Part shown: one piece after another, positions 1-64,000 of the stretch
How positions within the stretch are numbered: position 1 is the first letter of the stretch
Layout: each line of letters begins with the position of its first letter
From: an uncultured Synechococcales cyanobacterium
Lineage (GTDB): Bacteria; Cyanobacteriota; Cyanobacteriia; Thermosynechococcales; Thermosynechococcaceae
Length of the DNA: 64,000 nucleotides
Assembly: GCA_902806435.1 (NCBI GenBank)
Contig: CADCWO010000103.1
Span: 1,308-65,307 of the forward strand
Direction: 5' to 3'
Position numbers and translations under genes: made by a program
Notes under the pieces: model-generated
The model's input: the letters and a program-made list of their open reading frames with translations, nothing else
Told to the model about the DNA's origin: nothing
Database searches by the model: none

Positions 1-31
1 AGATCAATCTCTGCTTTGTCAGGCTAATGCT

Positions 32-52
32 GAAGCGGCTACAAGCCGCTTC
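32..52. other. short perfect hairpin upstream of the first response regulator
   Basis: A 9-bp perfect inverted repeat (GAAGCGGCT / AGCCGCTTC) with a 3-nt loop lies 60 bases before the first gene. There is no run of T after either arm, so it is not a standard intrinsic terminator. It could be the end of an unseen upstream transcript or a leader structure. No promoter could be assigned. Confidence 0.35.
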
Positions 53-111
53 CTGAGATCTCAAATGGGTTCTATAAACACTTACTGGTTTGAAACCGCT
101 GAATTACCAAC

Positions 112-612
112 ATGACTATGACACTATCAGTGCCACTCAAAATTTTGCTTGTTGAAGACGACGAGGATGATTACCTGATCACCCAGGAACTCATTCAAGA
201 AATTATTGAGGCTGGACAGTCCGCAAGTGTAGCTCCGCAGTTCGAGCTGGAGTGGGTGAAGACCTGCGAAAGTGCCCTGGAGGCGCTTAGCCAAAATCGG
301 CACGATGTAATTTTGCTCGACTACAGGCTTGGTGCCTACACCGGCTTAGATATTTTACGCAAAAGTGCGGCAGCCGGATACCCAACACCAACCATTATTC
401 TGGTGGGCTCGGGCAGCTATGAAACTGATTGCATGGCCTCAGAGCTAGGGGCTGCTGGCTATCTAGACAAAGATCAAGTATCCAGTCGCGTCCTAGAGCG
501 CTCACTTCGCTACGCCGTTACTTACGCGCTGAAGCATCAGAAAAAAACCAGCTTCACTCAAGAACTGCAAATTTTGAGGGCCATTAACCAAAACGTAAAT
601 GAATTGGAGTAA
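112..612 (+). CDS. single-domain response regulator, Rcp1-like (C-terminally shortened)
   Basis: This is a receiver-only response regulator expected to take a phosphate from a histidine kinase. The acidic pocket (E15, D16, D17), the phospho-acceptor D70 (in ILLDYRLG) and the conserved K120 are present. The usual switch Thr/Ser after beta-4 is Val98 (IILVGSGS), where the neighbouring paralogue has T93. About 40 residues of helix follow the receiver domain. The frame stays open for 25 codons beyond the TAA at 610-612, to a TGA at 688-690, and those codons continue the charged helical pattern (ELEKLK). The gene therefore appears shortened by a nonsense change. The next gene is a paralogue. Receiver assignment is firm, but partner and output are unknown. 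Confidence 0.9.
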   Translation: MTMTLSVPLKILLVEDDEDDYLITQELIQEIIEAGQSASVAPQFELEWVKTCESALEALSQNRHDVILLDYRLGAYTGLDILRKSAAAGYPTPTIILVGSGSYETDCMASELGAAGYLDKDQVSSRVLERSLRYAVTYALKHQKKTSFTQELQILRAINQNVNELE

Positions 613-827
613 GAACTTGAAAAGCTTAAACTAAGCCTGTCCAAAACCGGGGAGGATTTCAGCTTTTGGAAGCCGCGATCAGGGTCTTGAGAGGCATCTA
701 TATAGTGGCTCAATCCAAGGGACTAATAACTCAGCTTCTTGAACCTTTAAGTTTTAGTCCTTCGTGCTTAGGATATCTAGCGACCTTTCCCTATGGAGGA
801 GAAACAGTATGCTCTGGGAGAAATAAT

Positions 828-1352
828 ATGCAACCAAGTTTTGACAGGCCACGACAACATCTGAAAGTGATGCTAGTTGAAGATGATGAGGATGACTACA
901 TCCTCACTCAGGAGCTATTGTCTGAAATCACAACAACCCGGTTTGAAGTGGAATGGATCACAAACTATAAGGATGCCCTGTATGCGATCAGACAAAATCG
1001 TCATGATGTTGTTTTGTCAGACTACCGCCTTGGAGGGCATAGTGGTCTGGAGCTTTTAAGAGAGGCCCTTGAACTAGGATGCCGTTCCCCAATTATTCTG
1101 TTGACTGGCCAAGGAGGCTACGAAGTTGATATATCTGCTAGTGAGGCAGGAGCAGCAGACTACTTGGTCAAGTCTCAAATCACCAGCAATATGCTGGAAC
1201 GATCCATTCGCTATGCCATCAACAACTATAAAAAAGCAGCGGAACTGCAGAAACAGATACAGCACCTCAAAGCCAAGGTTGATAAAGAGGAGTTTCAACA
1301 ACTAGAAGAGGCAATCAACGGGTTGAGGGGCATGGCTATCAATTTCCAGTAG
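828..1352 (+). CDS. single-domain response regulator, Rcp1-like
   Basis: Receiver-only response regulator of 174 aa. It has the acidic residues E18, D19 and D20 (MLVEDDEDD), phospho-acceptor D65 (LSDYRLGG), switch T93 (LLTGQGG) and K115 (YLVKSQ), so the full phosphotransfer set is intact. A helical, coiled-coil-like tail of about 45 residues follows. I chose the ATG at 828 because GGGAG lies just upstream and the receiver fold begins directly after it; the open frame reaches back to 666, but that extension looks non-coding. It is a close relative of the preceding gene, so the pair is probably a tandem duplication. No kinase gene is visible in the window. Confidence 0.93.
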   Translation: MQPSFDRPRQHLKVMLVEDDEDDYILTQELLSEITTTRFEVEWITNYKDALYAIRQNRHDVVLSDYRLGGHSGLELLREALELGCRSPIILLTGQGGYEVDISASEAGAADYLVKSQITSNMLERSIRYAINNYKKAAELQKQIQHLKAKVDKEEFQQLEEAINGLRGMAINFQ

Positions 1353-1783
1353 TTAAGTGGTTAATCTAGCCTTCTATAAATTTGAAGAATCTAGATTCCG
1401 AAAGTATAGCTCCGCAAAAATACGGAGTTGATCGGAATGTAACTTGCGTAAAATGAGAGATATGAGGTGATATTTAGGCAGATTGGAGCTAAATCAAGCT
1501 CTGAAACTAATAGCAAAGCTTTTTATCGATAATGCTTGATTTTGATAAAGATTAAGCAAATTTCTATAAATTTAGTAGCTACCGTTGGTAACTAGAGGAG
1601 GTACTTTGCCGATATGTTTTAGGTTTCTACGACAGAACAATTAGGGCAATGGGATTTGTTTTGCAGTTCATTAGCTGTCGTTGCAGGAAGCTTCACCAAC
1701 TGACAATATGATCCCTTATTTGCCCTTAGCTGCCAGTTACCAAAGAGCGTAAACCATCAGAGCTAGGTTAGGGAAAAACAGTA
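1353..1783. other. intergenic, AT-rich, no gene seen
   Basis: About 430 bases with no convincing reading frame on either strand. The only structure noticed is a short hairpin near 1408-1428 (CTCCG, A-rich loop, CGGAG) without a T-run. It may hold the promoter of the following coiled-coil gene, but no clear -10/-35 pair was assigned. Confidence 0.4.
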
Positions 1784-2248
1784 ATGGAGTTAACTAAGAC
1801 TTTGGAGAACTTGCTTCCTTATGTTGGGGGACTTGCCACAGCAGGGGGAGCCTTTGGGACTTGGTACTTGCGTTTTAGGCAGCAAGGTAACGAGCGTCAG
1901 AAAAATCAGCTTGATTACCACAAGGGTGAACAAGAGCGAAAAATGCAACTACACGCAGTAGAGCTTGACTATATTAGTAAGTCTAGACAGGATCTCGAAA
2001 GCTGGTTCGAGAAACGCCTGGAGCTTTACGAACAGGAGTTAAGTCATTACCGTGACATGAGCTCTAACCTACAGCAAGAAAATGAGGCTTTACAGGAAGA
2101 AGTCGATACCCTGGATGCCGAAGTTGAAAAGCTGAAAACAGAAGCCAAAGCTTACGCACAAACCAGTTTACAGGTAATCACAAGTTTACAGAATAAAGTC
2201 AAGCAGCTTAAATTAGAAAAGGAAAGCTTTGAAGCAGTGGCAGAATAA
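1784..2248 (+). CDS. membrane-anchored coiled-coil protein, unknown function
   Basis: A 154-aa protein with no recognised catalytic motif. Residues about 10-30 form a short Gly/Ala-rich hydrophobic stretch (YVGGLATAGGAFGTWYL) that could anchor it in a membrane. The rest is highly charged and helical, with heptad-like spacing from about residue 50 to the end (LQQENEALQEEVDTLDAEVE), a long coiled coil. This architecture suggests a membrane-tethered scaffold or tether, but that is inference only. AGGGA lies about 11 bases before the ATG. It stands alone between two gene-free stretches. Confidence 0.7.
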   Translation: MELTKTLENLLPYVGGLATAGGAFGTWYLRFRQQGNERQKNQLDYHKGEQERKMQLHAVELDYISKSRQDLESWFEKRLELYEQELSHYRDMSSNLQQENEALQEEVDTLDAEVEKLKTEAKAYAQTSLQVITSLQNKVKQLKLEKESFEAVAE

Positions 2249-2677
2249 TGCACAAAAAGATCCAGCCTTGCTCCAAGCTCTAGGCTTTTTATCTTTTCAA
2301 AAATGGCCAAAAACTAACAGAGGGAGTATGAAGGCGTTCAGGTATGGAAAATTGTCTTCACTGTGATTGAATCTTACCTCCGACAAAGATGATAGCCGCA
2401 TCTGCAAAGGCTATATCCTAAAAACTTAACTGTTGTACGTCATTGTTGTCTTGAACTTGCTCAATCACGATCAACCCACTAAGAGTGGTATCAAGGCCAG
2501 TCAACTCAAGACAGGATGGGATAATGATTATCTACGTCCATCTAACATGCGTTCATCTAAGATGCGTTTGCTTCAAGTGATGCCGCTCAGCACTTGACCA
2601 GCGCAACTATCCTTGGCTGAGTAATATCCGTAAAGTGCTTGATCTGTAAGCGAATATAACATTGAGGCTGCTTTTGC
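2249..2677. other. intergenic, no gene seen
   Basis: About 430 bases without a supported gene. A weak hairpin followed by TTTTT (AGCCT ... AGGCTTTTT, about 2264-2291) just after the coiled-coil gene may be its terminator. The rest shows no recognisable structure. Confidence 0.35.
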
Positions 2678-3382
2678 ATGTTTCCCACTGTAATTCTTCC
2701 CGGCTATCTAGCAGGCGCAACAGAGTATCGCTTACTAGAACATGAGCTTAAGCAGCTTGGGTTTCCAGCCGTCACGGTTCCCTTACAGCGTCGAGATTGG
2801 TTGATCACAATTGGTGGTAGGCCAGTTACACCGATTTTAGACTTGTTGCACCGGACAGTCACAGGGGTATTGCGACAGTATCAAACGTCTCAAATCAATT
2901 TAATTGGCCATTCTGCAGGGGGATGGATTTCCCGCATTTACTTGGGTGAAAAACCCTACTGCGATCGCGTTTGGCAGGCTTGGCCCCATGTCAACACCCT
3001 AGTAACGTTGGGGACACCGCACCTCAGCCAAGAGCGCTGGACCCGCCGGAATTTAGATTTTGTTAATACAACCTATCCAGGAGCGTTTTACCGGCAAGTG
3101 CGCTACGTCTGTGTGGCAGGTAAATCCATCTATGGTGAGCGTAGTCGTCAGTGGGCAAAGTGGTTTTCCTATAAAAGTTATGAACTAACCTGCGGTCAAG
3201 GTGCGCGGTGGGGAGATGGAATCACGCCAGTTGAGGCAGCTCATTTAGCAGGCGCAGAAAATCTTGTTCTAGAAGGCATCATTCATTCACCAAAAGCGAC
3301 TCGCGGCCGCATGAACCTTATCCCTTCGGTTTGGTATGGTTCTCCAGAACCCCTTAGGATCTGGAGTGCATACTTAGCTTAG
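2678..3382 (+). CDS. alpha/beta-hydrolase, lipase/esterase-like
   Basis: A 234-aa protein starting straight into an alpha/beta-hydrolase core (VILPGYLAGATEYRLLEHEL). It has the nucleophile elbow G-H-S-A-G-G (LIGHSAGGW, Ser near residue 79). The GDGITPVEAAHLAGA and IIHSPKATRG regions near the C-terminus are in the right place for the acid and the histidine. The fold is that of cyanobacterial lipase/PGAP1-like hydrolases. The substrate cannot be inferred. There is no signal peptide, so it is probably cytoplasmic or membrane-peripheral. It converges with the antiporter gene, whose stop is 20 bases away. Confidence 0.85.
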   Translation: MFPTVILPGYLAGATEYRLLEHELKQLGFPAVTVPLQRRDWLITIGGRPVTPILDLLHRTVTGVLRQYQTSQINLIGHSAGGWISRIYLGEKPYCDRVWQAWPHVNTLVTLGTPHLSQERWTRRNLDFVNTTYPGAFYRQVRYVCVAGKSIYGERSRQWAKWFSYKSYELTCGQGARWGDGITPVEAAHLAGAENLVLEGIIHSPKATRGRMNLIPSVWYGSPEPLRIWSAYLA

Positions 3383-3402
3383 GATTGCTGCCAGAATTGG
3401 CC

Positions 3403-5382
3403 TCAGGTTGGAGGAGCCGCCGGCAAGGGATCAAGGGGAGAGGGTTCCACATCTGGAATGATCCTGCGGGTTGAAACCCTCTCTACCTGCTCTGACAGCG
3501 ATACTTCCACTTGCGGTATTTTTTCGGGAATCAGAGGTTGACCTAATGGGGCGTTGGGCACTGGGAGTTCGTGCTTAGGTGTATAAAGCAAATAAGTTAG
3601 GTGATCACCTGGTTGCCATACTTCATTGCGTAGCACGACTCGCAGGCATTCCTCTCGTTCCACGACCAAGGGTATCAACTCATCGGCATGAATCAGTGCT
3701 TGCAACTGCGCTTGCTGGAATTCAAATTTCTCAGCTTCCAAAACCGTCTCACCGAGTCTCACTTCATTCTCACTCAGGTAGTGGCTCCAAGCTTTAATCG
3801 ATACTTGAGGCGCAAAAGCTTGCTGGATTTTTGATGCCGTTGTTTTCTCTAAGATTAGGGAGCTCACAGCTCCTTGAGAATTTTGGGAAAATACTGCAAG
3901 CACCCGTGGGGGACGAAATTCTTCCAGGGCGCGTTGGGCCAAGACACAGTTAACCTCGGCGTTATTTGTTACCGCAATAAAAGTGCCCAGGGAGGACAAC
4001 CCGGCTGCTTCTAGAACTTCTGTATCTAAAGCGCTGCTGAGAAACACTTGCAGGTGTTCTTGGCGGGCTTGCTGGCAATAATCAGGATCAGTGTCAATCA
4101 TCACTACGGGTTCCCCCTTGGTTTGGATCAACTGGCCTAGTAACCGTCCTAAAGGATTGCAACCGACAATCACAGCTCCAACTGCTGCTTGAGAACGGAT
4201 TTTAAGCATAGTTGCCACCCAGCGGGCCGTTAGCCCCTGGAACAGGACTGTCAAGATAATTGTGAGGAAGACCAAAGCTTTAATTGAGTCACCGCCATTA
4301 ATCCCTTGATTGGTCAACGTGATTGAGAACAAGGAAGCAACAGAAGCTGCAACAATACCGCGAGGGGAGACCCAAGCTAAAAATAATTTCTGTCGCCAGT
4401 TCAGGCCACTATTCCAGGTCGAGATCAAGACATTGATTGGGCGCACGACAACCATCAGGGTTAAGACCGTTAGCACCCCACCCCATCCCAAGGCAAAAAT
4501 GCTAGCGATTGAGAGGTCTGCGGACAACAAAATAAACAAAACTGAAACGGCCAACAGACTTAACTGCTCTTTAAACCGGCGTAGCAACCGCTCCTGGGGC
4601 AAAGCAGCGGCGCGTAAGACGATACCCGCAATCACGGCACTCATCAGCCCTGATTCATTCCGCAGCACCTGTGCTGCCCCAAATAAGCCCCACAGTCCAG
4701 CTAGGACGACAAGGTTCTTTAGGCCTTCTGAGAGGAAGCGGCCTTGTCTGAGCAGCACAGCCAGTAACCAACCACCCCCGATTCCAATTGTCGCGCCAAT
4801 CCCCAACCGCAGAGTGAGACCACTGAAAATGTTCAGCGGCCCTGCATCCTCACGCAACACAATGTTCAACACGACCACAGCCAGGATAGCGCCAACCGGA
4901 TCAATTAATACACCTTCACTTTCTAAAACCGTTGCCACCTGTCGTTGCACACCCACTTGCTTCAGCAGAGGATTGATCACCGTTGGCCCGGTGACCACTA
5001 CTAAGGAGGCATAAAGAAAAGCGATCGGCCAAGGGAACTCACTCAGCCAGTGAGCCGCCATTCCGCCACCGAGCAAAGTAACTAGGGTTCCCAGGGTGAC
5101 TAAGTTGCGAATACTGCTAGAGACGGCACCCAACTCGCGTAGCTGTAGATTTAACCCACCCTCGAACAAAATCAAGGCCACTGATAGGGAAACAATGACC
5201 TCTAAGCCGTTTCCCAAGAGGCTGGGATGTAAAAAGCCAGAACCACTAGGTCCCAGTAGCACCCCAAACAACAACAAAAAAACAATACTGGGAACTTTGA
5301 GCCAGTCGGCGAGTACCTGAGCACTAATCCCGGCAACTACTGTCACGATAATCAGCAGGGTGATTTCCAAGTCTGCTTCCAT
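3403..5382 (-). CDS. monovalent cation/proton antiporter (CPA1/NhaP type) with TrkA-N domain
   Basis: A 659-aa inner-membrane antiporter. The first 390 residues hold about 12 transmembrane helices of the Na+/H+ exchanger fold (SIVFLLLFGVLLGPSGSG; ILFEGGLNL; GPTVINPLL; AWVSPRGIVAASVASLF). After a linker comes a Rossmann-type TrkA-N/RCK domain (GAVIVGCNPLGRLLGQLI; VVMIDTDP) of about residues 397-520, then a cytoplasmic tail. The RCK domain suggests gating by nucleotide or redox state. It probably exports Na+ or K+ in exchange for H+. It lies 94 bases downstream of the GH65 fusion on the same strand and may be read with that operon. The ion is not determined. Confidence 0.93.
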   Translation of the reverse strand: MEADLEITLLIIVTVVAGISAQVLADWLKVPSIVFLLLFGVLLGPSGSGFLHPSLLGNGLEVIVSLSVALILFEGGLNLQLRELGAVSSSIRNLVTLGTLVTLLGGGMAAHWLSEFPWPIAFLYASLVVVTGPTVINPLLKQVGVQRQVATVLESEGVLIDPVGAILAVVVLNIVLREDAGPLNIFSGLTLRLGIGATIGIGGGWLLAVLLRQGRFLSEGLKNLVVLAGLWGLFGAAQVLRNESGLMSAVIAGIVLRAAALPQERLLRRFKEQLSLLAVSVLFILLSADLSIASIFALGWGGVLTVLTLMVVVRPINVLISTWNSGLNWRQKLFLAWVSPRGIVAASVASLFSITLTNQGINGGDSIKALVFLTIILTVLFQGLTARWVATMLKIRSQAAVGAVIVGCNPLGRLLGQLIQTKGEPVVMIDTDPDYCQQARQEHLQVFLSSALDTEVLEAAGLSSLGTFIAVTNNAEVNCVLAQRALEEFRPPRVLAVFSQNSQGAVSSLILEKTTASKIQQAFAPQVSIKAWSHYLSENEVRLGETVLEAEKFEFQQAQLQALIHADELIPLVVEREECLRVVLRNEVWQPGDHLTYLLYTPKHELPVPNAPLGQPLIPEKIPQVEVSLSEQVERVSTRRIIPDVEPSPLDPLPAAPPT

Positions 5383-5476
5383 GACACTATTATTTCAGGC
5401 CCATGACCCGGATCTCCACGCTCAATTATGTCCCATCCTAATGGACTGGCTAACAAATGCCGGGTGGCGCTTTGCC

Positions 5477-8446
5477 TCAGATAGCAGACTCGCACCTATA
5501 GCTGGCAGCAATCTGACTTAGTTCAGTTTCTAGCTGCACCCAATGAATATTTGCCAAGTCTGGTAAGACAATGTGAGCCTTCCCCACGCGCTCAGCCGGC
5601 CCAAGCCCTACGGTCCACATGCCAGCAGCAAGGGCAGCTTCAATTCCAACAGTGGCATCTTCAACGACAACACACTGCGTCGGTTCTAAGCCAAGTTGAC
5701 GGGCTGCATATAAAAATAGGTCGGGGGCTGGCTTAGGGTGCTCGACACTATATCCGTCAGCGATCGCATCGATGAGGTCGCCAATCCCCAGTTTTTTCAC
5801 AACCGGCTGGGCATTTTTACTGGCTGAAGCGATTGCCGTCTGAATGCCGGCTTGCTGCAGTTCAGCTAATAGGTTCGCGGCACCGGGCAATAAAGCCGCT
5901 GGCGTAATGTTTTGAATCGATTCCACATAGTAGCGGTTCTTGAGCTCCATCATTTCCTGGAGTTTTGCTTCTGAGAATGGTCTGTCCCCCACAATACGCA
6001 GTAAAGACTCTCGCCGAGATACTCCCCGTAGCGCCTCATTGGCCTGCCGGTTAAAGGGCAAACCTGATTCATCCGCTAGCCTCTGCCAGGCCAGGTAATG
6101 AAATTCTGCGGTATCTGTCAAAACCCCATCCAGGTCAAAGATGACTCCTTTGATCTCTGAGGTTTTGGAGATAGGGGCTACGGGATGTGTGGTGCCGGCT
6201 CTAAACTCGCTTTGACCAAATTTCTGCATTTTCTCCCTCTCTCCAGCTTGCAAATCAAACTCTTGCCATTTACCACGCCAATGAAGCTTGAACTTGAGAC
6301 GTTTCCACCCAAGGGGTAGGTGGGGGGTTGCTACGGGTCCTTGCTCCGTCAACTTAACCCCCCCAAAGCCCAAAACTACAGCTTGCCAGACGCCCCCAGC
6401 GGCAGCGCCATGAATTCCATCAGCCGCATTTCCACGTGTATCTTCCAGATCTACCATTGCTGTCTGAATAAAGTGCTGGTAGGCCTCAATGGATTTGCCT
6501 AAATCCGCCGCCAGGATAGCGTGAATCGCTGGACCGAGCGACGACCCATAGGTAATGTCTGTGCGCGGCGCATAGTATTCCCAATTTTTCTGCAACACGG
6601 TCGGGCTGTAGGGAAAATTCTCGGCTTGCCGCATCAGATAAAGAAGCATCAAGACATCGGGTTGCTTCAGCACCTGGCGGCGGTTAGTTGCTTCAATTCC
6701 TAGGACCGCTTGCATGGACCGCTTACGAGGTTCATAGTCCTGTAGATTAATATCTTCTAAGTTGAAAAAATCCTCGCACTGCTCGATTAATCCGGTTGCT
6801 GGGTCATAGGGAACCCAGAGATTGGTCGCCATGTCCTGCCATCGCGCTCGTCGCTCTGGGGTGAGCTTTAGAGTTTGTTTCAGTTCGGCAAACCGCTCTG
6901 GAAAGCTGTGGCCTAACCAGTCACAAACTGCGATCGCCTTTTCTAAATGCCATTGCACCAGGCGATTAGTGAACGCATTATTGTCAACGTACTCATGGTA
7001 TTCATCCGCACCAATCACCGCGCGGATTTCATAGCGCTCTTGCCGGGTATCCCACTCGACTCGGCTACCCCAGAAGATGGCTGTATCCAGGATGATCTCA
7101 GCCCCATAGTCCCGCATCCAGGCGTCATCACCCGTTGCATACCAGTAATACCAGGCAGCATAGGCAATATCTGCGCTGATGTGAATTTCGCGATCGCGGC
7201 ACCAAATCCTGACGTCCTCTGCGTAAGGATCACCCGGTAGCGACCAGCGGGGTGTGACCTCATCACCACTGTTTGCACTTTCCCAAGCATACATCGCGCC
7301 CTTGTACCCAGCATGAGCAGCCTTACGCCGCGCCCCTGCCAGAGTGTGGTAGCGGTAGGTAAGCAAATTGCGGGCTAGGTTAGGGTGGGTGAGGGTAAAA
7401 AAAGGTAGCAGAAAAATTTCCGTATCCCAAAAGATGTGGCCGCGATAGCCCAATCCTGAAAGAGTTTTTGCTGGAATACTCACGCGATCGTCATGGCGTG
7501 GGGCACTGATCAGCAGCTGAAAGAGATTGTAGCGAACAGCCAGTTGGGCCTGACAATCACCCTCAATCACAATGTCACTTTGCTGCCAAGTTTGCTCCCA
7601 AGACTGCTCGTGGGCCTGACGCAGCACACCATAGGTTGACGATTGCGCCAGTTTTGCTTGCGCCGCTTCAACGGGAGCCGCCACTTCGCGAGAGGTAAAA
7701 ACGGTGACGATATTTTCCACGGTCACTGTCCGGTTTGAGGCAGCCAGAAACGCTGTGGTCAAGGTGGGATAGCCAGGAGCACTGGCCACTTGTAGCGCTG
7801 CCTCTGCCCCTGAAATTCTCATCCCGGAGGCCATAGCCAGTTCAATATGGGAAGTACGAGTGCGGACCTGCAACCAAACCCCTTGATCGGTCTTCCCCTG
7901 GTTGAGTGTTTCCCAATGGCTGAAACCTTGATTTTCGGCGTAGCCATTGATGCTGGCTTGAACTTCAATCAAACCATCAAAATCTATCGGTGTAATCTGA
8001 GCTCGCAAGCCCAACACATGTTGGTCAGCCAAGCTGGCAAAGCGCTCAAACTGAAGGTCTACGGTTTTGCCGCTTGGGCTCCGCCACCGCACGTAGCGGC
8101 TGAGGATACCCCGGCAGAGGTTAAGCTGCCGCTGATAACTAAGAATCTCGCCTTGATCTAGGCGGAAGCGATCGCCATCAATAATGACCACTAGTGGCAG
8201 CCAGTCTGGGCAATTAGCAAGCTCGGTGTAGACAATCGGCACATCGTCGTAGACGCCATGAATTAGAGTTGCTGGCCAAGCCCGTGGATAGCCTTCCTCA
8301 AAGCTGCCCCGTGTACCCAGGTAGCCATTGCCGATTGTAAAGACGGTCTCTCTAGCGTGCAACTGGTCAGGGTCAAACTGAGTTTCGGTCAACGTCCAGT
8401 CAGCATAGCTCAAGGACTGGGGGTGAACTGTTTTATCCATCGCCAA
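5477..8446 (-). CDS. GH65 glycoside phosphorylase fused to beta-phosphoglucomutase
   Basis: A 989-aa bifunctional protein. Residues about 1-755 are a family-65 glycoside phosphorylase (N-terminal GNGYLGTRGSFEEG; RGHIFWDTEIFLLPFF; catalytic-acid region IGADEYHEYVDNNAFTN; KQPDVLMLLYLM). This family splits alpha-glucosides such as maltose, trehalose, kojibiose or nigerose with phosphate, giving beta-glucose 1-phosphate. Residues about 765-989 are a HAD-family beta-phosphoglucomutase (GVIFDLDGVLTDTAEFHYLAW; PGAANLLAEL; HPKPAPDLF; VVVEDATVGIEAA), which turns that product into glucose 6-phosphate. The fusion passes the product directly on. The stop of the sucrose synthase gene lies 48 bases upstream, suggesting one transcript. 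Which disaccharide is used cannot be read from the sequence. Confidence 0.93.
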   Translation of the reverse strand: MAMDKTVHPQSLSYADWTLTETQFDPDQLHARETVFTIGNGYLGTRGSFEEGYPRAWPATLIHGVYDDVPIVYTELANCPDWLPLVVIIDGDRFRLDQGEILSYQRQLNLCRGILSRYVRWRSPSGKTVDLQFERFASLADQHVLGLRAQITPIDFDGLIEVQASINGYAENQGFSHWETLNQGKTDQGVWLQVRTRTSHIELAMASGMRISGAEAALQVASAPGYPTLTTAFLAASNRTVTVENIVTVFTSREVAAPVEAAQAKLAQSSTYGVLRQAHEQSWEQTWQQSDIVIEGDCQAQLAVRYNLFQLLISAPRHDDRVSIPAKTLSGLGYRGHIFWDTEIFLLPFFTLTHPNLARNLLTYRYHTLAGARRKAAHAGYKGAMYAWESANSGDEVTPRWSLPGDPYAEDVRIWCRDREIHISADIAYAAWYYWYATGDDAWMRDYGAEIILDTAIFWGSRVEWDTRQERYEIRAVIGADEYHEYVDNNAFTNRLVQWHLEKAIAVCDWLGHSFPERFAELKQTLKLTPERRARWQDMATNLWVPYDPATGLIEQCEDFFNLEDINLQDYEPRKRSMQAVLGIEATNRRQVLKQPDVLMLLYLMRQAENFPYSPTVLQKNWEYYAPRTDITYGSSLGPAIHAILAADLGKSIEAYQHFIQTAMVDLEDTRGNAADGIHGAAAGGVWQAVVLGFGGVKLTEQGPVATPHLPLGWKRLKFKLHWRGKWQEFDLQAGEREKMQKFGQSEFRAGTTHPVAPISKTSEIKGVIFDLDGVLTDTAEFHYLAWQRLADESGLPFNRQANEALRGVSRRESLLRIVGDRPFSEAKLQEMMELKNRYYVESIQNITPAALLPGAANLLAELQQAGIQTAIASASKNAQPVVKKLGIGDLIDAIADGYSVEHPKPAPDLFLYAARQLGLEPTQCVVVEDATVGIEAALAAGMWTVGLGPAERVGKAHIVLPDLANIHWVQLETELSQIAASYRCESAI

Positions 8447-8494
8447 TCTAGCTAAGTTGGGCTAAAGGTTTGCATGTTGTACGCACTACGACTG

Positions 8495-10900
8495 CTAGCG
8501 ATGCTGATGCTGTTCCAGGATGGTTTCAGCTCTAGGTTTATAGATCAAATAGAATAAGGCATCTAGGTAACGACGCAACACTTCACGATTATCTCGATGC
8601 ACATAGTTCCAGAAGCTATATATTTTAGCGAGGGATAGTAGCTGATTGGTATGCAACGACCAGTTGTATTGATCATGAACGCGCTGAATGGCCCGCTCAG
8701 AGATTTCTGTCCAATATTGAGGCTGGGTATCACACTGGTCAATAAAGTTGCTAATCTTCTCAGCAGTCCCTTCTAGATCAGTGGGATTGATCAAAAACCC
8801 TTGACCAGCCTCAATAATTTCTAAAGCGCCACCAAATTGAGTGGCAAAAGTAGGCAGACCAGAGACCATTGCTTCCAGAATAACCCGTCCAAAGGCTTCA
8901 AAGCGGGCAAAGTGGACGAAAATTCCTCGACAATCTGCAATCACACGGTAGGCTTCGCCAAGTTGAGAACTAGGAAGACGCATTCCTATCCACCGGACAT
9001 GTCCATGGAGGTTGTGTTCGTTAATAATCCTATAGAGCTTTTCAATTTCTCCTGCTTCTTCCGCATTGATGGCTTCACTCAGATGCAATTTGCTAGTGAG
9101 CAGGATCAGGTTGCAGCGTGTCTGCAAGTCTGGGCTTTTAGCAAAACACTCCGCTAGACCCGTTAGGTTCTTGATCGAATTGATGGGGGCGATCGCAAAG
9201 ATCGGTCGCTTGCCTGGCTGCTCTAGGTGCCCCAAGATCTGTGGGTCTTGGCGATCAAAGAGCAAGTTTTCAACCTGAGCGCGATCGCTGGCATTTCGGT
9301 TTTCTGTCTGGGTGTACGGGAAGAAGATCTGTTCATCAACCCCCGGCGGCACTCGATTAAATTTTGGATTAAACAGATCAATGCCATCAACCACATGGTA
9401 GAGCTGCGGCAGCGTAAAACACTTGTACGACTCGTACTGCCCCATTGTTTCGGGTGTGCCCACGATTTCTTCATAGGAGGAAGTGATGATGAAGTCGGCA
9501 GCATTCATGCTAATCAGATCAGCTGTAAATTGAGCTGAGAAGTGATACTGTTCCTCAAAGTCGTGCCAGTAGAGGTCACTAAATAGGTATTTGGACTTTT
9601 CTAGGGAATGGGCAATGTTACACTGAATTGCGTTGAGACGGCGGGCAAGCAGAAAGGCGACGAGATTGCCATCACTGTAGTTACCAATAATTAAATTGGG
9701 GCGCCCTCCCAACCGGCCTAGCAACTCCTTTTCGGCATCAATCGCAAAACTCTCCAAGTAAGGCCAAATCTCGAATTTGGGCAACCAGTTTTGGGTGAGA
9801 GGATTACCTTCCTGGAAAGGAACACGCAGAATCCAGGTGTTTGTTGTATTCTCAACTTTTTCCAGGCGTTGGTTGCACAGCGTTCCCTCACAATTAGGAA
9901 TCAGGCGCGTCAGAATAATCACTTGCGGCTGAATGCCCAGGAGGTCGAGACCCGTCAGTTTTATATCTGCAAATAGTTTTTTCTCCAAGCTACGAGCTTG
10001 CTCTAGTACGTAGACAACTTGCCCCATGGTTTCGGGTCGTCCGGGAGCCGTTTCTTGCGCGACCCAGCCATGGATCGAGACAAGCACAATCCGAAACATG
10101 GCAGGAATGCGGGCCACAAAAGCCTCAAGTATGGCAGGTTCCGGCGTGTCAAACAGGCGATCAAGGAGTTCCAAGGTTTCGCCTACACGGGATGCAGTAT
10201 TGCCCCAACCCGGTTCAAAACCCAGTTCTTGAAAGTCAACTCGGAACTTTGCATAGGGTTCTTCTGGAGAGTGCTGGTTCACGAACTTGAGTGCTTGCTT
10301 CACCTGTCGGGATAGCTCACCTCCAGAGTGAATCCGATCATTGATCAGCAGGGGGATACCATCATACTGGTGCCGGTGCAAGACATTGAACAACATCTCT
10401 AACCAATAATCAGGGTCAGTCAATACTTGGTTGCAAAGCAAATGGTTGAGGAACGTCAGACCTTGACCGATATTTCTAGGATCACTAATCGTAGGGGAAC
10501 TTTCATAAAAAGGGCCAAAATCGATTTCCAGGATTCGGGGTTGGTAGCGGTTGGCTTGGCGATCTCGAACCTCTAAAAGGGCTTGTGGCGTCATCAGTTC
10601 CCAATCAGATAAGTCTACTGACAACCGCCAGATTTGTTGGCTCCCAACCCAGGGTCGTAGCAGAAGCCAAATATTCTTGCTTTCCAGGATCAGTTCATGG
10701 GTATAGTGAATGAGCTTGCCAACAGCCGAGGAGCGGTAGAAATAAGCTGGCTTTTGAAATTTGTGACAGTAATCTGTAAAAGCCTGCAGAATCTCATTTC
10801 TCAGAAGATAGTGCTTGTTCAAAGATCTTAAAGCTTCGAGCAACTGTCGCAGGTCGCTCTTCCCATCACTGTTGAACACAGCTTGAATCAAGTTATTCAT
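8495..10900 (-). CDS. sucrose synthase
   Basis: An 801-aa protein, the usual length of sucrose synthases (about 800 aa). It catalyses the reversible reaction of sucrose plus a nucleoside diphosphate to NDP-glucose and fructose. The N-terminal part (LLRNEILQAFTDYC) matches the family's regulatory region. The glycosyltransferase GT-B part includes VVYVLEQARSLEKKL, LIIGNYSDGNLVAFLLARRL, YHVVDGIDLFNPKFNRVPPGVDE and the EX7E motif (FEAFGRVILEAMVSGLPTFAT). It sits 25 bases after a small gene and 48 bases before the GH65-beta-PGM fusion, so sucrose cleavage and alpha-glucoside phosphorolysis appear co-expressed. It is probably cytoplasmic. Family assignment is firm. Confidence 0.95.
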   Translation of the reverse strand: MNNLIQAVFNSDGKSDLRQLLEALRSLNKHYLLRNEILQAFTDYCHKFQKPAYFYRSSAVGKLIHYTHELILESKNIWLLLRPWVGSQQIWRLSVDLSDWELMTPQALLEVRDRQANRYQPRILEIDFGPFYESSPTISDPRNIGQGLTFLNHLLCNQVLTDPDYWLEMLFNVLHRHQYDGIPLLINDRIHSGGELSRQVKQALKFVNQHSPEEPYAKFRVDFQELGFEPGWGNTASRVGETLELLDRLFDTPEPAILEAFVARIPAMFRIVLVSIHGWVAQETAPGRPETMGQVVYVLEQARSLEKKLFADIKLTGLDLLGIQPQVIILTRLIPNCEGTLCNQRLEKVENTTNTWILRVPFQEGNPLTQNWLPKFEIWPYLESFAIDAEKELLGRLGGRPNLIIGNYSDGNLVAFLLARRLNAIQCNIAHSLEKSKYLFSDLYWHDFEEQYHFSAQFTADLISMNAADFIITSSYEEIVGTPETMGQYESYKCFTLPQLYHVVDGIDLFNPKFNRVPPGVDEQIFFPYTQTENRNASDRAQVENLLFDRQDPQILGHLEQPGKRPIFAIAPINSIKNLTGLAECFAKSPDLQTRCNLILLTSKLHLSEAINAEEAGEIEKLYRIINEHNLHGHVRWIGMRLPSSQLGEAYRVIADCRGIFVHFARFEAFGRVILEAMVSGLPTFATQFGGALEIIEAGQGFLINPTDLEGTAEKISNFIDQCDTQPQYWTEISERAIQRVHDQYNWSLHTNQLLSLAKIYSFWNYVHRDNREVLRRYLDALFYLIYKPRAETILEQHQHR

Positions 10901-10925
10901 GGCAAAAATCCTAACCCTAGCCAGC

Positions 10926-11159
10926 CTAAAGCTGCGAGAGCAAGTCCGCCTCCGAAAGATGGCTAGGTAGCTTGACTGCTTGGTGCCGCGCCAGAGGCAA
11001 CTCAGGACTTACTCTTTTGTGATAATGGTTATTTAGGTGATTTGCACCTAGCTTCTGATAGATCTTAGGCCTTACCTCACAATGGATGAGGTAGCCTGCA
11101 TCAGCATTGAACTGTGGTGTGCCGCTGTGATAACTGGCGATCGGTAGGCGCTGAATCAA
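10926..11159 (-). CDS. small conserved-looking protein, unknown
   Basis: A 77-aa open frame with a TTG start three bases after the stop of the preceding small gene and 25 bases before sucrose synthase. It is therefore placed as the second gene of that operon. The sequence is basic, rich in His/Tyr (YQKLGANHLNNHYHKR) and has no transmembrane segment or recognised motif. Tight spacing on both sides is the main support. The start is uncertain because there is no good ribosome-binding site. It may be a regulatory or adaptor peptide for the sucrose genes, but that is a guess from position only. Confidence 0.55.
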   Translation of the reverse strand: MIQRLPIASYHSGTPQFNADAGYLIHCEVRPKIYQKLGANHLNNHYHKRVSPELPLARHQAVKLPSHLSEADLLSQL

Positions 11160-11162
11160 GCT

Positions 11163-11369
11163 TCAACTTACCAGCTTAACTAGGGCATCTGCTCGGAACT
11201 GGACTATACGGGAAACAAGGCTGCGTGAGCGCTCGGATGTTGAGACTAGTAGGGTGACATTTTGGGAAGTGGAATCTAGGACACGTCTGACTGTACAGAT
11301 CTGCATCTTATTATTGCAATAGGCAAAGATGCGCTCACCAGCCTCAATGTTTAACGCCTGAATGTTCAC
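11163..11369 (-). CDS. small conserved-looking protein, unknown; first gene of the sucrose operon
   Basis: A 68-aa protein, predicted all-beta (FAYCNNKMQICTVRRVLDSTSQNVTLLVSTSERSRSLVSRIV), soluble, with two Cys residues. The ATG start is at 11369. It leads a tight minus-strand series: this gene, the 77-aa gene, sucrose synthase, then the GH65 fusion, with gaps of 3, 25 and 48 bases. No family was recognised. Its even codon usage and position support a real gene. Confidence 0.6.
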   Translation of the reverse strand: MNIQALNIEAGERIFAYCNNKMQICTVRRVLDSTSQNVTLLVSTSERSRSLVSRIVQFRADALVKLVS

Positions 11370-11815
11370 TACTACCTAACCTCATTCAAGAAAACCAACC
11401 GTGGAAGCACATTCGGCTCGATCTAGTGATGGAACGCGATCGCTAAATAAAGCACTTTTTCTTTAGGCTTTCATCGCCCTTTATTGCAGTGATTGAAGTG
11501 TCCATTTATAGTAGCACAAAAGCACTTCATCTACCAAAACTAATCTTGCTTGTCAAGGAGATTTATACTTATTTTTTAAGTTAAGTCTGAAATTGGTAAC
11601 GAAGCCCTCAGTCATAGCCCCCTTGGGGGTGGATATAGACTTGCTACTGGTTACGGCTTGGAAATTCCGAAACTGTTTATTGACCAACCCATGAAAAGTA
11701 GTAGGCTGGCCTGCTGCTTTGGCAGCTGATCAAGTCATGTTCGCTTGAGAGGATTTTGATGGTACGTGAGTACTGCTCAAAAGAAAGTACCCATCTAAGT
11801 AGCCCCACACCATAC

Positions 11816-11862
11816 AAAAAGCTCTTGGGAAACTTGCCATGTTTCGATCCCAAGAGCTTTTT
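11816..11862. terminator. perfect 15-bp inverted repeat, bidirectional terminator-like
   Basis: AAAAAGCTCTTGGGA at 11816-11830 is the exact reverse complement of TCCCAAGAGCTTTTT at 11848-11862, with a 17-nt loop. Each strand reads a hairpin running into a T-tract, as in an intrinsic terminator working in both directions. No protein gene ends here on the plus strand. Confidence 0.7.
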
Positions 11863-12030
11863 AGTTTAAATTTTCACTCCCCACTAAATTAAATTTAGTA
11901 CTTTCTCGCTGACTAGGAGTAAAGCTAGGTGACACTTTTTATATTGTCCTGCCAGGGAGTTCATACGGCTCATAGGGCTTGATTGCCTGTGTATAGCTAG
12001 GGGTAAGCTAACCATACAAAGGTCAACATA

Positions 12031-12056
12031 AAAAAGGCAGATTTCCATCTACCCTT
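12031..12056 (-). terminator. intrinsic terminator of the RNA-binding-protein gene
   Basis: On the minus strand an 8-bp stem (AGGGTAGA with TCTGCCTT, two G-U pairs, 6-nt loop) is followed directly by a run of T. It begins 28 bases after the stop of the RRM gene. Confidence 0.75.
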
Positions 12057-12083
12057 AGAGCCTTAAAGTTCAATCCTTAGAGC

Positions 12084-12389
12084 CTAGTAGCGTTGGGAAG
12101 AGCGATTATTATTTCCCCAACTTCCCCCGCCGGAAGATCGTCTATCTTCACGAGGCTTAGCCTTATTCACCTTCAGGTCACGGCCCATCCACTCAGCACC
12201 ATCAAGTGCTTCAATAGCAGCGGCTTCTTCTGCTTCCGTGCCCATTTCTACAAAGCCAAAGCCGCGTAAGCGCCCTGTTTCACGGTCGGTAGGAAGCTGA
12301 ACACGCTTAACTGAGCCGTATTCTGTGAAGGCAGACGTCAAATCTGCTTCTGTAACTTCGTAGGATAGATTGCCTACATAAATCGACAT
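12084..12389 (-). CDS. RRM-type RNA-binding protein (cyanobacterial Rbp family)
   Basis: A 101-aa protein with one RNA-recognition motif over residues 1-80, carrying RNP2 (IYVGNLS) and RNP1 (RGFGFVEM), and a short Gly/Ser/Asn/Arg-rich tail (GGGSWGNNNRSSQRY). This is the layout of the cyanobacterial Rbp proteins, several of which are cold-induced and act on mRNA stability or localisation. A 5' leader of up to 200 bases separates it from the cruG gene on the same strand, and a clear terminator follows. It is likely transcribed alone. Which Rbp paralogue it is cannot be decided. Confidence 0.95.
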   Translation of the reverse strand: MSIYVGNLSYEVTEADLTSAFTEYGSVKRVQLPTDRETGRLRGFGFVEMGTEAEEAAAIEALDGAEWMGRDLKVNKAKPREDRRSSGGGSWGNNNRSSQRY

Positions 12390-12595
12390 ATATTGTCTCC
12401 AAAATCAATGTTGGGTAGAGAGTGAGATTTCGGAGAGAAGCCTGCCAGTACAAAATGCGAGGAACTCGTCAATGCTAGGAACAAACGCTACAACCGATAC
12501 TTCTTCTCAGCCTATACTATAGCACCTGACTCAAGCTGTTCCACCATAGTTTTTGCTTTCAAAAAAGTTTAGATATTGGAATGGGCTTTGATTTC

Positions 12596-13843
12596 CTACT
12601 CGTTGGACTCACCGTAGCTAAGTAAAGGGTCGCCATGGTTGCTATAGCTTCGCCCACGCCATTGAGTTGGTCTACGAACCGAAGATAGAAAAATCCGTAA
12701 TACCGCCAAGGGATCCGCCAGAGGAGAGAGCCAGAATGCCCAGGCTGCTTTAGCCTCCTTCAGGTTATAGGAGGGAGCGATCGCCCACAGCATCCCGATC
12801 CGGATCAAGATTAAGGTACTATTCAATCCCAAAACCGTCAGCACTGGCATGGGGAAATTTCCTAAGCCTAGAAGCAGCAAGATGATAGGAATTGGCAATC
12901 CTTGCACCGCCAACAAGAACAACCAGTCACTCCACTTCTGGCTGGAAGAAGTTGCATCTTTCAAGTCAAGAGAACGCCCCCACTCCCGCCAAGTCTCCGC
13001 TGCACCTTCGTACATTCGTACCTGAAGTAGTTTTGCTCCATCCAGAAAGGCGACTTTTGCGCCTTTCACCGCAGCGTAACGCGCTAGGGTGACATCATCA
13101 CAAAAGGAACTACGGGCACTAGTGTAGCCCCCCAATTGGGCCAGTAGGGATCGCCGGATCAAAAAGCACTGGCCGTTTGCCATCACCCGGTCTGGCTGGG
13201 CTGTTGTCTCCCCGCTAGGACCAAAGCGATAGATCAATGTAAGTAATAGAGCCGGTTGCAACCACAGCTCTCCTGGATATTCCAGGATGAATTGGGGAGA
13301 GAGAGAAATGAGGTCGTAGCCGCCCTCCTTAGCTGTTGCGACTAGGCTGGCAACCAGGCCGGGGGCAGGACGTGTGTCAGCGTCAATACCGAGTAGCCAC
13401 TGACTATGCTCCGAGCTGTGCAAAAAACCAGTGTGCAATGCCCAGGGCCGCCCTACCCAGCCTGTAGGAAGCGGGGGATCGTGCAGCAGGTGAAACCGGG
13501 GATCTTGGATGGCAGCTGCTTTCACCAGCTCTCCCGTTCCATCTTGGGAGTAACTATCTACCACCAAAATTTCCCGAATTTCAGAGCCTTGTTGACTTAA
13601 TCCTGCCAAGCAAGGAGGAATTCGCTGGGCTTCATTCAGTGTCGGCACGACAACACTTACACTCCCCCAATGCTCCGGGTCCGAAGGTTGGGGTTCTAAG
13701 GGCGGATGGCGGCTTGGCCCTTTGAGTAGCCGCGACAGGAGAATCGCGATCGCTGGAACTTGAATTGCTAGAAGAATACAGGCAACTACACTACCAACCT
13801 GATCAGGAATGGTCCAATGATCCATCGATAGGAACAGGATCAC
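12596..13843 (-). CDS. cruG: family-2 glycosyltransferase, CruG-like carotenoid 2'-O-glycosyltransferase
   Basis: A 415-aa membrane-associated GT2 enzyme: N-terminal hydrophobic helix, GT-A core (VVVPTLNEAQRIPPCLAGL; LVVDSYSQDGTGELV; GIDADTRPAPG), then two or three C-terminal transmembrane helices. Family-2 enzymes next to cruF attach a sugar to the 2'-hydroxyl of myxol-type carotenoids. The start codon overlaps the stop of the cruF gene by 4 bases (13840-13843, ATGA), so the two are translationally coupled. The neighbour makes the cruG call strong. The sugar (fucose, rhamnose or other) is unknown. Confidence 0.88.
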   Translation of the reverse strand: MILFLSMDHWTIPDQVGSVVACILLAIQVPAIAILLSRLLKGPSRHPPLEPQPSDPEHWGSVSVVVPTLNEAQRIPPCLAGLSQQGSEIREILVVDSYSQDGTGELVKAAAIQDPRFHLLHDPPLPTGWVGRPWALHTGFLHSSEHSQWLLGIDADTRPAPGLVASLVATAKEGGYDLISLSPQFILEYPGELWLQPALLLTLIYRFGPSGETTAQPDRVMANGQCFLIRRSLLAQLGGYTSARSSFCDDVTLARYAAVKGAKVAFLDGAKLLQVRMYEGAAETWREWGRSLDLKDATSSSQKWSDWLFLLAVQGLPIPIILLLLGLGNFPMPVLTVLGLNSTLILIRIGMLWAIAPSYNLKEAKAAWAFWLSPLADPLAVLRIFLSSVRRPTQWRGRSYSNHGDPLLSYGESNE

Positions 13844-14787
13844 TTGCCGATTGCCTCAAGGGGAAGTGTTGCTATATTCATTGTTTTTGGCTCAACCGCA
13901 AGTTTATTTGAAGCCACGCTAGCTGGTGCTAACTGCCACATTATGTAAGCTGGGGCAAGTCCCAGCGCAATACCTAGCAGCACAGGGATAGTGATTCCCC
14001 CAGCTAAACTGATCACAGCGGCATAGACAAAGTTGCCAGCATAAACTGCTAGCGGTAACTTTAACTGGGAGCGGCTCAACACTTTTGGGCTTCTCCACAG
14101 CAGGGCAGCAATGCTCATAAATAAAGTGCCCGTTCCTAGCCAACCGACAAAGTTTTGGTAGGGCATACCAAAGAAAGCTCCCGGTTGGTGCCATTCCCAA
14201 AAAGGCGCTGCAGTCTGACTCATCGCCGGGTCTAAGACAAAATCCCAAGATGTTAGAAGCAAGGCGCCTAGTAAGATTGCACTAACCCTGACACTCCAGC
14301 GGATGCCTGAATGGGAGGATAAGCGGGTATGCAGGCCAGCACTTGCCAGCAAGTAAGCAGACAATCCAATGTAAAACCAAGACAGAGGAATGGTAAAGGG
14401 TACCAACCCTGCAACTTTATAACCAAGACCATTCAGGTAGGCGTAATGCCCAAAGGGAAAGCCAGTGCTGGTGCCTAGCAACTCACTACCCAAGGAAAGG
14501 GAAACCGCTGGAATCATGAAACCTAAAAGATGCCATAACCCTAGGGTCCGATAGGCGTGGATTGCTACTGCTGCTGTTCCCAAAAGGATATTGGCAACAC
14601 CACCCCCAGACATGCTCCATTGGAATAGTTGTTGCACAGGTGTTGTTAATCCCGGTTGAATCGTAGAGATCAAGCTGAGAACAGCTCCCAGGTTGGGTAA
14701 GACTAGCAGTATTCCCGCCAATCCAAAAACCATGGTGACAAAGTGGGCAACAAGGCAAAAGCGCTCAAAAGTAACCAATCGCTTCAT
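13840..14787 (-). CDS. cruF: CruF-like gamma-carotene 1'-hydroxylase (carotenoid hydratase)
   Basis: A 315-aa integral membrane protein with 7-8 hydrophobic helices and family motifs (GSELLGTSTGFPFGHYAYLNGLGYKVAGLVPFTIPLSWF; WDFVLDPAMSQ; PYQNFVGWLGTG). CruF adds water across the psi-end of gamma-carotene, an early step to myxoxanthophyll. The family belongs to the DUF422/carotenoid-biosynthesis group. It is the first gene of a two-gene operon with the glycosyltransferase, overlapping by 4 bases. The product probably sits in thylakoid or cytoplasmic membranes. Family assignment is firm, and the substrate is inferred from gene order. Confidence 0.9.
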   Translation of the reverse strand: MKRLVTFERFCLVAHFVTMVFGLAGILLVLPNLGAVLSLISTIQPGLTTPVQQLFQWSMSGGGVANILLGTAAVAIHAYRTLGLWHLLGFMIPAVSLSLGSELLGTSTGFPFGHYAYLNGLGYKVAGLVPFTIPLSWFYIGLSAYLLASAGLHTRLSSHSGIRWSVRVSAILLGALLLTSWDFVLDPAMSQTAAPFWEWHQPGAFFGMPYQNFVGWLGTGTLFMSIAALLWRSPKVLSRSQLKLPLAVYAGNFVYAAVISLAGGITIPVLLGIALGLAPAYIMWQLAPASVASNKLAVEPKTMNIATLPLEAIGK

Positions 14788-15037
14788 ACAACTCCTAGGA
14801 CAACAGGATGCACCGCACAGGGATACTCATAACTTCACAAACCTTTATAGTTTGACAGAGGTTGCGCTTAAAAATCTATCCAACCTCTAAATCTAAATTG
14901 ATCAACCTTCACTGCCAATAGCTGTCCTGAGGGATACTGCGAGATTTGTGATTGAAATAATTGCCATCTGCCCTACTCATCCCTGATAAATAAGGAGTTC
15001 ACCGCATATTTCCAAGGAATATAAGGCAAGGACTGTG

Positions 15038-16231
15038 ATGATGGCAGATATTGGGATTGGTTTGGGGGTGATTGCTGGGTTGTTGGGCTTAGCGATATTG
15101 GCAGTGGAACTCCAGTACCGTCGTCGCCCCGGCAATGATTTGGTGATGAACCAGGGTGACTGGAATTTAGAGTTTGACAAGCCGCAGCACTATTGTTTGA
15201 GCGGGGAACTAGAGTTGCAAAACCGCACCCAACACTTAGAAATCATGGTGCCAGAGGTGCGAGCAGAGGCAACACTACTATCTAAGGGCAGCCTGGATGG
15301 TGTTTCCCAAACAATTAAGGTGATTCCCCGCCACCCCGACAGTGAACACCGGCTTGATGGCTACTGGTTTGGCTATATCGTTAAAGTTGGTAAGAAAACT
15401 CGTCTAGATATTCGTATTGATATTCAGGGGTCTGATCTGAGCCAGCTCCAAGCGGCATGGGTCCAGATTCACTACGTGACTTATGGTCCCCAAGGCCGAA
15501 TTCCTAAGGTCCATCATGAAATCGTGCCGCTCCAATTTCCGAGTGCTGAGGAGCCAAACCGCTGGCGACCTGTGCCCCAAGCCGATGTACTACCGATTTA
15601 CACCCACCTGTTGACTCCCCTAGATAATCCGGTAGACATTGTGCGCCGTTATGTAATTCCCCAAGCAAAACCCGGAGATGTGGTCACGATTGGGGAAACC
15701 CCAGTGGCGATCATGCAAGGGCGGCTACGGCACCCCACTGACGTGCAACCTGGATGGGTGGCGCAGCGGTTGTGTTACTTTTTTCTGCCTACTTCTAGCT
15801 TGGCAACTGCCTGCGGCCTTCAAGCTTTGGTAGATATTGTTGGCCCGCTACGGGTTGTGGCTGCCTTTATTGCCGGGGCGATCGCGAAAGTGCTTGGCCG
15901 ACCTGGGGTTTTCTACCAGTTGGCTGGGGAACAGGCCCGCTTAATTGACGATGTGACGGGTACATTACCCCCCTACGATCAATTTATTGTGTTGGGGCCG
16001 GATAACCCTCAGCGCGTTGTGGACCAGATTCAAGCAGAAACTGGCTTGGCGGCGGCGATCGTTGATGTCAATGACCTCAAATCGGTAAAGGTTCTAGCCG
16101 CAACAGCAGGTTTACCAGGGACCTTATTGGACCAAGCATTACGCACTAACCCGGCGGGTAATGCTAATGAACAAACCCCTGTCGTGTTGATTCGTCCCAC
16201 CGAGCCGCTGAGCCAACACTTACCAAAATGA
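15038..16231 (+). CDS. membrane-anchored CofE-like (F420-0:gamma-glutamyl ligase-related) protein
   Basis: About 397 aa. One transmembrane helix at the N-terminus (GLGVIAGLLGLAILAVEL) is followed by about 170 residues of beta-rich domain and then a CofE-like region (DIVRRYVIPQAKPGDVVTIGETPVAIMQGRL; GPDNPQRVVDQIQ; AAIVDVNDLKSVKVLAAT). Cyanobacteria carry this family without being known to use F420 through a standard pathway, so ligase activity should not be assumed. I prefer the ATG at 15038, with AAGG 6 bases upstream, over the in-frame GTG at 15035. The GNAT gene follows after 165 bases on the same strand. Confidence 0.78.
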   Translation: MMADIGIGLGVIAGLLGLAILAVELQYRRRPGNDLVMNQGDWNLEFDKPQHYCLSGELELQNRTQHLEIMVPEVRAEATLLSKGSLDGVSQTIKVIPRHPDSEHRLDGYWFGYIVKVGKKTRLDIRIDIQGSDLSQLQAAWVQIHYVTYGPQGRIPKVHHEIVPLQFPSAEEPNRWRPVPQADVLPIYTHLLTPLDNPVDIVRRYVIPQAKPGDVVTIGETPVAIMQGRLRHPTDVQPGWVAQRLCYFFLPTSSLATACGLQALVDIVGPLRVVAAFIAGAIAKVLGRPGVFYQLAGEQARLIDDVTGTLPPYDQFIVLGPDNPQRVVDQIQAETGLAAAIVDVNDLKSVKVLAATAGLPGTLLDQALRTNPAGNANEQTPVVLIRPTEPLSQHLPK

Positions 16232-16396
16232 TAGGCATGGAGTACCCCCCTTGGCACAGTGTGCTCCTCCAGTAGGATTGATATACCATGTAGGATGACT
16301 ATCAACATTCTCCTTGGAACGAACCAGATACACTTTGAGGGTTGCTCCTCAGATTGACCCTCAAAGGTTCCGGGTTTATCCCTACCCGTTAACAGC

Positions 16397-17635
16397 ATGA
16401 CTCCAGTCCTTCCACCCGATACTCCAATTACGACGCGCCCGGTTCAGTATCGCGACTTAGAAGCAGTTGAGCGACTGCTAGTTGAGGAATGGAGTGCCGG
16501 TTGCTGTAGTCGTTCAATTGACAGCCGTCAGCCCCAGCGGATTCGCCATTGGTACAACCCTTTGAAGCTGCTTCACCTCTTTCCAAATCGGCTGCAACAG
16601 CTGTTTCGGACCTACGTCGCGGAACAAGCCAATCAGATCCGGGGGGTAATTCAGGTCTCACCCTTTAATTGCAGCCGCACAACATGGCGGGTCGATCAGG
16701 TTGCTGTAGAAACGGCGCTCAAAGCTCAAGGGATTGGTTCCCAGCTACTACGCTACTGCTTTGAGACAATTCTGGAAGCTCGCACCTGGCTGCTGGAGGT
16801 CAATGTTAATCACACAGATGCCCTAAGCCTCTACCGGCAAAACGGCTTCCAGCCCTTAGCCCAGATGACCTACTGGGCAATTGCTCCTGAGCAGTTGCAA
16901 GGATTAGCAGCGCGACAGCCAGACTTACCTAACCTCTTGCCGGTGAGCAATGCGGACTCTCTCTTGCTTTATCAACTCGATACTGCCGCTATGCCTCCCT
17001 TGGTCCGCCAGGTATTCGATCGGCGTGAACACGACTTTAAATCAGGTCTAGTGCGTGGGTTGATTGCCGGGATGAGGCAGCGGCTCAGCCATACGGAAAT
17101 TGCCAGTGGTTACGTGTTTGAGCCTCAGCGCAAAGCTGCGATCGGCTACTTTCAAGTCCGGCTGTGCCGGGATGGGGCTCAACCTCATGTTGCCCAGCTA
17201 ACAGTGCATCCAGCTTATACCTGGCTCTATCCAGAGTTGCTGACACAGATGGCGCACTTGACCCAAAGTTTTCCTGCCCAAGCTCTGCAACTGGTTTCTT
17301 CAGACTTTCAACCAGAGCGAGAGGAGTACCTAGAGCAAATTGGAGCCGAGCGTGTACAGCACACCTTGATGATGTCTCGCTCTGTCTGGCACAAGCTACG
17401 GGAAGCTAAACCAGTCTTTTTAGAAGGGCTGCAACTATCAGATGTGCTGCAAGGGTTTCAACCCAACCGTAAGCCAGTTCCGGGAAGGATTATCTTGCGG
17501 ACCCAGCAGTGCGAGCTTATGCCTGAGCCTAGCTCTGATTCTGTAGCGCGAGGGTTAAGGGAGTTTTCGCCCAAAGAAGCGCGTCAAGGTGTGTTCTATC
17601 AAGATTACCTGGATCACGATGGTTCCTGTTGCTAG
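16397..17635 (+). CDS. GNAT-family acetyltransferase domain protein
   Basis: A 412-aa protein with an N-terminal GNAT domain. The acetyl-CoA-binding stretch reads VDQVAVETALKAQGIGSQLLRYCFE, followed by LLEVNVNHTDALSLYRQNGFQPL (residues about 85-155). A second region (residues about 240-330) also has GNAT-like pattern, so it may be a double-domain member. The acceptor is unknown. The last residues (DHDGSCC) overlap the start of a 37-codon frame that leads into ruvX. It heads a plus-strand series with ruvX, the DUF3727 gene and mltG. Confidence 0.8.
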   Translation: MTPVLPPDTPITTRPVQYRDLEAVERLLVEEWSAGCCSRSIDSRQPQRIRHWYNPLKLLHLFPNRLQQLFRTYVAEQANQIRGVIQVSPFNCSRTTWRVDQVAVETALKAQGIGSQLLRYCFETILEARTWLLEVNVNHTDALSLYRQNGFQPLAQMTYWAIAPEQLQGLAARQPDLPNLLPVSNADSLLLYQLDTAAMPPLVRQVFDRREHDFKSGLVRGLIAGMRQRLSHTEIASGYVFEPQRKAAIGYFQVRLCRDGAQPHVAQLTVHPAYTWLYPELLTQMAHLTQSFPAQALQLVSSDFQPEREEYLEQIGAERVQHTLMMSRSVWHKLREAKPVFLEGLQLSDVLQGFQPNRKPVPGRIILRTQQCELMPEPSSDSVARGLREFSPKEARQGVFYQDYLDHDGSCC

Positions 17636-17732
17636 TGCTCATCGGGCAGACCGGGTAAAACTTATTGTTCAGTCTTTAGCCGACCTGGAGCATCATTACC
17701 CAATTATGGTTGGAGAGGACCTGCATCCATGA
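17619..17732 (+). CDS. candidate 37-aa small ORF bridging the GNAT and ruvX genes
   Basis: An ATG at 17619 opens a 37-codon frame that overlaps the GNAT gene's end by 17 bases and stops with a TGA overlapping the ruvX ATG (ATGA at 17729-17732). The peptide (VKLIVQSLADLEHHYPIMV in the middle) looks like an amphipathic helix with a sensible composition. The two overlaps would couple translation of GNAT, peptide and ruvX. It could equally be a chance frame in the leader. Confidence 0.35.
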   Translation: MVPVASAHRADRVKLIVQSLADLEHHYPIMVGEDLHP

Positions 17733-18211
17733 TTTCTGCTTTAGGGCTAGATGTGGGTAGAAAACGGATAGGGGTGGCGGGTTGCGATCGCACAGGCTTA
17801 ATTGCTACAGGTTTAGCAACCATTGAGCGCCGTTCCTTCCAGCAGGATTTAGCGCAATTGCAACAACTAATTGACGAGCGACAAGTTCAGTTGCTAGTTG
17901 TGGGCTTGCCCTACTCAATGAACGGCAGCTTGGGATTTCAAGCCCAGCAGGTCCAAAAAATTGCGCAGCGGTTATCTGCAGCGTTGAACTTACCGCTGGA
18001 GTATGTGGATGAGCGACTGACCTCCTTTGAAGCAGAGGAGATGCTGCGATCGCAGAAAATTCCACTCTCGCAGCACAAAGGTTTAGTTGACCGTAAGGCA
18101 GCGGCCATAATTCTGCAACAATGGTTAGATCAGCGGCGTCGTCAGCTTGCCAACGGAGGCAAACAACCAGAGAATGGGCTAGCAGACCCTCGATCTGTAA
18201 CCAAGGGATAA
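17729..18211 (+). CDS. ruvX: putative pre-16S rRNA nuclease / Holliday-junction resolvase-like YqgF (RuvX)
   Basis: A 160-aa RNase H-fold protein of the YqgF family. Motifs GLDVGRKRIGVA (catalytic Asp), LLVVGLPYSMNGSLG, YVDERLTSFEAEEML and VDRKAAAIILQQWL (terminal Asp) are all present. In other bacteria the family finishes the 5' end of 16S rRNA. The length fits (about 140-160 aa). It is followed by the DUF3727 gene after about 90 bases. Confidence 0.94.
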   Translation: MISALGLDVGRKRIGVAGCDRTGLIATGLATIERRSFQQDLAQLQQLIDERQVQLLVVGLPYSMNGSLGFQAQQVQKIAQRLSAALNLPLEYVDERLTSFEAEEMLRSQKIPLSQHKGLVDRKAAAIILQQWLDQRRRQLANGGKQPENGLADPRSVTKG

Positions 18212-18304
18212 GCTACACGATAGCGATTACAAAGAACAGGTGCTCAAGTTAAATATAAATAGTCAACCATGGGTAAGAAGAATTTAGACATGGAGGGATC
18301 AGAC

Positions 18305-18847
18305 ATGGAGATGGATGACCCCACGGTAACCCTGAGGGATGAAATGGGGCGATCGCTGGTTTGCTACTTGGAGCTGTCCTTTGAGGTGGAAGCAAAGGAC
18401 TATGTACTACTGCATCCCGTAGACTCTCCTGTTGAAATTTTTGCCTGGCAAGCAGATGAGGTAGAGGATGAAGACACCCTTGTTGATGTTGAACCTGAAG
18501 AAATTGACAAGATCTTTGCGACTGCTCAAGCGGTGTTGGCCGAACAAAATTTGACTTTGAAGCACACCGCAATTGCTCTAACAGTGGAAGGAGAGGTTCC
18601 CGAAGTCAACGAAGAAGAAATTTTAACCTTGGAAGTTGAGAATGAGCAGGAAACAGAGGCAGAAGAATTCCAATTTCTCGCCAGCTTCTACCACGAAGAG
18701 CAGGAGTATGCAATTTATACCCCGTTAGATCCTTTACTCTTGCTGGCCCGGCTAAATGCTAACAATCAACCAGAATTACTTTCGCCAGAAGAGTTTCAAA
18801 AAATTCAGCCTATTTTAGAAGAGCAGTTTTTTAGTGAATTGGAGTAA
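18305..18847 (+). CDS. DUF3727 (cyanobacterial/plastid) protein
   Basis: About 180 aa, very acidic, with two copies of a beta-rich module. The first is DPTVTLRDEMGRSLVCYLELSFEVEAKDYVLLHPVDSPVEIFAW. The second is FLASFYHEEQEYAIYTPLDPLLLLARL. This pattern is typical of DUF3727, found in cyanobacteria and chloroplasts, whose role is not established. I prefer the ATG at 18305 because GGAGGG lies 7 bases upstream; an upstream in-frame ATG at 18269 lacks such a site. Position between ruvX and mltG is the usual cyanobacterial arrangement as I recall it. Confidence 0.85.
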   Translation: MEMDDPTVTLRDEMGRSLVCYLELSFEVEAKDYVLLHPVDSPVEIFAWQADEVEDEDTLVDVEPEEIDKIFATAQAVLAEQNLTLKHTAIALTVEGEVPEVNEEEILTLEVENEQETEAEEFQFLASFYHEEQEYAIYTPLDPLLLLARLNANNQPELLSPEEFQKIQPILEEQFFSELE

Positions 18848-18898
18848 GGGGCTATTGCGACAAGAATTACCAGCTTGGAGGTCAGAAGGAGGCACTAG

Positions 18899-19939
18899 AT
18901 GAAATCGGCTCGACTTTATTTGGCAGGATTGGGTCTAGCTGTGGTGGCAGTGCCACTGGGAGCCTGGATATGGTGGAGCCAAGCTAGCGCCCCCCCCCAA
19001 CCCACTGGTAGTCGGCAGCCAGTCGAGGTGCAAATTGGCTCTGGGACTTCCGCCAACCAAATTGGCCACGAACTAGAGCGGGCAGGTTTAATTCGCTCCA
19101 CTACTGCTTGGAAATTATGGAGCCGCTGGTTGATGCTCCAAGGCCAAGGAGAGGGGTTTCAAGCTGGTGTTTATCGCCTATCGCCTGATCAATCACTGGG
19201 GGCGATCGCTCAGACAATCTGGGCTGGCGATGTGGTTCAGGCAAGTTTGACCATTCCTGAAGGCTGGAATCTACGTCAGATGGCTAAATCCTTCGAAGCT
19301 AAAGGCTACTTCAAGGCGGAGGACTTTCTACGGGCAGCTAGCGATATTCCTTATGATCGCTACGCTTGGCTGCCACCTAACCTACCCCATCTCGAAGGCT
19401 TTCTGTTTCCTGATACCTACCAGTTTCCTACAGGTGGCGTTACCCCAGAAGCAGTGATCGGTCACATGCTAGATCGCTTTGAACAAGCGGTTCTCCCTCT
19501 CCATCAAAATCGCCAAAGCCAAACCCAATTAACCTTGCGAGAGTGGGTAACCCTCGCCAGTATTGTGGAAAAGGAGGCGGTAATACCCGCAGAACGTCCC
19601 CGAATTGCCGGTGTATTCTCGCAACGATTGCAACAGGGTATTCCCTTAGGCGCTGATCCAACTGTTGAGTACAGCCTGGGAATTCAGCAAACGCCAGATA
19701 AGCCACTGACGCTGGTGCAGGTAAACACACCTTCTGTCTACAATACCTATCTTAATGCTGGGTTGCCACCAACCCCAATTGCCAGCCCTGGTATAGCAAG
19801 CCTCAAAGCTGCGCTGGCTCCTGAGCGGACGGACTACCTCTATTTTATGGCTCGCTATGATGGCACCCATATTTTTAGTCGTACCCTAGAAGAGCATCAG
19901 ACAGCCCAAGCAAGGGTTCAAGATGGGCGGGCTCAGTAA
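18899..19939 (+). CDS. mltG: endolytic murein transglycosylase MltG (YceG-like)
   Basis: A 346-aa protein with one N-terminal membrane helix (LYLAGLGLAVVAVPLGAWIWW) and a periplasmic YceG domain. The family motif with the catalytic glutamate is seen in LASIVEKEAVIPAERPRIAGVFSQRL, followed by IPLGADPTVEYSLG and the C-terminal YLYFMARYDGTHIFSRT. MltG cuts nascent glycan strands and so sets their length during wall growth. The length is normal. GGAGG lies a few bases before the ATG. It ends the plus-strand series. Confidence 0.94.
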   Translation: MKSARLYLAGLGLAVVAVPLGAWIWWSQASAPPQPTGSRQPVEVQIGSGTSANQIGHELERAGLIRSTTAWKLWSRWLMLQGQGEGFQAGVYRLSPDQSLGAIAQTIWAGDVVQASLTIPEGWNLRQMAKSFEAKGYFKAEDFLRAASDIPYDRYAWLPPNLPHLEGFLFPDTYQFPTGGVTPEAVIGHMLDRFEQAVLPLHQNRQSQTQLTLREWVTLASIVEKEAVIPAERPRIAGVFSQRLQQGIPLGADPTVEYSLGIQQTPDKPLTLVQVNTPSVYNTYLNAGLPPTPIASPGIASLKAALAPERTDYLYFMARYDGTHIFSRTLEEHQTAQARVQDGRAQ

Positions 19940-20414
19940 GACAGATAAAATTAGCTTGACATCCTCCTCCCCATCAATCTAAAGGCTTTACAAGCGCCTG
20001 ATCAGCAAAGCAGGGCACTGTAATGAGAGCAAGGGAGAGTTCTCGTAGAGCTTTCACCCCTAGAACTCTCAATCTAAACAGAGAGGTTCTAGCAATTGCT
20101 TTGCATGGTTGTTGGGTCCTTCAACACAGGCGCAACGGTTGAAATTTAACGTCGTGCTAGTGATCAGGGCTGCTAGTTGCTCCGTGGCCTGGAGCAGATA
20201 AATAGTTGGGTAGACCTCAACTACTTTTGGATGCTTTCAGTTGATGCGTAGTGGCGATCAATCCTTGTTAGACGATCGGATTAAAGCTTGGAGCAATCTA
20301 AGGCATTTTAAGATCACCTGGGTGTGGACTTCAGTGGAGCCTGCCCACTAGATCAAGGATAAGCTCTAATGGCGACACCACGATTGGGAGTAAAGCTTCC
20401 CAGTGTGATGGATG
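19940..20414. mobile_element. gene-free stretch with a possible decayed IS200/IS605-type end
   Basis: The minus strand near 19973-19985 reads GGAGGAGGATGTCAAGC, resembling the terminal GAGGATGTCAAG of cyanobacterial IS200/IS605-type elements. Upstream on that strand an open stretch without a start codon (20069-20236) contains a Cys-x-Cys (NRCACVEGPNNHAKQLL), vaguely like the zinc-finger end of a TnpB. The match is weak and no intact transposase exists. The rest of the 475 bases has no recognised feature. Confidence 0.25.
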
Positions 20415-23039
20415 CTATTTAGCGATCGCGCCCCGGACCAGCATAACAGTACACTCACTTTTACGGGCGATTGCTTCTGGGATGTTGCCGCTGATCACTT
20501 GTTGTAGCAGTCCTTCTCGGCTGGCACCCAAAACAATCACATCCACGCGATCGCTGTGGGCTAGAGTTATCACAGCATCAATGACGGAGGTCGCCTGTAT
20601 GGGGGTTGCTTGTACATCTTTAAGTTGCGTGCTCAGCCACTGGGTTGCCTGCTCTAGGCCTGTGGTGTCGGGTGTTGCAACTGAGGGCTGGAACACCTGG
20701 CAAAGTTTAATCTGAGGTGCTTCGCTGAGGGAAGCCAGTGCTGGTAGTAGTTGGATGGCTCGCTGTGAGTTGGGGCCGCCAGCGATCGGGACCAGCCAGC
20801 GGTCTAGGTTTTTTTCTTGATGAAGCTTGACCAAAATAACGTCGCAGGCGGCCTGCCGGATGATTGTGTCCATCACACTGCCAAATACCCGCCCAGGAGT
20901 TGTAGTACCTCCTTTCCAGCCGATTAGCACCAGGTCAACGTGCCGCTCTTTGAGCGTCTCCAATATTGCCTGTGCTGGATCATGGGCCACCCGTACTTGC
21001 GTGTGTACAGGTATTTGCGCTTGCTGCCCTAGCCGCACGGCTTGCTGCAGTAAGTGACGGCTAGCCTTCGTATCTACCGGAGTTTCTGCTGGTGAGTCAT
21101 CACGGGGTACAAGTAAGACTTGCAGACATTCCAACTCATAGTTACGTTCGCGGGCAATTGCTACTGCTATTTGTAGCAAGGCTGTCGCCGTTTGAGGGTT
21201 GCTCAGGGGCAGCAGTAACCGGCCTTTTCCCACGGCGGGGGCACGAGTTTGATAGACCACATAGGACGGCTGGGGCCGGGGACCGATTTGAATCGTCTGA
21301 CCACTTAAGCGGTCAGACTCGGCGCGGATAATGTCGCTGCGCGTAATAATACCTACCAGCTTGCGGCCCTCTGTAACGGGTAAGCGGCTAAGACTGTATC
21401 GGTTCATCAGGTAGAGGACATCGGCTAATGAGTCTGTGGGACCCACCGTTACAGGCTGGGGGGTCATAATCTCGCTTAGCAGTGGATCACCTGCTAAAGG
21501 TTGACCCACACTTGCGAGATCACTCTGTGTGATAATCCCTACCAGTTTTTCGCCATCAATCACCGGGAACCCCCGGTGCTGGGAACGAGAGAAAGCCTGA
21601 ACCACTTCCTCCAGGGGCAATTGACTCGATAGCGTTTCCACCCGTCGCTGCATCACTTCTGCTGCTGTAAGTTTTGCCAAAAGGCTACTGTCAGAGGTTT
21701 GGGCCTCCAGATAAATACCCTGCCGCTCTAAGAGACGATCATAAATTGATCCTTTGGCGGTTTGTTCCGCGACTAAGTAGGCAACCACGCAGCCAATCAT
21801 CAGTGGCAGCACAAGATTAAAGTCAGCCGTCATTTCAAAAACGATCACGATCGCAGTGATCGGAACTCTGGCTACCGCACTAAAAAATGTCCCCATCCCG
21901 GCAAGGGCATAGGTTACCGGCAAACTCATTTCGAGAAGATTATGTTCGCAAACCCCGACTAGGTATCCCAGAGCGGCTCCTAAAATCAAGGTAGGAGCAA
22001 ATATTCCGCCTGGCGCTCCAGAACCATAGGCAACCAGGGTTAAGACAAATTGGGCCACAAAGGCGATCACGGTGGTTTGCCAGTCAGCTTCTCCCGTAAT
22101 CAATATTTCTTGTAATCCAGCATTGTTTCGGAAAGATAGCGGTAGTAAAGAGACGACTAACCCAGAGATTAATCCAGCCAGTCCCACTTTTCCAGGTAAA
22201 CCAAGGGGCAACCTTCGGTTCAGGTTCAGGCTTACCAGCACCCCACGATTGAAGAGCCCACCCAGGAGCCCAGCCAGTACGCCCAGCACTAAGTAAAAGG
22301 GAATTTCTTGCACGAAGAAACTTGTCTGGCGAGCAACCAAATCAAGGTTGAGGTCTAAGCCGTGGCCGCCTAACAGCCGAGAAACAACAGCACCAATAAA
22401 CGAGGCTAAAATCGCAGTCCCCAAGGTGAGGCCAGATAAATCTTGAAGAAGTTCTTCAACCACAAACAGGGTACCTGCGAGCGGGGCATTAAAGGCAGCT
22501 GCCAACCCAGCTCCTGCTCCAGCAGCAATCATTTGGCGACGGTGATCGGGTGAGGTAGGTAACCAGTGGCTTAGTTGTGCTGCCAGTGCTGCCCCCAGTT
22601 GCACTGTAGGGCCTTCCCGCCCTAGGAATAATCCTGAACCCAGAGCTAGTACCCCGCTGACTAATTTAACTAAGGCAACTCGTAAATCCAGGGCCATGGG
22701 CACTCGCGCCAGGACTGCTTTGACTTGCGGAATCCCACTTCCAGAGGTTTCTGGTGCCACCCGCTCAACGAGGAAGCCAGCCAGGAGGCCTCCACCTAGG
22801 CCAATAGTAGGCAGTACTACCCAAGCAGGGAGCAGTTGAGCGGTTTGGACTCGCCAAGTTCCCAGCCAGCCAATGCCTTGTTTCAGGAGAACGGCAGCAA
22901 GCCCTGCGACCAAGCCAATCAGACAAGCTTCCAGGATGGCAAGCCGCTTCGGCTGCAACAAATGGCGAAATCGTAGGAAAGCAAGCCGCATATAGCTGCA
23001 AGGGCGATTGAGAAGTTGCCGGCTCATTTCAATTTTCAT
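20415..23039 (-). CDS. ClC-type chloride channel/antiporter with CBS pair and two UspA domains
   Basis: An 874-aa membrane protein. Residues about 30-435 are a ClC core with signatures GSGIPQVKAVL, GREGPTVQLGAALA (gating Glu) and GSGAPGGIFAPTLILGA. Residues about 455-575 are two CBS motifs (VMQRRVETLSSQLPLEEVV; IMTPQPVTVGPTDSLADV), likely to bind adenine nucleotides. Residues about 610-735 and 750-870 are two universal-stress-protein domains (LVLIGWKGGTTTPGRVFGSVMDTI; DVIVLGASREGLLQQVI). The result is a Cl-/H+ transporter with a large cytoplasmic sensor. AAGG 6 bases before the ATG supports the start. Transport mode is not settled by sequence. Confidence 0.95.
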   Translation of the reverse strand: MKIEMSRQLLNRPCSYMRLAFLRFRHLLQPKRLAILEACLIGLVAGLAAVLLKQGIGWLGTWRVQTAQLLPAWVVLPTIGLGGGLLAGFLVERVAPETSGSGIPQVKAVLARVPMALDLRVALVKLVSGVLALGSGLFLGREGPTVQLGAALAAQLSHWLPTSPDHRRQMIAAGAGAGLAAAFNAPLAGTLFVVEELLQDLSGLTLGTAILASFIGAVVSRLLGGHGLDLNLDLVARQTSFFVQEIPFYLVLGVLAGLLGGLFNRGVLVSLNLNRRLPLGLPGKVGLAGLISGLVVSLLPLSFRNNAGLQEILITGEADWQTTVIAFVAQFVLTLVAYGSGAPGGIFAPTLILGAALGYLVGVCEHNLLEMSLPVTYALAGMGTFFSAVARVPITAIVIVFEMTADFNLVLPLMIGCVVAYLVAEQTAKGSIYDRLLERQGIYLEAQTSDSSLLAKLTAAEVMQRRVETLSSQLPLEEVVQAFSRSQHRGFPVIDGEKLVGIITQSDLASVGQPLAGDPLLSEIMTPQPVTVGPTDSLADVLYLMNRYSLSRLPVTEGRKLVGIITRSDIIRAESDRLSGQTIQIGPRPQPSYVVYQTRAPAVGKGRLLLPLSNPQTATALLQIAVAIARERNYELECLQVLLVPRDDSPAETPVDTKASRHLLQQAVRLGQQAQIPVHTQVRVAHDPAQAILETLKERHVDLVLIGWKGGTTTPGRVFGSVMDTIIRQAACDVILVKLHQEKNLDRWLVPIAGGPNSQRAIQLLPALASLSEAPQIKLCQVFQPSVATPDTTGLEQATQWLSTQLKDVQATPIQATSVIDAVITLAHSDRVDVIVLGASREGLLQQVISGNIPEAIARKSECTVMLVRGAIAK

Positions 23040-23288
23040 CAGTTGCCTTTTCTCAATAACTGGGGTTTAACGCTGAGAAGCTACCAGCATTCAATTGCTC
23101 AAAGCCGATGCAAAGTAGGACAATCTGCGGTGCTCATAGTTTCAATGCTCATTAGCACTATCATTTATACGTGTTGTCCCACCGAGTGATTACGTTCAAG
23201 CGGCTGAAACATCAGGTATCCTATAATTTAATGCTGAGGTTTATTGCGGTTGATTGCCCGCCTCTGCCTGGTTAAGCTTTGAGATGCT

Positions 23289-23648
23289 ATGGCTAGCTTA
23301 CCGACTCTCAATACCGAGACAATTTGGGCGATTTTGAATGACACCGTTGATGATACTACGGTAAATGCGCTGGTTTGGCAGTGCCTAGGATATCGATACG
23401 ATGGGGCTGGCAATTGGGATACAACAGCGGTAGCACCGGATTGGCGTGAACAATACCCAGAACCGCCAAACTTTATAGACAGCCGCCCTGCGACGATCAA
23501 ACTGACGCGTTCAATTCTTCCGGCTCAGAAGCAACTGCTCAAGGAAAAATTAGGGTTTAAGGGGTACAAAGTGCATGAATTAAACCCTCGTCTTACTCGC
23601 CGAGCGACTGCGGCCAACTGGCTTCTGGGTTACATCCAGGATGCCTAA
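23289..23648 (+). CDS. DUF1823 family protein
   Basis: A 119-aa soluble protein with the DUF1823 pattern: LNTETIWAILNDTVDDTTVNALVWQCLGYRYD, then YPEPPNFIDSRPATIKLTRSI, and the end NPRLTRRATAANWLLGY. The family is found mainly in cyanobacteria and plants, and I know of no assigned activity. It is transcribed alone on the plus strand, divergent from the ClC gene, with a 250-base shared upstream region. Confidence 0.85.
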   Translation: MASLPTLNTETIWAILNDTVDDTTVNALVWQCLGYRYDGAGNWDTTAVAPDWREQYPEPPNFIDSRPATIKLTRSILPAQKQLLKEKLGFKGYKVHELNPRLTRRATAANWLLGYIQDA

Positions 23649-23771
23649 TATTAGATCAGTCGCAAAGTAGAAGTTGAGCGAGAGGCTATTTCTGAAAATA
23701 GTGAAGGATGGCAACATCGCCGTTGGTTTTCCTAACTTTCCTTCCTGCTGTTGTGACTCAAGTACAGTACC

Positions 23772-24095
23772 ATGAGCGACGATTCCAAAACGATCATTGC
23801 CGACTTTCAAAATGCAGTAAATATGACGGCTAAAGAATTACAAGCTTGGCTGGAGACTGAGGAATCTCAGTCAGTAGGCCAAAAAAAAGATGATGACGAA
23901 GCTATAGGGCACAAGTCCGGTAGGCGAATCAGTGAGCTGCTCCAGCACTCTGACTATTCTGAAGATGACCTAGCGCATATGAAAAAGGTAGCCAGCTATG
24001 TTCATCGTCATTCTGCCCAGCGGCCCGCTGGTGAGGTTACTGACACCCGTTGGCGCTATTCTCTAATGAACTGGGGTCACGACCCCTTAAAGTGA
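23772..24095 (+). CDS. DUF3140 family protein
   Basis: A 107-aa hydrophilic protein with the DUF3140 pattern (FQNAVNMTAKELQAWLETEESQSVGQKK; GHKSGRRISELLQ; DLAHMKKVASYVHRHSAQRP; TRWRYSLMNWGHDPLK). Function is unknown. Members occur across bacteria and often look stress- or DNA-associated because of their basic, Lys-rich character. The gene converges on nrdR, whose stop is 26 bases away. Confidence 0.85.
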   Translation: MSDDSKTIIADFQNAVNMTAKELQAWLETEESQSVGQKKDDDEAIGHKSGRRISELLQHSDYSEDDLAHMKKVASYVHRHSAQRPAGEVTDTRWRYSLMNWGHDPLK

Positions 24096-24121
24096 GGGTG
24101 AGAACGTGAGAACAAACTGCC

Positions 24122-24682
24122 CTAGTTGAGGTGAGTCATTAACCGGGATAGATCTTCATCCATTTTCAGCCCGTGGGCAGAGTTTTCTGAATTAGACGGT
24201 TCTAGGTTAGCTGCTAGCTTTACCTGGCTCACCCGATGTTGAAAATGGTTGAGTTCATCCACAAAGTCTCGAATACCCTGAAACTGCCGATACACAGAAG
24301 CAAATCGCACGTAAGCAACTTCACTCAAAGACTGCAAGTGGCGCAGAACAGCTTCACCAATTTCGTTACTTGTGACTTCTCGTACGGCTCGTTGCTGGAA
24401 CTCGGCTTCAATATCATCCACTAGGGCTTCTAGGCGGATAGCAGAAATACCTGTTTTTTCACAGGCGCGGACAATTCCTCGTAACAACTTGGATTGATCA
24501 AAGGACTCGCGATCGCCGTTGCGCTTAATCACGGTGATTGGTACAAATTCAATTCTTTCATAGGTCGTAAAGCGGCGATCGCATTGTAGGCATTCCCGCC
24601 GCCGCCTTACACTCCGGCCCACCTCTGCTGAACGTGACTCTAAAACGCGGCTATCAGTATGCTGGCAAAAGGGGCATTGCAT
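24122..24682 (-). CDS. nrdR: transcriptional repressor NrdR
   Basis: About 186 aa. An N-terminal zinc ribbon ([16 protein letters not shown] with [20 protein letters not shown]) is followed by an ATP-cone ([26 protein letters not shown] to [19 protein letters not shown]). NrdR senses ATP/dATP and represses ribonucleotide-reductase genes. I start at the second ATG (24682) because the family begins M-x-C-P. The C-terminal 35 residues after the ATP-cone are longer than average and unconserved-looking. No nrd gene is in the window, so its targets lie elsewhere. Confidence 0.95.
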
Positions 24683-24822
24683 AACTTTAAGGTTTTCCTG
24701 CAAAAGTTAGCTTCGACAAGCGTTAGAACCGGGGCAGTGCAAGCATGAATAACCATCCCGATAGCCTCAAGCTTACCTCATCAATGGCGAAATTATTTGT
24801 AGACTACCAGCTCAAGTAATCC

Positions 24823-25254
24823 TTACTCAATCTTTTCATACTGGAGTGTCTCCAAATACTGTTGTAAGTGCTTTGCCCAACTGGCAGCAAGCGCAACTTC
24901 CGTAAAGGGCACTTGAATCGGATTAGAGCCGTAAAGTTGAAACTCTATTGCCACAACTTTCCCTCTAGAGGGAAGGACTGTTAGATCAACTGATTGACCA
25001 TCAACTTGTAAGGTAATTGAACGGACCTGCTTTAAAGAAAAAGTCTTTAACTCTATAGGTCCATTGCGAGTCGGTTTACCCCAAGTAAGATTGTTATTAG
25101 CTTGACCTAAGACGGCATAGATATCATATTTGGCTTTCTCAAATTGTGCTGCCCATAATTGATAAGCTTCAACCTTGCGGTATTCATTCCAGCCCGACCA
25201 AGCAAGCCCTATAAACAACGCAAGTAACGGTAACCAGAGTAGACCTTTTGCCAT
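24823..25254 (-). CDS. membrane-anchored protein, unknown
   Basis: A 143-aa protein with one N-terminal transmembrane helix (LLWLPLLALFIGLAW) and a soluble, probably beta-rich domain (LKTFSLKQVRSITLQVDGQSVDLTVLPSRGKVVAIEFQLYG). No family was recognised. It lies between nrdR and the cysteine-lyase-like gene on the same strand but with gaps over 100 bases, so it is probably its own unit. Confidence 0.7.
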   Translation of the reverse strand: MAKGLLWLPLLALFIGLAWSGWNEYRKVEAYQLWAAQFEKAKYDIYAVLGQANNNLTWGKPTRNGPIELKTFSLKQVRSITLQVDGQSVDLTVLPSRGKVVAIEFQLYGSNPIQVPFTEVALAASWAKHLQQYLETLQYEKIE

Positions 25255-25459
25255 GGTGGGGCTGCCAAAAGTAAGGTTTTAGTTTGATCTGCAAGCTTGA
25301 ACCCGCTTACTTTAAATGTTAAAGCAAAAAACAGTGCGGCTCAGTTTGCCATTTTGATTTTTAGTCTATTAAAAACTTCTCTGGTAGCACTTTGATTTAT
25401 CCAATTACTAGCAAATTGAATAGGCAGAAATTATTTGAAGACTAAATTTTTGCTACAAG

Positions 25460-26653
25460 TTATGCTTGAGGAAATTTTGCGATTGCTGCTGCTAGCTCAT
25501 CGACTTCAGACTCAAGCGTCAAGTAGTGAACGCAAGCTCGGACACAATTTGGCTTAAGAATCAATCGTGTCATCATTCGTTGGGTTTCTAGAAATTCAAC
25601 GAGCTGAGCATTGACTACCCCTTCAATTTGAAAAGAGACCAACCCTGACCGGGGCGGAGCATCGCGCAGGCAGTTGACTCCTGGCAGTTCTCTTAATTTT
25701 TGCCATAACTTCTGACTAAGGTGGAGGATATTTTGATATCTTTCTTCAGCGGTGCCCCATTGCTGGTGCAGCGCGATCGCAGCTCTTAAACCAGCACCGA
25801 GGGGAAAAGCGGCGGTGGCAATTTCAAATCTGCGTCCATCAGGTTGCCAGTTGACAGGTTCACCAATACTGTTCGTCGTAATACCGCGCCAACCAATAAA
25901 GGTTGGTTGCAACAGATCTAAAGCCTGGGGACGAACATACAGACCACCCACGCCTTCAGGACCACACCACCACTTATGGCCAGTAAAGGCATAGAAATCG
26001 GCATCTAATTCGCTAAGATTCAGCGGTAGGACGCCCACAGATTGAGCTGCATCCACTAAAACGGCAATCAGGCTACTAGCGTGAGAGTAACTACGACAAG
26101 CTGTAATGATTTCTGCCAGTGGTAAAACCTGGCCGGTGTTCCAAAAAATATGGCTGAGAACAACCAAGCGAGTTGTCGGTCGCAGGTGTTCAGTCACAAT
26201 TTTTACTGGGTCGCCTCCATTCAGCGTCGCTAGCAAGGGACAGGTGGAAATTTCGACCCCAAAGCGGCGGCTAATTTGCTGCGCAGCGGCAATAATTCCA
26301 GGGTGCTCACAGTCAGAAAGTAAAAGATGATCACCTGGTTGCCAATTTAGCCCCCAGAGAGCGATGTTACAGCCTGTAGATACGGCATCTGTGAGTGTAA
26401 TTGTTGCTGGTGGTGCCCCCAATTCGCTAGCAATCGCCTGTCGGGTTTGCTCTACCTGCTGGGCCACCCAAGCGTTGACACACCTCGAAAAAGGTCCTTC
26501 CTGCTGGATGTATTCATAAGCTCGTCGGATCTCTGATTGGGCAGATTGAGGCAGAGGACCTTGACCTCCGTAGTTAAAATAAGCTTTATTACCTAGAGCA
26601 GGAAAATTCTGTCGGTGCTGTGCTAGGGACAATTGTGTTGAAACATTCACCAT
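25460..26653 (-). CDS. class-V aminotransferase-fold enzyme, cysteine/cystine C-S lyase-like
   Basis: About 397 aa, PLP-dependent. Motifs: FNYGGQGPLPQSA near the N-terminus, TDAVSTGCNIALWGL, VDAAQSVGVLPLNL (Asp binding the PLP pyridine) and YAFTGHKWWCGPEGVGGLYVRP (Schiff-base Lys). The GHKW-CGPEGVGGLYV stretch and YFNYGGQGPLP resemble the cyanobacterial L-cysteine/cystine C-S lyase (C-DES), which releases sulfur for Fe-S assembly. A SufS-like desulfurase is the alternative. I start at the ATG at 26653 (MVNVSTQL), which sits where related enzymes begin; the frame extends to 26686. Confidence 0.85.
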   Translation of the reverse strand: MVNVSTQLSLAQHRQNFPALGNKAYFNYGGQGPLPQSAQSEIRRAYEYIQQEGPFSRCVNAWVAQQVEQTRQAIASELGAPPATITLTDAVSTGCNIALWGLNWQPGDHLLLSDCEHPGIIAAAQQISRRFGVEISTCPLLATLNGGDPVKIVTEHLRPTTRLVVLSHIFWNTGQVLPLAEIITACRSYSHASSLIAVLVDAAQSVGVLPLNLSELDADFYAFTGHKWWCGPEGVGGLYVRPQALDLLQPTFIGWRGITTNSIGEPVNWQPDGRRFEIATAAFPLGAGLRAAIALHQQWGTAEERYQNILHLSQKLWQKLRELPGVNCLRDAPPRSGLVSFQIEGVVNAQLVEFLETQRMMTRLILKPNCVRACVHYLTLESEVDELAAAIAKFPQA

Positions 26654-26830
26654 AGTGATGATGTTACCAGGAAAAAACCTTGGCATTTTAGCAGGTTGCT
26701 GGCTTATGGTATGGTTACCAAAAGGTTTTTTCTACCTTGTGCTATCGTACCGAGGGGTTTGTTTCAATTTCAATATATTGTTGTCCGAGTTCTGGCCTGA
26801 CCTTGAATTTAAAAGATGATGAGGAGAAGT

Positions 26831-28561
26831 ATGACTGAAAACGCCAAATCTCAGGTTAAAGCTGGTCGAAAAGTGAGGCTAGCCTCTTGGCTAAGCACGA
26901 GTGGAGCTTTAGCCATGGTTTTATTTGGTAGTCAAGCCATGATTGCCATTGGCTCCCCTGTGAAAGGTATAAACCGAGCTGAGTCTAACGCACAAACCGC
27001 GTCTAAAGGGCAGGTTGCACCAAAGCCACTGACCATAGCTCAAACTGGACTTCCCGTACCAACAGACGCTCCCACCGCAGGGCCGAATGCTGCTCCTAAC
27101 CCACAAGGAATTGAGGCTGCCCCCGCCGCCCCCGCTGGCTCAGGGGATCTAGCTCCGGCACCAACTGATGCTCCTACAGGTGTTCCTACAGATACTCCCA
27201 CCGCAGGGCCGAATGCTGCTCCTAACCCACAAGGAATTGAGGCTGCCCCCGCTGCCCCTGCTGGCTCAGGGGATCTAGCTCCGGCGGCGCCAACTGAGAC
27301 AGGTGCTCCGACGGATGTACCTCCTACTGCCGCACCTGAGACAGGTGCTCCGACGGATGTACCTCCTACTGCCGCACCTGAGGCCCCTCTCCCGACTGAG
27401 CCTCCCTCTCCTGAAGTTACTGAGCCTCCCTCTCCTGAAGCTACGGAGCCTCCCTCTCCTGAAGCTACGGAGCCTCCAGCTTCAACCGAGGTAAAACAAG
27501 AAAATATTGTATTTGTCAGTACCGTTGAAGGTGCTGCGACAGCAGAGATTGCTGAAAATCCTGCCCGGTTTAGCCAAATTGTCGGCAGTGGTCGCTTATT
27601 GGTCAATGCAGATAACCAGGTGACCGGCTACTACTTCACCGTGAGTGGGCTACCAGCTAACCAAGCAGTGCCTTATCACTTCCACGTTGCCAAGACTGGG
27701 CGTACCCCCACAAGCTGTGAGGGCGACAAAGAGATTGTGGAAGATGAGACCGGCGGAGAGGTCCTGGTTCCATTGAGCGACATAGCGCCACTACAGGCCG
27801 GTGCTTCTGGCGTAGCAACTGTTGGTAGTGCTAGCAGCCCAATCCAGCTACCTACCCCAGTTGCTTTAGAAGATATTGGTTACCTGAATATTCACGCGAC
27901 CGGAGTTACCCCTCCCAGCGCTGAATCTTCAGTCTCAGAGCCACCTCAGACCGAGGAGATGCCAGCCGCCACAGGCCCCCAACAACCCACGAGTGGTCCA
28001 AACGCGGCTCCTGCGCCACCTTCAGAGACAGGGGTAGCTCCGGCTCCGACTGAATCACCTGCGGCTGAAGCCACGGAGTCTCCTTCGCCTGAAGCAGCTA
28101 CAGCGACTGATGTTCCACCAGGTGCCGTCTGCGCTAATGTGCGTCTCAATCCAGCAGGCTTTGAGCGAGAAATTGGGTCTGCGCCAGAAGCGGCTGAGCC
28201 TTCTCCTGAACCCACAGTAGGGCCAAATGATGCTCCTAATCCTCAAGGAATTGAGCAGTCTCCCGCCCCAACGGAAGCACCAATTCCTGGTCCAACGGAA
28301 GTCCCCGCACCAGGGTCAACTGAAACCGCGCCCCAGGGGCCAGGTTTTGCCCCAGCACCCGCTCCAGCGGAAGCCCCCGCACCAGGGTCAATGGGTGAGC
28401 CACCAGCCCAGGAGCCGGCCGCTCCTGCTCCAGGAGCAGGAGAACCTGGAACATCCGAATCAACAGATGATCAGAACGAAACTCCTGGACCCTCAACTGG
28501 AACAACAGAAGGAGGGCCAGGCACTCCAGGTCAGCCGGGAACTGCTCCTATCACACCTTAA
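26831..28561 (+). CDS. secreted Pro/Ala/Glu/Thr-rich protein with a CHRD-like domain
   Basis: About 576 aa. An N-terminal hydrophobic segment (LSTSGALAMVLFGSQAMIAIGS) looks like a signal sequence. Then comes a low-complexity region of P-T-D/A-P repeats, a folded section (GSGRLLVNADNQVTGYYFTVSGLP; PYHFHVAKTG; GYLNIHATG; PPGAVCANVRL) that fits the CHRD/Cu-Zn-SOD-like beta pattern, and a second Pro-rich tail. The folded section is split by about 65 Pro/Ala/Glu-rich residues before its last strand. I chose the ATG at 26831 because GAGGAG lies just upstream. Likely cell-surface or periplasmic; role unknown. Confidence 0.75.
   Translation: MTENAKSQVKAGRKVRLASWLSTSGALAMVLFGSQAMIAIGSPVKGINRAESNAQTASKGQVAPKPLTIAQTGLPVPTDAPTAGPNAAPNPQGIEAAPAAPAGSGDLAPAPTDAPTGVPTDTPTAGPNAAPNPQGIEAAPAAPAGSGDLAPAAPTETGAPTDVPPTAAPETGAPTDVPPTAAPEAPLPTEPPSPEVTEPPSPEATEPPSPEATEPPASTEVKQENIVFVSTVEGAATAEIAENPARFSQIVGSGRLLVNADNQVTGYYFTVSGLPANQAVPYHFHVAKTGRTPTSCEGDKEIVEDETGGEVLVPLSDIAPLQAGASGVATVGSASSPIQLPTPVALEDIGYLNIHATGVTPPSAESSVSEPPQTEEMPAATGPQQPTSGPNAAPAPPSETGVAPAPTESPAAEATESPSPEAATATDVPPGAVCANVRLNPAGFEREIGSAPEAAEPSPEPTVGPNDAPNPQGIEQSPAPTEAPIPGPTEVPAPGSTETAPQGPGFAPAPAPAEAPAPGSMGEPPAQEPAAPAPGAGEPGTSESTDDQNETPGPSTGTTEGGPGTPGQPGTAPITP
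27070..27490 (+). repeat. in-gene tandem repeats (126-, 42- and 24-bp periods)
   Basis: Two nearly identical stretches of about 100 bp start at 27070 and 27196, a 126-bp period coding for 42 residues. They are followed by two copies of a 42-bp unit from about 27296 and three to four copies of a 24-bp unit (EPPSPEAT) up to 27480. All periods are multiples of three, so the frame is kept. A diverged copy of the first unit (PTVGPNDAPNPQGIE) recurs near 28215. Confidence 0.9.
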
Positions 28562-28583
28562 GGCCTTGAAAAGTTGCTCTTTG

Positions 28584-28617
28584 CTACCGAACTTTTGCTT
28601 GTTGGAAAGTTCGGTAG
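28584..28617. terminator. 12-bp perfect inverted repeat after the CHRD-like gene
   Basis: CTACCGAACTTT and AAAGTTCGGTAG flank a 10-nt loop, 22 bases after the stop. No T-run follows, so it may end transcription poorly or protect the mRNA 3' end. Confidence 0.5.
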
Positions 28618-28662
28618 TAAAACAATATATCAATTCTTTAAGTTTCCTGTTAGCTTGGAGGC

Positions 28663-30135
28663 ATGTTGCTTACTGCTGAACTGCTGCTAAACTACCAGCG
28701 CTGTGATCGGCGCGCTTTTTTAGAGGCATACGGCGATCGCGCTTATAAGGCGCCTCCAAGTGATTTTCTACTGAAACTGAGACAAGATAGCGCCCTGCAT
28801 CAGCAACAGGTGCTTTCCACTCAAACCTGGCAACGGCCTCAATATCCAGAGCACAACTGGGTTGCGGCAGCTGAGGCCACAGTAGAGCTAATGCGGCAGG
28901 GGGTAGACCAGATTTACCAAGGCGTACTTCTGGTTGAATCTTCAGGAGTATCACTATTAAGTAAACCCAGTTTGTTAATTAAGCAGGCTGGGTTGTCTGA
29001 TTTTGGAGATTGGCTGTACGCTCCTGCGGACATCAGGCTGAGTAAACGCCCGAAGCTGGAATACAAAGTAATCAGTGCTTTTCATGTCCAGCTACTGGCT
29101 GAAATTCAGGGTGCCTGGCCAGAGTCAGCGTGGCTGGTGCTGCGCGAAAAGGGTCGTTACGCGGTTGATTTGTGGCAGAGCTTGCCTCAAATGCAGTCAA
29201 TACTAGCAGCGCTAACTGAGATGATTCAGCAGCAACAAGAGCCGGAGGTGTTTATTGCCCGCAACCGCTGTAGCCTCTGTCCCTGGTTTCAGCATTGCTA
29301 TGAAATTGCTCAATCTCAACAACACCTTTCGCTACTGCCGGGCGTGACACCGAGCCGCTATCCGGCACTACAGCAACTTGAGCTGACGACAGTGGCCGCA
29401 CTGGCAAAAACAGATCCAACTCGTCTAGAGCATCTGCCTGGCTTTAGTAATGATGCTGCTATCAGGCTGGTGCAGCAAGCGCAAGCAGTGCACCAAAACC
29501 AAGCGATCGCCCGAATGATCCAAGCTGCCACTAACAGGCAGTTACTAGCTAACTTACCGACAGCGTCTGTAGAACTCTACTTTGATATTGAGGCAGAGCC
29601 AGGGTTGAATTTAGCCTACCTACACGGCGTTTTAGTGGTTGATCGTCAAGCTGGCAGTCAAACCTTTTATCCCCTAATGGCTGAGCAACCAGACGGGGAA
29701 AGGCTGGTCTGGCAACAATTTTTAGAGCTTGTTCAGAGGTATCCAACCGCGCCTATTTTTCATTTCTGTGCCTATGAAGTCCAAACCGTGGAACGGCTTG
29801 CCAGACTTTACCACACGCCTTACTCTCTGGTAAAACCTCTACTAACCCGGTTTTTTGACCTGCACCTTTGGGTGACCGAAACAGCTGCTCTGCCGATTGA
29901 AAGTTATACGCTGAAGTTAATTGCCCGTTGGCTGGGGTTTGAATGGCGGGACGCAGATGCCAATGGTGCTCAATCAATTTACTGGTACTCTCAGTGGTTA
30001 CAAACCGGCGATCGCGCTTTTTTAGAAGCCATCCTCCGCTATAACGAGGACGACTGCCGGGCCACTTACCACGTTAAAGAGTGGTTGACGAGTTTTATCC
30101 ATACCCGCCAGCTGAAAGTGGTGAATGTACCTTAA
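28663..30135 (+). CDS. TM0106-family RecB-like nuclease
   Basis: A 490-aa protein. The N-terminal half resembles the PD-(D/E)XK nuclease fold of RecB/Cas4-type enzymes, with the first cysteine in YQRCDRRAFLEAYG and a later cluster CSLCPWFQHC, together a plausible 4Fe-4S site. The C-terminal half (ELYFDIEAEPGLNLAYLHGVLVVDR; IFHFCAYEVQTVERL; RYNEDDCRATYHVKEWL) is an RNase H-like 3'-5' exonuclease pattern with acidic residues DIE, D (FFDLHLW) and EDD. The family's biological role is not well known; DNA repair is a reasonable inference. No CRISPR array or cas gene is nearby. Confidence 0.85.
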   Translation: MLLTAELLLNYQRCDRRAFLEAYGDRAYKAPPSDFLLKLRQDSALHQQQVLSTQTWQRPQYPEHNWVAAAEATVELMRQGVDQIYQGVLLVESSGVSLLSKPSLLIKQAGLSDFGDWLYAPADIRLSKRPKLEYKVISAFHVQLLAEIQGAWPESAWLVLREKGRYAVDLWQSLPQMQSILAALTEMIQQQQEPEVFIARNRCSLCPWFQHCYEIAQSQQHLSLLPGVTPSRYPALQQLELTTVAALAKTDPTRLEHLPGFSNDAAIRLVQQAQAVHQNQAIARMIQAATNRQLLANLPTASVELYFDIEAEPGLNLAYLHGVLVVDRQAGSQTFYPLMAEQPDGERLVWQQFLELVQRYPTAPIFHFCAYEVQTVERLARLYHTPYSLVKPLLTRFFDLHLWVTETAALPIESYTLKLIARWLGFEWRDADANGAQSIYWYSQWLQTGDRAFLEAILRYNEDDCRATYHVKEWLTSFIHTRQLKVVNVP

Positions 30136-30329
30136 TTCTTACTCAAAGCTTCAAGGTCAAGCCTCAGCAGGGGCTATCCTCTTAATTTTTCACTGAGGCA
30201 GAATGTTTGTCGGTCTTGGGTATCCCAGCTAAGGGGCCGCTGCCTCCTGAGCTCCTCTTGGATTTAATCGTATTGTCTTACCAGTTAGATTAAAACTGGA
30301 ACCACCTAATTTAAGTTTTATTTTCTGCC

Positions 30330-30860
30330 ATGGCTGCGCGATCGCCCATTTCACTGTTACAACCAAATTTAGTGCTAAAAGGCCCCATCCTGGAATTGAC
30401 ACCAGAAATTCTAGAACAAAATGGATTGAAGGGACTAGTACTTGATGTTGATGAAACCCTGATTCCTATCAGAGCTAGAGAGGTATCCCCAGAGTTGATA
30501 CAGTGGTTGGCGCAAATTAAAGATACCGTTTCTCTGTGGCTGGTCAGCAACAACCTTAGTAAGACCCGGATCAGTCGCATTGCCCAAACTTTGGATTTAC
30601 CCTATTTAACGGGAGCGCAAAAACCCTCTCGGCGCAAGATCAGGCAAGCCGTGAGTGCAATGAATTTGCCCTTTGAGCAAGTGGCGATGGTGGGCGATCG
30701 CTTATTCACAGACGTAATCGCCGGAAATCGCCTGGGTATGTTCACGATTTTAGTTGACCCCATGGTTGACCCTAGTATAGAAGCTCAACGCTTTCCTGTG
30801 AGGGCTTTTGAGGTATGGTTGTCTCAGCTTCTAGGAGCCTCTCTGGAGTCTCATCATTAG
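30330..30860 (+). CDS. YqeG-family HAD-IIIA phosphatase
   Basis: A 176-aa HAD phosphatase. Motif I is LVLDVDETLIPI (nucleophile Asp and acid Asp), motif II is WLVSNN, the Lys is in AQKPSRRKI, and motif IV is VAMVGDRLFTDVIAGNRLGM. Members of the YqeG group are phosphatidylglycerophosphate-phosphatase-like in some organisms (Gep4/YqeG), so a role in phosphatidylglycerol synthesis, important for thylakoids, is possible. The length is typical. Transcribed alone. Confidence 0.87.
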   Translation: MAARSPISLLQPNLVLKGPILELTPEILEQNGLKGLVLDVDETLIPIRAREVSPELIQWLAQIKDTVSLWLVSNNLSKTRISRIAQTLDLPYLTGAQKPSRRKIRQAVSAMNLPFEQVAMVGDRLFTDVIAGNRLGMFTILVDPMVDPSIEAQRFPVRAFEVWLSQLLGASLESHH

Positions 30861-31020
30861 AGCTTTGCAAAAGAAGTTAACCTATTTTCTCAGATAGAAG
30901 AATATAAAGAAAACCTTATGGAATCCATTACCTGTAATTATTTCTGGCATTCTAGATATTAGTTTGAAAGGGGTCAGTTCTCATAAAGACCCTTCCTGTT
31001 AATACACCTTTTATATCTGC

Positions 31021-31061
31021 ATAAAGTGCCAGTCCCTAGCTTAAGGGAACTGGCACTTTAT
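31021..31061. terminator. long hairpin, bidirectional terminator-like
   Basis: A 17-bp stem (ATAAAGTGCCAGTCCCT with AGGGAACTGGCACTTTAT, one extra A bulged) has a loop of about 6 bases. A and T at the stem ends give a weak T-tract on either strand. It lies between the YqeG gene and a decayed minus-strand gene, and may serve both directions. Confidence 0.65.
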
Positions 31062-31096
31062 ATATTCTGCTAAAGGATCTACGGGTACATTCCAGT

Positions 31097-31264
31097 TCAC
31101 TCATCGCCTACCATAATGCTGGTGGCGGGCACCTGAATTTGCAGCCCAATATTTAGTAGGTTAAAGTAATTTTTTAGTTCAGCCGGAGCCGGATACAGCT
31201 GAACACGGTATAAGAATACTCAGAAGATACCGAGGCCAACTACCCAAAACGGCAGTGGAAACAA
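31097..31264 (-). pseudogene. remnant of a small membrane protein with an in-frame stop
   Basis: From a TTG at 31264 the minus strand encodes FPLPFWVVGLGIF, then a TGA at 31220-31222, then VFLYRVQLYPAPAELKNYF and on to IQVPATSIMVGDE, stopping at 31097. The composition changes smoothly across the stop (membrane helix, then an amphipathic segment), and TGG-to-TGA is a one-base change, so I read it as one small membrane protein inactivated by a nonsense mutation. The family was not recognised. A second possibility is that only the downstream part is translated. Confidence 0.5.
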
Positions 31265-31392
31265 CTTAAATATTCATTCCTAGTGGGGTTGTAAAAGTGA
31301 AGCCTGATCAAATTACTAGAAAATAATTCCAGGCAACGGTAAAAAAAAGAATACAGTAGTCAGCCCCAAGCCTGCTAGCGGCATGAGAATTT

Positions 31393-31575
31393 CTAACCTA
31401 TTTGCACTTTTGGAACAGCAATGCTCTTGAAGCAGTATTGCTCTGTTTCGCAAGCGGTCAGGTAGTAAAGGTGCTTTTCCAAGGCTTTTAAGGCTTCAGG
31501 TGCATCTGCTTCGTGAAGGTATATCCCCTTGGAGCTGCTGTTATAGGGATCGCCTACTTCTATAAGTTGGGCCAA
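31393..31575 (-). CDS. possible 60-aa small protein, unknown
   Basis: A 60-aa frame with a TTG start; a stop codon lies only three codons upstream, so no longer form exists. The sequence looks protein-like (KGIYLHEADAPEALKALEKHLYYLTACETEQYC), with a helix rich in Ala/Leu/Glu. No family or ribosome-binding site was recognised. It lies just upstream of the decayed small membrane gene on the same strand. Confidence 0.4.
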   Translation of the reverse strand: MAQLIEVGDPYNSSSKGIYLHEADAPEALKALEKHLYYLTACETEQYCFKSIAVPKVQIG

Positions 31576-31837
31576 AGCAAGGCGTTACAATCTGGTAAAT
31601 CTAGCTCGAAGTAATTAGGGCAGCGGGGAATTGTTGGGCGGGAAAGAGAGTGCATTTTTGTCTAGTTGCCGCTGCACTGGGTCGCGAGCTGATAAGACCT
31701 TGATTGACCGTCTTATTGGATAAGTGATTTTTGGAACCAGCACCTGCTTCCTTACTGGAAGTGCTGCTACGCTGACCCTACCTGTATATACGATTGGCCT
31801 AATCGAATAACTTTTTGAACTATTTCTCGGTGCACCC

Positions 31838-33349
31838 TTACAGTAACGATCGCCCATCCTCTGTGTATTGGTCTGGTTGTAAGGTGTTCAGCAAGGCTTC
31901 CCAATCAAAGGGAGTGTTGCGCTCTTCGCCTTTGACCTCAAACGTGACATTACAGGCTTTCGGTTGTGCCAGGGCTTGTACACAAAGCTCAGCTACGTCT
32001 TCCCGGCTGACCTTACCCTTCAAATTATCCCCTTGATCAACAATTAAGGTTTGACCACCAGGCTCCTCGGTCAGGGCACAGGGCCGGATAATCGTGTAAG
32101 GAATACCACTGTGCCGTACGCTATCCTCGCCCTTAAGCTTCCAGGTGAGAATGCCTCCCAGTTGGTCATTCATACGAACGGCTGGGGGTTCTTCTTCTAA
32201 GTTAATTCCAGGACGGCCTGGGCGCGTCACCCCGGCAGAACTGACAAGGATGAACTGAGGTAAAGTCGGCCCCCCATAAGCCTTGATAGACTCCACCTGT
32301 AGCTGGAAAGGTCCTGGTTCAAATTTGGGATTGAGGGCCTTGTCGTACTCAAACTTGCTCAACATTAGTTGCAAGGCGTAGATGTGGCTCGAAGCAAATG
32401 GCTCGGCATTTTCTAAGGTCTTCGCACGGAACACCGGCGTCAAGTCTGAGAATGGAATCCGGACTGTAGTCCACTCTCCGTTAGCTGTATCGAAGGAATA
32501 GCTGTAGGCAATTCCATCCCACTTTGTCTCGGTGCGAAGAATAAATTTGTATCGCTTGCCATCCCCTTTGACACGCAACTCGATCCCCTCATATTGAGAC
32601 AGATTTAGGGGGCAGTCAAAATTCCGGGTGCGAACGGAAGCAAAACCACCAGAGTTTTCCGTAGACACATTGCCAGTAAACAGGGCTTTATTATTTGCTA
32701 GCCGGATACTACTTTCACTGACCCCACCCATCACAACATCATCTACTGCGCCCCAGGTACTTTTCAAGTCTTCGGACGGTTTGTGGAAGTTAAAAATTAT
32801 CCTGCCATCCGAGTTAGTAAAACTATTTGCAGCAGCTGCTAAGTTCTTGACCCCTTGGTATTCCACCGCTTCTGGCGTATCACCCACAACCTCTGGCTGG
32901 TAGAACTTGATCCCCTGATAATACTTAGCTCGATCCGGAGTGTCCCCTTCGACAGGCTGTACCCGTACGGCGGTACAACAAATCACAGCTTTGACGTTAG
33001 CCATCAATTCTGATGTGAGGGTTTGAGGTTTGATGATATCGCCTACAACTAGTTCCACAGTGTCACCAAGTAGAGCTCTGCCCTTTTCGATATCTCTAAC
33101 TAAGGCGCGCACCCGGTAATTGTGTTCCAGCAGCCGCCGAACCACCCGCTTACCCAAGCCACCCGTTGCTCCAGCCACCAGTACCATTTCCCTTTCCATG
33201 CGCGCTTCTAGATCCTGCTTGCTGAAGAACTTCTGTAACCAACCAATGCTGCCCACAAAAGGAATTGCTCTAAAATAGGCCAGCGTGCGAATAAACCTTC
33301 TAGCATCCCACTTGGCAGACTTTTCTTGTTCCATCTCGCTGCCCATCAT
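31838..33349 (-). CDS. SDR/NAD(P)-binding protein with inserted CIA30 domain
   Basis: About 503 aa. A Rossmann NAD(P)-binding domain (VLVAGATGGLGKRVVRRLLEHNYRVRALVRD) is interrupted by a CIA30-type beta-sandwich (IIFNFHKPSEDLKSTWGAVDDVVMGGVSESSI; FDCPLNLSQYEGIELRVKGDGKRYKFILRTE; about 170 residues). It then returns to the atypical-SDR fold (FILVSSAGVTRPGRPG; PYTIIRPCALTE). CIA30 proteins assist respiratory complex I assembly in mitochondria, so a role around NDH-1 is conceivable here, but that is inference. I start near 33346-33349 because AGGA lies upstream; the frame reaches back to 33424. Confidence 0.85.
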   Translation of the reverse strand: MMGSEMEQEKSAKWDARRFIRTLAYFRAIPFVGSIGWLQKFFSKQDLEARMEREMVLVAGATGGLGKRVVRRLLEHNYRVRALVRDIEKGRALLGDTVELVVGDIIKPQTLTSELMANVKAVICCTAVRVQPVEGDTPDRAKYYQGIKFYQPEVVGDTPEAVEYQGVKNLAAAANSFTNSDGRIIFNFHKPSEDLKSTWGAVDDVVMGGVSESSIRLANNKALFTGNVSTENSGGFASVRTRNFDCPLNLSQYEGIELRVKGDGKRYKFILRTETKWDGIAYSYSFDTANGEWTTVRIPFSDLTPVFRAKTLENAEPFASSHIYALQLMLSKFEYDKALNPKFEPGPFQLQVESIKAYGGPTLPQFILVSSAGVTRPGRPGINLEEEPPAVRMNDQLGGILTWKLKGEDSVRHSGIPYTIIRPCALTEEPGGQTLIVDQGDNLKGKVSREDVAELCVQALAQPKACNVTFEVKGEERNTPFDWEALLNTLQPDQYTEDGRSLL

Positions 33350-33589
33350 TTTGTCCTTTTTCTCCAGTCTAGTAGAGGGTTCTAGAAAGAGCTCAAGCAA
33401 GCTTGTCAGGACCCCGTAGACCAATCTGGTTTAAACAGATAGAAGCTTGAACAAGGCTTGAGATATAAATTTCAGCAACCAGAGCTTGGGCGCAGATAAG
33501 TGCTCATGCTAGCCATTGCCGCAATTGACTTTTTTGAATCACCTAAGTAGCTGGCTGATCTAACCTAGAAGCAGTTATCCCTAAAGCTC

Positions 33590-35446
33590 ATGACCAACTT
33601 GCCGCTGCCCGATCGTTACTCAGGGTTAATTGATGAAATTATCCAAATGACCCTACAGGGCAAAATCCGTGCCAAAGAGCAGGTATATCAAATGCTGCGG
33701 CAAGGAGTAAACCCCGGAACGGGAGAGCTATTTGAGCGATGCCTGGGCGATCGCCTGAGCACAATCCAAGCTCAGGTCAATAGTGCAACCGATGAATTAA
33801 AGCAGGCGAAGGCCACGCGCAGCCTGAGAGCCCTCCAGACTATCCAAACTGAATGGCAGCGGGCGCAATCAGAAAACCAGGCCTCAGAGTCGCTGATAGC
33901 CTCAGTACACGCCATTACCACTGCCGAACCCTCCCAGCGGCTAACGGTATTGTTACAATCTCTTGACCCAAATGCAAATCAACCCCTCAGCGCTCAGCAG
34001 TTGAAGCAACTGGCAACAGCCCTCCAGCAGGGAGAAGAAACGGAGCCGGAGTTGCAACAACTATCAGCCGGGCTCAGTGCTGGTCTGGAGTCTTGGCAGC
34101 GCCTGGAAAATCACTTGGTAAGTTGGATTTATAACCAGGGTCAAGCTCAGTTGGGGTTTGCCGATGTACCTAGCCAGCGGGGGCCTTGGGCAGTTTGGGC
34201 GGCGCAAATGCAGCGTCCTTTGCCCAAACTGCTATTCCAGGCTCTAGCTTTGAATCAACCGCTCAGTAAAGCTGCCGAGCAGCCGGCGGTAGATCTCCAG
34301 TCCTGGGTTGAGCTGGCTGTGATTCTCCAGTACTTGCAACGGGGTTTGGTGAGCTGGTTTGACAAGATGGTCTACAACGCCGAGGTGGGGTCAAAGCTCT
34401 CGATTGCCACCTTTTTAGTGTTTACTGGCATCTGGTCACAGCTAGCTGAGGGTTTCAGCCGCAACTCTAACTTGGCTCCTACTCAAAGGCATTTGCCGCA
34501 GGGCTGCTTTCAGATCATTCAGCAGCTCTTGCGTACGTTTACCCAGCGTGAGTACTTTCCGCTGTACGGCGGCGTTTTTGCCTCTTTTACCGGCAATTAC
34601 CTGCGGGATACCCTCAACTACCTGGATGCTCCTCTCAGGCAAGTTGCCGGTACCCAAGAAAAGGCACGGGTACTGACCTTGTTAGGCTATTCTTTACGAG
34701 CCCAAGGACGCTTGCCTGAAGCTTTGGCTTATCACGAGCAGGCTCTAGCTATCGCCCGTCAGGCAGGGGATAGCCGCTGTGAAATTGCCAATCTTAACCA
34801 CTTAAGCCGCACCTACGTAGCGCAAAAAAACTATCCAGAGGCAATCCGTAATAGCCAACGAGCACTCATTCTTAGCCGCCAAGTAGGAGAGCGTCTAGGA
34901 GAAGCGAATGCCCTGGCGAATTTGGGCTACAGCGAGGTATTCTCAGCTCAACAAAACGAAGCTGACCCAGAGGCCTATGAGATGGCAATTCACTATCTGC
35001 AGCAAGGGCTACAACTGGCGCAGCAATTGGGGGATGGTCAGAGCCAAGCCTTATGTTATAGCAGTCTGGGCATTGCCCACATCGTTCTCACCCAACCCGA
35101 GGCCGCGATCGCCTATTTGGAATCTGGCTGGCAAGCAGCCCAGTATTCTGGGGACTTGTACCAACAAGGCTTTAATCTGGCTTACCTAGCCTCAGCTTAC
35201 TACAGCCTGCAAAACTACGAGAAAGCACTTTCTAGGGGCTGCCTGGGCTTGTATTTGCTAGAACAAATTGGTGCTAGCGAGTGGCGGCAAGCGGCGGGTT
35301 TGCTGACGATCTTGCAGGGACAGCTGGGTGAAATTTCCTTCCAGAAGTTACTAACACAGCAGCGATCGCAAATCATCCCGATCATTGGTGTCGATGGTTA
35401 CGATCACATCCCGCAAATACTAGAACAGTACCGCCAATTCATGTAA
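33590..35446 (+). CDS. TPR-repeat protein
   Basis: A 618-aa protein. The N-terminal 330 residues are helical, with charged coiled-coil-like segments and a Trp-rich part ([27 protein letters not shown]). From about residue 360 there are five or six tetratricopeptide repeats ([76 protein letters not shown]). TPR arrays bind partner proteins. No signal peptide is seen. The partner is unknown. It starts 240 bases from the divergent CIA30-SDR gene. Confidence 0.85.
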
Positions 35447-35549
35447 TGTTATTTACACCCAAGAACAAAGTTTGATCTCACCTTTAATATCCGAACAGTC
35501 AAACTTCTACTGCGGTAGTCTGACCCAAGTCATTAAAAGTGAGCTACCT

Positions 35550-35708
35550 ATGGCGTATACCTGCACAGTTTGTGCCTACCTGTATGATCCAGAGAAAGGC
35601 GATCCGGACTCTGGCATTGAACCAGGCACCCCTTTTGCAGACATTCCCGACGATTGGGTATGTCCGGTCTGCGGGGCAACCAAAGACCAATTTGAGTCCT
35701 CACAATAA
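35550..35708 (+). CDS. rubredoxin
   Basis: A 52-aa rubredoxin with the iron ligands C5-x2-C8 ([11 protein letters not shown]) and C38-x2-C41 ([15 protein letters not shown]), plus the conserved [20 protein letters not shown] core. It carries one electron in the cytoplasm. I start at the ATG at 35550, because the fold begins there; the open frame extends back to 35472 with no rubredoxin sequence. There is no C-terminal membrane anchor, unlike RubA of photosystem assembly, so this is a soluble type. It converges on rne. Confidence 0.95.
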
Positions 35709-35745
35709 ATTGATGTGATGGTTCTACTGCCTGTGGATCAGTCCC

Positions 35746-37797
35746 TTAAGGTAACGGGGTTTCTGCTACGGAAGAACGTCGCCGCCGCCGCCGCACTACT
35801 GGTGTAGTCTCTTCCAGCTCCTGCGCTGGCTCCTGCCCCGGTTCCGGCTCTTGGCTGACTGGCGTTAGCTCCTCCAGAGACATTACTGAAGATTCAGCGA
35901 TTGGAGTCATAGAAACAGCTTCCTCTGAAGGCTGACTGGGCAGAGGCTTAAGCTCAACATCGGCAGGTAAGCGGGATAAGTTGCTGCCATTAGAGGTTGT
36001 GATGGCAACAACCACAGACTTCGGGTCCTTCACTTCTCGATTAACCAACACAAGCGGTGAAATTCCCATCAGGGCATAGACTTCCTGCTCCTCAGGGGTC
36101 ATTTCTAAAGAGATGGTTTCTGGTGGTTCTTGATTAGGTTTAGGAACTTCTCGTTGTACAGGTTTTGTGCGGCGCTCGGGAGTTATTTTTTCCTCTATAG
36201 GCAGCGGAGCTGTTTTCTGTAATACTGGGATTCGGGAATTTCCCAAAGGGATAGGCAAAGCAGATAGTGTTGGTTCTTCCGCCGGTTTAGCACTAACCAA
36301 ATTTTTGGGTGAGCTGTCACCGCTACGCAGATGCCGCCTTCGCCGCTGGCGTCCGGAAGAGATATCACCACGACTTTGATAGCTGGGATGATTAGATAAA
36401 TCTAAGGCTTGCAGATCATCAGAAGTATCAAGCTCAAATTCTTCTGAGACTACCGCCTGGGCCGCCCGCAGTTCAACTGTTCGTGCTTCTAAGCCATTGG
36501 TATAGGCTTGAGTTTTAGGTGCTGCATGACGCCCCACACTTTCGGCCTCTGTATCTGAAGATTCGCCGGGAAGATGAACCAGATGTCCTAACCCACCACA
36601 GGTTGCGCAGGGCCGCCCAAAAAGTTCGTAGATGTTTTGCCCCTGCCGTTTTCGAGTCAGTTCAACCAGTCCTAATTCTGAAAGCTGAGCAATTTGGGGC
36701 CGAGATTTATCCGCCCTCAGTGCTTTGTTGAAGTGCTCTAAAACCTGAAGCTGGTCGCGCCGCGCGTCCATATCAATAAAGTCAATAATAATCACACCCG
36801 CTATGTTCCGCAGGCGCAACTGTCGTGCGATCTCTGTCGCTGCTTCACTGTTAGTCCATAGCACTGTCTCGCGGGCCGTGGCTGAGCGGGTGAACGAGCC
36901 AGAGTTGACATCAACAACAGTTAGCGCTTCTGTGCGTTCAATGATAATGTAGCCTCCTGAGGGCAGGTCTACTCTTGGCTTGAGGGCCTCTCGAATCGCG
37001 GCGTTGATCCGAAAATAGGTAAGAATTGGGGTTGGCTCACTATGAGAATCCAGCAAAACACCCTGCGGGGGTTTGCCACCACTCCAAGTCATCAAATGCT
37101 GCTTGACTCGCCTTAGGCCGTGGGGGGAGTCAGTGACGATTCGATTCACATCGTCGCTGTAAACGTCTCGCAGCACCCGCTGCACAAAGTCATCATCCCG
37201 ATTAAGTAGTGCCGGAGCTCTAGTAGAGCTCACTTTCTGTTGAATCGCTTCCCACTGCTTTTGCAGCGCTTCTAGATCCTCAATAACTGCTTCCTCGCTA
37301 ACATCCTCTGCTTCTGTGCGGACGAGGAGGCCCATCCCTGCAGGCTTGATCAAGACAGCCAAAGCTCTTAAGCGGTTGCGTTCATTTTCATTTTTAATCC
37401 GCCGGGAGAGATTTACGCCTCGGCCAAAGGGCATTAGGACAAGATAACGGCCAGGCAGGGTAATGTTACCGGTCAACCGGGGGCCCTTGTTGCCGGTAGG
37501 CTCTTTCATGACCTGAATTAAGACCTTTTGCTGCGGTGTCAGTAGTTCAGTGATCGCACCGGCTGAGCGTTTTAGTCGTACTGGCCCCAAGTCAGTAACA
37601 TGAATAAAACCGTTCCGTTCGGTATCACCGATGTTGACAAATGCAGCATCAATACCAGGAAGTACGTTTTCAACGACTCCCAGGTAAATGTCACCCACTT
37701 GATGGCTGCCTGTGGCAACAATTAATTCTTGAATTTGATCTTCTGAAAATACGGCAGCAATACGATGCTGCTCGGCAATGATAATCTGTTTTGGCAT
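35746..37797 (-). CDS. rne: ribonuclease E/G (cyanobacterial RNase E)
   Basis: A 683-aa endoribonuclease. Residues 1-400 are the catalytic core: S1 domain (GDIYLGVVENVLPGIDAAFVNIG), catalytic region (GVIIIDFIDMDARRDQLQVLEHF with the Mg-binding Asp residues), and the Zn-link CATC motif (GRPCATCGGLGHL). The remaining 280 residues are low-complexity and acidic/basic. They end in a run RRRRRRSS close to the C-terminus, the site by which cyanobacterial RNase E is reported to bind polynucleotide phosphorylase. It therefore probably organises an RNA-degrading complex. A 480-base leader precedes it; rne leaders are often self-regulated. Confidence 0.96.
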   Translation of the reverse strand: MPKQIIIAEQHRIAAVFSEDQIQELIVATGSHQVGDIYLGVVENVLPGIDAAFVNIGDTERNGFIHVTDLGPVRLKRSAGAITELLTPQQKVLIQVMKEPTGNKGPRLTGNITLPGRYLVLMPFGRGVNLSRRIKNENERNRLRALAVLIKPAGMGLLVRTEAEDVSEEAVIEDLEALQKQWEAIQQKVSSTRAPALLNRDDDFVQRVLRDVYSDDVNRIVTDSPHGLRRVKQHLMTWSGGKPPQGVLLDSHSEPTPILTYFRINAAIREALKPRVDLPSGGYIIIERTEALTVVDVNSGSFTRSATARETVLWTNSEAATEIARQLRLRNIAGVIIIDFIDMDARRDQLQVLEHFNKALRADKSRPQIAQLSELGLVELTRKRQGQNIYELFGRPCATCGGLGHLVHLPGESSDTEAESVGRHAAPKTQAYTNGLEARTVELRAAQAVVSEEFELDTSDDLQALDLSNHPSYQSRGDISSGRQRRRRHLRSGDSSPKNLVSAKPAEEPTLSALPIPLGNSRIPVLQKTAPLPIEEKITPERRTKPVQREVPKPNQEPPETISLEMTPEEQEVYALMGISPLVLVNREVKDPKSVVVAITTSNGSNLSRLPADVELKPLPSQPSEEAVSMTPIAESSVMSLEELTPVSQEPEPGQEPAQELEETTPVVRRRRRRSSVAETPLP

Positions 37798-38276
37798 TCA
37801 ATTTCCTCAAAATTTTTCAGCCAGGAGCGCCCGATGACGTCTGCTACTTTTGCTGAAACTAGTTATGGTGATGCGTAACGAAGCGTTCCGCCTTTTTGAA
37901 AATTACTGTAACGGTTTAGAAAAAACCAAATACAAGCAACCTATGAAGCTTTCCCTAGGTAGAGTTCCGTGGTGCGAATTAAGTCCACAGAGTTCTCAAG
38001 CATCCCAGGGCAATAAAAACCGAAAGCCTACCCGTAAATAACTGAACGAACAGCCAGTTAGGGTTAATAATCAACGCTTGAGCGTGTATCCATGCTAAAT
38101 CTTTGGAGTAGATTAGCAGAAAGTCTAGTAAAAGCTGGGTTGTATCTATGTATTACACCCTAACAGTTGACCCAACAGTAACTGTAGGTGCCTGTACATA
38201 TATATCCGCTTCTATTGTGAAGCATTATAGCGTGGAGAATTGCTTCTGCCACTACGAAATTAGGATCAAGTTTTAC
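37798..38276 (-). promoter_or_regulatory. long leader region of rne, no gene seen
   Basis: About 480 bases between cobS and rne, on the upstream side of rne, rich in A/T, with no supported frame on either strand. A long untranslated leader that RNase E can cut to limit its own synthesis is known for this gene in other bacteria. That regulation is inferred here, and the transcription start was not identified. Confidence 0.4.
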
Positions 38277-39062
38277 TTAGACTTTGAGATTGAGTAAAGC
38301 TGTGAATAAACACAAGATTAGAGCTTCACTCCACTCAACTACAGCACCGTAGGTATCTCCGGTGTGCCCCCCCAACCTGTGGTTAAGCCAGGCAGCAGTA
38401 CTCCAGGAGATCGCACTACCACCTGCAATTATACCAAGTACCTGAATCCAGGGGCTCCACAATAGCGTCAGGCTACTAAAACCAAGCAACACCCCTAGCC
38501 CTAGGAGTAGATCCCCAGGCTGAATAGTTGCTTTATGCATTGCTCCTTTACCTGCTGGCTTGAGATAGGGATAGCGGGAGATCGCCAGGAGTTGGCCCCA
38601 GCGTCCCCAACCAGCGGCAGCCATCAATGCCAGCCAGCGATAGGCTACCAGATCACTCAAGGCTGTTATCTTTAAGCTGAATAATGCGATCGCACTGATC
38701 ACTCCGAAAGCCCCTGTGTGACTATCTACCATCACCAGTAATCGCCGCTCCCGATCTGGCACAGCCAGCCCATCAGCGGTATCCATTGCCCCATCCAGGT
38801 GCAAGCCACCCGTCAAGGCAATCCACAGGACGACAATCAAAGTACTGCGAGTCAAGGCTGGTACGCCGGCAACCCGCAGTAGTTCATCTCCCAATCCTAA
38901 GCAGCCGCCAATCAGCAACCCAATCAGGGGAGCCCAGCGAGCAATCCCAGTCAGTTCCAAGGCCCAATTGGCGGGAAATGGGACAACAGTATAAAACGCG
39001 ATCGCCCCTCCAAACTGCCGCATCAACCATTGAGCTTGCTTCCAGAGTTGCCAATCTTTCAT
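38277..39062 (-). CDS. cobS: adenosylcobinamide-GDP ribazoletransferase
   Basis: A 261-aa integral membrane protein with 5-6 hydrophobic helices. It has the family motif for metal/substrate binding [15 protein letters not shown], plus [21 protein letters not shown] and the end [20 protein letters not shown]. It joins adenosylcobinamide-GDP with alpha-ribazole phosphate, the last step of cobalamin (pseudocobalamin in many cyanobacteria) assembly. The length is typical. I found no cobalamin riboswitch upstream. cobI lies about 9 kb away on the same strand. Confidence 0.95.
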
Positions 39063-39258
39063 GGAGTGTAAATGTTCAAGCCCATTGGGAGGGTAGCGAT
39101 TGCCTTTTGTCTTTCACCCTAGGTTGAATCAGCCAGTGACTATTCTGGCCAGATAGCGTTACAAAGGGATACCGGTTTCGGTCGGTGGATTGGAGGACAG
39201 GTTTGACTTACGGAACTACTCAAAACCTCTTGACAGGCTCCTAAGAAGCTCAAGAAAT

Positions 39259-39546
39259 TTAGACTTCTTCAAAATGCTCTACTACTGGAAATGGATCATA
39301 AAAATGGTGAAGCAGTTGCTGCCACTTCTGATATTCTGGAGAGCCTCTAAAGCCAACTGTGTGGTTCTCTAGCTTATCCCATTTAACGAGCAGCAAATAC
39401 TTGCCTTTAACTTCTAAGCAGCGATGCAGTTCATGAGTTATATAACCTGTGATTGATGAGATTAGGGGAGAAGCCTCTTGAAAGGCAGTTTCAAAACTCC
39501 TCTCTGTACCGTTGACGACATTCAGTATTACGACTTCCAGAACCAT
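39259..39546 (-). CDS. antibiotic-biosynthesis-monooxygenase (ABM) fold protein
   Basis: A 95-aa dimeric alpha/beta-barrel pattern typical of ABM proteins: MVLEVVILNVVNGTERSFETAFQEASPLISSITGYITHELHRCLEVKGKYLLLVKWDKLENHTVGFRGSPEYQKWQQLLHHFYDPFPVVEHFEEV, summarised here by its start EVVILNVVNG, middle YLLLVKWDKLE and end DPFPVVEHFEEV. Members include small oxygenases and heme-degrading enzymes; the exact substrate here is unknown. It lies upstream of cobS on the same strand with a 196-base gap. Confidence 0.83.
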   Translation of the reverse strand: MVLEVVILNVVNGTERSFETAFQEASPLISSITGYITHELHRCLEVKGKYLLLVKWDKLENHTVGFRGSPEYQKWQQLLHHFYDPFPVVEHFEEV

Positions 39547-39660
39547 AGGGTATTACCCATGTAAACTAAGTAATCTTTAGCAATAGGTTCCAACTTGTAT
39601 TAGCAGCTTACTCATTTTTTTTCGCGCCAAGTTTGAGAACTTTGTTTCTAGAATGGGTAG

Positions 39661-40803
<1,143 letters not shown>

Positions 40804-40928
40804 AGCGTATTAAAGCAATAGTGTGTAAGAAGAGTAGGCAACAATGATAGCTTGGACGCGTCAACTTTCTCTAGACTAGGGTCTAGGTATTGAGCTAGAC
40901 TGAAAAACCGTGGAGCTTTTAACAAATT

Positions 40929-41288
40929 ATGCACGCCCAGGACATCATCCGCTCTATTGAAGCGGAACAACTTAAATCGGACCTCCCGGTAATCTATGTT
41001 GGCGATACCGTCAAAATAGGGGTGATTATCCAAGAAGGCAACAAAGAGCGAACCCAGCCTTACGAAGGTGTCGTGATTGCCAAGCGCAATGGGAGTATTA
41101 ACGAGACGATTACCGTACGACGCGTCTTTCAAGGGATAGGAGTTGAGCGAGTATTTCTTGTTCACTCTCCCCGAATTGAAAGTATTAAGATTGTGCGTCG
41201 GGGTAAAGTCCGTCGCGCTAAGCTTTATTTCCTTCGCGATCGCGTGGGTAAGGCAACCCGGATCAAGCAGCGGTTTGATCGAGGCTAA
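40929..41288 (+). CDS. rplS: 50S ribosomal protein L19
   Basis: A 119-aa protein with the L19 pattern: [79 protein letters not shown]19 sits at the 30S-50S interface. Normal length. It starts the translation cluster and is followed by tRNA-Trp and secE. Confidence 0.97.
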
Positions 41289-41381
41289 ACTGGATCCTTT
41301 GCCAACTAAAGTTGATACAAAGTCAGTTTTTACTTTAGAATTTGAGGGTTGAGCCCTTTAAAGGGTTCAAGTTCAGATTGG

Positions 41382-41454
41382 GCGCTCTTAGTTCAGTTGG
41401 TAGAACGCAGGTCTCCAAAACCTGATGTCGGGGGTTCAAGTCCTCCAGGGCGCG
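41382..41454 (+). tRNA. tRNA-Trp (anticodon CCA)
   Basis: The 73-nt cloverleaf folds with a 7-bp acceptor (GCGCTCT/AGGGCGC), discriminator G, D-arm GTTC/GAAC, anticodon stem CAGGT/ACCTG around CTCCAAA (CCA anticodon) and T-arm GGGGG-TTCAAGT-CCTCC. CCA is not encoded. tRNA-Trp beside secE-nusG is a common bacterial order. Confidence 0.97.
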
Positions 41455-41653
41455 CTCTCATTCAATCTTTGCCAAGTGCTACACCAAGGCAATTCTAGAT
41501 TTGCTATGTCCTGATTGCGCTTTTCTTTGCATGGTCGGCTTCAAGACTTGAGGTGTTTGGTAGACCGATTAAGTCAGCTTTATTTTTAACTGCGATAGAA
41601 GCTGATAGCTAATTAAATCCCGTACAGCTCACCAAGAAGGCAGGGCCCCTGAT

Positions 41654-41875
41654 GTGACTAAAAAAGAAGAAGCAGAAAATCTCAAACCAGCTGCTGGTTT
41701 TAGCCCTACTGAGTTCTTGCAGGGAACAAAGCAGGAATTAGATAAAGTTGTTTGGCCGGATCGGCAGCAACTAATCGGCGAATCGGTTTCAGTTCTCCTC
41801 ATGGTTGTTCTTTCAGCAACTTTGATTTCGTTCGTTGATAAACTGTTTCGTTGGTTAGCTGGACAAGTATTCTGA
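41654..41875 (+). CDS. secE: preprotein translocase subunit SecE
   Basis: A 73-aa single-span membrane protein: GFSPTEFLQGTKQELDKVVWPDRQQLIGESVSVLLMVVLSATLISFVDKLF. The conserved E-L-K-K/D-V-W-P segment precedes one transmembrane helix. It clamps SecY in the translocon. The start is GTG at 41654 (an overlapping ATG at 41652 is out of frame). Eleven bases separate its stop from nusG. Confidence 0.95.
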   Translation: MTKKEEAENLKPAAGFSPTEFLQGTKQELDKVVWPDRQQLIGESVSVLLMVVLSATLISFVDKLFRWLAGQVF

Positions 41876-41886
41876 GGTAAACGCCT

Positions 41887-42513
41887 ATGTTATACGAATC
41901 AACAGAACCAGCCCAGCTTAATGACCAGGATCAGGCACAGCCAGTTGTAGGTAGTGCACAATGGTATGCCGTACAAGTAGCGTCTGGATGCGAAAAGAAG
42001 GTCAAGCACAACTTAGAGCAGCGACTCGGCACCTTGGACGTTGCTGACCGGATTACCCGGATCGAAATTCCCCAAACACCAACTGTGAAGCTTCGCAAGG
42101 ATGGCAGTCGGCAACCGGGGGAAGAAAAAGTTTTTCCCGGCTATGTGATTGTGCAAATGCTGATGGACGACGAGACTTGGCAGGTAGTCAAGAACACCCC
42201 AAATGTAATTAATTTTGTTGGGGCAGAACAGCGACGTCGCTATGGCCGGGGTCGAGGGCATGTAAAGCCTCTACCGTTAAGTTCCTCAGAAGTTGAGCGG
42301 ATCTTTAAGCAAGCTGAAGAACAGGAGCCTGTGATCAAGATCGATATGGCGCCTGGAGATAAGATCCAAGTCCTGACTGGCCCCTTCAAGGATTTTGAGG
42401 GTGAAGTTATCGAGGTCAGTCCTGAGCGTAGTAAACTCAAGGCTTTACTTTCGATCTTTGGTCGCGACACACCCGTGGAATTAGAGTTTAATCAGGTTCG
42501 TAAAGAGAGTTAA
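41887..42513 (+). CDS. nusG: transcription termination/antitermination factor NusG
   Basis: A 208-aa protein with the NGN domain (WYAVQVASGCEKKVKHNLEQR; VFPGYVIVQMLMDDETWQVVKNTPNV) and a C-terminal KOW domain (GDKIQVLTGPFKDFEGEVIEVSPERSKLKALLSIFGRDTPVELEF). It binds RNA polymerase and couples to Rho or S10. A 20-residue acidic N-terminal extension precedes the NGN core, common in cyanobacteria. It is followed by rplK after 3 bases. Confidence 0.97.
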   Translation: MLYESTEPAQLNDQDQAQPVVGSAQWYAVQVASGCEKKVKHNLEQRLGTLDVADRITRIEIPQTPTVKLRKDGSRQPGEEKVFPGYVIVQMLMDDETWQVVKNTPNVINFVGAEQRRRYGRGRGHVKPLPLSSSEVERIFKQAEEQEPVIKIDMAPGDKIQVLTGPFKDFEGEVIEVSPERSKLKALLSIFGRDTPVELEFNQVRKES

Positions 42514-42516
42514 GTA

Positions 42517-42942
42517 ATGGCAAAGAAAATCGCGGCAGTGATCAAGTTGGCAATCACTGCTGGAAAAGCTAACCCCGCTCCGCCGATTGGTCCAGCCTTG
42601 GGTCAGCACGGGGTCAACATTATGATGTTTTGTAAGGAATACAATGCCAGAACTGCTGATCAAGTAGGTATGGTTGTTCCTGCTGAAATCACAGTTTTTG
42701 AAGATCGCAGCTTCACCTTTATCCTCAAAACCCCCCCGGCTTCCGTGTTAATTCAAAAAGCTGCCGGAATTGACAAGGGCTCTGGAGAACCCAACCGGCG
42801 AAAAGTTGGTCAAATTACCCGCTCTCAGCTGGAAGAGATTGCTCAAACGAAGATGCCCGACTTGAATGCCAATGATATTGATGCTGCAATGCGGATTGTT
42901 GCTGGCACTGCCCGCAATATGGGCGTTACCGTTGCCGACTAG
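42517..42942 (+). CDS. rplK: 50S ribosomal protein L11
   Basis: A 141-aa L11: [71 protein letters not shown]. It forms the GTPase-associated centre with 23S rRNA. Spacing of 3 bases from nusG suggests one message. Confidence 0.98.
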
Positions 42943-43063
42943 CTATCTACGGAGTACTCGCTTCCTCTCAGGAGGAAGTCTTCAAACTGGCCGTGAGCAA
43001 CCTGTAAACATATTTGGGGGAGAAGCATAGCTTCGTTCATTACCCCAGAAGGAAGTAAGAGAA

Positions 43064-43777
43064 GTGAAGAAATTATCTCGTCGCCTGCAAGCCCTACATC
43101 AAAAAGTTGAAGATCGTCCCTACGAGCCTTTAGCAGCTCTAGAGTTATTGAGGGAAACGGCTACAGCCAAATTTCCTGAATCTGCGGAAGCGCATATGCG
43201 CTTAGGCATTGACCCCAAATATACTGACCAGCAACTGCGTACTACCGTTGCTTTACCCAAGGGTACAGGTCAGGCTGTGCGTGTTGCCGTAGTAGCACGA
43301 GGTGAGAAAGTCACAGAGGCAACCAGTGCTGGTGCTGATCTAGCAGGCTCAGAAGAGCTAATTGATCAAATTCAAAAAGGCATGATGGATTTCGACCTAC
43401 TGATTGCCACCCCGGATATGATGCCGCAAGTGGCGAAGGTAGGCCGTATTCTGGGACCGCGAGGGCTGATGCCTTCACCGAAAGCGGGCACCGTCACCTT
43501 TGACTTGCCCCAGGCGATTGCCGAGTTCAAGGCAGGCAAGTTGGAGTTTCGGGCTGATCGCACCGGAATTGTGCATGTGCTATTTGGTAAAACTAGCTTC
43601 TCTGCCGAGGATTTGCTGGTTAATCTTAAGGCTTTGCAAGAAACGATTGACCGTAACCGTCCCTCCGGCGCTAAAGGTCGCTACTGGCGAAGCGTGTTTG
43701 TCTCTGCTACGATGGGTCCTGCGATTGAAGTCGATGTTAATGCTCTCAGAGATCTCAAGATAGGTGAAGCAGCTTAA
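43064..43777 (+). CDS. rplA: 50S ribosomal protein L1
   Basis: A 237-aa L1 of the stalk, with [34 protein letters not shown] and [18 protein letters not shown]. The start codon is GTG at 43064. L1 often represses its own operon by binding the L11 leader. The 121 bases between rplK and rplA hold no other gene. Confidence 0.98.
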
Positions 43778-43900
43778 TGCTTCTATAACTGAATTATCAA
43801 GCCAGAGACAGTAGGTGCTAATCGCTTAATATCCTGCCGAGGTTTACACGTCTAAAACTGCCCCACTTTTTGAGGAGGAAGTTTAAAAGACTACTGTTGT

Positions 43901-43929
43901 AAAACCCCGGTCTAAAATCCGGGGTTTTT
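43901..43929 (+). promoter_or_regulatory. attenuator/terminator hairpin in the rplJ-rplL leader
   Basis: Perfect 10-bp stem (AAAACCCCGG / CCGGGGTTTT) with an 8-nt loop, directly followed by T, about 63 bases before rplJ. An intrinsic-terminator shape between rplA and rplJ fits the L10-leader arrangement, in which transcription of L10/L12 is tuned separately from L11/L1. Confidence 0.8.
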
Positions 43930-43991
43930 GATTGGGCAATCAGCATAACCATTAAAAATGGTTTGGGTCACATTAAGGAGGTGAAATTGGT

Positions 43992-44522
43992 ATGAGCAAA
44001 ACCTTAGCGGAAAAGAAAGCACTGGTCAGTGAACTCAAGGAAAACTTGAGTGAGACGCAAATGGCGATTGTGATTGACTTTAAAGGCTTAAGTATTGCCG
44101 AAATCAGTGATCTCCGCAACCGGCTGCGTCCGGTAGGAGCTATCTGTAAAGTCAGCAAAAACACTCTAATGGAGCGGGCCATTGATGGAGATCAAAACTG
44201 GCAACCCCTGACTGAGTATCTTGCCGGTTCTTCGGCATTTTTGTTGGTCAAGGAAGATTTCAGCGGTGCCATCAAGGCTTACCAAGACTTCCAAAAGGTT
44301 ACCAAAAAGACTGAACTACGCGGTGGTGTGCTAGAAGGCCGCGCCCTCAGTGAGGCTGAGGTAAAAGCGATCGGTGACTTACCCTCTAAAGAACAACTAT
44401 TGGGGCAAGTTGCTGGGGCGATCAATGCTTTGGCAACCAAGCTCGCGGTTGGGATCAACGAAATTCCTACTTCATTGGCCCGAGGTGTTAGAGCTATCTC
44501 TGAACAAGAGGAATCAGCTTGA
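43992..44522 (+). CDS. rplJ: 50S ribosomal protein L10
   Basis: A 176-aa L10: MAIVIDFKGLSIAEISDLRNRLRPVGAICKVSKNTLMERAI, GAINALATKLAVGINEIPTSLARGVRAISEQ. It anchors L7/L12 dimers on the stalk. AAGGAGG lies just upstream of the ATG, a strong ribosome-binding site. Confidence 0.98.
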   Translation: MSKTLAEKKALVSELKENLSETQMAIVIDFKGLSIAEISDLRNRLRPVGAICKVSKNTLMERAIDGDQNWQPLTEYLAGSSAFLLVKEDFSGAIKAYQDFQKVTKKTELRGGVLEGRALSEAEVKAIGDLPSKEQLLGQVAGAINALATKLAVGINEIPTSLARGVRAISEQEESA

Positions 44523-44598
44523 GTTAGACTTTCTGGCTGCGAATAGCGATCTGACTATCTGTATCTATTTCAACTAAACATTTCCTAGGAGTTTATTT

Positions 44599-44985
44599 AT
44601 GTCTACAACTACCGACCAGATCATCGACCAACTGAAATCTCTCACCCTGCTTGAGGCAGCTGATTTAGTCAAACAAATCGAAGAGACTTTTGGTGTTAGT
44701 GCTGCTGCCCCAGTGGGTGGAATGATGATGGCTGCTCCTGCTGCTGCCCCTGCGGAAGCCGAAGAAGAGCAAACCGAATTTGATGTTGTCCTGGAAGAAG
44801 TTCCAGCAGACAAGAAGATTGCCATCCTTAAGGTTGTTCGTTCCCTGACTGGCTTAGGTCTGAAAGAGGCTAAGGATATGGTTGAAGCCGCACCCAAGTC
44901 TGTTAAGGAAGCAGTAGCGAAGGGCGATGCTGAAGATGCGAAGAAGCAACTAGAAGAAGCTGGTGCAAAAGTATCGGTTAAATAG
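44599..44985 (+). CDS. rplL: 50S ribosomal protein L7/L12
   Basis: A 128-aa stalk protein. The N-terminal dimer domain ([22 protein letters not shown]) is joined by an Ala/Met/Pro hinge to the C-terminal factor-binding domain ([40 protein letters not shown]). Present in multiple copies per ribosome. A clear terminator follows 30 bases after the stop. Confidence 0.98.
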
Positions 44986-45014
44986 AGTCCTTAATCCTCA
45001 CCTCACTATTCTGT

Positions 45015-45040
45015 GGAGCCTGCTCAGGCTCCTTTTTTTT
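45015..45040 (+). terminator. intrinsic terminator after rplL
   Basis: An 8-bp G/C-rich stem (GGAGCCTG-CT-CAGGCTCC) is followed by eight T residues. It ends the ribosomal protein operon; the PhoX gene converges from the right. Confidence 0.95.
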
Positions 45041-45097
45041 GCGAATCTACCCACTAACCGTATCGCTAGTATGCGCTACCTCTGACCAAAAGAGAAA

Positions 45098-46420
45098 CTA
45101 AGCCCACCGCCACGGGCCCCAAATCGCAAAAGTAATGCCGGGGTCTTGGATGTTGACGAACATAGTCTTGCCCCCTGGAGAAAAGCAGGCGCCGCAAAAT
45201 TCCTTATTGTTAATGGCATTGCGGGCAAACTGGTAAAGTTCCCCCTTACGGGTCACACCAACCAGGTGTTGTGTAGTTTCGCCATCTTCACAGATCATCA
45301 GATCTCCGGCAGGCGCAACCACTAAGTTATCAGGCCCATCGAGCGCGCTTTGCTGATTGGGTTCCACAAATAGTTCAATCGTACCGCCTGCTTGAGCCGT
45401 TCTACCGGGGATGTAGCGCCAAACCTGGCCCATTCCAGCACTACCGCCATCGGTACAGGTAAAGAACACCTCCCCCCGGCCATAGGTAATTCCTTCGCCC
45501 CGCGAGAATTGGGTGGCACCTTTGGCAAAGCCTTCTACCCGCACCGTATCTTTGGCTGGGTCGACATCTTCAATCGGTATCCATTCCACTGCCATCGGCT
45601 TACCAATCGGGAAATTCGTGCGGGTATTTGCCTGAGGGCGGTTCTTGATCTTCAGCGCTTCCAGCAGGCCCCCTGCTTTCAGGTTACCTGGCTGCTTGGG
45701 AACAAAACGATAAAACAGGCTATCTCCTCGGTCTTCCGTTTGATAAACAATGCCGGTTCTGGGGTCCACAGCGATCGCTTCGTGGTTAAACCGCCCCATT
45801 GCCACTAGCGGTTCTGGGGCCACAGGTCCGGCAGCAAGGACGGGCACTTCAAAGTTGTAGCCGTGACGCTTGGAGACGTTGGTTACGTCGCCTGCCTGAT
45901 TCGTTTGGGGGGTAGAGGTATTTTCTTCGCAGCTAATCCAGGAGTTCCAAGGGGTTGCCCCCCCAGCACAGTTGCGGTAGGTACCCGCTAGGGAGACATA
46001 ATCTCGAATCAGCTGTCGATCTGGCCCCACAATTAAAGTTGTAGTTCCTCCGCGACAGGTTGGGTCATACTGTTTTGCGGCTGGCGCAACAACCCGTGGA
46101 TCTTCATCGGGGCTCAGTTCATGGTTGCGGATCAAGATCGTCGACCCTTTTGGTCCAGCGAAAGCAGCCATCCCATCGTGATCACCAGGGACGGGATGAC
46201 CATCACTCATTTTGTCGCCTTTGCGGGAGAAGGCCCGGTATTGAAATCCCACTGGCAAGTCTAATAAGCCTCGCGGGTCTTTTTTTAAGTGTCCATAGCC
46301 GATGCCGCGTAGGGATAGACCAAGGGCTTCCCTGGCATAGAGCGCTTTTAAGGGCTGAGCTAGAACTGCACCTGTTGCTCCTACACCCGCTAAAACTAGA
46401 AATTTTCGTCGTGATACCAC
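45098..46420 (-). CDS. PhoX-type alkaline phosphatase (DUF839)
   Basis: A 440-aa exported enzyme. The N-terminus is a twin-arginine signal (SRRKFLVLAGVGATGAVLA). The body has PhoX-family features (LPVGFQYRAFSRKGDKMSDGHPVPGDHDGMAAF; TILIRNHELSP; CRGGTTTLIV; PWNSWISCEEN; PDNLVVAPAGDLMICEDGE). PhoX enzymes are Ca/Fe-dependent phosphomonoesterases made under phosphate shortage. The GTG start at 46420 has CTGGAG 6 bases upstream. It lies 118 bases after a metallophosphoesterase gene on the same strand, likely in one operon behind a Pho-box-like repeat. Activity is inferred from the family. Confidence 0.87.
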   Translation of the reverse strand: MVSRRKFLVLAGVGATGAVLAQPLKALYAREALGLSLRGIGYGHLKKDPRGLLDLPVGFQYRAFSRKGDKMSDGHPVPGDHDGMAAFAGPKGSTILIRNHELSPDEDPRVVAPAAKQYDPTCRGGTTTLIVGPDRQLIRDYVSLAGTYRNCAGGATPWNSWISCEENTSTPQTNQAGDVTNVSKRHGYNFEVPVLAAGPVAPEPLVAMGRFNHEAIAVDPRTGIVYQTEDRGDSLFYRFVPKQPGNLKAGGLLEALKIKNRPQANTRTNFPIGKPMAVEWIPIEDVDPAKDTVRVEGFAKGATQFSRGEGITYGRGEVFFTCTDGGSAGMGQVWRYIPGRTAQAGGTIELFVEPNQQSALDGPDNLVVAPAGDLMICEDGETTQHLVGVTRKGELYQFARNAINNKEFCGACFSPGGKTMFVNIQDPGITFAIWGPWRWA

Positions 46421-46538
46421 ACTATTCTCCAGTGTTACTTACACCTAATATGATCCTGGGGCTACGCAATCCTAACTTCTGACAAAGATCTGATTTAGCC
46501 ATTCACCGCTCCAGCCGAAGCCATCTAGCCTTAGCAGC

Positions 46539-47531
46539 TCAGTGCTTGACCAAATTTTTGGCAACAATTTCTTGCTCAAAATTAAATAGGTTGGGGTTTT
46601 GAGGGTCAACAATTGCCCGCAGCCAATGGACATCGGGTGAGCCAAAGGTTTCCACACGTGTGAAGTTTTCAATCCGGCGCTTACTTGCGGAGCCAAATAG
46701 CGGCTTGTTGATTTGGAAGTTGTGGCTATCCCCGTGGACTAAAACGACTGGCTTTTGAAAGGCAATCACTTCTGCTTCTAAAGCAGCGATAAAGTCATTG
46801 AAACCGGTACGTTCTGCAGCGTCAGGCGGCAACTCAAAGTTGGGATTTGCTTGAATAACTAGCATAATCCCTTTCCTGTTGTTGGTTTTAGCTAGGGCAA
46901 ATGTCTGCTTCATCCAAGCTAGGTTAGCAGCATTGCGCTCAGCATATTCCTGGTTAGCTTCTGGAGTCCGGCCGAAATTATTGTTACTACCAACGATGTG
47001 CAGGCCAGCGAACATTGCATCACCGTAGGTCCACCGTACATTCTCCCGGAATTTACGGTACTGGGGTTCTTCGCTCTGACGCGTTAGTCTCAAGGTGCGT
47101 TGCCCCAAACTTTGATCGCCTTGAAAGAAGACTTCCCGCAGCTTCGCCAATCTTTCTAACGGATCATAGTTGCCGTTGTTCGCCCGGTGGCAGTCTGTCC
47201 ATTCATTATCACCAGGAACAAAGATGAAGGGAGACTCAAAGGTTTGAAACAGCTCCCGCCGCTGGGTAAAGGCTTGATTGTTACACAGGGTTGAGCCACT
47301 CTTAAAGTCGCCATCATGAACCACAAAGGCTAGCTTAGATTGGTTGATTTCGTCTCTCAGGTTAAGAAACTGCGTCTCCTGGTCCGAGGTGTAGGGTAAG
47401 TCCCCAATCAACCCAAATTCAAACCTGGGAGTTGCTACCCTTTCTTGCTTAGTAGGTTGGGCCTGGACCAGGGAGCTTACGCTGACAGCTATAGCCGCTA
47501 GCAATACAACAAGCCAATATCGTCTGCGCAT
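46539..47531 (-). CDS. exported metallophosphoesterase
   Basis: About 330 aa with a signal peptide (MRRRYWLVVLLAAIAVSVSSLVQAQ) and a calcineurin-like phosphoesterase fold: FEFGLIGDLPYTSDQE, VVHDGDFKSGS, FVPGDNEWTDCH, and a late VLVHGDSHNF. Metal-binding Asp/Asn/His are in place. I chose the ATG at 47531, since AGGG lies 6 bases before it and it puts positive charges right before the hydrophobic core; the frame extends to 47576. It is the first gene of a pair with the PhoX enzyme. Confidence 0.87.
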   Translation of the reverse strand: MRRRYWLVVLLAAIAVSVSSLVQAQPTKQERVATPRFEFGLIGDLPYTSDQETQFLNLRDEINQSKLAFVVHDGDFKSGSTLCNNQAFTQRRELFQTFESPFIFVPGDNEWTDCHRANNGNYDPLERLAKLREVFFQGDQSLGQRTLRLTRQSEEPQYRKFRENVRWTYGDAMFAGLHIVGSNNNFGRTPEANQEYAERNAANLAWMKQTFALAKTNNRKGIMLVIQANPNFELPPDAAERTGFNDFIAALEAEVIAFQKPVVLVHGDSHNFQINKPLFGSASKRRIENFTRVETFGSPDVHWLRAIVDPQNPNLFNFEQEIVAKNLVKH

Positions 47532-47576
47532 CTCTCGCCCTAAGCTTTTTACCTGCGTCCATAGCTTAATGAACAT

Positions 47577-47617
47577 TCCTCAACCTCAGGTAAAGATTCG
47601 ATTAACCTCTCGTTAAG
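47577..47617 (-). promoter_or_regulatory. candidate Pho box upstream of the phosphatase pair
   Basis: On the minus strand three 8-mers at an 11-base period read CTTAACGA, GTTAATCG and CTTTACCT, each followed by a 3-base spacer; a fourth (GTTGAGGA) is poor. Cyanobacterial PhoB/SphR boxes are direct repeats of about PyTTAAPyCy with 3-base spacers. The first and third copies match 7 of 8, the second 6 of 8. They lie 57-86 bases before the start I chose for the metallophosphoesterase. Confidence 0.55.
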
Positions 47618-47819
47618 CGGGTGCCGCACTAAATCTAGATATCAGAAGTGCAGTCACCCCCGGGATAACGCATACTGATTGTCCCAGCTACTAAATAAAG
47701 AGTTGGTAACGTACAGCCGATTGCCATGCAAGCTCGACTGAATCATCTGCGGTCCTCCACTTAGTGTGTGTTCTTAGACTTCAATGCTTGCGATTGCGCA
47801 AAACTTCTGTGGTGCACAA

Positions 47820-48551
47820 CTAGTTTGCATTAGCTGATTTAGAACGAGGAACTTGGATGATTAACAAAGAAAAATAAGGTAATTCTAACTGGGGGCGATC
47901 GTGTAAATCTTGATAAATCACCTGCTGGGGTAAAGTTGCCCGCTCCACGACATAGCTATGCTCTAAAAGCTGGTGGGCTTTGAGGATGGCCCAAACTTGC
48001 TCATAGACGGAACTTACTTTCAATAGAACTACTACATCCGCCCATTTCAGGACAGATTCCAACTCCGCCACGGTATACAGGGCTGGTAGTATGGCTAGGC
48101 GATCGCTACTAATCGTTAGTGGTATACCCAAGGCTGCGGCCGCAGCCAAAGGGGAACAAATCCCTGGTATGGTCTGAATTTGAGCATCAGGATGGTGCTG
48201 TTGAAGCGTTTGGGCCAGGTACGTAAAGGTACTGTAAAAACTCACATCCCCTTCGCAGACAAAGACTACATCTCCCTGTTGCAGATACTGCCATACTTCC
48301 GCTGCCGCTACTTGCCAAGCTTGCTCTAGCACTGCTTGCTCTTGCACGTAAGGGAACTTTAGAGGAAGTTGGTGTTGTTCAGGACGCAACCATTGGCTGA
48401 CAATTTGCTGGGCAATGCCCGTTCCCTGAAGTCCTGCCGGGAAGGCAACCACAGGAGCGCTCTTCAGGAGTCGTAAACCTTTGAGGCTAACTAGTTCTGG
48501 ATCTCCTGGACCTACCCCAATTCCATAAAGAATTCCCACCTGAGCGCTCAT
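47820..48551 (-). CDS. cobI: precorrin-2 C20-methyltransferase
   Basis: A 243-aa SAM-dependent tetrapyrrole methylase. N-terminal GIGVGPGDPELVSLKGLRLL (SAM-site Gly-rich loop), then GDVVFVCEGDVSFYSTFTYL, IPGICSPLAAAAALGIPL and ADVVVLLKVSSVYEQV. It adds the C20 methyl group in corrin-ring synthesis (CobI/CbiL). Together with cobS it shows cobalamin-pathway capacity. It ends 289 bases before the phosphatase operon starts. Confidence 0.94.
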   Translation of the reverse strand: MSAQVGILYGIGVGPGDPELVSLKGLRLLKSAPVVAFPAGLQGTGIAQQIVSQWLRPEQHQLPLKFPYVQEQAVLEQAWQVAAAEVWQYLQQGDVVFVCEGDVSFYSTFTYLAQTLQQHHPDAQIQTIPGICSPLAAAAALGIPLTISSDRLAILPALYTVAELESVLKWADVVVLLKVSSVYEQVWAILKAHQLLEHSYVVERATLPQQVIYQDLHDRPQLELPYFSLLIIQVPRSKSANAN

Positions 48552-48612
48552 CTCCAGAGGATATTGATTAGTGGAATCATTCTGTGGGTTGGCTTACGTC
48601 TTCTCCAACAGT

Positions 48613-49335
48613 TTAAAGCATCGCCGTCCGCTGGTTACAGGCCACTGCAACTAGGGCTTGGAAAATAGACTGCTGAACCGGATGATTGAGTGACAGCTCT
48701 GGGTGCCACTGCAGCGCGATCGCCCAAGGATGATGCTGGTGTTCTAGAGCCTCAATCACCCCGTCGGCTGCAGTGGCGGTAACTTTCCACTCTGGTGTAA
48801 TGGTACCTACTGCTTGATGGTGCCAGGAGACAACTATTGGCTTTGTTTCCCCCAAAATTGTTGCCAGCTTAGTTTTAGGATCAACGTCCACGCTATGTTC
48901 TATGGGGTGTGACAAATCTGCCCGATGCGTCACAGCGGTGCCGTATGTATCCGGTAGGTGAGGAATCAGGGTGCCACCACTGGCAACTACCAGAATTTCC
49001 AAGCCACGACAAATACCTAAGATAGGAGTACCTGCCTTTAGGGCAGCTCTCGCCAAGCCTAGCTCAAAAGCATCCCGCTCTGGGTCTACCAGATAAATTT
49101 CGGGATGAGGTGAACCTTTATAAGTAGCAGGATCGATGTCACCTCCACCTGAAAAGACAAGGCCATCGACCAGTTCTAAAATTGCTGTTAGATTCGACTC
49201 CCCCGGTGGTAATAGAATTGCTATGCCTCCAGCTAGCCGCACAGCATCCACATGAGTCCCCATGAGACAGAACTGCCCAGTTTGTTGGCGACCGTAGGTA
49301 GTAATGCCAATAATCGGAGGTTTAAACTGAGTCAT
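48613..49335 (-). CDS. class-I glutamine amidotransferase-like hydrolase (peptidase C26, PuuD-like)
   Basis: About 240 aa with the gamma-glutamyl hydrolase fold: PIIGITTYGRQQ, DGLVFSGGGDIDPATY, the nucleophile elbow ILGICRGLEIL (Cys) and LQWHPELS (His, Glu). Such enzymes cleave gamma-glutamyl-GABA (PuuD) or related amides; the substrate here is unproven. I use the ATG at 49335, which precedes the conserved beginning; the frame could start from a TTG at 49359. It lies just upstream of cobI on the same strand. Confidence 0.88.
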   Translation of the reverse strand: MTQFKPPIIGITTYGRQQTGQFCLMGTHVDAVRLAGGIAILLPPGESNLTAILELVDGLVFSGGGDIDPATYKGSPHPEIYLVDPERDAFELGLARAALKAGTPILGICRGLEILVVASGGTLIPHLPDTYGTAVTHRADLSHPIEHSVDVDPKTKLATILGETKPIVVSWHHQAVGTITPEWKVTATAADGVIEALEHQHHPWAIALQWHPELSLNHPVQQSIFQALVAVACNQRTAML

Positions 49336-49469
49336 GGCACAGGAAGAAGCAAGCCCCAACTGGATTGACTCAGTTTATCGGATCAACCTCTAATCGGCGT
49401 GAGGATAGAGCTAACGTTTGACTGGCCGAATTAGTTAATTTAATCAGAAAGCTACGTTTGATCTGCGGA

Positions 49470-49811
49470 TCAGGATTCATCCCGTGCGTGCACTTCCGCC
49501 GGGGGAGAAGTTGCCTCAACTGCTGTAAAGCTCTCAAGAATTTTGTAAGTATGGGATGAACCTTTGGGGACTGTCCAGGAATCACCGGTTTCCAGCAACA
49601 CCATTTGACCCTCAATGTGCAACTCTGCCCGACCTTTGATCACATAGCCAACGGTTTCATAATCTCGTTGAGCCGATGGCTTAGGCTCATCCGGTTGCTC
49701 GTCCTCCCAAAGGCGCATCGAAAGTGCCTTACCGGAGGCCAGGTACTTCTGTCCCATTTGGCCTTTAGGGGAAACGGTAGAACTAACTTTTGTGACGCTG
49801 GTATCAGTCAT
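49470..49811 (-). CDS. cupin-domain protein
   Basis: A 113-aa single cupin barrel: ETVGYVIKGRAELHIEGQMVLLETGDSWTVPKGSSHTYKILESFTAVEATSPP. The two cupin motifs are visible, with one His in GSSHTY; the first motif lacks the usual HxH pair, so metal binding is uncertain. Substrate unknown. It lies in a group with the SDR and YihY genes, common stress-associated companions, but no functional link is proven. Confidence 0.83.
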   Translation of the reverse strand: MTDTSVTKVSSTVSPKGQMGQKYLASGKALSMRLWEDEQPDEPKPSAQRDYETVGYVIKGRAELHIEGQMVLLETGDSWTVPKGSSHTYKILESFTAVEATSPPAEVHARDES

Positions 49812-49907
49812 AATAATCTCCTTGAAGTACTTTTACTGTAAGAGGCTGAATCAGTTTTGCTTTAACCTTTAACGGAACAAAATGGGCAAGACGAGCGCGG
49901 GGATCAA

Positions 49908-50102
49908 CTACGACTCACTGCGAAATAGTGTCACCCCTGTAGGCATTGGGCCAGTAAAGTAAGCGATAGGTTCAATTTTGCCAACAGTTTTCGCTTGGGG
50001 CAGCTTGGGAGCAGTTTAGGCGATGATTTTGGCCTGTGGTAGCAACGGCGCAATCACCAATCCCAAACGTAACGGAAGCGAAACCAGGTTAAACCATCGC
50101 AT
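49908..50102 (-). pseudogene. N-terminal remnant of a major royal jelly protein / L-dopachrome-tautomerase-related protein
   Basis: From the ATG at 50102 (GGAG upstream) the minus strand gives a signal-like start (MRWFNLVSLPLRLGLVIAPL) and reaches a TAA at 50016-50018. It then runs on in the same frame through VGKIEPIAYFTGPMPTGVT to a TAG at 49908. VGK-EP-AYFTGPMPTGVT is the N-terminal signature of secreted royal-jelly-family proteins. The remaining ~300 codons are gone. I read it as a truncated gene with a nonsense change (CAA to TAA). The overlapping 45-codon frame at 50054-50191 is discussed separately. Confidence 0.7.
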
Positions 50103-50191
50103 TCTGTCTCCAACTGTTTGCTGGCTCGCAGTTTCTGCAAAAACTGGGCTGTGTAAAACCCTGTCTGTCGGCTGGAACCATTGGCTGTCAT
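50054..50191 (-). CDS. possible 45-aa small ORF overlapping the royal-jelly remnant
   Basis: The ATG at 50191 has AAGG 7 bases upstream, with a further GGAGGA behind it. The frame (MTANGSSRQTGFYTAQFLQKL at its start, WFRFRYVWDW at its end) is rich in aromatic residues. Its second half overlaps the signal-peptide frame of the pseudogene in another frame, so at most one of the two can be conserved there. Real translation is uncertain. Confidence 0.3.
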   Translation of the reverse strand: MTANGSSRQTGFYTAQFLQKLRASKQLETECDGLTWFRFRYVWDW

Positions 50192-50233
50192 AACTTACCT
50201 TAGGTCTCCTCCGGTGATCTATCTAAATTAGAA

Positions 50234-51091
50234 CTAGCCGTTGACTACGGTACCCCCATTGGGGTGCAAGATCTGGCCTGCCATGTATGAGGCATCATCC
50301 GAGGCCAGGAACACGTAACTGGGGGCAATTTCTTCCGGCTGGCCAGCCCGGGCCATTGGGGCTTCCTGACCGAAGCTTTCTACCTTCTCTGGTGGGAACG
50401 TTGACGGGATAAGCGGTGTCCAGATTGGGCCAGGAGCAACGCCATTGACACGAATTCCCTTCTCGACTAGGGACTGAGACAAAGAGCGGGTAAAGGCAAC
50501 GATCGCTCCCTTAGTCGAGGAATAGTCCAACAACTGCGGGCTCCCTTTATAGGCAGTCACAGAGGTAGTATTGATGATTGCACTCCCTGCTTTTAAGTGA
50601 GGCAGTGCTGCTTTGGTCAGGTAAAACATCGAGAAAATATTGGTGCGAAAAGTGCGCTCTAACTGTTCTGCACTGATCTTTTCGATACTGTCCTGCGGGT
50701 GCTGCTCCGCCGCATTATTTACCAAAATGTCAAGCTGACCCATTTCAGCCACAACTTGCTCTACTGCTTGCTGGCAGAACTGTTCATCACCAATATCTCC
50801 AGCGATTGCCAAACAGCGGCGACCTAGCTTTTCGACATGCTGCTTTGTCTCTTTGGCATCCTCGTGCTCATTCAAGTATGCGATCGCTACATCAGCTCCT
50901 TCTTTGGCAAAAGCGATCGCCACTGCACGACCAATTCCGCTATCTCCACCTGTAATTAAAGCTACTTTGTTTAAGAGTTTATCACTACCGCGGTAAGATG
51001 AATCTTCCGCTTGGGGGCGCGGCGTCATTTCCGATTCGCGTCCAGGTTGCTGTGATTGGGATTGGGCTGGTTGGGATTGTTCTGGTGCCAT
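50234..51091 (-). CDS. short-chain dehydrogenase/reductase (general-stress YhdF/YhxC type)
   Basis: About 285 aa. A disordered 30-residue Gln/Pro-rich start (MAPEQSQPAQSQSQQPG) is followed by a classical SDR domain: ALITGGDSGIGRAVAIAFAKEG (cofactor), NNAAEQ, and the catalytic Ser-Tyr-Lys of INTTSVTAYKG and DYSSTKGAIVAFT. The Gln-rich start and sequence resemble the salt/stress-induced YhdF/YhxC group. Substrate unknown. I start at the ATG at 51091, with AGGAG 8 bases upstream; the frame extends to 51151. Confidence 0.92.
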   Translation of the reverse strand: MAPEQSQPAQSQSQQPGRESEMTPRPQAEDSSYRGSDKLLNKVALITGGDSGIGRAVAIAFAKEGADVAIAYLNEHEDAKETKQHVEKLGRRCLAIAGDIGDEQFCQQAVEQVVAEMGQLDILVNNAAEQHPQDSIEKISAEQLERTFRTNIFSMFYLTKAALPHLKAGSAIINTTSVTAYKGSPQLLDYSSTKGAIVAFTRSLSQSLVEKGIRVNGVAPGPIWTPLIPSTFPPEKVESFGQEAPMARAGQPEEIAPSYVFLASDDASYMAGQILHPNGGTVVNG

Positions 51092-51379
51092 GTTCTGTTC
51101 TCCTGAAAATGAGCAAACGTAGTTTACTGCGGTAGAGATCGAGCTTCGCACTCATCTTCCCGCTTCCCCCAGTTGCTTTCCTCTTTCCTGAGGGAGAGAA
51201 ACTCTAGCTTGCATCAGCAGTGAAGGAATATTGGCACTGGGAACTAGTTCGAAATAGACTACGCTACTTGTAAAGTTTTAGTTGTCTAGTCACTACTGTG
51301 GGCAACTACGATAGGGATGCGTCTTCTGATCGACTAACGGGCATACTTTTGGTTGTAAACCCCGCAATCGATTAAAACT

Positions 51380-51781
51380 ATGGCAATCAGCTCTTTCAAT
51401 CGAGCAGCAACGCTAACTGCGGTGAGTGTCTTGATGTTGATGCCTGTTGCCCAATCAGCAAAGCCGCCGATAAAGGTTGGACGGTGCTCTAACACCTTTG
51501 TCTCTCAAGTGGGAACCCGGTTGGTGGATGAAAAGGGTAAGCCTGCCCCTGCGTCAGGCACCTCAATCCAGTTTACTAACGGCATCTATCTTGTTTCCTA
51601 CGACACGGTTCGTGACGCTGAGGCTGCAAAGCCGGGACACAAAGTCAAGATGTGTTTGGATTCCTTACCGCAGAGCTGCCCGCCCGGAGATAACCGGGGC
51701 AAAATTTACACCGTTGTCAACTATATCACCGGGGGTAGTTTCACGCTTCCTGATTCGCAGCATTTTTGCGGCGGAGCCTGA
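51380..51781 (+). CDS. secreted small protein, unknown
   Basis: A 133-aa protein with a signal peptide (LTAVSVLMLMPVAQSA, likely cut near residue 27), giving a mature protein of about 106 aa with four cysteines (GRCSNT, KMCLDSL, QSCPPG, HFCGG) suited to two disulfides. No family was recognised. The pattern suggests a compact extracellular or periplasmic beta domain. It converges directly on the YihY gene; the stops touch at 51781/51782. Confidence 0.72.
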   Translation: MAISSFNRAATLTAVSVLMLMPVAQSAKPPIKVGRCSNTFVSQVGTRLVDEKGKPAPASGTSIQFTNGIYLVSYDTVRDAEAAKPGHKVKMCLDSLPQSCPPGDNRGKIYTVVNYITGGSFTLPDSQHFCGGA

Positions 51782-52861
51782 TTAGCGCCGCCTTTTCTTG
51801 CGGCCTGAGCCTTGGAAGCGCTGTTTTAGGCTGCCTACGATGCCAAACAGGCCCCCACCCTGACGTGAGCGTCTGCTACGGGCTGAGGCTGCTGAGCGCT
51901 CCTCTGCTGCCAGATCCTGGTTTTGAGATACTGCTTTGACATCTTCATTCCGCGGTATCCCTTGTGTCGCCAGATCTTCTTTGGTCAGCCTCACCGCATG
52001 GCTAGACGGGATAATCCGGGAGCCGTATCGTCTAGCGTATACCTGGGTAAACTCAGCACCGAAGAAGAGAATTAAAGCTGAATAGAATACCCAGGCCAAG
52101 ATAACCACCAGTGAACCCGCCGCACCGTAGGTAGAGCCGAAACTGGCGTTGCCTAAATAAAGCCCAATCAAAAGCTTACCGACTGTAAACAGCAATGCGG
52201 TAATCGCAGCACCGATCCAGACATCATCCCAGGCAATTTTAGCATCGGGTAGAATTTTGTAGATTGCCGCAAACAGCACCGTGATCACCCCGAAGGAAAC
52301 AAGAAAGTTAAGAATTTGCCAGAGTAAGTCAATTCCCGGCAGCAAACCGCCCATAAAATTTCCCAAGGCTGCCAATCCCGCACTTAAGACCAAGGATGTT
52401 AGTAGCAAAAAGCCAATCACCAGGAGCATTGCGAAGGATAAAAATCGCTGCCGCAGGACAGTCAATAGCGCACCTCCCGGCTTCGGTGCAACTTCCCACA
52501 CGGTATTCAGGGCATCTTGAAGCTGAGCAAATACCCCAGATGCCCCAAACAAGAGGATAACCAGATTAATGATCGAAGCAGGACCGGATGACTCAGACTT
52601 ATGGGCGCTTTGAAGTGCTGACTGAATAACTTCTGCACCCTCCTTGCCAACCAATCCATCTATTTGCTTCACAACCTCGCCCTGAGCGGCATCTTGCCCA
52701 AATACCAGGCCAGCGATCGCAATCACAATAATCAATACAGGTGCTAGGGAAAACACCGTGTAGTAGGCCAACGCGGCAGCCAAACGAGGAGCTTTATCTT
52801 CATTCCATTCAGCAACGGTTTCTTTGACTAACGCTATAAAAGCCTTGGGATTCATAGACAC
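51782..52861 (-). CDS. YihY/virulence factor BrkB family membrane protein
   Basis: A 359-aa integral membrane protein. Residues about 25-290 contain six hydrophobic helices with the family pattern RLAAALAYYTVFSLAPVLIIVIAIAGLVFG, FAQLQDALNTVWEV, LVVILAWVFYSALILFFGAEFTQVYARRYG. The C-terminal 65 residues are basic, ending in Lys/Arg (GSGRKKRRR). The function of this family is not settled; the older RNase BN label is wrong. Probably inner membrane. Confidence 0.9.
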   Translation of the reverse strand: MSMNPKAFIALVKETVAEWNEDKAPRLAAALAYYTVFSLAPVLIIVIAIAGLVFGQDAAQGEVVKQIDGLVGKEGAEVIQSALQSAHKSESSGPASIINLVILLFGASGVFAQLQDALNTVWEVAPKPGGALLTVLRQRFLSFAMLLVIGFLLLTSLVLSAGLAALGNFMGGLLPGIDLLWQILNFLVSFGVITVLFAAIYKILPDAKIAWDDVWIGAAITALLFTVGKLLIGLYLGNASFGSTYGAAGSLVVILAWVFYSALILFFGAEFTQVYARRYGSRIIPSSHAVRLTKEDLATQGIPRNEDVKAVSQNQDLAAEERSAASARSRRSRQGGGLFGIVGSLKQRFQGSGRKKRRR

Positions 52862-53702
52862 TCCATTTTTGATTAGCGTGGGTTAATCAAAGTTTTGATG
52901 CTTTGTTCTCTAACTAAGATTTGTCGTTACGCTGGTACTGCCCGCGCGAGTAATTTACCCATGTTGTTTCGACGTGAAAATTTGGGGAGTAGACCGATTC
53001 TCTAGCCGAAGCTACGAGTTTGCCTCGCTCCGCACCACTTTTACAGCTGGACATTCAGCGGGCAACCTGAAGTCCCAACAGTACTCCAGAACAGACCAGC
53101 ATTCAAGCCAGTCGTAGAAGGTAAAATCCATGCAACTGAGGGCTGAACCCAGCCAGTACGGTCCTTTAGATACCTTACCAATTCCTCCCCATTTCATAAA
53201 TAGAAGCTGATCGTGGTGGCTTCTCCTAGAGCGCGGTTTCTGGGGGTCCTGTGCTAGCAACAATTCATCGCAGGCAGGTACAAATTTGGGATTGGCGAAA
53301 TCACAATCCAGATCCGAGCCAGGGCGCGCTGCCTGGATCTTGAGGCATTAATGGTGGTTCAGAAATACCTCCTCCAGATACCCATTAATAATTGCAGATT
53401 CCTAGACTTGATGATCCCCATGCTTGATTGCTAGGACTTTGCCGTAGGGTGAAACAGTGGCAAAACAAGCTACATTGAGCATTTCAGTTGCACTTTACAC
53501 CAACCGGTGCCTCGATTAGTCAGAAAACTGCTCGTTTTCTCCAACAAACTAGAAAACCCTATGGGAGCAATCTGGTATTTTATGCACCACCTATTTAGAG
53601 ATACCGAAGTTTGACCGCTTGTCTTTTGACGTAGGCAGTCACACCACTCAGAATCAGGAACAGTATCAGTACTTGTTGCCCGCAATTAAGAGGAGAACCC
53701 TG
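52862..53702. other. 840-base region without a supported gene
   Basis: Frames of up to 83 codons exist here, including a Trp/Cys-rich minus-strand frame at 53012-53263, but none has a believable start, ribosome-binding site or recognisable sequence. The right end, AGGAG at 53691-53695, is the ribosome-binding site of the petJ gene. It may be decayed DNA. Confidence 0.4.
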
Positions 53703-54034
53703 TTGAAAAGGCTACGGTTAGTTCTACTAGCGATCGCCTTGTTGACCCTTACCTTCAGTTGTCCAGTTCTAGCTGCAGACCCAACCAGTGAGGTCAAGGG
53801 TTTTAGCGCTAATTGTGCCGCCTGCCACAGGGGGGCCGCAATGTTGTGATAGCGGACAAAACGCTGAAGCAGGATGCCTTAGAGAAGTACGAGATGAACT
53901 CTTTAACAGCAATTGTGAATCAAGTCACAAACGGTAAGAATGCGATGCCTGCCTTTAAAGGTAAATTGAATTCCACTCAGATTGAAGATGTTGCCACCTA
54001 TGTCCTCAATCAAGCAACAAAAGGCTGGAGTTGA
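53703..54034 (+). pseudogene. petJ: cytochrome c6 with a frameshift at the haem-binding site
   Basis: A TTG start at 53703 (GAGGAG 7 bases upstream) begins a signal peptide ([25 protein letters not shown]) and the cytochrome c6 start, reaching the haem motif CAACH. There a run of six G residues (53830-53835) puts the frame out by one, and the peptide ends 5 codons later. The other frame from about 53813 carries the rest: [49 protein letters not shown] (Met is the sixth haem ligand). One extra G restores a full protein. It is a broken gene or a sequencing error. Cytochrome c6 carries electrons from cytochrome b6f to photosystem I. Confidence 0.85.
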
Positions 54035-54615
54035 AGATGAATTTCCTTTATCAAGTCATCCTTGTCAGTCTGACTGCCTTGATTCTCTTGACCATTCAGG
54101 CCCAACCATTACAGGCGGCTGGCCTAACCCAAAGTGAGGATTTTTTAGCACGGGGAACAACCAAAGTTCTCGCCGGAGACTACGGGGGAGCAATTAGCGA
54201 TCTCGACCAGGCAATTCAAAATCATCCTAATGACGCTAAGGCTCATATGAATCACGGTTTGGCCCGCGCCATTCTGGGAGACAAAAAGGGCGCAATTGGA
54301 GACTTTAACCGGGCGCTGCAAATTAGTCCTAAATTTGCTGAGGCTTACTACAACCGGGGGTTCGTGCGCTCCGAACTCCAAGACTACGAAGCAGCGATCT
54401 CAGACTTTGACCAGGTGCTGCGCCTTAATCCCCAGGATGCGGATGCTTGCCACTGCCGGGGGATAATTCGCCACCAACTCGGCGACCATCAAGGGGCGAG
54501 CGTAGATTTAGGCGCTGCCATAAACCTCTACTTCACCCAAGGCAAAATAGAGGCCTATCAAGGTTTAGTGAATCAGACTAAAAAGCTGCGATCGCAGCTT
54601 TTCCCTGTCTCCTAA
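54031..54615 (+). CDS. exported TPR-repeat protein
   Basis: A 194-aa protein with a signal peptide or anchor ([24 protein letters not shown]) and about three tetratricopeptide repeats ([75 protein letters not shown]). The ATG overlaps the cytochrome c6 stop (ATGA-type, 54031-54034), so they would be co-translated. The position suggests a lumen- or periplasm-facing factor for cytochrome assembly, by inference only. Confidence 0.85.
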
Positions 54616-54700
54616 TGACGAGCTAGTTTACCTGGGACTAGGCGCATTAGAGTAAAGGAGCAAGCAATATCGCCACAGCCCACGGCGCTCAAGGCAAAAC

Positions 54701-55897
54701 ATGCTGGATTTGTTGCTAATCATGGCCCTGGGGTTTTTAGGGAGTTTCGGGCACTGTGCTGGCATGTGCGGCCCGCTGACGGTCGCTTTTGCTTTATCCC
54801 ACGAATCAAAAAGTTTGTCCTGGTGGCAGCAATTGCGGTTTCACGCTTTGCTAAACCTGGGACGGATTGTTAGCTATACCCTGGCTGGTGCTGGAATTGG
54901 AGCATTAGGCTCTGTCCTGATTGCTGGAGGCCAGATGGCTGGCATTGGCAGCGCCTTGCGTGAGGGGATTACCCTCCTAACCGGTAGCCTACTAGTCTGG
55001 TTTGGTCTGATCCAGATCAAACCCGGTCTACTGCCCCACCTGCCCCTCTTTCACCCGCTGCAAGGAGGCCTACACCACCGTCTCAGCAACATGATGGTGA
55101 AGCTATCTACCTATTTCCATTGGTGGACGCCTGCCTTGCTAGGGCTTGCCTGGGGTTTTATGCCCTGTGGCTTTTTATACACTGCCCAGATTAAGGCAGC
55201 AGAAACTGGCAACCTATGGACTGGCAGTGCCACAATGCTGGCTTTTGGCTTGGGAACACTGCCAACCATGGTGGGTGTAGGGCTATCAGCATCACTAGTC
55301 AGCGCTGATCAGCGCAGCCAGCTATTTCGGCTGGGAGGCTGGATCACCCTGGTCATTGGGATAATCACACTCCTGCGGACGGGAGACACAGCGGTAGACT
55401 ATACAGGTCACGGGGCATTGCTGTTATTAATGCTTGCTTTGCTTGCCCGTCCCCTAAACCATCTTTGGGCACAACCCCTGCGCTATCGCCGGGTCTTGGG
55501 GGTTGGTGCTTTCTTGCTATCGCTTGTCCATCTGCTGCATATGTCGGATCACATGCTGGGTTGGAACTTAGAAGCTGTATCGTTTATGGTTCCGCTGCAA
55601 CAAATTGGCCTGATCGCCGGAACCCTGGCCTTAGCATTGATGCTGCCAGCCGCGCTTACCAGTTTTGATCGTGCCGTGCAGGTTTTGGGTAAACGTCGCT
55701 GGCGACAAGTGCACCTACTAAGTGTGCCAGCATTATGGCTCTGTGTAGTCCATGCTGTGCTCAATGGCTCTCACTACTTAGGTGGTTTAGAGTGGACACC
55801 AGCAAACCAGCTCAGAGTCGTTTTACTTGGACTGGGTACACTTGGTGTAATGCTCATGCGGTATGTGATTGGGCCGCTAACATCCAAGAAGATATGA
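54701..55897 (+). CDS. TauE/SafE-like membrane protein fused to a ferric-reductase-like domain
   Basis: A 398-aa membrane protein. Residues 1-240 are a six-helix TauE/SafE (UreH/DsbD-like) domain, with the diagnostic GFLGSFGHCAGMCGPLTVA (two Cys) and GLAWGFMPCGFLYTA (Pro-Cys). Residues about 265-395 add helices with spaced His (LLSLVHLLHMSDHML; VHLLSVPALWLCVVHAVLNGSHYL), like haem-binding ferric-reductase/MsrQ domains. Cys pairs in DsbD-like helices move electrons or copper; His pairs suggest a b-haem. The gene follows petJ and the TPR gene and may serve electron or copper transfer in cytochrome biogenesis. That is inference. Confidence 0.82.
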   Translation: MLDLLLIMALGFLGSFGHCAGMCGPLTVAFALSHESKSLSWWQQLRFHALLNLGRIVSYTLAGAGIGALGSVLIAGGQMAGIGSALREGITLLTGSLLVWFGLIQIKPGLLPHLPLFHPLQGGLHHRLSNMMVKLSTYFHWWTPALLGLAWGFMPCGFLYTAQIKAAETGNLWTGSATMLAFGLGTLPTMVGVGLSASLVSADQRSQLFRLGGWITLVIGIITLLRTGDTAVDYTGHGALLLLMLALLARPLNHLWAQPLRYRRVLGVGAFLLSLVHLLHMSDHMLGWNLEAVSFMVPLQQIGLIAGTLALALMLPAALTSFDRAVQVLGKRRWRQVHLLSVPALWLCVVHAVLNGSHYLGGLEWTPANQLRVVLLGLGTLGVMLMRYVIGPLTSKKI

Positions 55898-56103
55898 ACT
55901 TTTCGCTCCTAGCTACCTCTAAAGCCAAGCTTTGTTAAAAGTAATAATGCTTGCCAAAACTGTCAGTACTCCAATGAGAGCCCCTGTATCAGCACAACTT
56001 AAGTTTGGTTGCTGATCATCCCCTATTGGGTGCTTCATTTCTGAATATGGTATATCGCTTCTAAAAACTGCTGGAGCTAGGTCGCGCAAGTTAGAGTAAT
56101 AGC

Positions 56104-57087
56104 ATGCCAATTGTCATAGTCGAAAACCTAAGCAAGGTCTATCCTGTGGCGGTTAAAGAACCAGGTCTCAAGGGAACATTGCGTCACCTTTTGCACCGTA
56201 CTTATAGACCCGTGCAGGCAGTACAAGACGTTTCCTTTCAAATCGAGCCGGGGGAGATCGTGGGCTTTTTGGGCCCGAATGGTGCCGGCAAAACTACTAC
56301 CCTGAAAATGCTGACCGGGCTGATTCACCCCTCTGCTGGCCGGGTGAGAGTTGCGGGTCATGTTCCCTTTCGCCGTGATGTCAAGTTCTTGCACAAAATC
56401 ACGCTGGTTATGGGGCAAAAGCAGCAGCTTTTATGGGATCTTCCTGCCCTTGATTCCCTAAAAATCAACGCCGCTGTTTACGGTATTGCTGACAAAGAAT
56501 TCGACTGGCGAGTGAGTGAACTTGTAGAAATGCTTTCCCTGAAGGAAAAGTTAACCCAACCAGTGCGTAAGCTTTCTTTGGGGGAACGGATGAAAGCAGA
56601 ACTCCTGGCAGCTCTGTTGCACCGTCCCCAGGTATTATTCCTGGATGAACCGACCCTAGGTTTAGATGTCAATGCTCAAGTGAGTGTGCGGGATTTCTTA
56701 AAGGAGTACAACCAGCGCTACGACGCCACTGTGCTCTTAACCAGTCACTACATGGCTGACATTACAGCCCTCTGCCAGCGTGTCCTTTTGATCCATGAAG
56801 GACAGCTGATCTATGACGGCAATCTAGACGGCTTAATTGAGCAGTTTGCTCCTTACCGCGAAGTTAAGGTAGAGCTTGCTCAACCACGCACTGAAGCCGA
56901 ACTGCGACCCTTCGGAGAACTGAAGGCGGTAGATGGCACGATAGTCCGATTTTTGGTACGGCGTGGAACCCTTACTCAAACTGTTGCGCGGATTCTAGCG
57001 CAGCTAGATGTGGTGGATCTCACTGTGACTGAACCACCTGTTGAAGAAGTGATTGGCCAAGTCTTCCGGGCGGGGGTTGTGGCATGA
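56104..57087 (+). CDS. ABC-2-type exporter ATP-binding protein
   Basis: A 327-aa ABC ATPase: Walker A GFLGPNGAGKTT, Q-loop region VMGQKQQLLWDLPAL, signature LSLGERMKAELLAALLHRP, Walker B VLFLDEPTLGLD, switch His in LLTSHYMADI. The signature is LSLGE, typical for ABC-2/DrrA-type ATPases. About 80 residues follow the core. The stop overlaps the permease start by 4 bases. Substrate unknown. Confidence 0.95.
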   Translation: MPIVIVENLSKVYPVAVKEPGLKGTLRHLLHRTYRPVQAVQDVSFQIEPGEIVGFLGPNGAGKTTTLKMLTGLIHPSAGRVRVAGHVPFRRDVKFLHKITLVMGQKQQLLWDLPALDSLKINAAVYGIADKEFDWRVSELVEMLSLKEKLTQPVRKLSLGERMKAELLAALLHRPQVLFLDEPTLGLDVNAQVSVRDFLKEYNQRYDATVLLTSHYMADITALCQRVLLIHEGQLIYDGNLDGLIEQFAPYREVKVELAQPRTEAELRPFGELKAVDGTIVRFLVRRGTLTQTVARILAQLDVVDLTVTEPPVEEVIGQVFRAGVVA

Positions 57088-57872
57088 ACCAAACTCTACG
57101 AAAAACTCGAACGTTTCTTTGGGTCTACTATGCCTACATGGTTGAATACCGGGCGGAGCTGATCCTCTGGGTGCTATCCGGCTCCTTACCTTTAATTCTG
57201 ATGGGGGTATGGATTGAGGCGGCTGCAGGGGGGCAGTTTGGCCTGAGACCAGTAGACTTTGCCCGTTACTTTTTGGCCGCTTTTATTGTGCGGCAATTAA
57301 CTGTGGTCTGGGTGGTGTGGGAGTTTGAAAGAGAGGTGGTGGAAGGGCGATTGTCCCCCCGGTTGCTGCAACCTATTGACCCGGTTTGGCACCATGTGGC
57401 ATCGCACGTTTCGGAGCGGCTAGCCCGTTTGCCGTTTGCGCTGTTGCTGGTAGGACTGTTTTTCCTGCTCTACCCGCAAGCTTTTTGGGTGCCAAGTTTA
57501 GGCCAGTTCTTACTGTTTTTGCTGGTGATCGTCCTGGCCTTTGTGCTGCGCTTTTTGATCCAGTACACCTTTGCGATGATTGCTTTTTGGACAGAACGGG
57601 CCAGTGCGCTTGAGCAGTTTTGGATGCTGTTTTTTCTGTTTCTGTCTGGGCTAATTGCGCCGCTGGAGGTCTTTCCCCCATTGGTGCGGCAGGTGACCCT
57701 GTGGACGCCTTTTCCTTACCTGGTTTACTTCCCGGCCAGTATCTTGATCGGGTTACCCGTGAATCTGGGTCAAGGATTTCTGGCAATGCTGGGGTGGAGT
57801 GGGCTATTTTTTGGCTTGAATCGCTGGCTGTGGCGGCGGGGGTTAAAGCAGTATTCTGGCATGGGAGCCTAA
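57084..57872 (+). CDS. ABC-2-type exporter permease 1
   Basis: A 262-aa permease with six predicted helices: YRAELILWVLSGSLPLILMGVW, RYFLAAFIVRQLTVVWVVWEFEREV, VPSLGQFLLFLLVIVLAFVLRFLIQYTFAMIAFW, LIAPLEVFPPLVRQVTLWTPFPYLVYFPASIL. It overlaps the ATPase by 4 bases and is followed by a second permease after 1 base, so ATPase and two permeases form one heteromeric transporter. The family resembles DUF990-type ABC-2 exporters. Confidence 0.9.
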   Translation: MNQTLRKTRTFLWVYYAYMVEYRAELILWVLSGSLPLILMGVWIEAAAGGQFGLRPVDFARYFLAAFIVRQLTVVWVVWEFEREVVEGRLSPRLLQPIDPVWHHVASHVSERLARLPFALLLVGLFFLLYPQAFWVPSLGQFLLFLLVIVLAFVLRFLIQYTFAMIAFWTERASALEQFWMLFFLFLSGLIAPLEVFPPLVRQVTLWTPFPYLVYFPASILIGLPVNLGQGFLAMLGWSGLFFGLNRWLWRRGLKQYSGMGA

Positions 57873-57873
57873 C

Positions 57874-58656
57874 GTGAAGCGCTATCTAGAAGTACTAGGT
57901 TTATTCTGGAGCACGGCGATCGCGGCGGAATTAGAGTACCGGGCCAACTTTTTGATCGCCCTCTTGAGTAGCCTGGGCAATTTGATCGGCAGTCTTTTCG
58001 GGTTATCCCTGTTTTATCGCACGGGTTATAACTTCGAAGGCTGGAGCTGGGAGGAAACATTGGTCGTTCTGGGAATTTTTACCCTACTTCAAGGTTTTTC
58101 CAGCACATTCCTCAGTCCTAACCTGAACAAAATAGTCCAGCAAGTCCAGCAGGGCACACTAGACTTTGTACTCCTGAAGCCGATCAGCAGTCAATTCTGG
58201 TTATCCACCCGTACCCTATCCCCCTGGGGGTTGCCGGATCTGATCTTCGGGCTGGTTCTGATTGGTTACGCGGGTCAGCAGCTTGGCTTGGGCTTGAGCA
58301 ATTACTTATTCAGTATTATTCCCCTCATCTTTGGGCTTGCCAGCCTTTACAGCCTTTGGTTTATGCTGGGGGCGACTAGCATCTGGTTTGTGAAAATCTA
58401 CAACGTCACTGAGGTGCTACGAGGCTTACTGGAGGCCGGACGCTACCCAATGGTTGCTTACCCGGCTGCCTACCGTTTCTTCTTTACCTTTGTGATTCCT
58501 GTCGCTTTTCTGACGACAATTCCCGCTGAGGCGATGCTGCGCCGCGCAGAACTGAGCTGGGTGACTGGTGCAGGCTTTCTGGCGCTAGGACTACTTTATG
58601 CGACACGAGCCTTCTGGAAGTTTGCTCTGCGCTTTTACACCAGTGCTTCCAGTTAA
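57874..58656 (+). CDS. ABC-2-type exporter permease 2
   Basis: A 260-aa permease with about six helices (YRANFLIALLSSLGNLIGSLFGLSLFYRTGYNFEGWSWEETLVVLGIFTLLQGFSSTFLSPNL; IIPLIFGLASLYSLWFMLGATSIWFVKIYNVTEVLRGLLEAGRYPM). GTG start. The region EAGRYPMVAYPAAYRFFFTFVIPVAF is a typical ABC-2 C-terminal segment. Pairs with the preceding permease. Confidence 0.9.
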   Translation: MKRYLEVLGLFWSTAIAAELEYRANFLIALLSSLGNLIGSLFGLSLFYRTGYNFEGWSWEETLVVLGIFTLLQGFSSTFLSPNLNKIVQQVQQGTLDFVLLKPISSQFWLSTRTLSPWGLPDLIFGLVLIGYAGQQLGLGLSNYLFSIIPLIFGLASLYSLWFMLGATSIWFVKIYNVTEVLRGLLEAGRYPMVAYPAAYRFFFTFVIPVAFLTTIPAEAMLRRAELSWVTGAGFLALGLLYATRAFWKFALRFYTSASS

Positions 58657-58683
58657 AAATAATGGAGATTAAATTCCAGCCTA

Positions 58684-59691
58684 CTACCCCAACTGGGCAG
58701 GAACAGCCTGGAGATTCTCCTGCCAGCGCCGAGGTGGAGAGGCGCGGCGAATTTCCCGCCAGATTGCCGTTGCCGCTAGGGTGCCGTCGGCTACTGCAAC
58801 AGACACTTGATTGATCCCAACTTTTGCGTCTCCCACGGCAAAAATTCGGGGATGGGAAGTGCGGCACATCTGATCGGTGACCAAGCTACTGCCCTGGTAT
58901 TCCAGTTCTATACCGCGCAGGTATTCGTTGTAGTGGTGAGAGCCCATTGCGACTAGACCTGTTTCTAGTTCGATCTGGGAGCCATCGACTAACTCGACGC
59001 CAGTCATTTCGTGGTCTTGGCCTAAAAAACGTTTGATTGGAGTTTCTACCAAGGGAAAGCCGTGATCTTGCAGTTTTTGGCGCATTTGCGGCCCAACTTC
59101 ACACAGGCCATGGGTGAAGACGGTAATGTAAGGCGTAAACCAGTTCAGGACAAAGGCAGTGCCGATGTTGGCTTCTGTGTTGACAAACAAACCGCACTTC
59201 TTCTGGGCAATTTCGTAGCCATCACAGATCATACAAACATGCAGGTTATAGCCAGCATAGTCGTAGACATTCTGCATGTCCTCCAGCATCGGTAGGTGGT
59301 CAATGATGCCACTGGCAACAATCAAATACTTACAGCGAAAAATGGGATAAATACTTTCCTGGCGGCCAACTTTGACCCGTACGGCAAACGTTTCTCCTTC
59401 GTCAACCACCGACTCCACGTATCCCGGTAGATGATCGCCACCGACAGATAAGACGTGTTGCTTCCCTTGCTGCAATAGCGATCGCCCTGGAGTTTCAGGC
59501 GGCAAACCCAAGTAATTCCGCAGCTCTTGCATCCAAAAGGAGCGTCCCCGCCCTTTCTCAATCACCAGGCTAGACAGCAAGTACCTTTGTAGATAAAGTG
59601 CGGCAGAAAGCCCACCAGCACCACCGCCGATGACTATTACGTCGTAGACGTGATCTAGGCGTTCTTGCAGATTTGCCTTAGACAATTTCAT
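58684..59691 (-). CDS. thioredoxin-reductase-like FAD flavoprotein with CxxC
   Basis: A 335-aa protein of the two-dinucleotide-fold type: VIVIGGGAGGLSAALYL (FAD), YLIVASGIIDH, and a redox-active pair at C153-x2-C156 (HVCMICDGYE), as in thioredoxin reductase. The FAD end motif is present (IFAVGDAKVGINQVSVAVADGTLAA). The second nucleotide-binding segment near KKCGLFVNTEANIGTAF lacks a clear GxGxxA NADPH motif, so it may not use NADPH. Cyanobacteria have several such TrxR-like families (ferredoxin-linked or diflavin types). Electron donor and partner are unknown. Confidence 0.85.
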   Translation of the reverse strand: MKLSKANLQERLDHVYDVIVIGGGAGGLSAALYLQRYLLSSLVIEKGRGRSFWMQELRNYLGLPPETPGRSLLQQGKQHVLSVGGDHLPGYVESVVDEGETFAVRVKVGRQESIYPIFRCKYLIVASGIIDHLPMLEDMQNVYDYAGYNLHVCMICDGYEIAQKKCGLFVNTEANIGTAFVLNWFTPYITVFTHGLCEVGPQMRQKLQDHGFPLVETPIKRFLGQDHEMTGVELVDGSQIELETGLVAMGSHHYNEYLRGIELEYQGSSLVTDQMCRTSHPRIFAVGDAKVGINQVSVAVADGTLAATAIWREIRRASPPRRWQENLQAVPAQLG

Positions 59692-59980
59692 AGTGATTAA
59701 AGGGGACCTACAGACCTACAGTTCAATTTTACTGCCTAGTCAAACTCCCCACAGTTTCAGGGTTAACAAGTAGCCCGTGTCTCAAGTAAATGGGAAATCA
59801 TCATCTTTTGGTTTCTTCGGGGAGAACCTACCCGACGCATAAGACTGTGGGCATATGGCACCGAACCGGATACGCGATCGCGTTCACCAAAATTCTGCGA
59901 TCGTTCTGCCAGTAGTACGGCCTGCCAATCTAACTCAAAAGATGGCTGGAGCGTAGCGTCCTAATCTAGCAATTCGCAGC

Positions 59981-60448
59981 CTAGCAACATTTAGCCCACG
60001 ACCACTCATCCTCGCTGTAATACTCCTTCTTCCAAATCGGGGCGAGGTGCTTCAGCGTATCTATTGCATGGCGACAAGCATCAAAGGCTTCCGCCCGGTG
60101 GGGACAGCCTACGGCAACCAGAACGCTGATTTCATTAATCCTTAAGTATCCGGTGCGGTGATGAATCACAACCCGGTTCACCTGCGGCCAGGTAACGCGA
60201 ATCTCGGCTGCAATCTGTCTAAATACGTTCAAAGCCATGGGCTCATAGGCTTGATATTCCAGGGCTATAACGGGTCGCCCATCTGTCTGATTGCGAACGG
60301 TGCCGCTCATCAGAACCACAGCACCATTCCCCGCGTCATCGGCTAGAGCATAAACTTCTGCAATTGAGAGGGGAGCAAAGGCGATCGCAAAACTATCTTT
60401 CGCTGTAGCGTTGGCGATGGATTTTAAAGGAGGAGCCGGATTGATCAC
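59981..60448 (-). CDS. moaE: molybdopterin synthase catalytic subunit
   Basis: A 155-aa MoaE: GAVVLMSGTVRNQTDGRPVIALEYQAYEPMA, VVIHHRTGYLRINEISVLVAVGCPHRAEAFDACRHAIDTLKHLAPIWKKEYYSEDEWSW. The catalytic Lys residues lie in IWKKEY. It converts precursor Z to molybdopterin together with MoaD (not in the window). A 20-residue N-terminal extension precedes the fold. Upstream lies pyrB. Confidence 0.95.
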   Translation of the reverse strand: MINPAPPLKSIANATAKDSFAIAFAPLSIAEVYALADDAGNGAVVLMSGTVRNQTDGRPVIALEYQAYEPMALNVFRQIAAEIRVTWPQVNRVVIHHRTGYLRINEISVLVAVGCPHRAEAFDACRHAIDTLKHLAPIWKKEYYSEDEWSWAKCC

Positions 60449-60503
60449 AAGCTTGCTCAGTAATTACCTCACCCTTACTTTAGCGAAAGCAATCCAGACC
60501 AAA

Positions 60504-61478
60504 CTATCCGGTCTTGCCGCTGCCCATCAGGTATAGGAGCGCCATCCGCACTGCTACCCCATTCGTCACCTGCTGGGGAATCAAGCTGAGCCGGGGGTCA
60601 TCCATCAAGTCAGAGCTGATTTCAACCCCTCGATTGACAGGGCCGGGATGGAGTACTTTTACCTCCGGTTGGCAAAGTTTTAGGCGATCGCGGGTAATTC
60701 CAAAATACTGGTGATACTCGCGTAAACTGGGCAACAAATGCTGGCTCATTCGCTCTTGTTGCAACCGTAAAGTCATCACAAAATCCGCTCCTGCTAAGGC
60801 GGGTTCCAGTTGCCAGTGCAGTTTGGCACCGTACTCCGCAAACTGGGGCGGAAGCAGAGTGCGGGGAGCCGCTAGGTGAATCTCAGCGCCACTAGCCCTC
60901 AAGCTCCACAGGTTAGAGCGAGCAACCCGCGAGTGCAGCAGATCCCCAACAATCACAATTTTTTTTCCTTTTAGCAGCTCCAGCTGAGGCGTTTCTGGAT
61001 CAAGCAGCGAACAAAGTGTAAACAAATCCAGCAGTGCCTGGGAAGGATGTTCATGACGACCATCTCCAGCATTGAGCACCCCGACCTGCGCTCCCAGGTG
61101 ATCCATTTCCTGAGCAATGATCTGGGGCACCCCTGCCTCCCGGTGCCGAATCACCATTAGGTCTGCCCCCATTGCCCAGAAGGTCTTGGCGGTATCCAGA
61201 ATCGTTTCCCCCTTGGTTAAGGAGGAAGTTCCCGGAGAGAAGTTCAAAATATCTGCAGACAGACGCTTAGCGGCAAGTTCAAAACTGCTTCGGGTGCGGG
61301 TTGAAGATTCAAAGAACAAATTAGCAACCACCCGTGCTTGCAGCGTTGGTACTTTTTTGGTCCGCCGTGATAGAACTTCTCCAAAGCTGGCTGTTGTCTG
61401 CAATACAGCATTGTATTCTGCTGGGGTAAAGTCCGCTAGGGATAAAATATGGCGGCGCGTCCATGTTGCAGTAACCAT
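60504..61478 (-). CDS. pyrB: aspartate carbamoyltransferase catalytic chain
   Basis: A 324-aa enzyme of pyrimidine synthesis. Carbamoyl-phosphate site [16 protein letters not shown], then [20 protein letters not shown] (substrate loop) and [17 protein letters not shown]. It makes N-carbamoyl-aspartate. No regulatory chain (pyrI) is nearby. It ends 55 bases before moaE. Confidence 0.96.
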
Positions 61479-61797
61479 GTGCAGTTAAAAGGAGCGAGGG
61501 TTAAAACTGCTCAATCATAGATTATCTCGGCCGTAAACGACTGCCCTGTCAGTTTTCAAAAAATGAGTCACGGTTATAACTCATGAGCCTTAACGCCTAG
61601 ACGTTGGAGCTAATCTAGATGATTGCTACCAGGTAGAGAGCGGCCTGATCTTGCGCGCCATTGTCACTGCCCCCTGAGCCCTTATCTTCGGCCACAGCTC
61701 AACCCAGAATTGATAACTAAATTAGCCAATACGTCTGAATAGTTTGTCAGTTCAAGCCTTATCAAGAATAAGAGCTTATACCGGAGGTCTTAGTTGT
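61479..61797. other. intergenic, no gene seen
   Basis: About 320 bases between divergent pyrB and the next gene, with no protein frame or clear RNA. It must contain both promoters. GGAGG a few bases before 61798 serves the downstream gene. Confidence 0.4.
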
Positions 61798-62250
61798 ATG
61801 GCAGAAAATCGCATCAGTACCAGCCTTTCGCCAGCCGATCGCGAGGCAGTCCTGGCGGCAGTCAGCACTATTCGCGAAAAACTTCCGTTTCTGATGGATT
61901 TGACTGTGGAAGAGCGGCGATCGCTGCCCAAGATGGGCGATAAAAGTCGTGCCTTTGTCAGCAAAGCGTTGGAAGTGGCAACCCAAAACCCTGACTTCCT
62001 GCCGCGATCCTTCGACATTGAGGAAATGCGCCGCGACGTGGAACTGTTTCAGGCATTACACCCGATCCTACTATCCTTGACCCAACTGCAAGAGCTACTG
62101 GATGATACCTACCTGGCAGTGGGTAGTGACGCCTATACCGCGGGGCTAGTCGTTTACAACTACGCCAAGAATAGTGGTCAAGGCGCAGGTCTAGACGCGG
62201 TGGTTGACGAAATGGGCCGCCGGTTTGCCCGCAAATCACGGGGGACGTAG
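61798..62250 (+). CDS. conserved-looking helical protein, unknown
   Basis: A 150-aa protein, all-helical by pattern, soluble and acidic (TIREKLPFLMDLTVEERRSLPKMGDKSRAFVSKALEVATQNPDFLPRSFD; LFQALHPILLSLTQLQELLDDTYLAVGSDAYTAGLVVYNYAKNSGQGAGLDAVVDEMGRRF). Function unknown. I start at the ATG at 61798, since the frame from 61744 has no ribosome-binding site. It is the last chromosomal-type gene before the repeat region. Confidence 0.8.
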   Translation: MAENRISTSLSPADREAVLAAVSTIREKLPFLMDLTVEERRSLPKMGDKSRAFVSKALEVATQNPDFLPRSFDIEEMRRDVELFQALHPILLSLTQLQELLDDTYLAVGSDAYTAGLVVYNYAKNSGQGAGLDAVVDEMGRRFARKSRGT

Positions 62251-62298
62251 CTTGAGGGGCTAAGTGGGTAGCAGATAGCTGGGTGAATGCACGTTGCA

Positions 62299-62380
62299 TG
62301 ATCCCCCCAACCCCCCTTGATAAGGGGGGCTTAATTTTGTAGAGCGATGACTTCACTTGCCCTGATTGCCCCTTGGATCT
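62299..62380 (+). repeat. C/G-run palindromic repeat, copy A (long form)
   Basis: An 82-base unit beginning TGATCCCCCCAACCCCCCTT, with GATAAGGGGGGC completing a hairpin and then a less conserved tail (TTGTAGAGCGATGACTTCAC, then CTGATTGCC and GGATCT). It matches copy D (63061-63142) along nearly its whole length. Confidence 0.9.
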
Positions 62381-62455
62381 TGAACGTTGGAACTTGGAGC
62401 AAAAAGCTCGACACTCCGAGTTCTAAGTTTGAAAGCTGGAGTTCACCCATTTGAC

Positions 62456-62492
62456 TGATCCCCCAACCCCCCTTGATAAGGGGGGCTTGACT
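62456..62492 (+). repeat. C/G-run palindromic repeat, copy B (short form)
   Basis: Repeat of the core only: TGATCCCCCAACCCCCCTT then GATAAGGGGGGCTTGA. The tail seen in copies A and D is absent. Confidence 0.9.
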
Positions 62493-62652
62493 CTCTAAAG
62501 GAGCGTTCGCACTAATCATCCTGAGACTAAATATGGCTTGCTATCATCACTACAGAGATTCGCGGGCACCAGTAATCTCTGTTCAGTGCTCTCCCAAATG
62601 ATTGCAAGTTGCCGCTGACTTTTTAGCTGTCCTGATAGAGTGTAAACGTCCA

Positions 62653-62690
62653 ATCCCCCTCTTTCTAAGGGGGGCTAGGGGGGATCCAAG
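62653..62690 (+). repeat. C/G-run palindromic repeat, copy C, next to the DUF559 start
   Basis: ATCCCCCTCTTTCTAAGGGGGGCTAGGGGGGATCC, just before the ATG at 62691. The G-run lies 7-12 bases before the start codon and could serve as the ribosome-binding site. Its right half (GGGGGGCTAGGGGGGATCC) differs from A, B and D, so it may be the left end of the unit. Confidence 0.85.
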
Positions 62691-63104
62691 ATGGCTTCTG
62701 AAAAGACCTGGGTTAATACAGACTTTCACTTGCCTTACAACCGAGAACTTGTAGAGCGTGCCAAAGTGCTGCGGAAAAATCCAACCCAGGCAGAAAAAAA
62801 GCTCTGGAACGACTACCTAAAAACCTTTGAACTCCGTGTTTTAAGACAAAGGCCAATTGACCACTTTATTGTTGACTTTTACTGTCCTCAGTTGAAGTTA
62901 GTAATAGAGGTCGATGGCGACAGTCATTTCACAGCCACAGGCCAAGATCGGGATACTGAAAGAACTAGAGTATTGGCAGGTTATGGGCTGAAGGTGCTCA
63001 GGTTTAGCAACGATGAGGTGCTGCACAATTTCGCCAGTGTGTGCCAGCGCATAGGAGATTTGATCCCCCCAACCCCCCTTAAAAAGGGGGGCTTGACTTT
63101 GTAG
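62691..63104 (+). CDS. DUF559 (Vsr-like) endonuclease-domain protein
   Basis: A 137-aa protein: LPYNRELVERAKVLRKNPTQAEKKLWNDYLK, then LRQRPIDHFIVDFYCPQLKLVIEVDGDSH (catalytic-core D-x-E-type residues) and TRVLAGYGLKVLRFSNDEVL. The DUF559 family has the fold of Vsr mismatch endonucleases and type II restriction enzymes. Its function is unknown. The start lies inside repeat copy C and its last residues (IPPTPLKKGG) are encoded by repeat copy D, so gene and repeats are one unit. Confidence 0.88.
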   Translation: MASEKTWVNTDFHLPYNRELVERAKVLRKNPTQAEKKLWNDYLKTFELRVLRQRPIDHFIVDFYCPQLKLVIEVDGDSHFTATGQDRDTERTRVLAGYGLKVLRFSNDEVLHNFASVCQRIGDLIPPTPLKKGGLTL

Positions 63105-63142
63105 AGCTATGGCTTCTTTACTTGCTCTGATTGCTCGGATCT
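63061..63142 (+). repeat. C/G-run palindromic repeat, copy D (long form), inside DUF559 3' end
   Basis: Same 82-base unit as copy A. Its left half codes for the DUF559 C-terminus on the plus strand, and its right half codes for the last nine residues of the acetyltransferase on the minus strand. Confidence 0.9.
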
Positions 63143-63753
63143 CGCCCGCTTTCTCGGTGCCAATCTGCTCGGTTCAGGCGATAAACGCAGCAATTGTCCT
63201 TACCGAACCGCCGGTGCTCGACAAATTGGAAGCCAAGACGTTCATAGAAGCGGTGAGCGCGGGTATTGCTGGCTAGCGGATCAATGAGTACAGCCATCAC
63301 AGCCGGGTCAGCGAAACAGCGAGCCAGGGCAAGCTGCATCATTTGCGTTCCATAGCCTTTGCCCAAATCGGTCTCTTCCCCGATCCAGATGTCAATGGCG
63401 CGCAGATCCGCTGGGACATTCCCCCAATAGTGGCTCTCTTCCCGTGCTGGATCGATGATCTGGACAAATCCGATAGGACGAGCATCAATTTCCGCAATCA
63501 ACTGCTCTCGCCAATCGGGGGTACGGTCAAGCTCCACCTCCCAGTTCCAGTCATCATTGGGATCTGAGGTAATCACGTGAGGTTGCTCATCCCAGTGTCG
63601 CAGCAGAGCCAAATCAGCAGCGGTAGCGGAGCCTAGGTGCAGCACAACTGGTTTATACGGCAAACTGACTGGAGTATTGACAATCCTTGGCCTAATAAGA
63701 CACAAGATCAGTTGCCGTGAGCGAGAGAACGGGTGAAGAGCACATGCGAGCAC
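63118..63753 (-). CDS. GNAT acetyltransferase, aminoglycoside 6'-N-acetyltransferase-like
   Basis: A 211-aa frame with a GNAT domain from about residue 40: LALLRHWDEQPHVI, GFVQIIDPA, then DIWIGEETDLGKGYGTQMMQLALARCF (acetyl-CoA loop) and VLIDPLASNTRAHRFYERLGFQFV. It resembles AAC(6')-Ib-type enzymes, which acetylate aminoglycosides or related amines, but activity is untested. The GTG at 63753 lies 5 bases from the attC-like site; a TTG near residue 32 is an alternative. The last residues (SGRDPSNQSK) come from repeat copy D, so the natural end was lost or replaced. Confidence 0.8.
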   Translation of the reverse strand: MLACALHPFSRSRQLILCLIRPRIVNTPVSLPYKPVVLHLGSATAADLALLRHWDEQPHVITSDPNDDWNWEVELDRTPDWREQLIAEIDARPIGFVQIIDPAREESHYWGNVPADLRAIDIWIGEETDLGKGYGTQMMQLALARCFADPAVMAVLIDPLASNTRAHRFYERLGFQFVEHRRFGKDNCCVYRLNRADWHRESGRDPSNQSK

Positions 63754-63757
63754 TCTA

Positions 63758-63816
63758 GCGTAACTGCCGCGTAGAGCGGAAGGCTGCTCGCGGTCGGCTT
63801 CATCGCCTGGTTAGGT
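63758..63816 (-). other. attC-like recombination site
   Basis: On the minus strand a 59-nt stretch starts ACCTAAC (fits RYYYAAC) and ends GTTACGC (fits GTTRRRY at 6 of 7). The two halves (AGGCGATGAAGCCGACCGCG and CGCTCTACGCGGCAG) can fold back imperfectly. The stop codon of the upstream gene lies within the first box and the next gene begins 5 bases after the last box, the typical layout of integron cassettes. Confidence 0.6.
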
Positions 63817-64000
63817 CTCTTTCAGAGATGACACCTCATCGGGTGCGTCGGGCAAGGGATCGCGAGTCTGAGTGAGCAACCGCGGAAGTCCGAGATCCTC
63901 CGGCGGAGCAGCGTGTGTCGCGATGTAGTCGAGCAGCTCTTGTGATGTGGTGAACCACTCGTAACCAACGCTCAGATCTATAAGACGCTGTGAGCTAGCA
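63811..64000 (-). CDS. partial gene, 3' end only (integron-cassette-like), unknown
   Basis: An open frame of 62 codons runs from the window edge to a TAA at 63811-63813, with no stop in between. It reads SQRLIDLSVGYEWFTTSQELLDY, then a Pro-rich acidic tail (PPEDLGLPRLL; DPLPDAPDEV). No family was recognised. The stop lies in the attC-like site. Higher G/C than the upstream region suggests foreign origin. Confidence 0.6.
   Translation of the reverse strand, partial: ASSQRLIDLSVGYEWFTTSQELLDYIATHAAPPEDLGLPRLLTQTRDPLPDAPDEVSSLKET

Follow-up and report, generated by a model that had tools for sequence, protein, structure and literature searches.

Phosphatase genes and direct repeats

In the window, i.e., the whole 64,000-nucleotide stretch of DNA that was analysed, the gene of a predicted exported metallophosphoesterase (MPE) is followed on the minus strand by that of a PhoX-type alkaline phosphatase (Table 1). 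Upstream of MPE, on this same strand, which is the coding strand of both phosphatases, three 8-mers recur with a period of 11 bases and linkers of 3 bp (CTTAACGA-gag-GTTAATCG-aat-CTTTACCT, from 47617 to 47588).

Table 1. Features of the phosphatase locus (positions in the window; matches are given as identical bases out of eight).
Feature	Position	Strand	Basis or remark
PhoX-type alkaline phosphatase, 440 aa	45098–46420	minus	PF05787; probably second gene of the unit
Exported metallophosphoesterase (MPE), predicted	46539–47531 (longer ORF from 47576)	minus	Pfam Metallophos, fold model, relatives
Possible -10 element TAAGCT (TAN3T)	47563–47568	minus	19 nt past box 3; weak
Supposed fourth box GTTGAGGA	47577–47584	minus	poor; 3/8 to CTTAACCT, 4/8 to YTTAAYYW
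Putative Pho box 3 CTTTACCT	47588–47595	minus	7/8 to CTTAACCT, 7/8 to YTTAAYYW; core TTTA
Putative Pho box 2 GTTAATCG	47599–47606	minus	5/8 to CTTAACCT, 6/8 to YTTAAYYW
Putative Pho box 1 CTTAACGA	47610–47617	minus	6/8 to CTTAACCT, 7/8 to YTTAAYYW; in the 21.8-bit triple
cobI-like precorrin-2 C(20)-methyltransferase	47820–48551	minus	upstream neighbour, not a target; NF004614, 386.1 bits (cut-off 251)

MPE scores 21.4 bits against the Pfam Metallophos model (PF00149), 0.1 below the cut-off of 21.5, and a search of the PDB sequences returned no relative at E ≤ 1. Its structure model (pLDDT 89.6) resembles calcineurin-like phosphodiesterases, with Z up to 21 in the fold comparison. The matches to GpdQ, SMPDL3A and Lmo2642 have Z values of 19–21 over 227–273 residues with an rmsd of 3.1–4.6, but the identity in these same matches is only 10–14%. 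In 28 aligned MPE sequences the columns of the GD, GDNE and GDSH-type motifs are invariant or nearly so; these motifs are presumably the metal ligands of the calcineurin-like fold. MPE is thus predicted, from its model, to have this fold together with the conserved motifs. The identity of PhoX is clear-cut (310.9 bits against PF05787, for a cut-off of 24), and it is the only PhoX match in the genome, which comprises 4.79 Mb in 278 contigs; no match to PhoD was found in it. Judging from the kinship between genomes and from the relatives that bear names, the organism is probably a cyanobacterium of the Thermosynechococcaceae.

The ORF of MPE as listed opens at ATG 47576, which abuts the repeats and is preceded by GAGG, a possible ribosome site. 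Because close relatives match from residue 17 onwards or have their first residue opposite M16 in the alignment, and because the protein opens with a good signal sequence when read from M16, the corresponding ATG at 47531 is preferred as the likely start. A start at 47576 is disfavored by the same comparison, and also because a promoter would not fit in next to the boxes. Box 3 ends 56 nt upstream of ATG 47531. No sigma-70 promoter pair was found on the minus strand, as expected of an activated promoter. In the sister genome (G012), the in-frame start of MPE is itself ambiguous.

One of the two patterns used in Table 1, YTTAAYYW, is what we take to be a degenerate form of the cyanobacterial Pho-box consensus. 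The other, CTTAACCT, is the consensus quoted in the available part of PMC1906773. The core is TTAA in two of the three boxes and TTTA in the third. This TTTA core of box 3 and the match of box 2 at only five of eight positions count against a Pho box; a TTTA core also occurs in one box of the known sphX site of Synechocystis (Table 1 of PMC1906773).

The sequence-only reading had described three or four Pho-box-like 8-mers at an 11-base period before a phosphatase pair. Three of these boxes, with 5–7 of 8 bases matching CTTAACCT, are retained, but the fourth is ruled out by its match of 3/8. The position of the repeats before the phosphatases was confirmed, with the likely start of MPE shifted from 47576 to 47531; the fourth repeat and the start codon apart, the sequence-only reading is supported.

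Predicted Pho-box sites and the SphR-like regulator in the genome

The matrix used for scoring derives from 23 published cyanobacterial Pho boxes, none of them from the present genome, which were left from the 30 sites taken from Su et al. 2007 (the part available as PMC1906773) when 7 near-duplicates were dropped. A position-weight-matrix scan had been proposed as a check of the sequence-only reading, and it bears that reading out: the triple scores 21.8 bits, the highest value of all the approximately 128,000 positions of the window, compared to 14.0 bits for the best non-overlapping runner-up. The 23 training sites themselves score 8.0–27.3 bits, a range that includes the triple.

The pattern of three cores, TTWAY-N6-TTWAY-N6-TTWAY, has six exact matches on the two strands of the genome, at five loci: the MPE site, pstS, a type I secretion (T1SS) HlyD gene, the gene of an RTX-repeat protein, and folC. 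The promoter of the organism's own pstS scores 23.4 bits, a value close to that of the MPE site. Strong Pho boxes precede HlyD (27.6 bits; L170:4332-4361, contig C230 of this genome, G000) and the RTX-repeat protein (22.3 bits; L171:4642-4671, G000:C231). The two sites recall Synechocystis, in which a T1SS/RTX cluster has been verified as a target of PhoB and each of the three TTAA cores makes a difference in EMSA, according to the available text of PMC11126600. Since this cluster is a verified target, three of the four other loci fit known kinds of targets; folC does not.

The array upstream of folC scores 30.2 bits, with four consecutive boxes (L169:4522-4562, G000:C78, minus strand), and is the top-scoring one met in the genome; it is divergent from an 88-aa ORF and has no evident phosphate role. 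Another site, of 21.8 bits (L131:10664-10693, G000:C32), lies about 0.3 kb before an exported-looking ORF of 126 aa, with an NblR-like regulator and its kinase nearby. A third, of 20.8 bits (L173:3083-3112, G000:C103, 91083), has a TetR-type gene on one side and, about 0.5 kb away on the other, a CRP-type regulator. Elsewhere in the genome, a PhoA that has two domains and an RTX-like tail is encoded beside a large extracellular esterase/nuclease-like protein (L177:4402-7596, G000:C79); no convincing Pho box was found before this phoA (10.0 bits, p 0.22).

On contig C208, the gene of an OmpR-type regulator precedes that of a PhoR-like kinase. The DNA-binding domain of the regulator matches that of E. 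coli PhoB (1gxp) with an E-value of 2.2e-21, but the whole protein scores 225.1 against the PhoB equivalog model, below the cut-off of 296.2. We take this regulator to be a putative SphR. Of all proteins of the genome, the NblR-like regulator of contig C32 matches the PhoB model best, but as a candidate for SphR it was rejected: its best match in NCBIfam is NblR, just under the cut-off.

Pho-box-like repeats upstream of MPE relatives

The upstream regions of MPE relatives in Nostocales contain repeats with a period of 11, e.g., CTTAATTTactCTTAATCC, and a more distant group of Nostocales MPE has CATAACCTattCATAACCT-like arrays. When compared with dinucleotide shuffles, the two-box score reaches p ≤ 0.05 at all nine close loci (at least 70% identity to the Nostoc query) and at 14 of the 16 distant ones (about 42%), versus 18 of 400 control windows taken from the same loci; these loci are mutually related, and the Fisher value overstates the number of independent events. 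The two-box test was adopted after the three-box scan (p ≤ 0.05 at 5/9 close and 12/16 distant loci) proved weak in some of them. L206–L209, which are distant or partial, were left out of these tests, and L024 and L026 were scored and not counted, their motifs being the same as those of L188 and L187. In an alignment of five upstream regions from Nostocales, conservation is most evident in the two CTTAA repeats.

Among the other cyanobacteria, one of 14 MPE loci passes (L009); L018, with 38 bases upstream, was omitted from this test. In the closest relative, the sister genome, whose MPE is 74% identical, no convincing Pho box was found before either MPE or the small PhoX. With no box before this MPE and only one positive among the 14 cyanobacterial loci outside Nostocales, the putative control of MPE by a Pho box is lineage-specific. 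The absence of the site in the sister means that it was either gained in the present lineage or lost in the sister.

The MPE family occurs in cyanobacteria, proteobacteria and acidobacteria. Two CTGTCAT-type boxes in which no fewer than 11 of the 14 bases match were found at five of 63 non-cyanobacterial MPE loci (a few gammaproteobacteria and one acidobacterium), versus 23 of 2,780 windows of these loci with the five counted in (Fisher p ~1e-4). MPE may represent a family of uncharacterised exported phosphodiesterases that has repeatedly been brought under the control of PhoB or SphR, with boxes of the cyanobacterial type in Nostocales and in the present organism and of the CTGTCAT type in a few gammaproteobacteria and in an acidobacterium; we consider the chances that this is so to be about even.

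A literature search returned no paper tying metallophosphoesterases to cyanobacterial Pho boxes, and none on a calcineurin-like phosphoesterase in phosphate-starved Nostoc. Metallophosphoesterases of Nodularia are listed in PMC3610870, the text of which does not contain the term "pho box", and the subject of PMC5082522 is plcP in Pseudomonas. The Pho box itself is ordinary regulon biology, in an expected arrangement. What is worth following is its recurrent link with the MPE family, which makes a testable prediction for phosphatases that have not been studied. If the link is true, MPE would join PhoA, PhoD and PhoX as a further family of phosphatases of phosphate starvation; its confirmation would add one more enzyme to organic-phosphorus scavenging, and the MPE gene could be used as a marker of phosphate stress.

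Proposed control of MPE and PhoX

The repeats are very probably a cyanobacterial Pho box in an SphR-activated promoter that serves MPE, and probably also PhoX. Like the sphX, pstS and phoA sites of Synechocystis PCC 6803, as described in the available part of PMC1906773, the MPE site has three 8-mers with a period of 11, of which two have a TTAA core, and lies upstream of a gene with a predicted role in phosphate scavenging; unlike in these SphR sites, the target is MPE followed by a small PhoX, and the boxes match the consensus at five to seven of eight positions. In Trichodesmium, a deficiency of phosphate raises phoX and phoA, both of which adjoin Pho boxes (PMC6411698, in the part available). 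The Trichodesmium gene Tery_3845 from the same source shares with the present locus the PhoX family, the Pho box and the role in phosphate scavenging, but here the box precedes MPE and not phoX directly.

Under phosphate starvation, phosphorylated SphR, which is of the PhoB type, would bind to the three tandem 8-mers, which would replace the -35 element. The bound regulator would recruit RNA polymerase, and transcription would proceed from about 25 nt upstream of ATG 47531. The exported MPE would be produced, along with PhoX, probably by read-through, and the phosphatases would let the cell draw phosphate from extracytoplasmic organic esters. The sequence-only reading had pointed to a phosphate-starvation regulon as what would control such a pair, and control of the phosphatase gene by an SphR-type Pho box is supported by the score and rarity of the site, the pstS site, the SphR-like regulator and the recurrence in Nostocales. 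Against it count the lack of a box before the MPE of the closest relative, the single positive among the 14 cyanobacterial loci outside Nostocales, the equal scores at genes with no clear link to phosphate, the one-mismatch pattern, which does not outnumber its control, and the score of the regulator below the PhoB equivalog cut-off.

Two other explanations of the repeats were considered. With a first-order Markov background of the composition of the window, one in 19.9 million positions reached 21.8 bits, which amounts to about 0.5 such scores expected in the whole genome. This figure, and the fact that the repeats are not conserved in the sister genome, would suit a chance arrangement without function, but the expectation for the window is about 0.006, and the site falls between genes, in a short stretch that precedes a phosphatase. 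The reversed control of the three-core pattern gave no exact match in the genome (with one mismatch, the signal is lost in noise, with 36 matches versus 31 in the control), and boxes recur before the relatives of MPE. The repeats are more than chance, and it is very improbable that they have no function. It is hardly more probable that a different regulator of the OmpR/PhoB family, which would also recognize direct repeats of about 11 bp, binds there, the link to phosphate coming from the neighboring genes only. The genome encodes many OmpR-family regulators (17 matches of at least 168 bits to the PhoB model), and scores equal to that of the MPE site are also found at genes without a clear phosphate role, folC and the 126-aa ORF of contig C32. 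Against this, the matrix derives from SphR targets, the organism's own pstS has the same kind of array, and the MPE family of Nostocales bears such boxes.

MPE and PhoX are separated by 118 bp on the same strand (46421–46538), and neither a terminator-like nor a promoter-like site was predicted on the minus strand in this gap. From this gap and the shared strand, PhoX is probably co-regulated with MPE; directly before phoX, no convincing box of its own was found (5.0 bits). It is also conceivable, if rather unlikely, that the repeats control MPE only and that PhoX has its own phosphate-independent promoter. The length of the gap is in favor of this possibility, and so is the sister genome: there, MPE and the small PhoX are parted by a large PhoX encoded on the opposite strand, so that co-transcription is not conserved. 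A PhoX adjoining MPE is rare: 89 loci were inspected, many of them too short to judge, and, apart from the two among them that belong to the window itself, a clear PhoX neighbor was seen only in the sister (L010) and at two loci with methanotroph names (L028 and L036). The common strand of MPE and PhoX, and a gap free of terminator-like or promoter-like sites on it, nevertheless argue for the co-regulation of the two genes. The phosphatase cluster of the sister genome extends over L178:5121-10119 (G012), and its large PhoX, which is encoded on the strand opposite to MPE, has 775 residues.

Follow-up and report, generated by a model that had tools for sequence, protein, structure and literature searches.

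Palindromic triplex-type repeats bracket a cyanobacterial DUF559 nuclease gene and accompany its relatives in many phyla

Introduction

Transposases of the IS200/IS605 and RAYT types act on DNA hairpins. BoxC/triplex repeats have been known in Escherichia coli for decades and, to our knowledge, neither a function nor an agent has been assigned to them. DUF559 is a widespread protein family which is still named as one of unknown function.

The closest described arrangement is that of RAYT with REP/REPIN, in which short palindromes are inverted around a single nuclease gene, form doublets and are dispersed in further copies, and in which one genome can hold several distinct gene-repeat pairs that coevolve (PMC3116915). 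For the repeat itself the closest description concerns the intrastrand triplex motif, whose E. coli name is BoxC or PIT element (PMC4666352). As described there, MG1655 has 23 copies of the motif, inverted pairs occur, variability around the motifs is high and they are abundant in cyanobacteria; the text connects them neither with transposons or phages nor with any known mobile element, and its section 19 states that the mechanism behind the motif-linked genome instability 'remains unclear' (PMC4666352). The E. coli protein YcjD was handled as a PD-(D/E)XK nuclease in 2005 (PMC1189080), and the literature found on this predicted nuclease reports no function for it.

Here we describe a cyanobacterial locus in which a DUF559 gene is set among repeats of this kind. 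The initial annotation proposed that the enzyme may act on the palindromes to move or copy the unit, in the way that RAYT proteins relate to REP sequences, and as a whole this interpretation is partly supported. No paper linking DUF559 to such repeats was found in the DUF559, ycjD, BoxC and triplex-motif literature, covered mainly as titles, the first lines of abstracts and open papers.

Results

The window, meaning the whole stretch of 64,000 nucleotides that was analysed, contains four C-run/G-run palindromes within about 850 bases, which flank and partly encode a DUF559 (PF04480) nuclease gene (62691 to 63104, plus strand, 137 aa) identified by profile match, alignment and structure model. 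A pattern search located all four where they had been annotated. Repeat A (62299 to 62380, plus strand) has a head at 62300 to 62308, a hairpin at 62311 to 62329 and a 3′ tail common to A and D, and repeat B (62457 to 62485, plus strand) has the head GATCCCCC and a hairpin at 62467 to 62485. Repeat C (62655 to 62686) is inverted, on the minus strand, with an imperfect hairpin at 62655 to 62674 and the head GGGGGGATC at 62678 to 62686, and repeat D (63061 to 63142, plus strand) has its head at 63062 to 63070 and its hairpin at 63073 to 63091. To the earlier observation can be added a polarity: the repeats read as a head, GATCCCCC(C), followed by AA or TAG and then by the hairpin CCCCCCTTNNNAAGGGGGG. 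Read on the other strand, C and D give CCCCCCTTNNNAAGGGGGG-TT/TAG-GGGGGG-ATC, the stem of C having one extra base. As A, B and D are forward and C is reversed, C and D bracket the DUF559 gene with their heads towards it.

The initial annotation had assigned the start region of the gene to C and the C-terminus of the protein to D, and both assignments hold: 4 nt separate the end of C from the ATG at 62691, and D lies inside the coding sequence, where it encodes the last codons (IPPTPLKKGGLTL). The 82 bases that A was said to share with D (62299-62380 and 63061-63142) are identical in 71 of 85 alignment columns. From 63118 the tail of D enters the 3′ end of a neighbouring GNAT acetyltransferase gene outside the unit (63118 to 63753, minus strand), and because the shared stretch reaches into this gene, A seems to have been copied from D together with the DNA next to it. 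Another ORF outside the unit lies at 61744 to 62250 (plus strand), of which 61798-62247 was searched and gave no Pfam match. The segment 61539-61658 of the window has a 78% identical copy 1 kb past the right window end (G000:C103:66357-66475).

When up to 2 mismatches are allowed, 17 pattern matches (both strands and registers) occur in the window, 15 at the four sites and 2 at a weak site at 61208, against 0.54 in shuffled windows (largest shuffle 5). Chance or low complexity is ruled out by these shuffles and by reversed-pattern controls, which gave 0-2 matches per genome. Across the whole genome, at one mismatch, the pattern finds the four sites and one weak match elsewhere, and PF04480 finds this gene alone, so that all good repeat copies adjoin the sole DUF559 gene; the assembly has 4,792,292 bases in 278 contigs and is 99.98% complete, and copies may have collapsed at contig ends. 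Since the copies are confined to this locus, no spreading is visible in this genome. Here the unit has the look of a single arrival, with one gene and four repeats, of which A would be a copy of D and neighbouring DNA.

The protein matches PF04480 at 97.1 bits (cut-off 20.6; E = 7e-28), the domain match covering residues 20-122 of 137. From 64 of 80 sampled loci with clean ORFs of 100-185 aa, 57 proteins were aligned with that of the window, and E35, D62, E73, D75, H79 and D88 are invariant in all 58. The AlphaFold model (mean pLDDT 84) is matched in Foldseek by 3HRL, a Neisseria DUF559 protein, by the I-Bth0305I domain (3R3P; Foldseek 3.4e-4, sequence E = 3e-5) and more weakly by Vsr (1CW0), in agreement with the Vsr-like fold first attributed to it. 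The protein belongs to Pfam DUF559, with a PD-(D/E)XK-like fold, and is not a Y1 (HUH) tyrosine transposase. It resembles the EDxHD homing endonuclease I-Bth0305I in nuclease fold and sequence, but I-Bth0305I is intron-encoded and described with extended DNA-binding regions (PMC3943268), whereas the window protein is about one nuclease domain beside repeats. Many DUF559 matches elsewhere lie within long open frames of 423-1817 aa from stop to stop, and some of these domains may belong to large proteins or have been inserted in frame into other genes. A viral origin was considered, and one relative was found among viral contigs. A defence island was considered and set aside, as PADLOC gave weak matches only.

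In sequence form, head and hairpin together make the pyrimidine-purine-purine version of the intrastrand triplex motif, on the minus strand in A, B and D and on the plus strand in C. In 307 of 361 repeats close to DUF559 genes, the third tract agrees with the stem of its own repeat, compared with 645 of 1805 when flanks are swapped in from other repeat types and 94 of 1805 when flanks are shuffled; for stems with a T between the C-runs the figures are 110/141 and 105/705 (swapped). At the level of sequence, the third strand has been shown to covary with the stem. The DUF559-linked repeats share with the BoxC/PIT/triplex motif the pyrimidine-purine-purine form, the inverted pairs, the many copies and the link to genome variability (PMC4666352). 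They differ in that BoxC is described as always intergenic in K-12, whereas repeat D encodes the end of the DUF559 protein, and in that the window repeats are tied to DUF559, whereas the BoxC paper names no associated nuclease (the word occurs 0 times in its main text; PMC4666352).

The pairing was followed in the best 80 of 162 loci encoding DUF559 relatives from named genomes, mostly of cyanobacteria but also of LCP-89, Zixibacteria, Kapaibacteria, Ignavibacteria, Gracilibacteria, Bacteroidota, Nitrospirae, Deinococcales and Aeromonas. Of the DUF559 ORFs, 74/80 have a palindrome no more than 300 bp away, compared with 84/646 other ORFs of the same loci, and palindromes lie on both sides of 50/80 DUF559 ORFs and 7/646 control ORFs; six of the 80 loci have none within 600 bp. 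Palindrome density falls from 4.5/kb within 250 bp (175 in 38.7 kb) to 0.109/kb beyond 1 kb (119 in 1087 kb), and the stop codon region is overlapped in 30/72 DUF559 ORFs and 3/772 controls. Where polarity was clear for both nearest repeats (36 of 81 loci, window included), the heads face the gene at 24. The ORF controls rule out Rho-independent terminators around any small gene.

A type-blind search, which assumed no sequence and looked for perfect GC-rich inverted repeats, found them near 131/147 DUF559 loci against 18/173 background windows (loops to 7), or 141/147 against 37/220 (loops to 12). These 147 loci are the window, the 80 named loci and 30 and 36 others from further collections, counted after removal of five duplicates and not de-duplicated between collections. 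Pyrimidines make up at least 85% of the 5′ arm in 363/391 repeats near DUF559 and in 6/47 of the background. DUF559 genes of many phyla have thereby been shown to have at their borders pyrimidine/purine palindromes that are accompanied by a third purine tract. DUF559 units that are 88-96% identical in different Nostocales end at palindromes.

The sequence of the repeat has also been shown to track the DUF559 protein rather than the host. Genome G064 carries four DUF559 paralogues, each with a palindrome of its own, and every one of these types is found again next to the corresponding orthologue elsewhere; as exceptions, two paralogues in G062 and three in G121 share one repeat type. Across 141 loci, protein identity and repeat similarity are correlated with a Mantel (Spearman) rho of 0.606, the largest of 999 permutations reaching 0.125. 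Repeat similarity is 0.80 between paralogues of the same genome (n=22) and 0.94 between best cross-genome partners (n=33). It is 0.913 in cross-phylum pairs with a protein identity of at least 0.6 (n=113; one locus, L082, left out) and 0.667 in same-phylum pairs with an identity below 0.4 (n=1627), so that host descent alone does not account for the covariation; host phylogeny as an explanation is weakened by the cross-phylum pairs and the same-genome paralogues alike.

Copy number likewise goes with the cognate gene. Among the 16 genomes of the G064 genus, those that carry a DUF559 type have a median of 25.5 cognate repeats against 5 in the others, and for a second type 11 against 2.5 (p = 0.003 each), while the crossed gene/repeat comparisons had no effect (p = 0.22 and 0.44); these p-values, like the one given below, are optimistic because genomes and loci are related by descent and the tests are without phylogenetic correction. 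The copy numbers in this genus are a double dissociation. A separate element of about 194 bp (L121 query 3151-3344) is present in G064 in over a dozen copies that are 93-100% identical, and also occurs in three other genomes. Among 89 genomes of the class to which the window belongs, the median number of repeat copies is 14.5 with DUF559 (n=54) and 0 without (n=35), although 8/35 of the latter keep at least 3 copies and one keeps 244.

E. coli offers the same comparison with ycjD. The window protein matches the NCBIfam model PRK09767 at 52 bits (E = 5e-14), below the curated cut-off of the model, and YcjD of K-12, encoded between fabI and sapF, is annotated as DUF559. Like the window gene, ycjD encodes a member of the DUF559 family, has a BoxC-type repeat downstream and has a hairpin over its stop codon; at its locus (L218) this related hairpin, at 2897-2919, overlaps the last codons of the CDS (2908-3261, minus). 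The repeat differs from that of the window in having CCCTCTCCC-type arms, and the upstream side bears another, AT-rich palindrome. This is a long perfect inverted repeat (TCACCTCATTCTGACAA...TTGTCAGAATGAGGTGA) directly before the ycjD start, unlike BoxC and possibly an operator.

A 40-nt BoxC repeat was found in 5377/5426 E. coli genomes at a median of 19 places, and the ycjD region is complete in 3362/5426. In 60 rows spread over the ranking, less one short, non-chromosomal-looking row (H360), genomes with ycjD have a median of 19 repeat places (13-25, n=37) and those without 5.5 (2-17, n=22; p = 5e-10), the fabI-side match itself being included in the count. Seven of the 22 genomes without ycjD have 13-17 places, which, together with the 8/35 genomes of the cyanobacterial class, indicates that repeats persist without the gene. 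Beside fabI, the three ycjD-less genomes read have genes for a TetR regulator and for RND efflux; they are not clean empty sites, and the presence of this other operon indicates that losses of ycjD are probably few and lineage-clustered. In genomes other than that of the window, the same repeats have thus been shown to reach tens to hundreds of scattered copies, and they are on the whole more frequent in genomes that carry the cognate DUF559 gene.

BoxC sites are polymorphic in E. coli. At pstA-pstB, the repeat is present in 16 and absent in 23 of 40 spread rows, with one match off-site. The filled allele has 92 extra bases, with ACACGGTT on both sides and a third copy inside, and the empty allele has a single ACACGGTT; these alleles fit an insertion that duplicated 8 bp, the alternative reading being a deletion between short repeats. 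A clean direct repeat was seen at this E. coli site only: at araD-araA the difference between alleles is 54 bases, with no clean duplication, and the partial alleles at phnP-yjdP end inside hairpins. Junctions inside hairpins are also seen in three Microcystis loci, where a common DUF559 island is followed downstream by 2 to 5 repeats, partly nested. In one cyanobacterial sample genus (g15), an orthologous gap measures 46, 63, 70, 116 and 196 bp in five unit-less genomes and elsewhere holds the gene with repeats, or repeats alone, with flanks too diverged for exact ends; of eight repeat sites examined there for clean empty sites, six were read and had flanks that were too diverged. At four g15 loci many repeats form inverted doublets whose two hairpins differ, as in REPINs. 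For the window locus, the flanks are not found together in the 58 genomes searched (own included), and with flanks not syntenic in relatives no target-site duplication was resolved. The initial annotation had called for a look at empty sites; insertion polymorphism is clear for the homologous E. coli repeats, but not at the window locus.

Discussion

We consider it probable that the unit consists of a DUF559 nuclease gene and its cognate repeat, in a RAYT/REPIN-like partnership built on a Vsr/EDxHD-type nuclease, with dispersal by the nuclease as the part that we infer. The nuclease would recognise and cut its own repeat, in hairpin, triplex or duplex form, while the DNA is being replicated or transcribed, and repair or template switching of the cut ends could copy the repeat to new places. 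Now and then a gene lying between two repeats might be copied too. The repeats would then be non-autonomous passengers of the nuclease, like the REPINs of RAYTs, and would decay once the gene is lost. The initial annotation would have been refuted by repeats with no association to DUF559 genes elsewhere; the association proved strong, two-sided, cross-phylum and paralogue-specific.

It is unlikely, in our estimation, that the repeats destabilise DNA by themselves as triplexes, with DUF559 as small cargo in a hotspot that plays no role in their spread. Such a reading would agree with the high variability and the lack of a known mobile element described around the motifs (PMC4666352), with the nested repeats of the Microcystis arrays and with the persistence of repeats in genomes lacking DUF559. 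However, other ORFs at the same loci are rarely bounded on both sides (7/646), and neither paralogue-specific repeat types nor a double dissociation would be expected of random cargo. Repeats placed right at the start and stop codons, and the likeness of the protein to the repair enzyme Vsr, could also point to a nuclease that binds the palindrome for autoregulation, or clears its structures in a Vsr-like repair, without any role in dispersal. We regard this as improbable, as it leaves unexplained both the insertion polymorphism and the tens to hundreds of dispersed copies, which rise with the cognate gene. That a third enzyme, a hairpin-acting transposase of the IS200/IS605 or RAYT type, moves both repeat and gene is very improbable, since the repeat type follows the DUF559 type across phyla and the nuclease encoded between the repeats has a different fold.

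The partnership of DUF559 nuclease and repeat resembles RAYT and REP in anatomy, as had been proposed, and departs from it in substance. RAYT is a Y1 (HUH) transposase, whereas the window protein is a DUF559 nuclease of Vsr/EDxHD type, and REP sequences are described as GTAG-tagged (PMC3733652), whereas the window repeat has a C-run head, GATCCCCC, in triplex form. With an enzyme of another fold and a repeat without the tag, the DUF559 unit is not a member of the RAYT/REP group. Dispersal through the host genome, as in REPINs, is absent from the genome of the window, where copies are limited to the locus and one weak match, but is seen in other genomes.

The recurrence of the pairing in many bacteria, E. 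coli among them, suggests that the BoxC/triplex repeats may be the partner sequence of the DUF559 nuclease, as REP is for RAYT. A broader proposal can be put forward tentatively, and may well prove too wide: that DUF559 proteins are a cross-phylum family of repeat-dedicated nucleases with an intrastrand triplex as substrate and a triplex sequence particular to each paralogue, which gave rise to, and sustain, the BoxC/triplex repeats of E. coli, cyanobacteria and others as a dispersal system unrelated to known transposases. Tying DUF559 to BoxC gives both a hypothesis that can be tested by removal of a single gene in E. coli K-12. If true, the REP-RAYT arrangement would have been invented twice independently, the second time with a different enzyme and perhaps with a different DNA structure for it to grip.

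Follow-up and report, generated by a model that had tools for sequence, protein, structure and literature searches.

A probable remnant of an integron cassette array beside an acetyltransferase gene in an uncultured Synechococcales cyanobacterium

Clusters of attC sites with no integron integrase are known as CALINs (PMC9024848, PMC8618304) and a single such site as a SALIN (PMC12690207), and insertions at attG sites were described by Loot et al. (2024), as cited in PMC12690207 and PMC11641012. Integrons of cyanobacteria are already known (PMC2426708, PMC8352920, PMC9668308); since they had been listed by 2008 (PMC2426708) and an attC model specific to Cyanobacteria is available (PMC8352920), the remark in the initial annotation of the present locus that cyanobacterial cassette arrays are little described was only partly true. 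The DNA analysed here (the window) was a stretch of 64,000 nt, positions 1308–65307 of contig C103 (genome G000; 4.79 Mb in 278 contigs). A second sequence, L004, extended the window rightward, and its positions plus 60000 give positions on the window scale. We estimate a probability of about 85% that the locus is a fragment of a decayed integron cassette array, namely a remnant cassette pair of the CALIN type derived from a lost cyanobacterial integron. The features concerned were as follows.

63118–63645, minus strand: GNAT acetyltransferase gene (Acetyltransf_8, AAC(6')-like fold; Pfam PF13523, E = 3.8e-26)
63758–63816, minus strand: attC2, cassette recombination site of 59 nt (alignment to attCs; covariance match weak)
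63758–63764, minus strand: R' box GTTACGC of attC2, with the expected crossover between G63764 and T63763
63810–63816, minus strand: attC2 R'' box, ACCTAAC; its exact reverse complement, GTTAGGT, is found at the cassette's 5' end (64287–64293, outside the window)
63811–64263, minus strand (L004:3811–4263; the 3' part, 63811–64000, in the window): T5orf172/MUG113 cargo gene, GIY-YIG-like, 150 aa (Pfam, ORF list)

The 59-nt stretch at 63758–63816 is an attC-derived site. As the initial annotation had described, it starts on the minus strand with ACCTAAC, which fits RYYYAAC, and ends with GTTACGC, which is near GTTRRRY, and the TAA stop codon (63811–63813, minus strand) of an upstream ORF, here identified as T5orf172/MUG113, falls within the R'' box. 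The 5' half of attC2 was canonical, with R'', 10 nt, and AGCCGAC at the usual offset, like the class-1 attCs of aadA1 and cmlA; whereas R'' and L'' were canonical, the 3' arm was atypical in that the usual L'-R' spacer was missing. The GTG that had been placed 5 bases past the last box was also present, at 63753, but it is probably not the start of the acetyltransferase, which is predicted to begin at GTG 63645 because alignments with its homologues start only at about residue 37. The imperfect fold-back claimed for the site was not borne out: attC2 as it lies in the chromosome folded unremarkably (91 nt, z = -1.3), and only the form closed with the cassette's own 5' end folded better, at -13.3 kcal/mol versus -8.4 +/- 2.0 in shuffles, 16 of 1000 of which were as good. 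The closed unit gave a perfect R''/R' pair.

The cassette was delimited as a 529-bp unit, 64292–63764 on the minus strand, with both ends cut at G^TT and with the 5' boundary beyond the window. It opened with TTAGGT after a decayed upstream site (attC1) and, as expected of a gene cassette, consisted of one ORF and one attC with a 5' end complementary to R''. The boxes at the cassette ends, GTTAGGT (64287–64293) and ACCTAAC (63810–63816), paired at 7/7 positions and over 5 further bases. Three cassettes of this genome (one in C210 and two in C255) showed the same 7/7 box pairing, and up to 4 extra paired bases were found at other consecutive sites, so that extended pairing is not foreign to the cassettes of this genome; however, 23 of 225 pairs in an all-against-all control of its boxes were also 7/7, and box pairing alone is therefore weak evidence.

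The ORF of the cassette was 5'-open within the window, and the 150-aa form starts at 64263, outside it. The protein matched PF13455 (MUG113; E = 7.2e-10) and PF10544 (T5orf172; E = 1.8e-6), and a nuclease activity would be predicted from its GIY-YIG-like family. The GC content of the gene was 0.567 versus 0.498 for the window. The cargo attached to attC2 is probably this T5orf172 gene, which lies upstream of attC2, and not the acetyltransferase that the initial annotation had proposed, as the latter follows attC2, is missing an attC of its own, and appears to be native. PADLOC gave no match to the cargo protein, and tblastn against plasmids and phages gave none at E 1e-5 and one weak match, to an Aulosira plasmid, at E 0.1. 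The closest homologue found (52%) was in an Opitutaceae MAG (L081), the surroundings of which showed no recognisable cassette array.

Sequence beyond position 64000, where further attC sites or an intI had been suggested to lie, contained a second attC-like site, attC1, at about 64287–64379 on the same strand as attC2, but no intI nearby. It had no recognisable R'' box and shared TCTGCGTCCG.T.AGCTTGA.CGTTAGG with the attC of contig C193 of the same genome. Both sites thus flank one ORF, on the same strand and head-to-tail. In local alignments to 20 cyanobacterial attCs, neither attC1 nor attC2 being among them, attC1 ranked first (z = 6.4) and attC2 joint second (z = 4.5) of 13,318 subwindows covering 80 kb, by a statistic of our own; against 606 other segments, both sites were above every null mean. 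The subwindow that tied with attC2, 36397–36486, is part of a coding gene resembling ribonuclease E/G, and we attributed the tie to chance.

Covariance models were less responsive. Model R1, trained on class-1 attCs (five) and IntI-adjacent cyanobacterial attCs (four), scored attC2 at 8.3 bits (E = 1.9 in 20 kb) and did not list attC1, and model R2, built from the 20 cyanobacterial attCs, matched neither site even with filters off. The weak or absent scores are likely due to the missing spacer in the 3' arm of attC2 and the loss of the R'' box of attC1, and from these results both sites are degenerate. A sequence profile of cyanobacterial attCs called neither of them, Rfam at the gathering threshold gave nothing at attC2, and blastn of the window end against its own genome retrieved only GATCCCCCC repeats and no close copy of an attC. 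The initial annotation had named the lack of both an attC score and further sites as evidence against its reading; the score was indeed weak, and a further site was present.

The GNAT gene was assigned to the AAC(6') type by the initial annotation, but its best score against the curated AAC(6') models of NCBIfam was 53.6 bits, versus a cut-off of 280; its closest solved structures were those of AAC(6')-Ib (46–48 bits). Homologues with 65–78% identity occurred in 9 of the 57 relatives searched. Judging from these comparisons, it is a native cyanobacterial chromosomal gene downstream of the cassette. The strongest alternative is that the GNAT gene is itself a cassette gene, in the order (attC1)-T5orf172-(attC2)-GNAT, and that its own attC was lost. 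It starts 118 nt beyond the attC2 crossover, its homologues occur in differing contexts, an attC directly follows the GNAT stop codon in relative G001 (22.5 bits) and a truncated copy in G017 (43.5 bits), and GNAT-family genes lie between some of the five attC matches at 2062–6470 of L115 (contig C255), which form a true cassette array in this genome. On the other hand, models R1 and R2 found no attC after the GNAT gene at this locus, most copies in relatives are without a nearby attC, those of G013 and G017 have an upstream chromosomal gene in common, and the GC content of the gene is close to that of neighbouring genes. We thus regard the GNAT gene as unlikely to be a cassette gene, although this reading retains some plausibility.

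The decayed-array reading is supported by the rest of the genome, in which R1 gave 11 attC matches and R2 gave 29, on 18 contigs (best E = 2.8e-14); ten of the 29 are training sequences of R2, and the rest are independent of training. With an attC-derived site in the window, a second just past its edge, and many better attCs elsewhere in the genome, the assignment of the locus to the integron type stood. A near-identical ORF (MESTFLLHKPVSYGSSF...) adjoined an attC in two contigs (L113 3154–3933, minus strand; L115 6533–6955, plus strand), as if one cassette-linked gene were present twice. In the 20 kb of L004 no intI was found, and a genome-wide search with TIGR02249 reached other tyrosine recombinases only (best E = 2e-9); apart from a remnant on contig C182 (LLGHKDVKTTM..., 75% over 28 residues), IntI was absent from the genome. 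The locus therefore cannot be classed as a complete integron. By contrast, intact IntI was encoded in the same-family genomes G002, G005, G006, G008, G010, and G013 (TIGR02249, up to 485 bits), in several cases with attCs upstream. Five same-family genomes and two others had zero attC matches, which speaks for the specificity of the attC model. The most matches among the 39 genomes searched, 104, were in a same-class relative with a 4.3-Mb genome (G035).

The layout on the minus strand reads as a worn attC1 of the host-lineage type (about 64379–64287), the 529-bp cassette with attC2, and the chromosomal GNAT gene. An integron integrase would have folded the attC in its single-stranded form, cut at G^TT, and placed the cassette circle into a site already present. 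By analogy with known integrons, IntI would at one time have captured the present cassette, and an integron promoter would have driven its expression. From the layout, which is directly visible, and from the same-family genomes with intact IntI, we infer insertion by IntI; no empty site that would prove the insertion was found. With the integrase lost, the cassette is now locked in place unless one is supplied in trans. A sigma-70 scan of L004 3000–5600, which does not address Pc itself, gave no promoter-like site; given this and the lack of an integrase, the cassette is probably passed on today like any other chromosomal gene and may be decaying. The term array used in the initial annotation is generous, as only one cassette was recognisable and both of its sites were degenerate.

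That there is only one recognisable cassette could also mean that a single foreign cassette was inserted beside the GNAT gene at a non-attC genomic site, as an attG-type insertion or SALIN. The difference of attC2 from the host-lineage type and the occurrence of the nearest cargo homologue in the Opitutaceae MAG (52%) are in line with such an origin; however, the left flank of the cassette is attC-like, being the best subwindow in 80 kb and having a motif in common with the C193 attC, and we consider this origin distinctly improbable. Even less credible is a chance occurrence of the boxes, or a small inverted-repeat element unrelated to integrons, because, although the covariance models call neither site and a perfect inverted repeat of 12 bp is present at the ends (GTTAGGTCTCTT/AAGAGACCTAAC), the flanks (GATC before, CAGG after) show no target duplication, attC sequence lies outside both ends, the ORF stops inside R'' as in cassettes, and extended end pairing occurs in other cassettes of the genome. 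The missing target duplication also led us to reject the 529-bp unit as a transposon with its ends.

Other repeats were observed in the neighbourhood. A 56-nt repeat with GATCCCCCC...GGGGGGCTT was present in three copies (62299–62354, 62455–62510, and 63061–63116) that surround a DUF559 endonuclease gene at 62691–63104, and a 63-nt direct repeat (84% identical) flanked the cassette region, with copies at 61539–61601 and L004:5050–5112, about 3.5 kb apart.

The attC call of the initial annotation was thus essentially right, with the cargo moved to another gene. More interesting than the single locus are the scattered single attCs in relatives: in seven low-contig relatives, 103 attCs formed 66 groups, 50 of which were single sites, and this abundance of single attCs fits the SALIN/attG literature as cited in PMC12690207 and PMC11641012. 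We tentatively suggest, while considering it doubtful, that the cassettes of this lineage have become dispersed as single units next to core genes across the chromosomes and outlast the loss of intI, so that the whole genome, and not a single array, acts as the cassette store. Some genera of the family have intact integron integrases, whereas others retain no more than dispersed attC relics, which makes the family a natural series for studying integron decay and the landing of cassettes outside arrays.

Compared with the described systems, the decayed array is like a CALIN in having two attC-derived sites head-to-tail around a cassette ORF with no intI nearby, but differs in that both sites fall below the covariance-model thresholds used and only one cassette is recognisable; of the at least two same-orientation attCs without intI that make a CALIN, two were found by alignment and neither by covariance model. 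Like a SALIN or an attG insertion, it has a lone cassette between chromosomal genes and no intI, whereas its target looks like a worn attC and not an unrelated genomic site. From the chromosomal integrons of cyanobacteria it differs in that only the 28-residue intI remnant remains and in that attC2 is nearer to the class-1 type, which it resembles more than the attCs of the host lineage. The link to these integrons is that same-family genomes have intact IntI and attCs similar to those of the present genome, which attC1 resembles.
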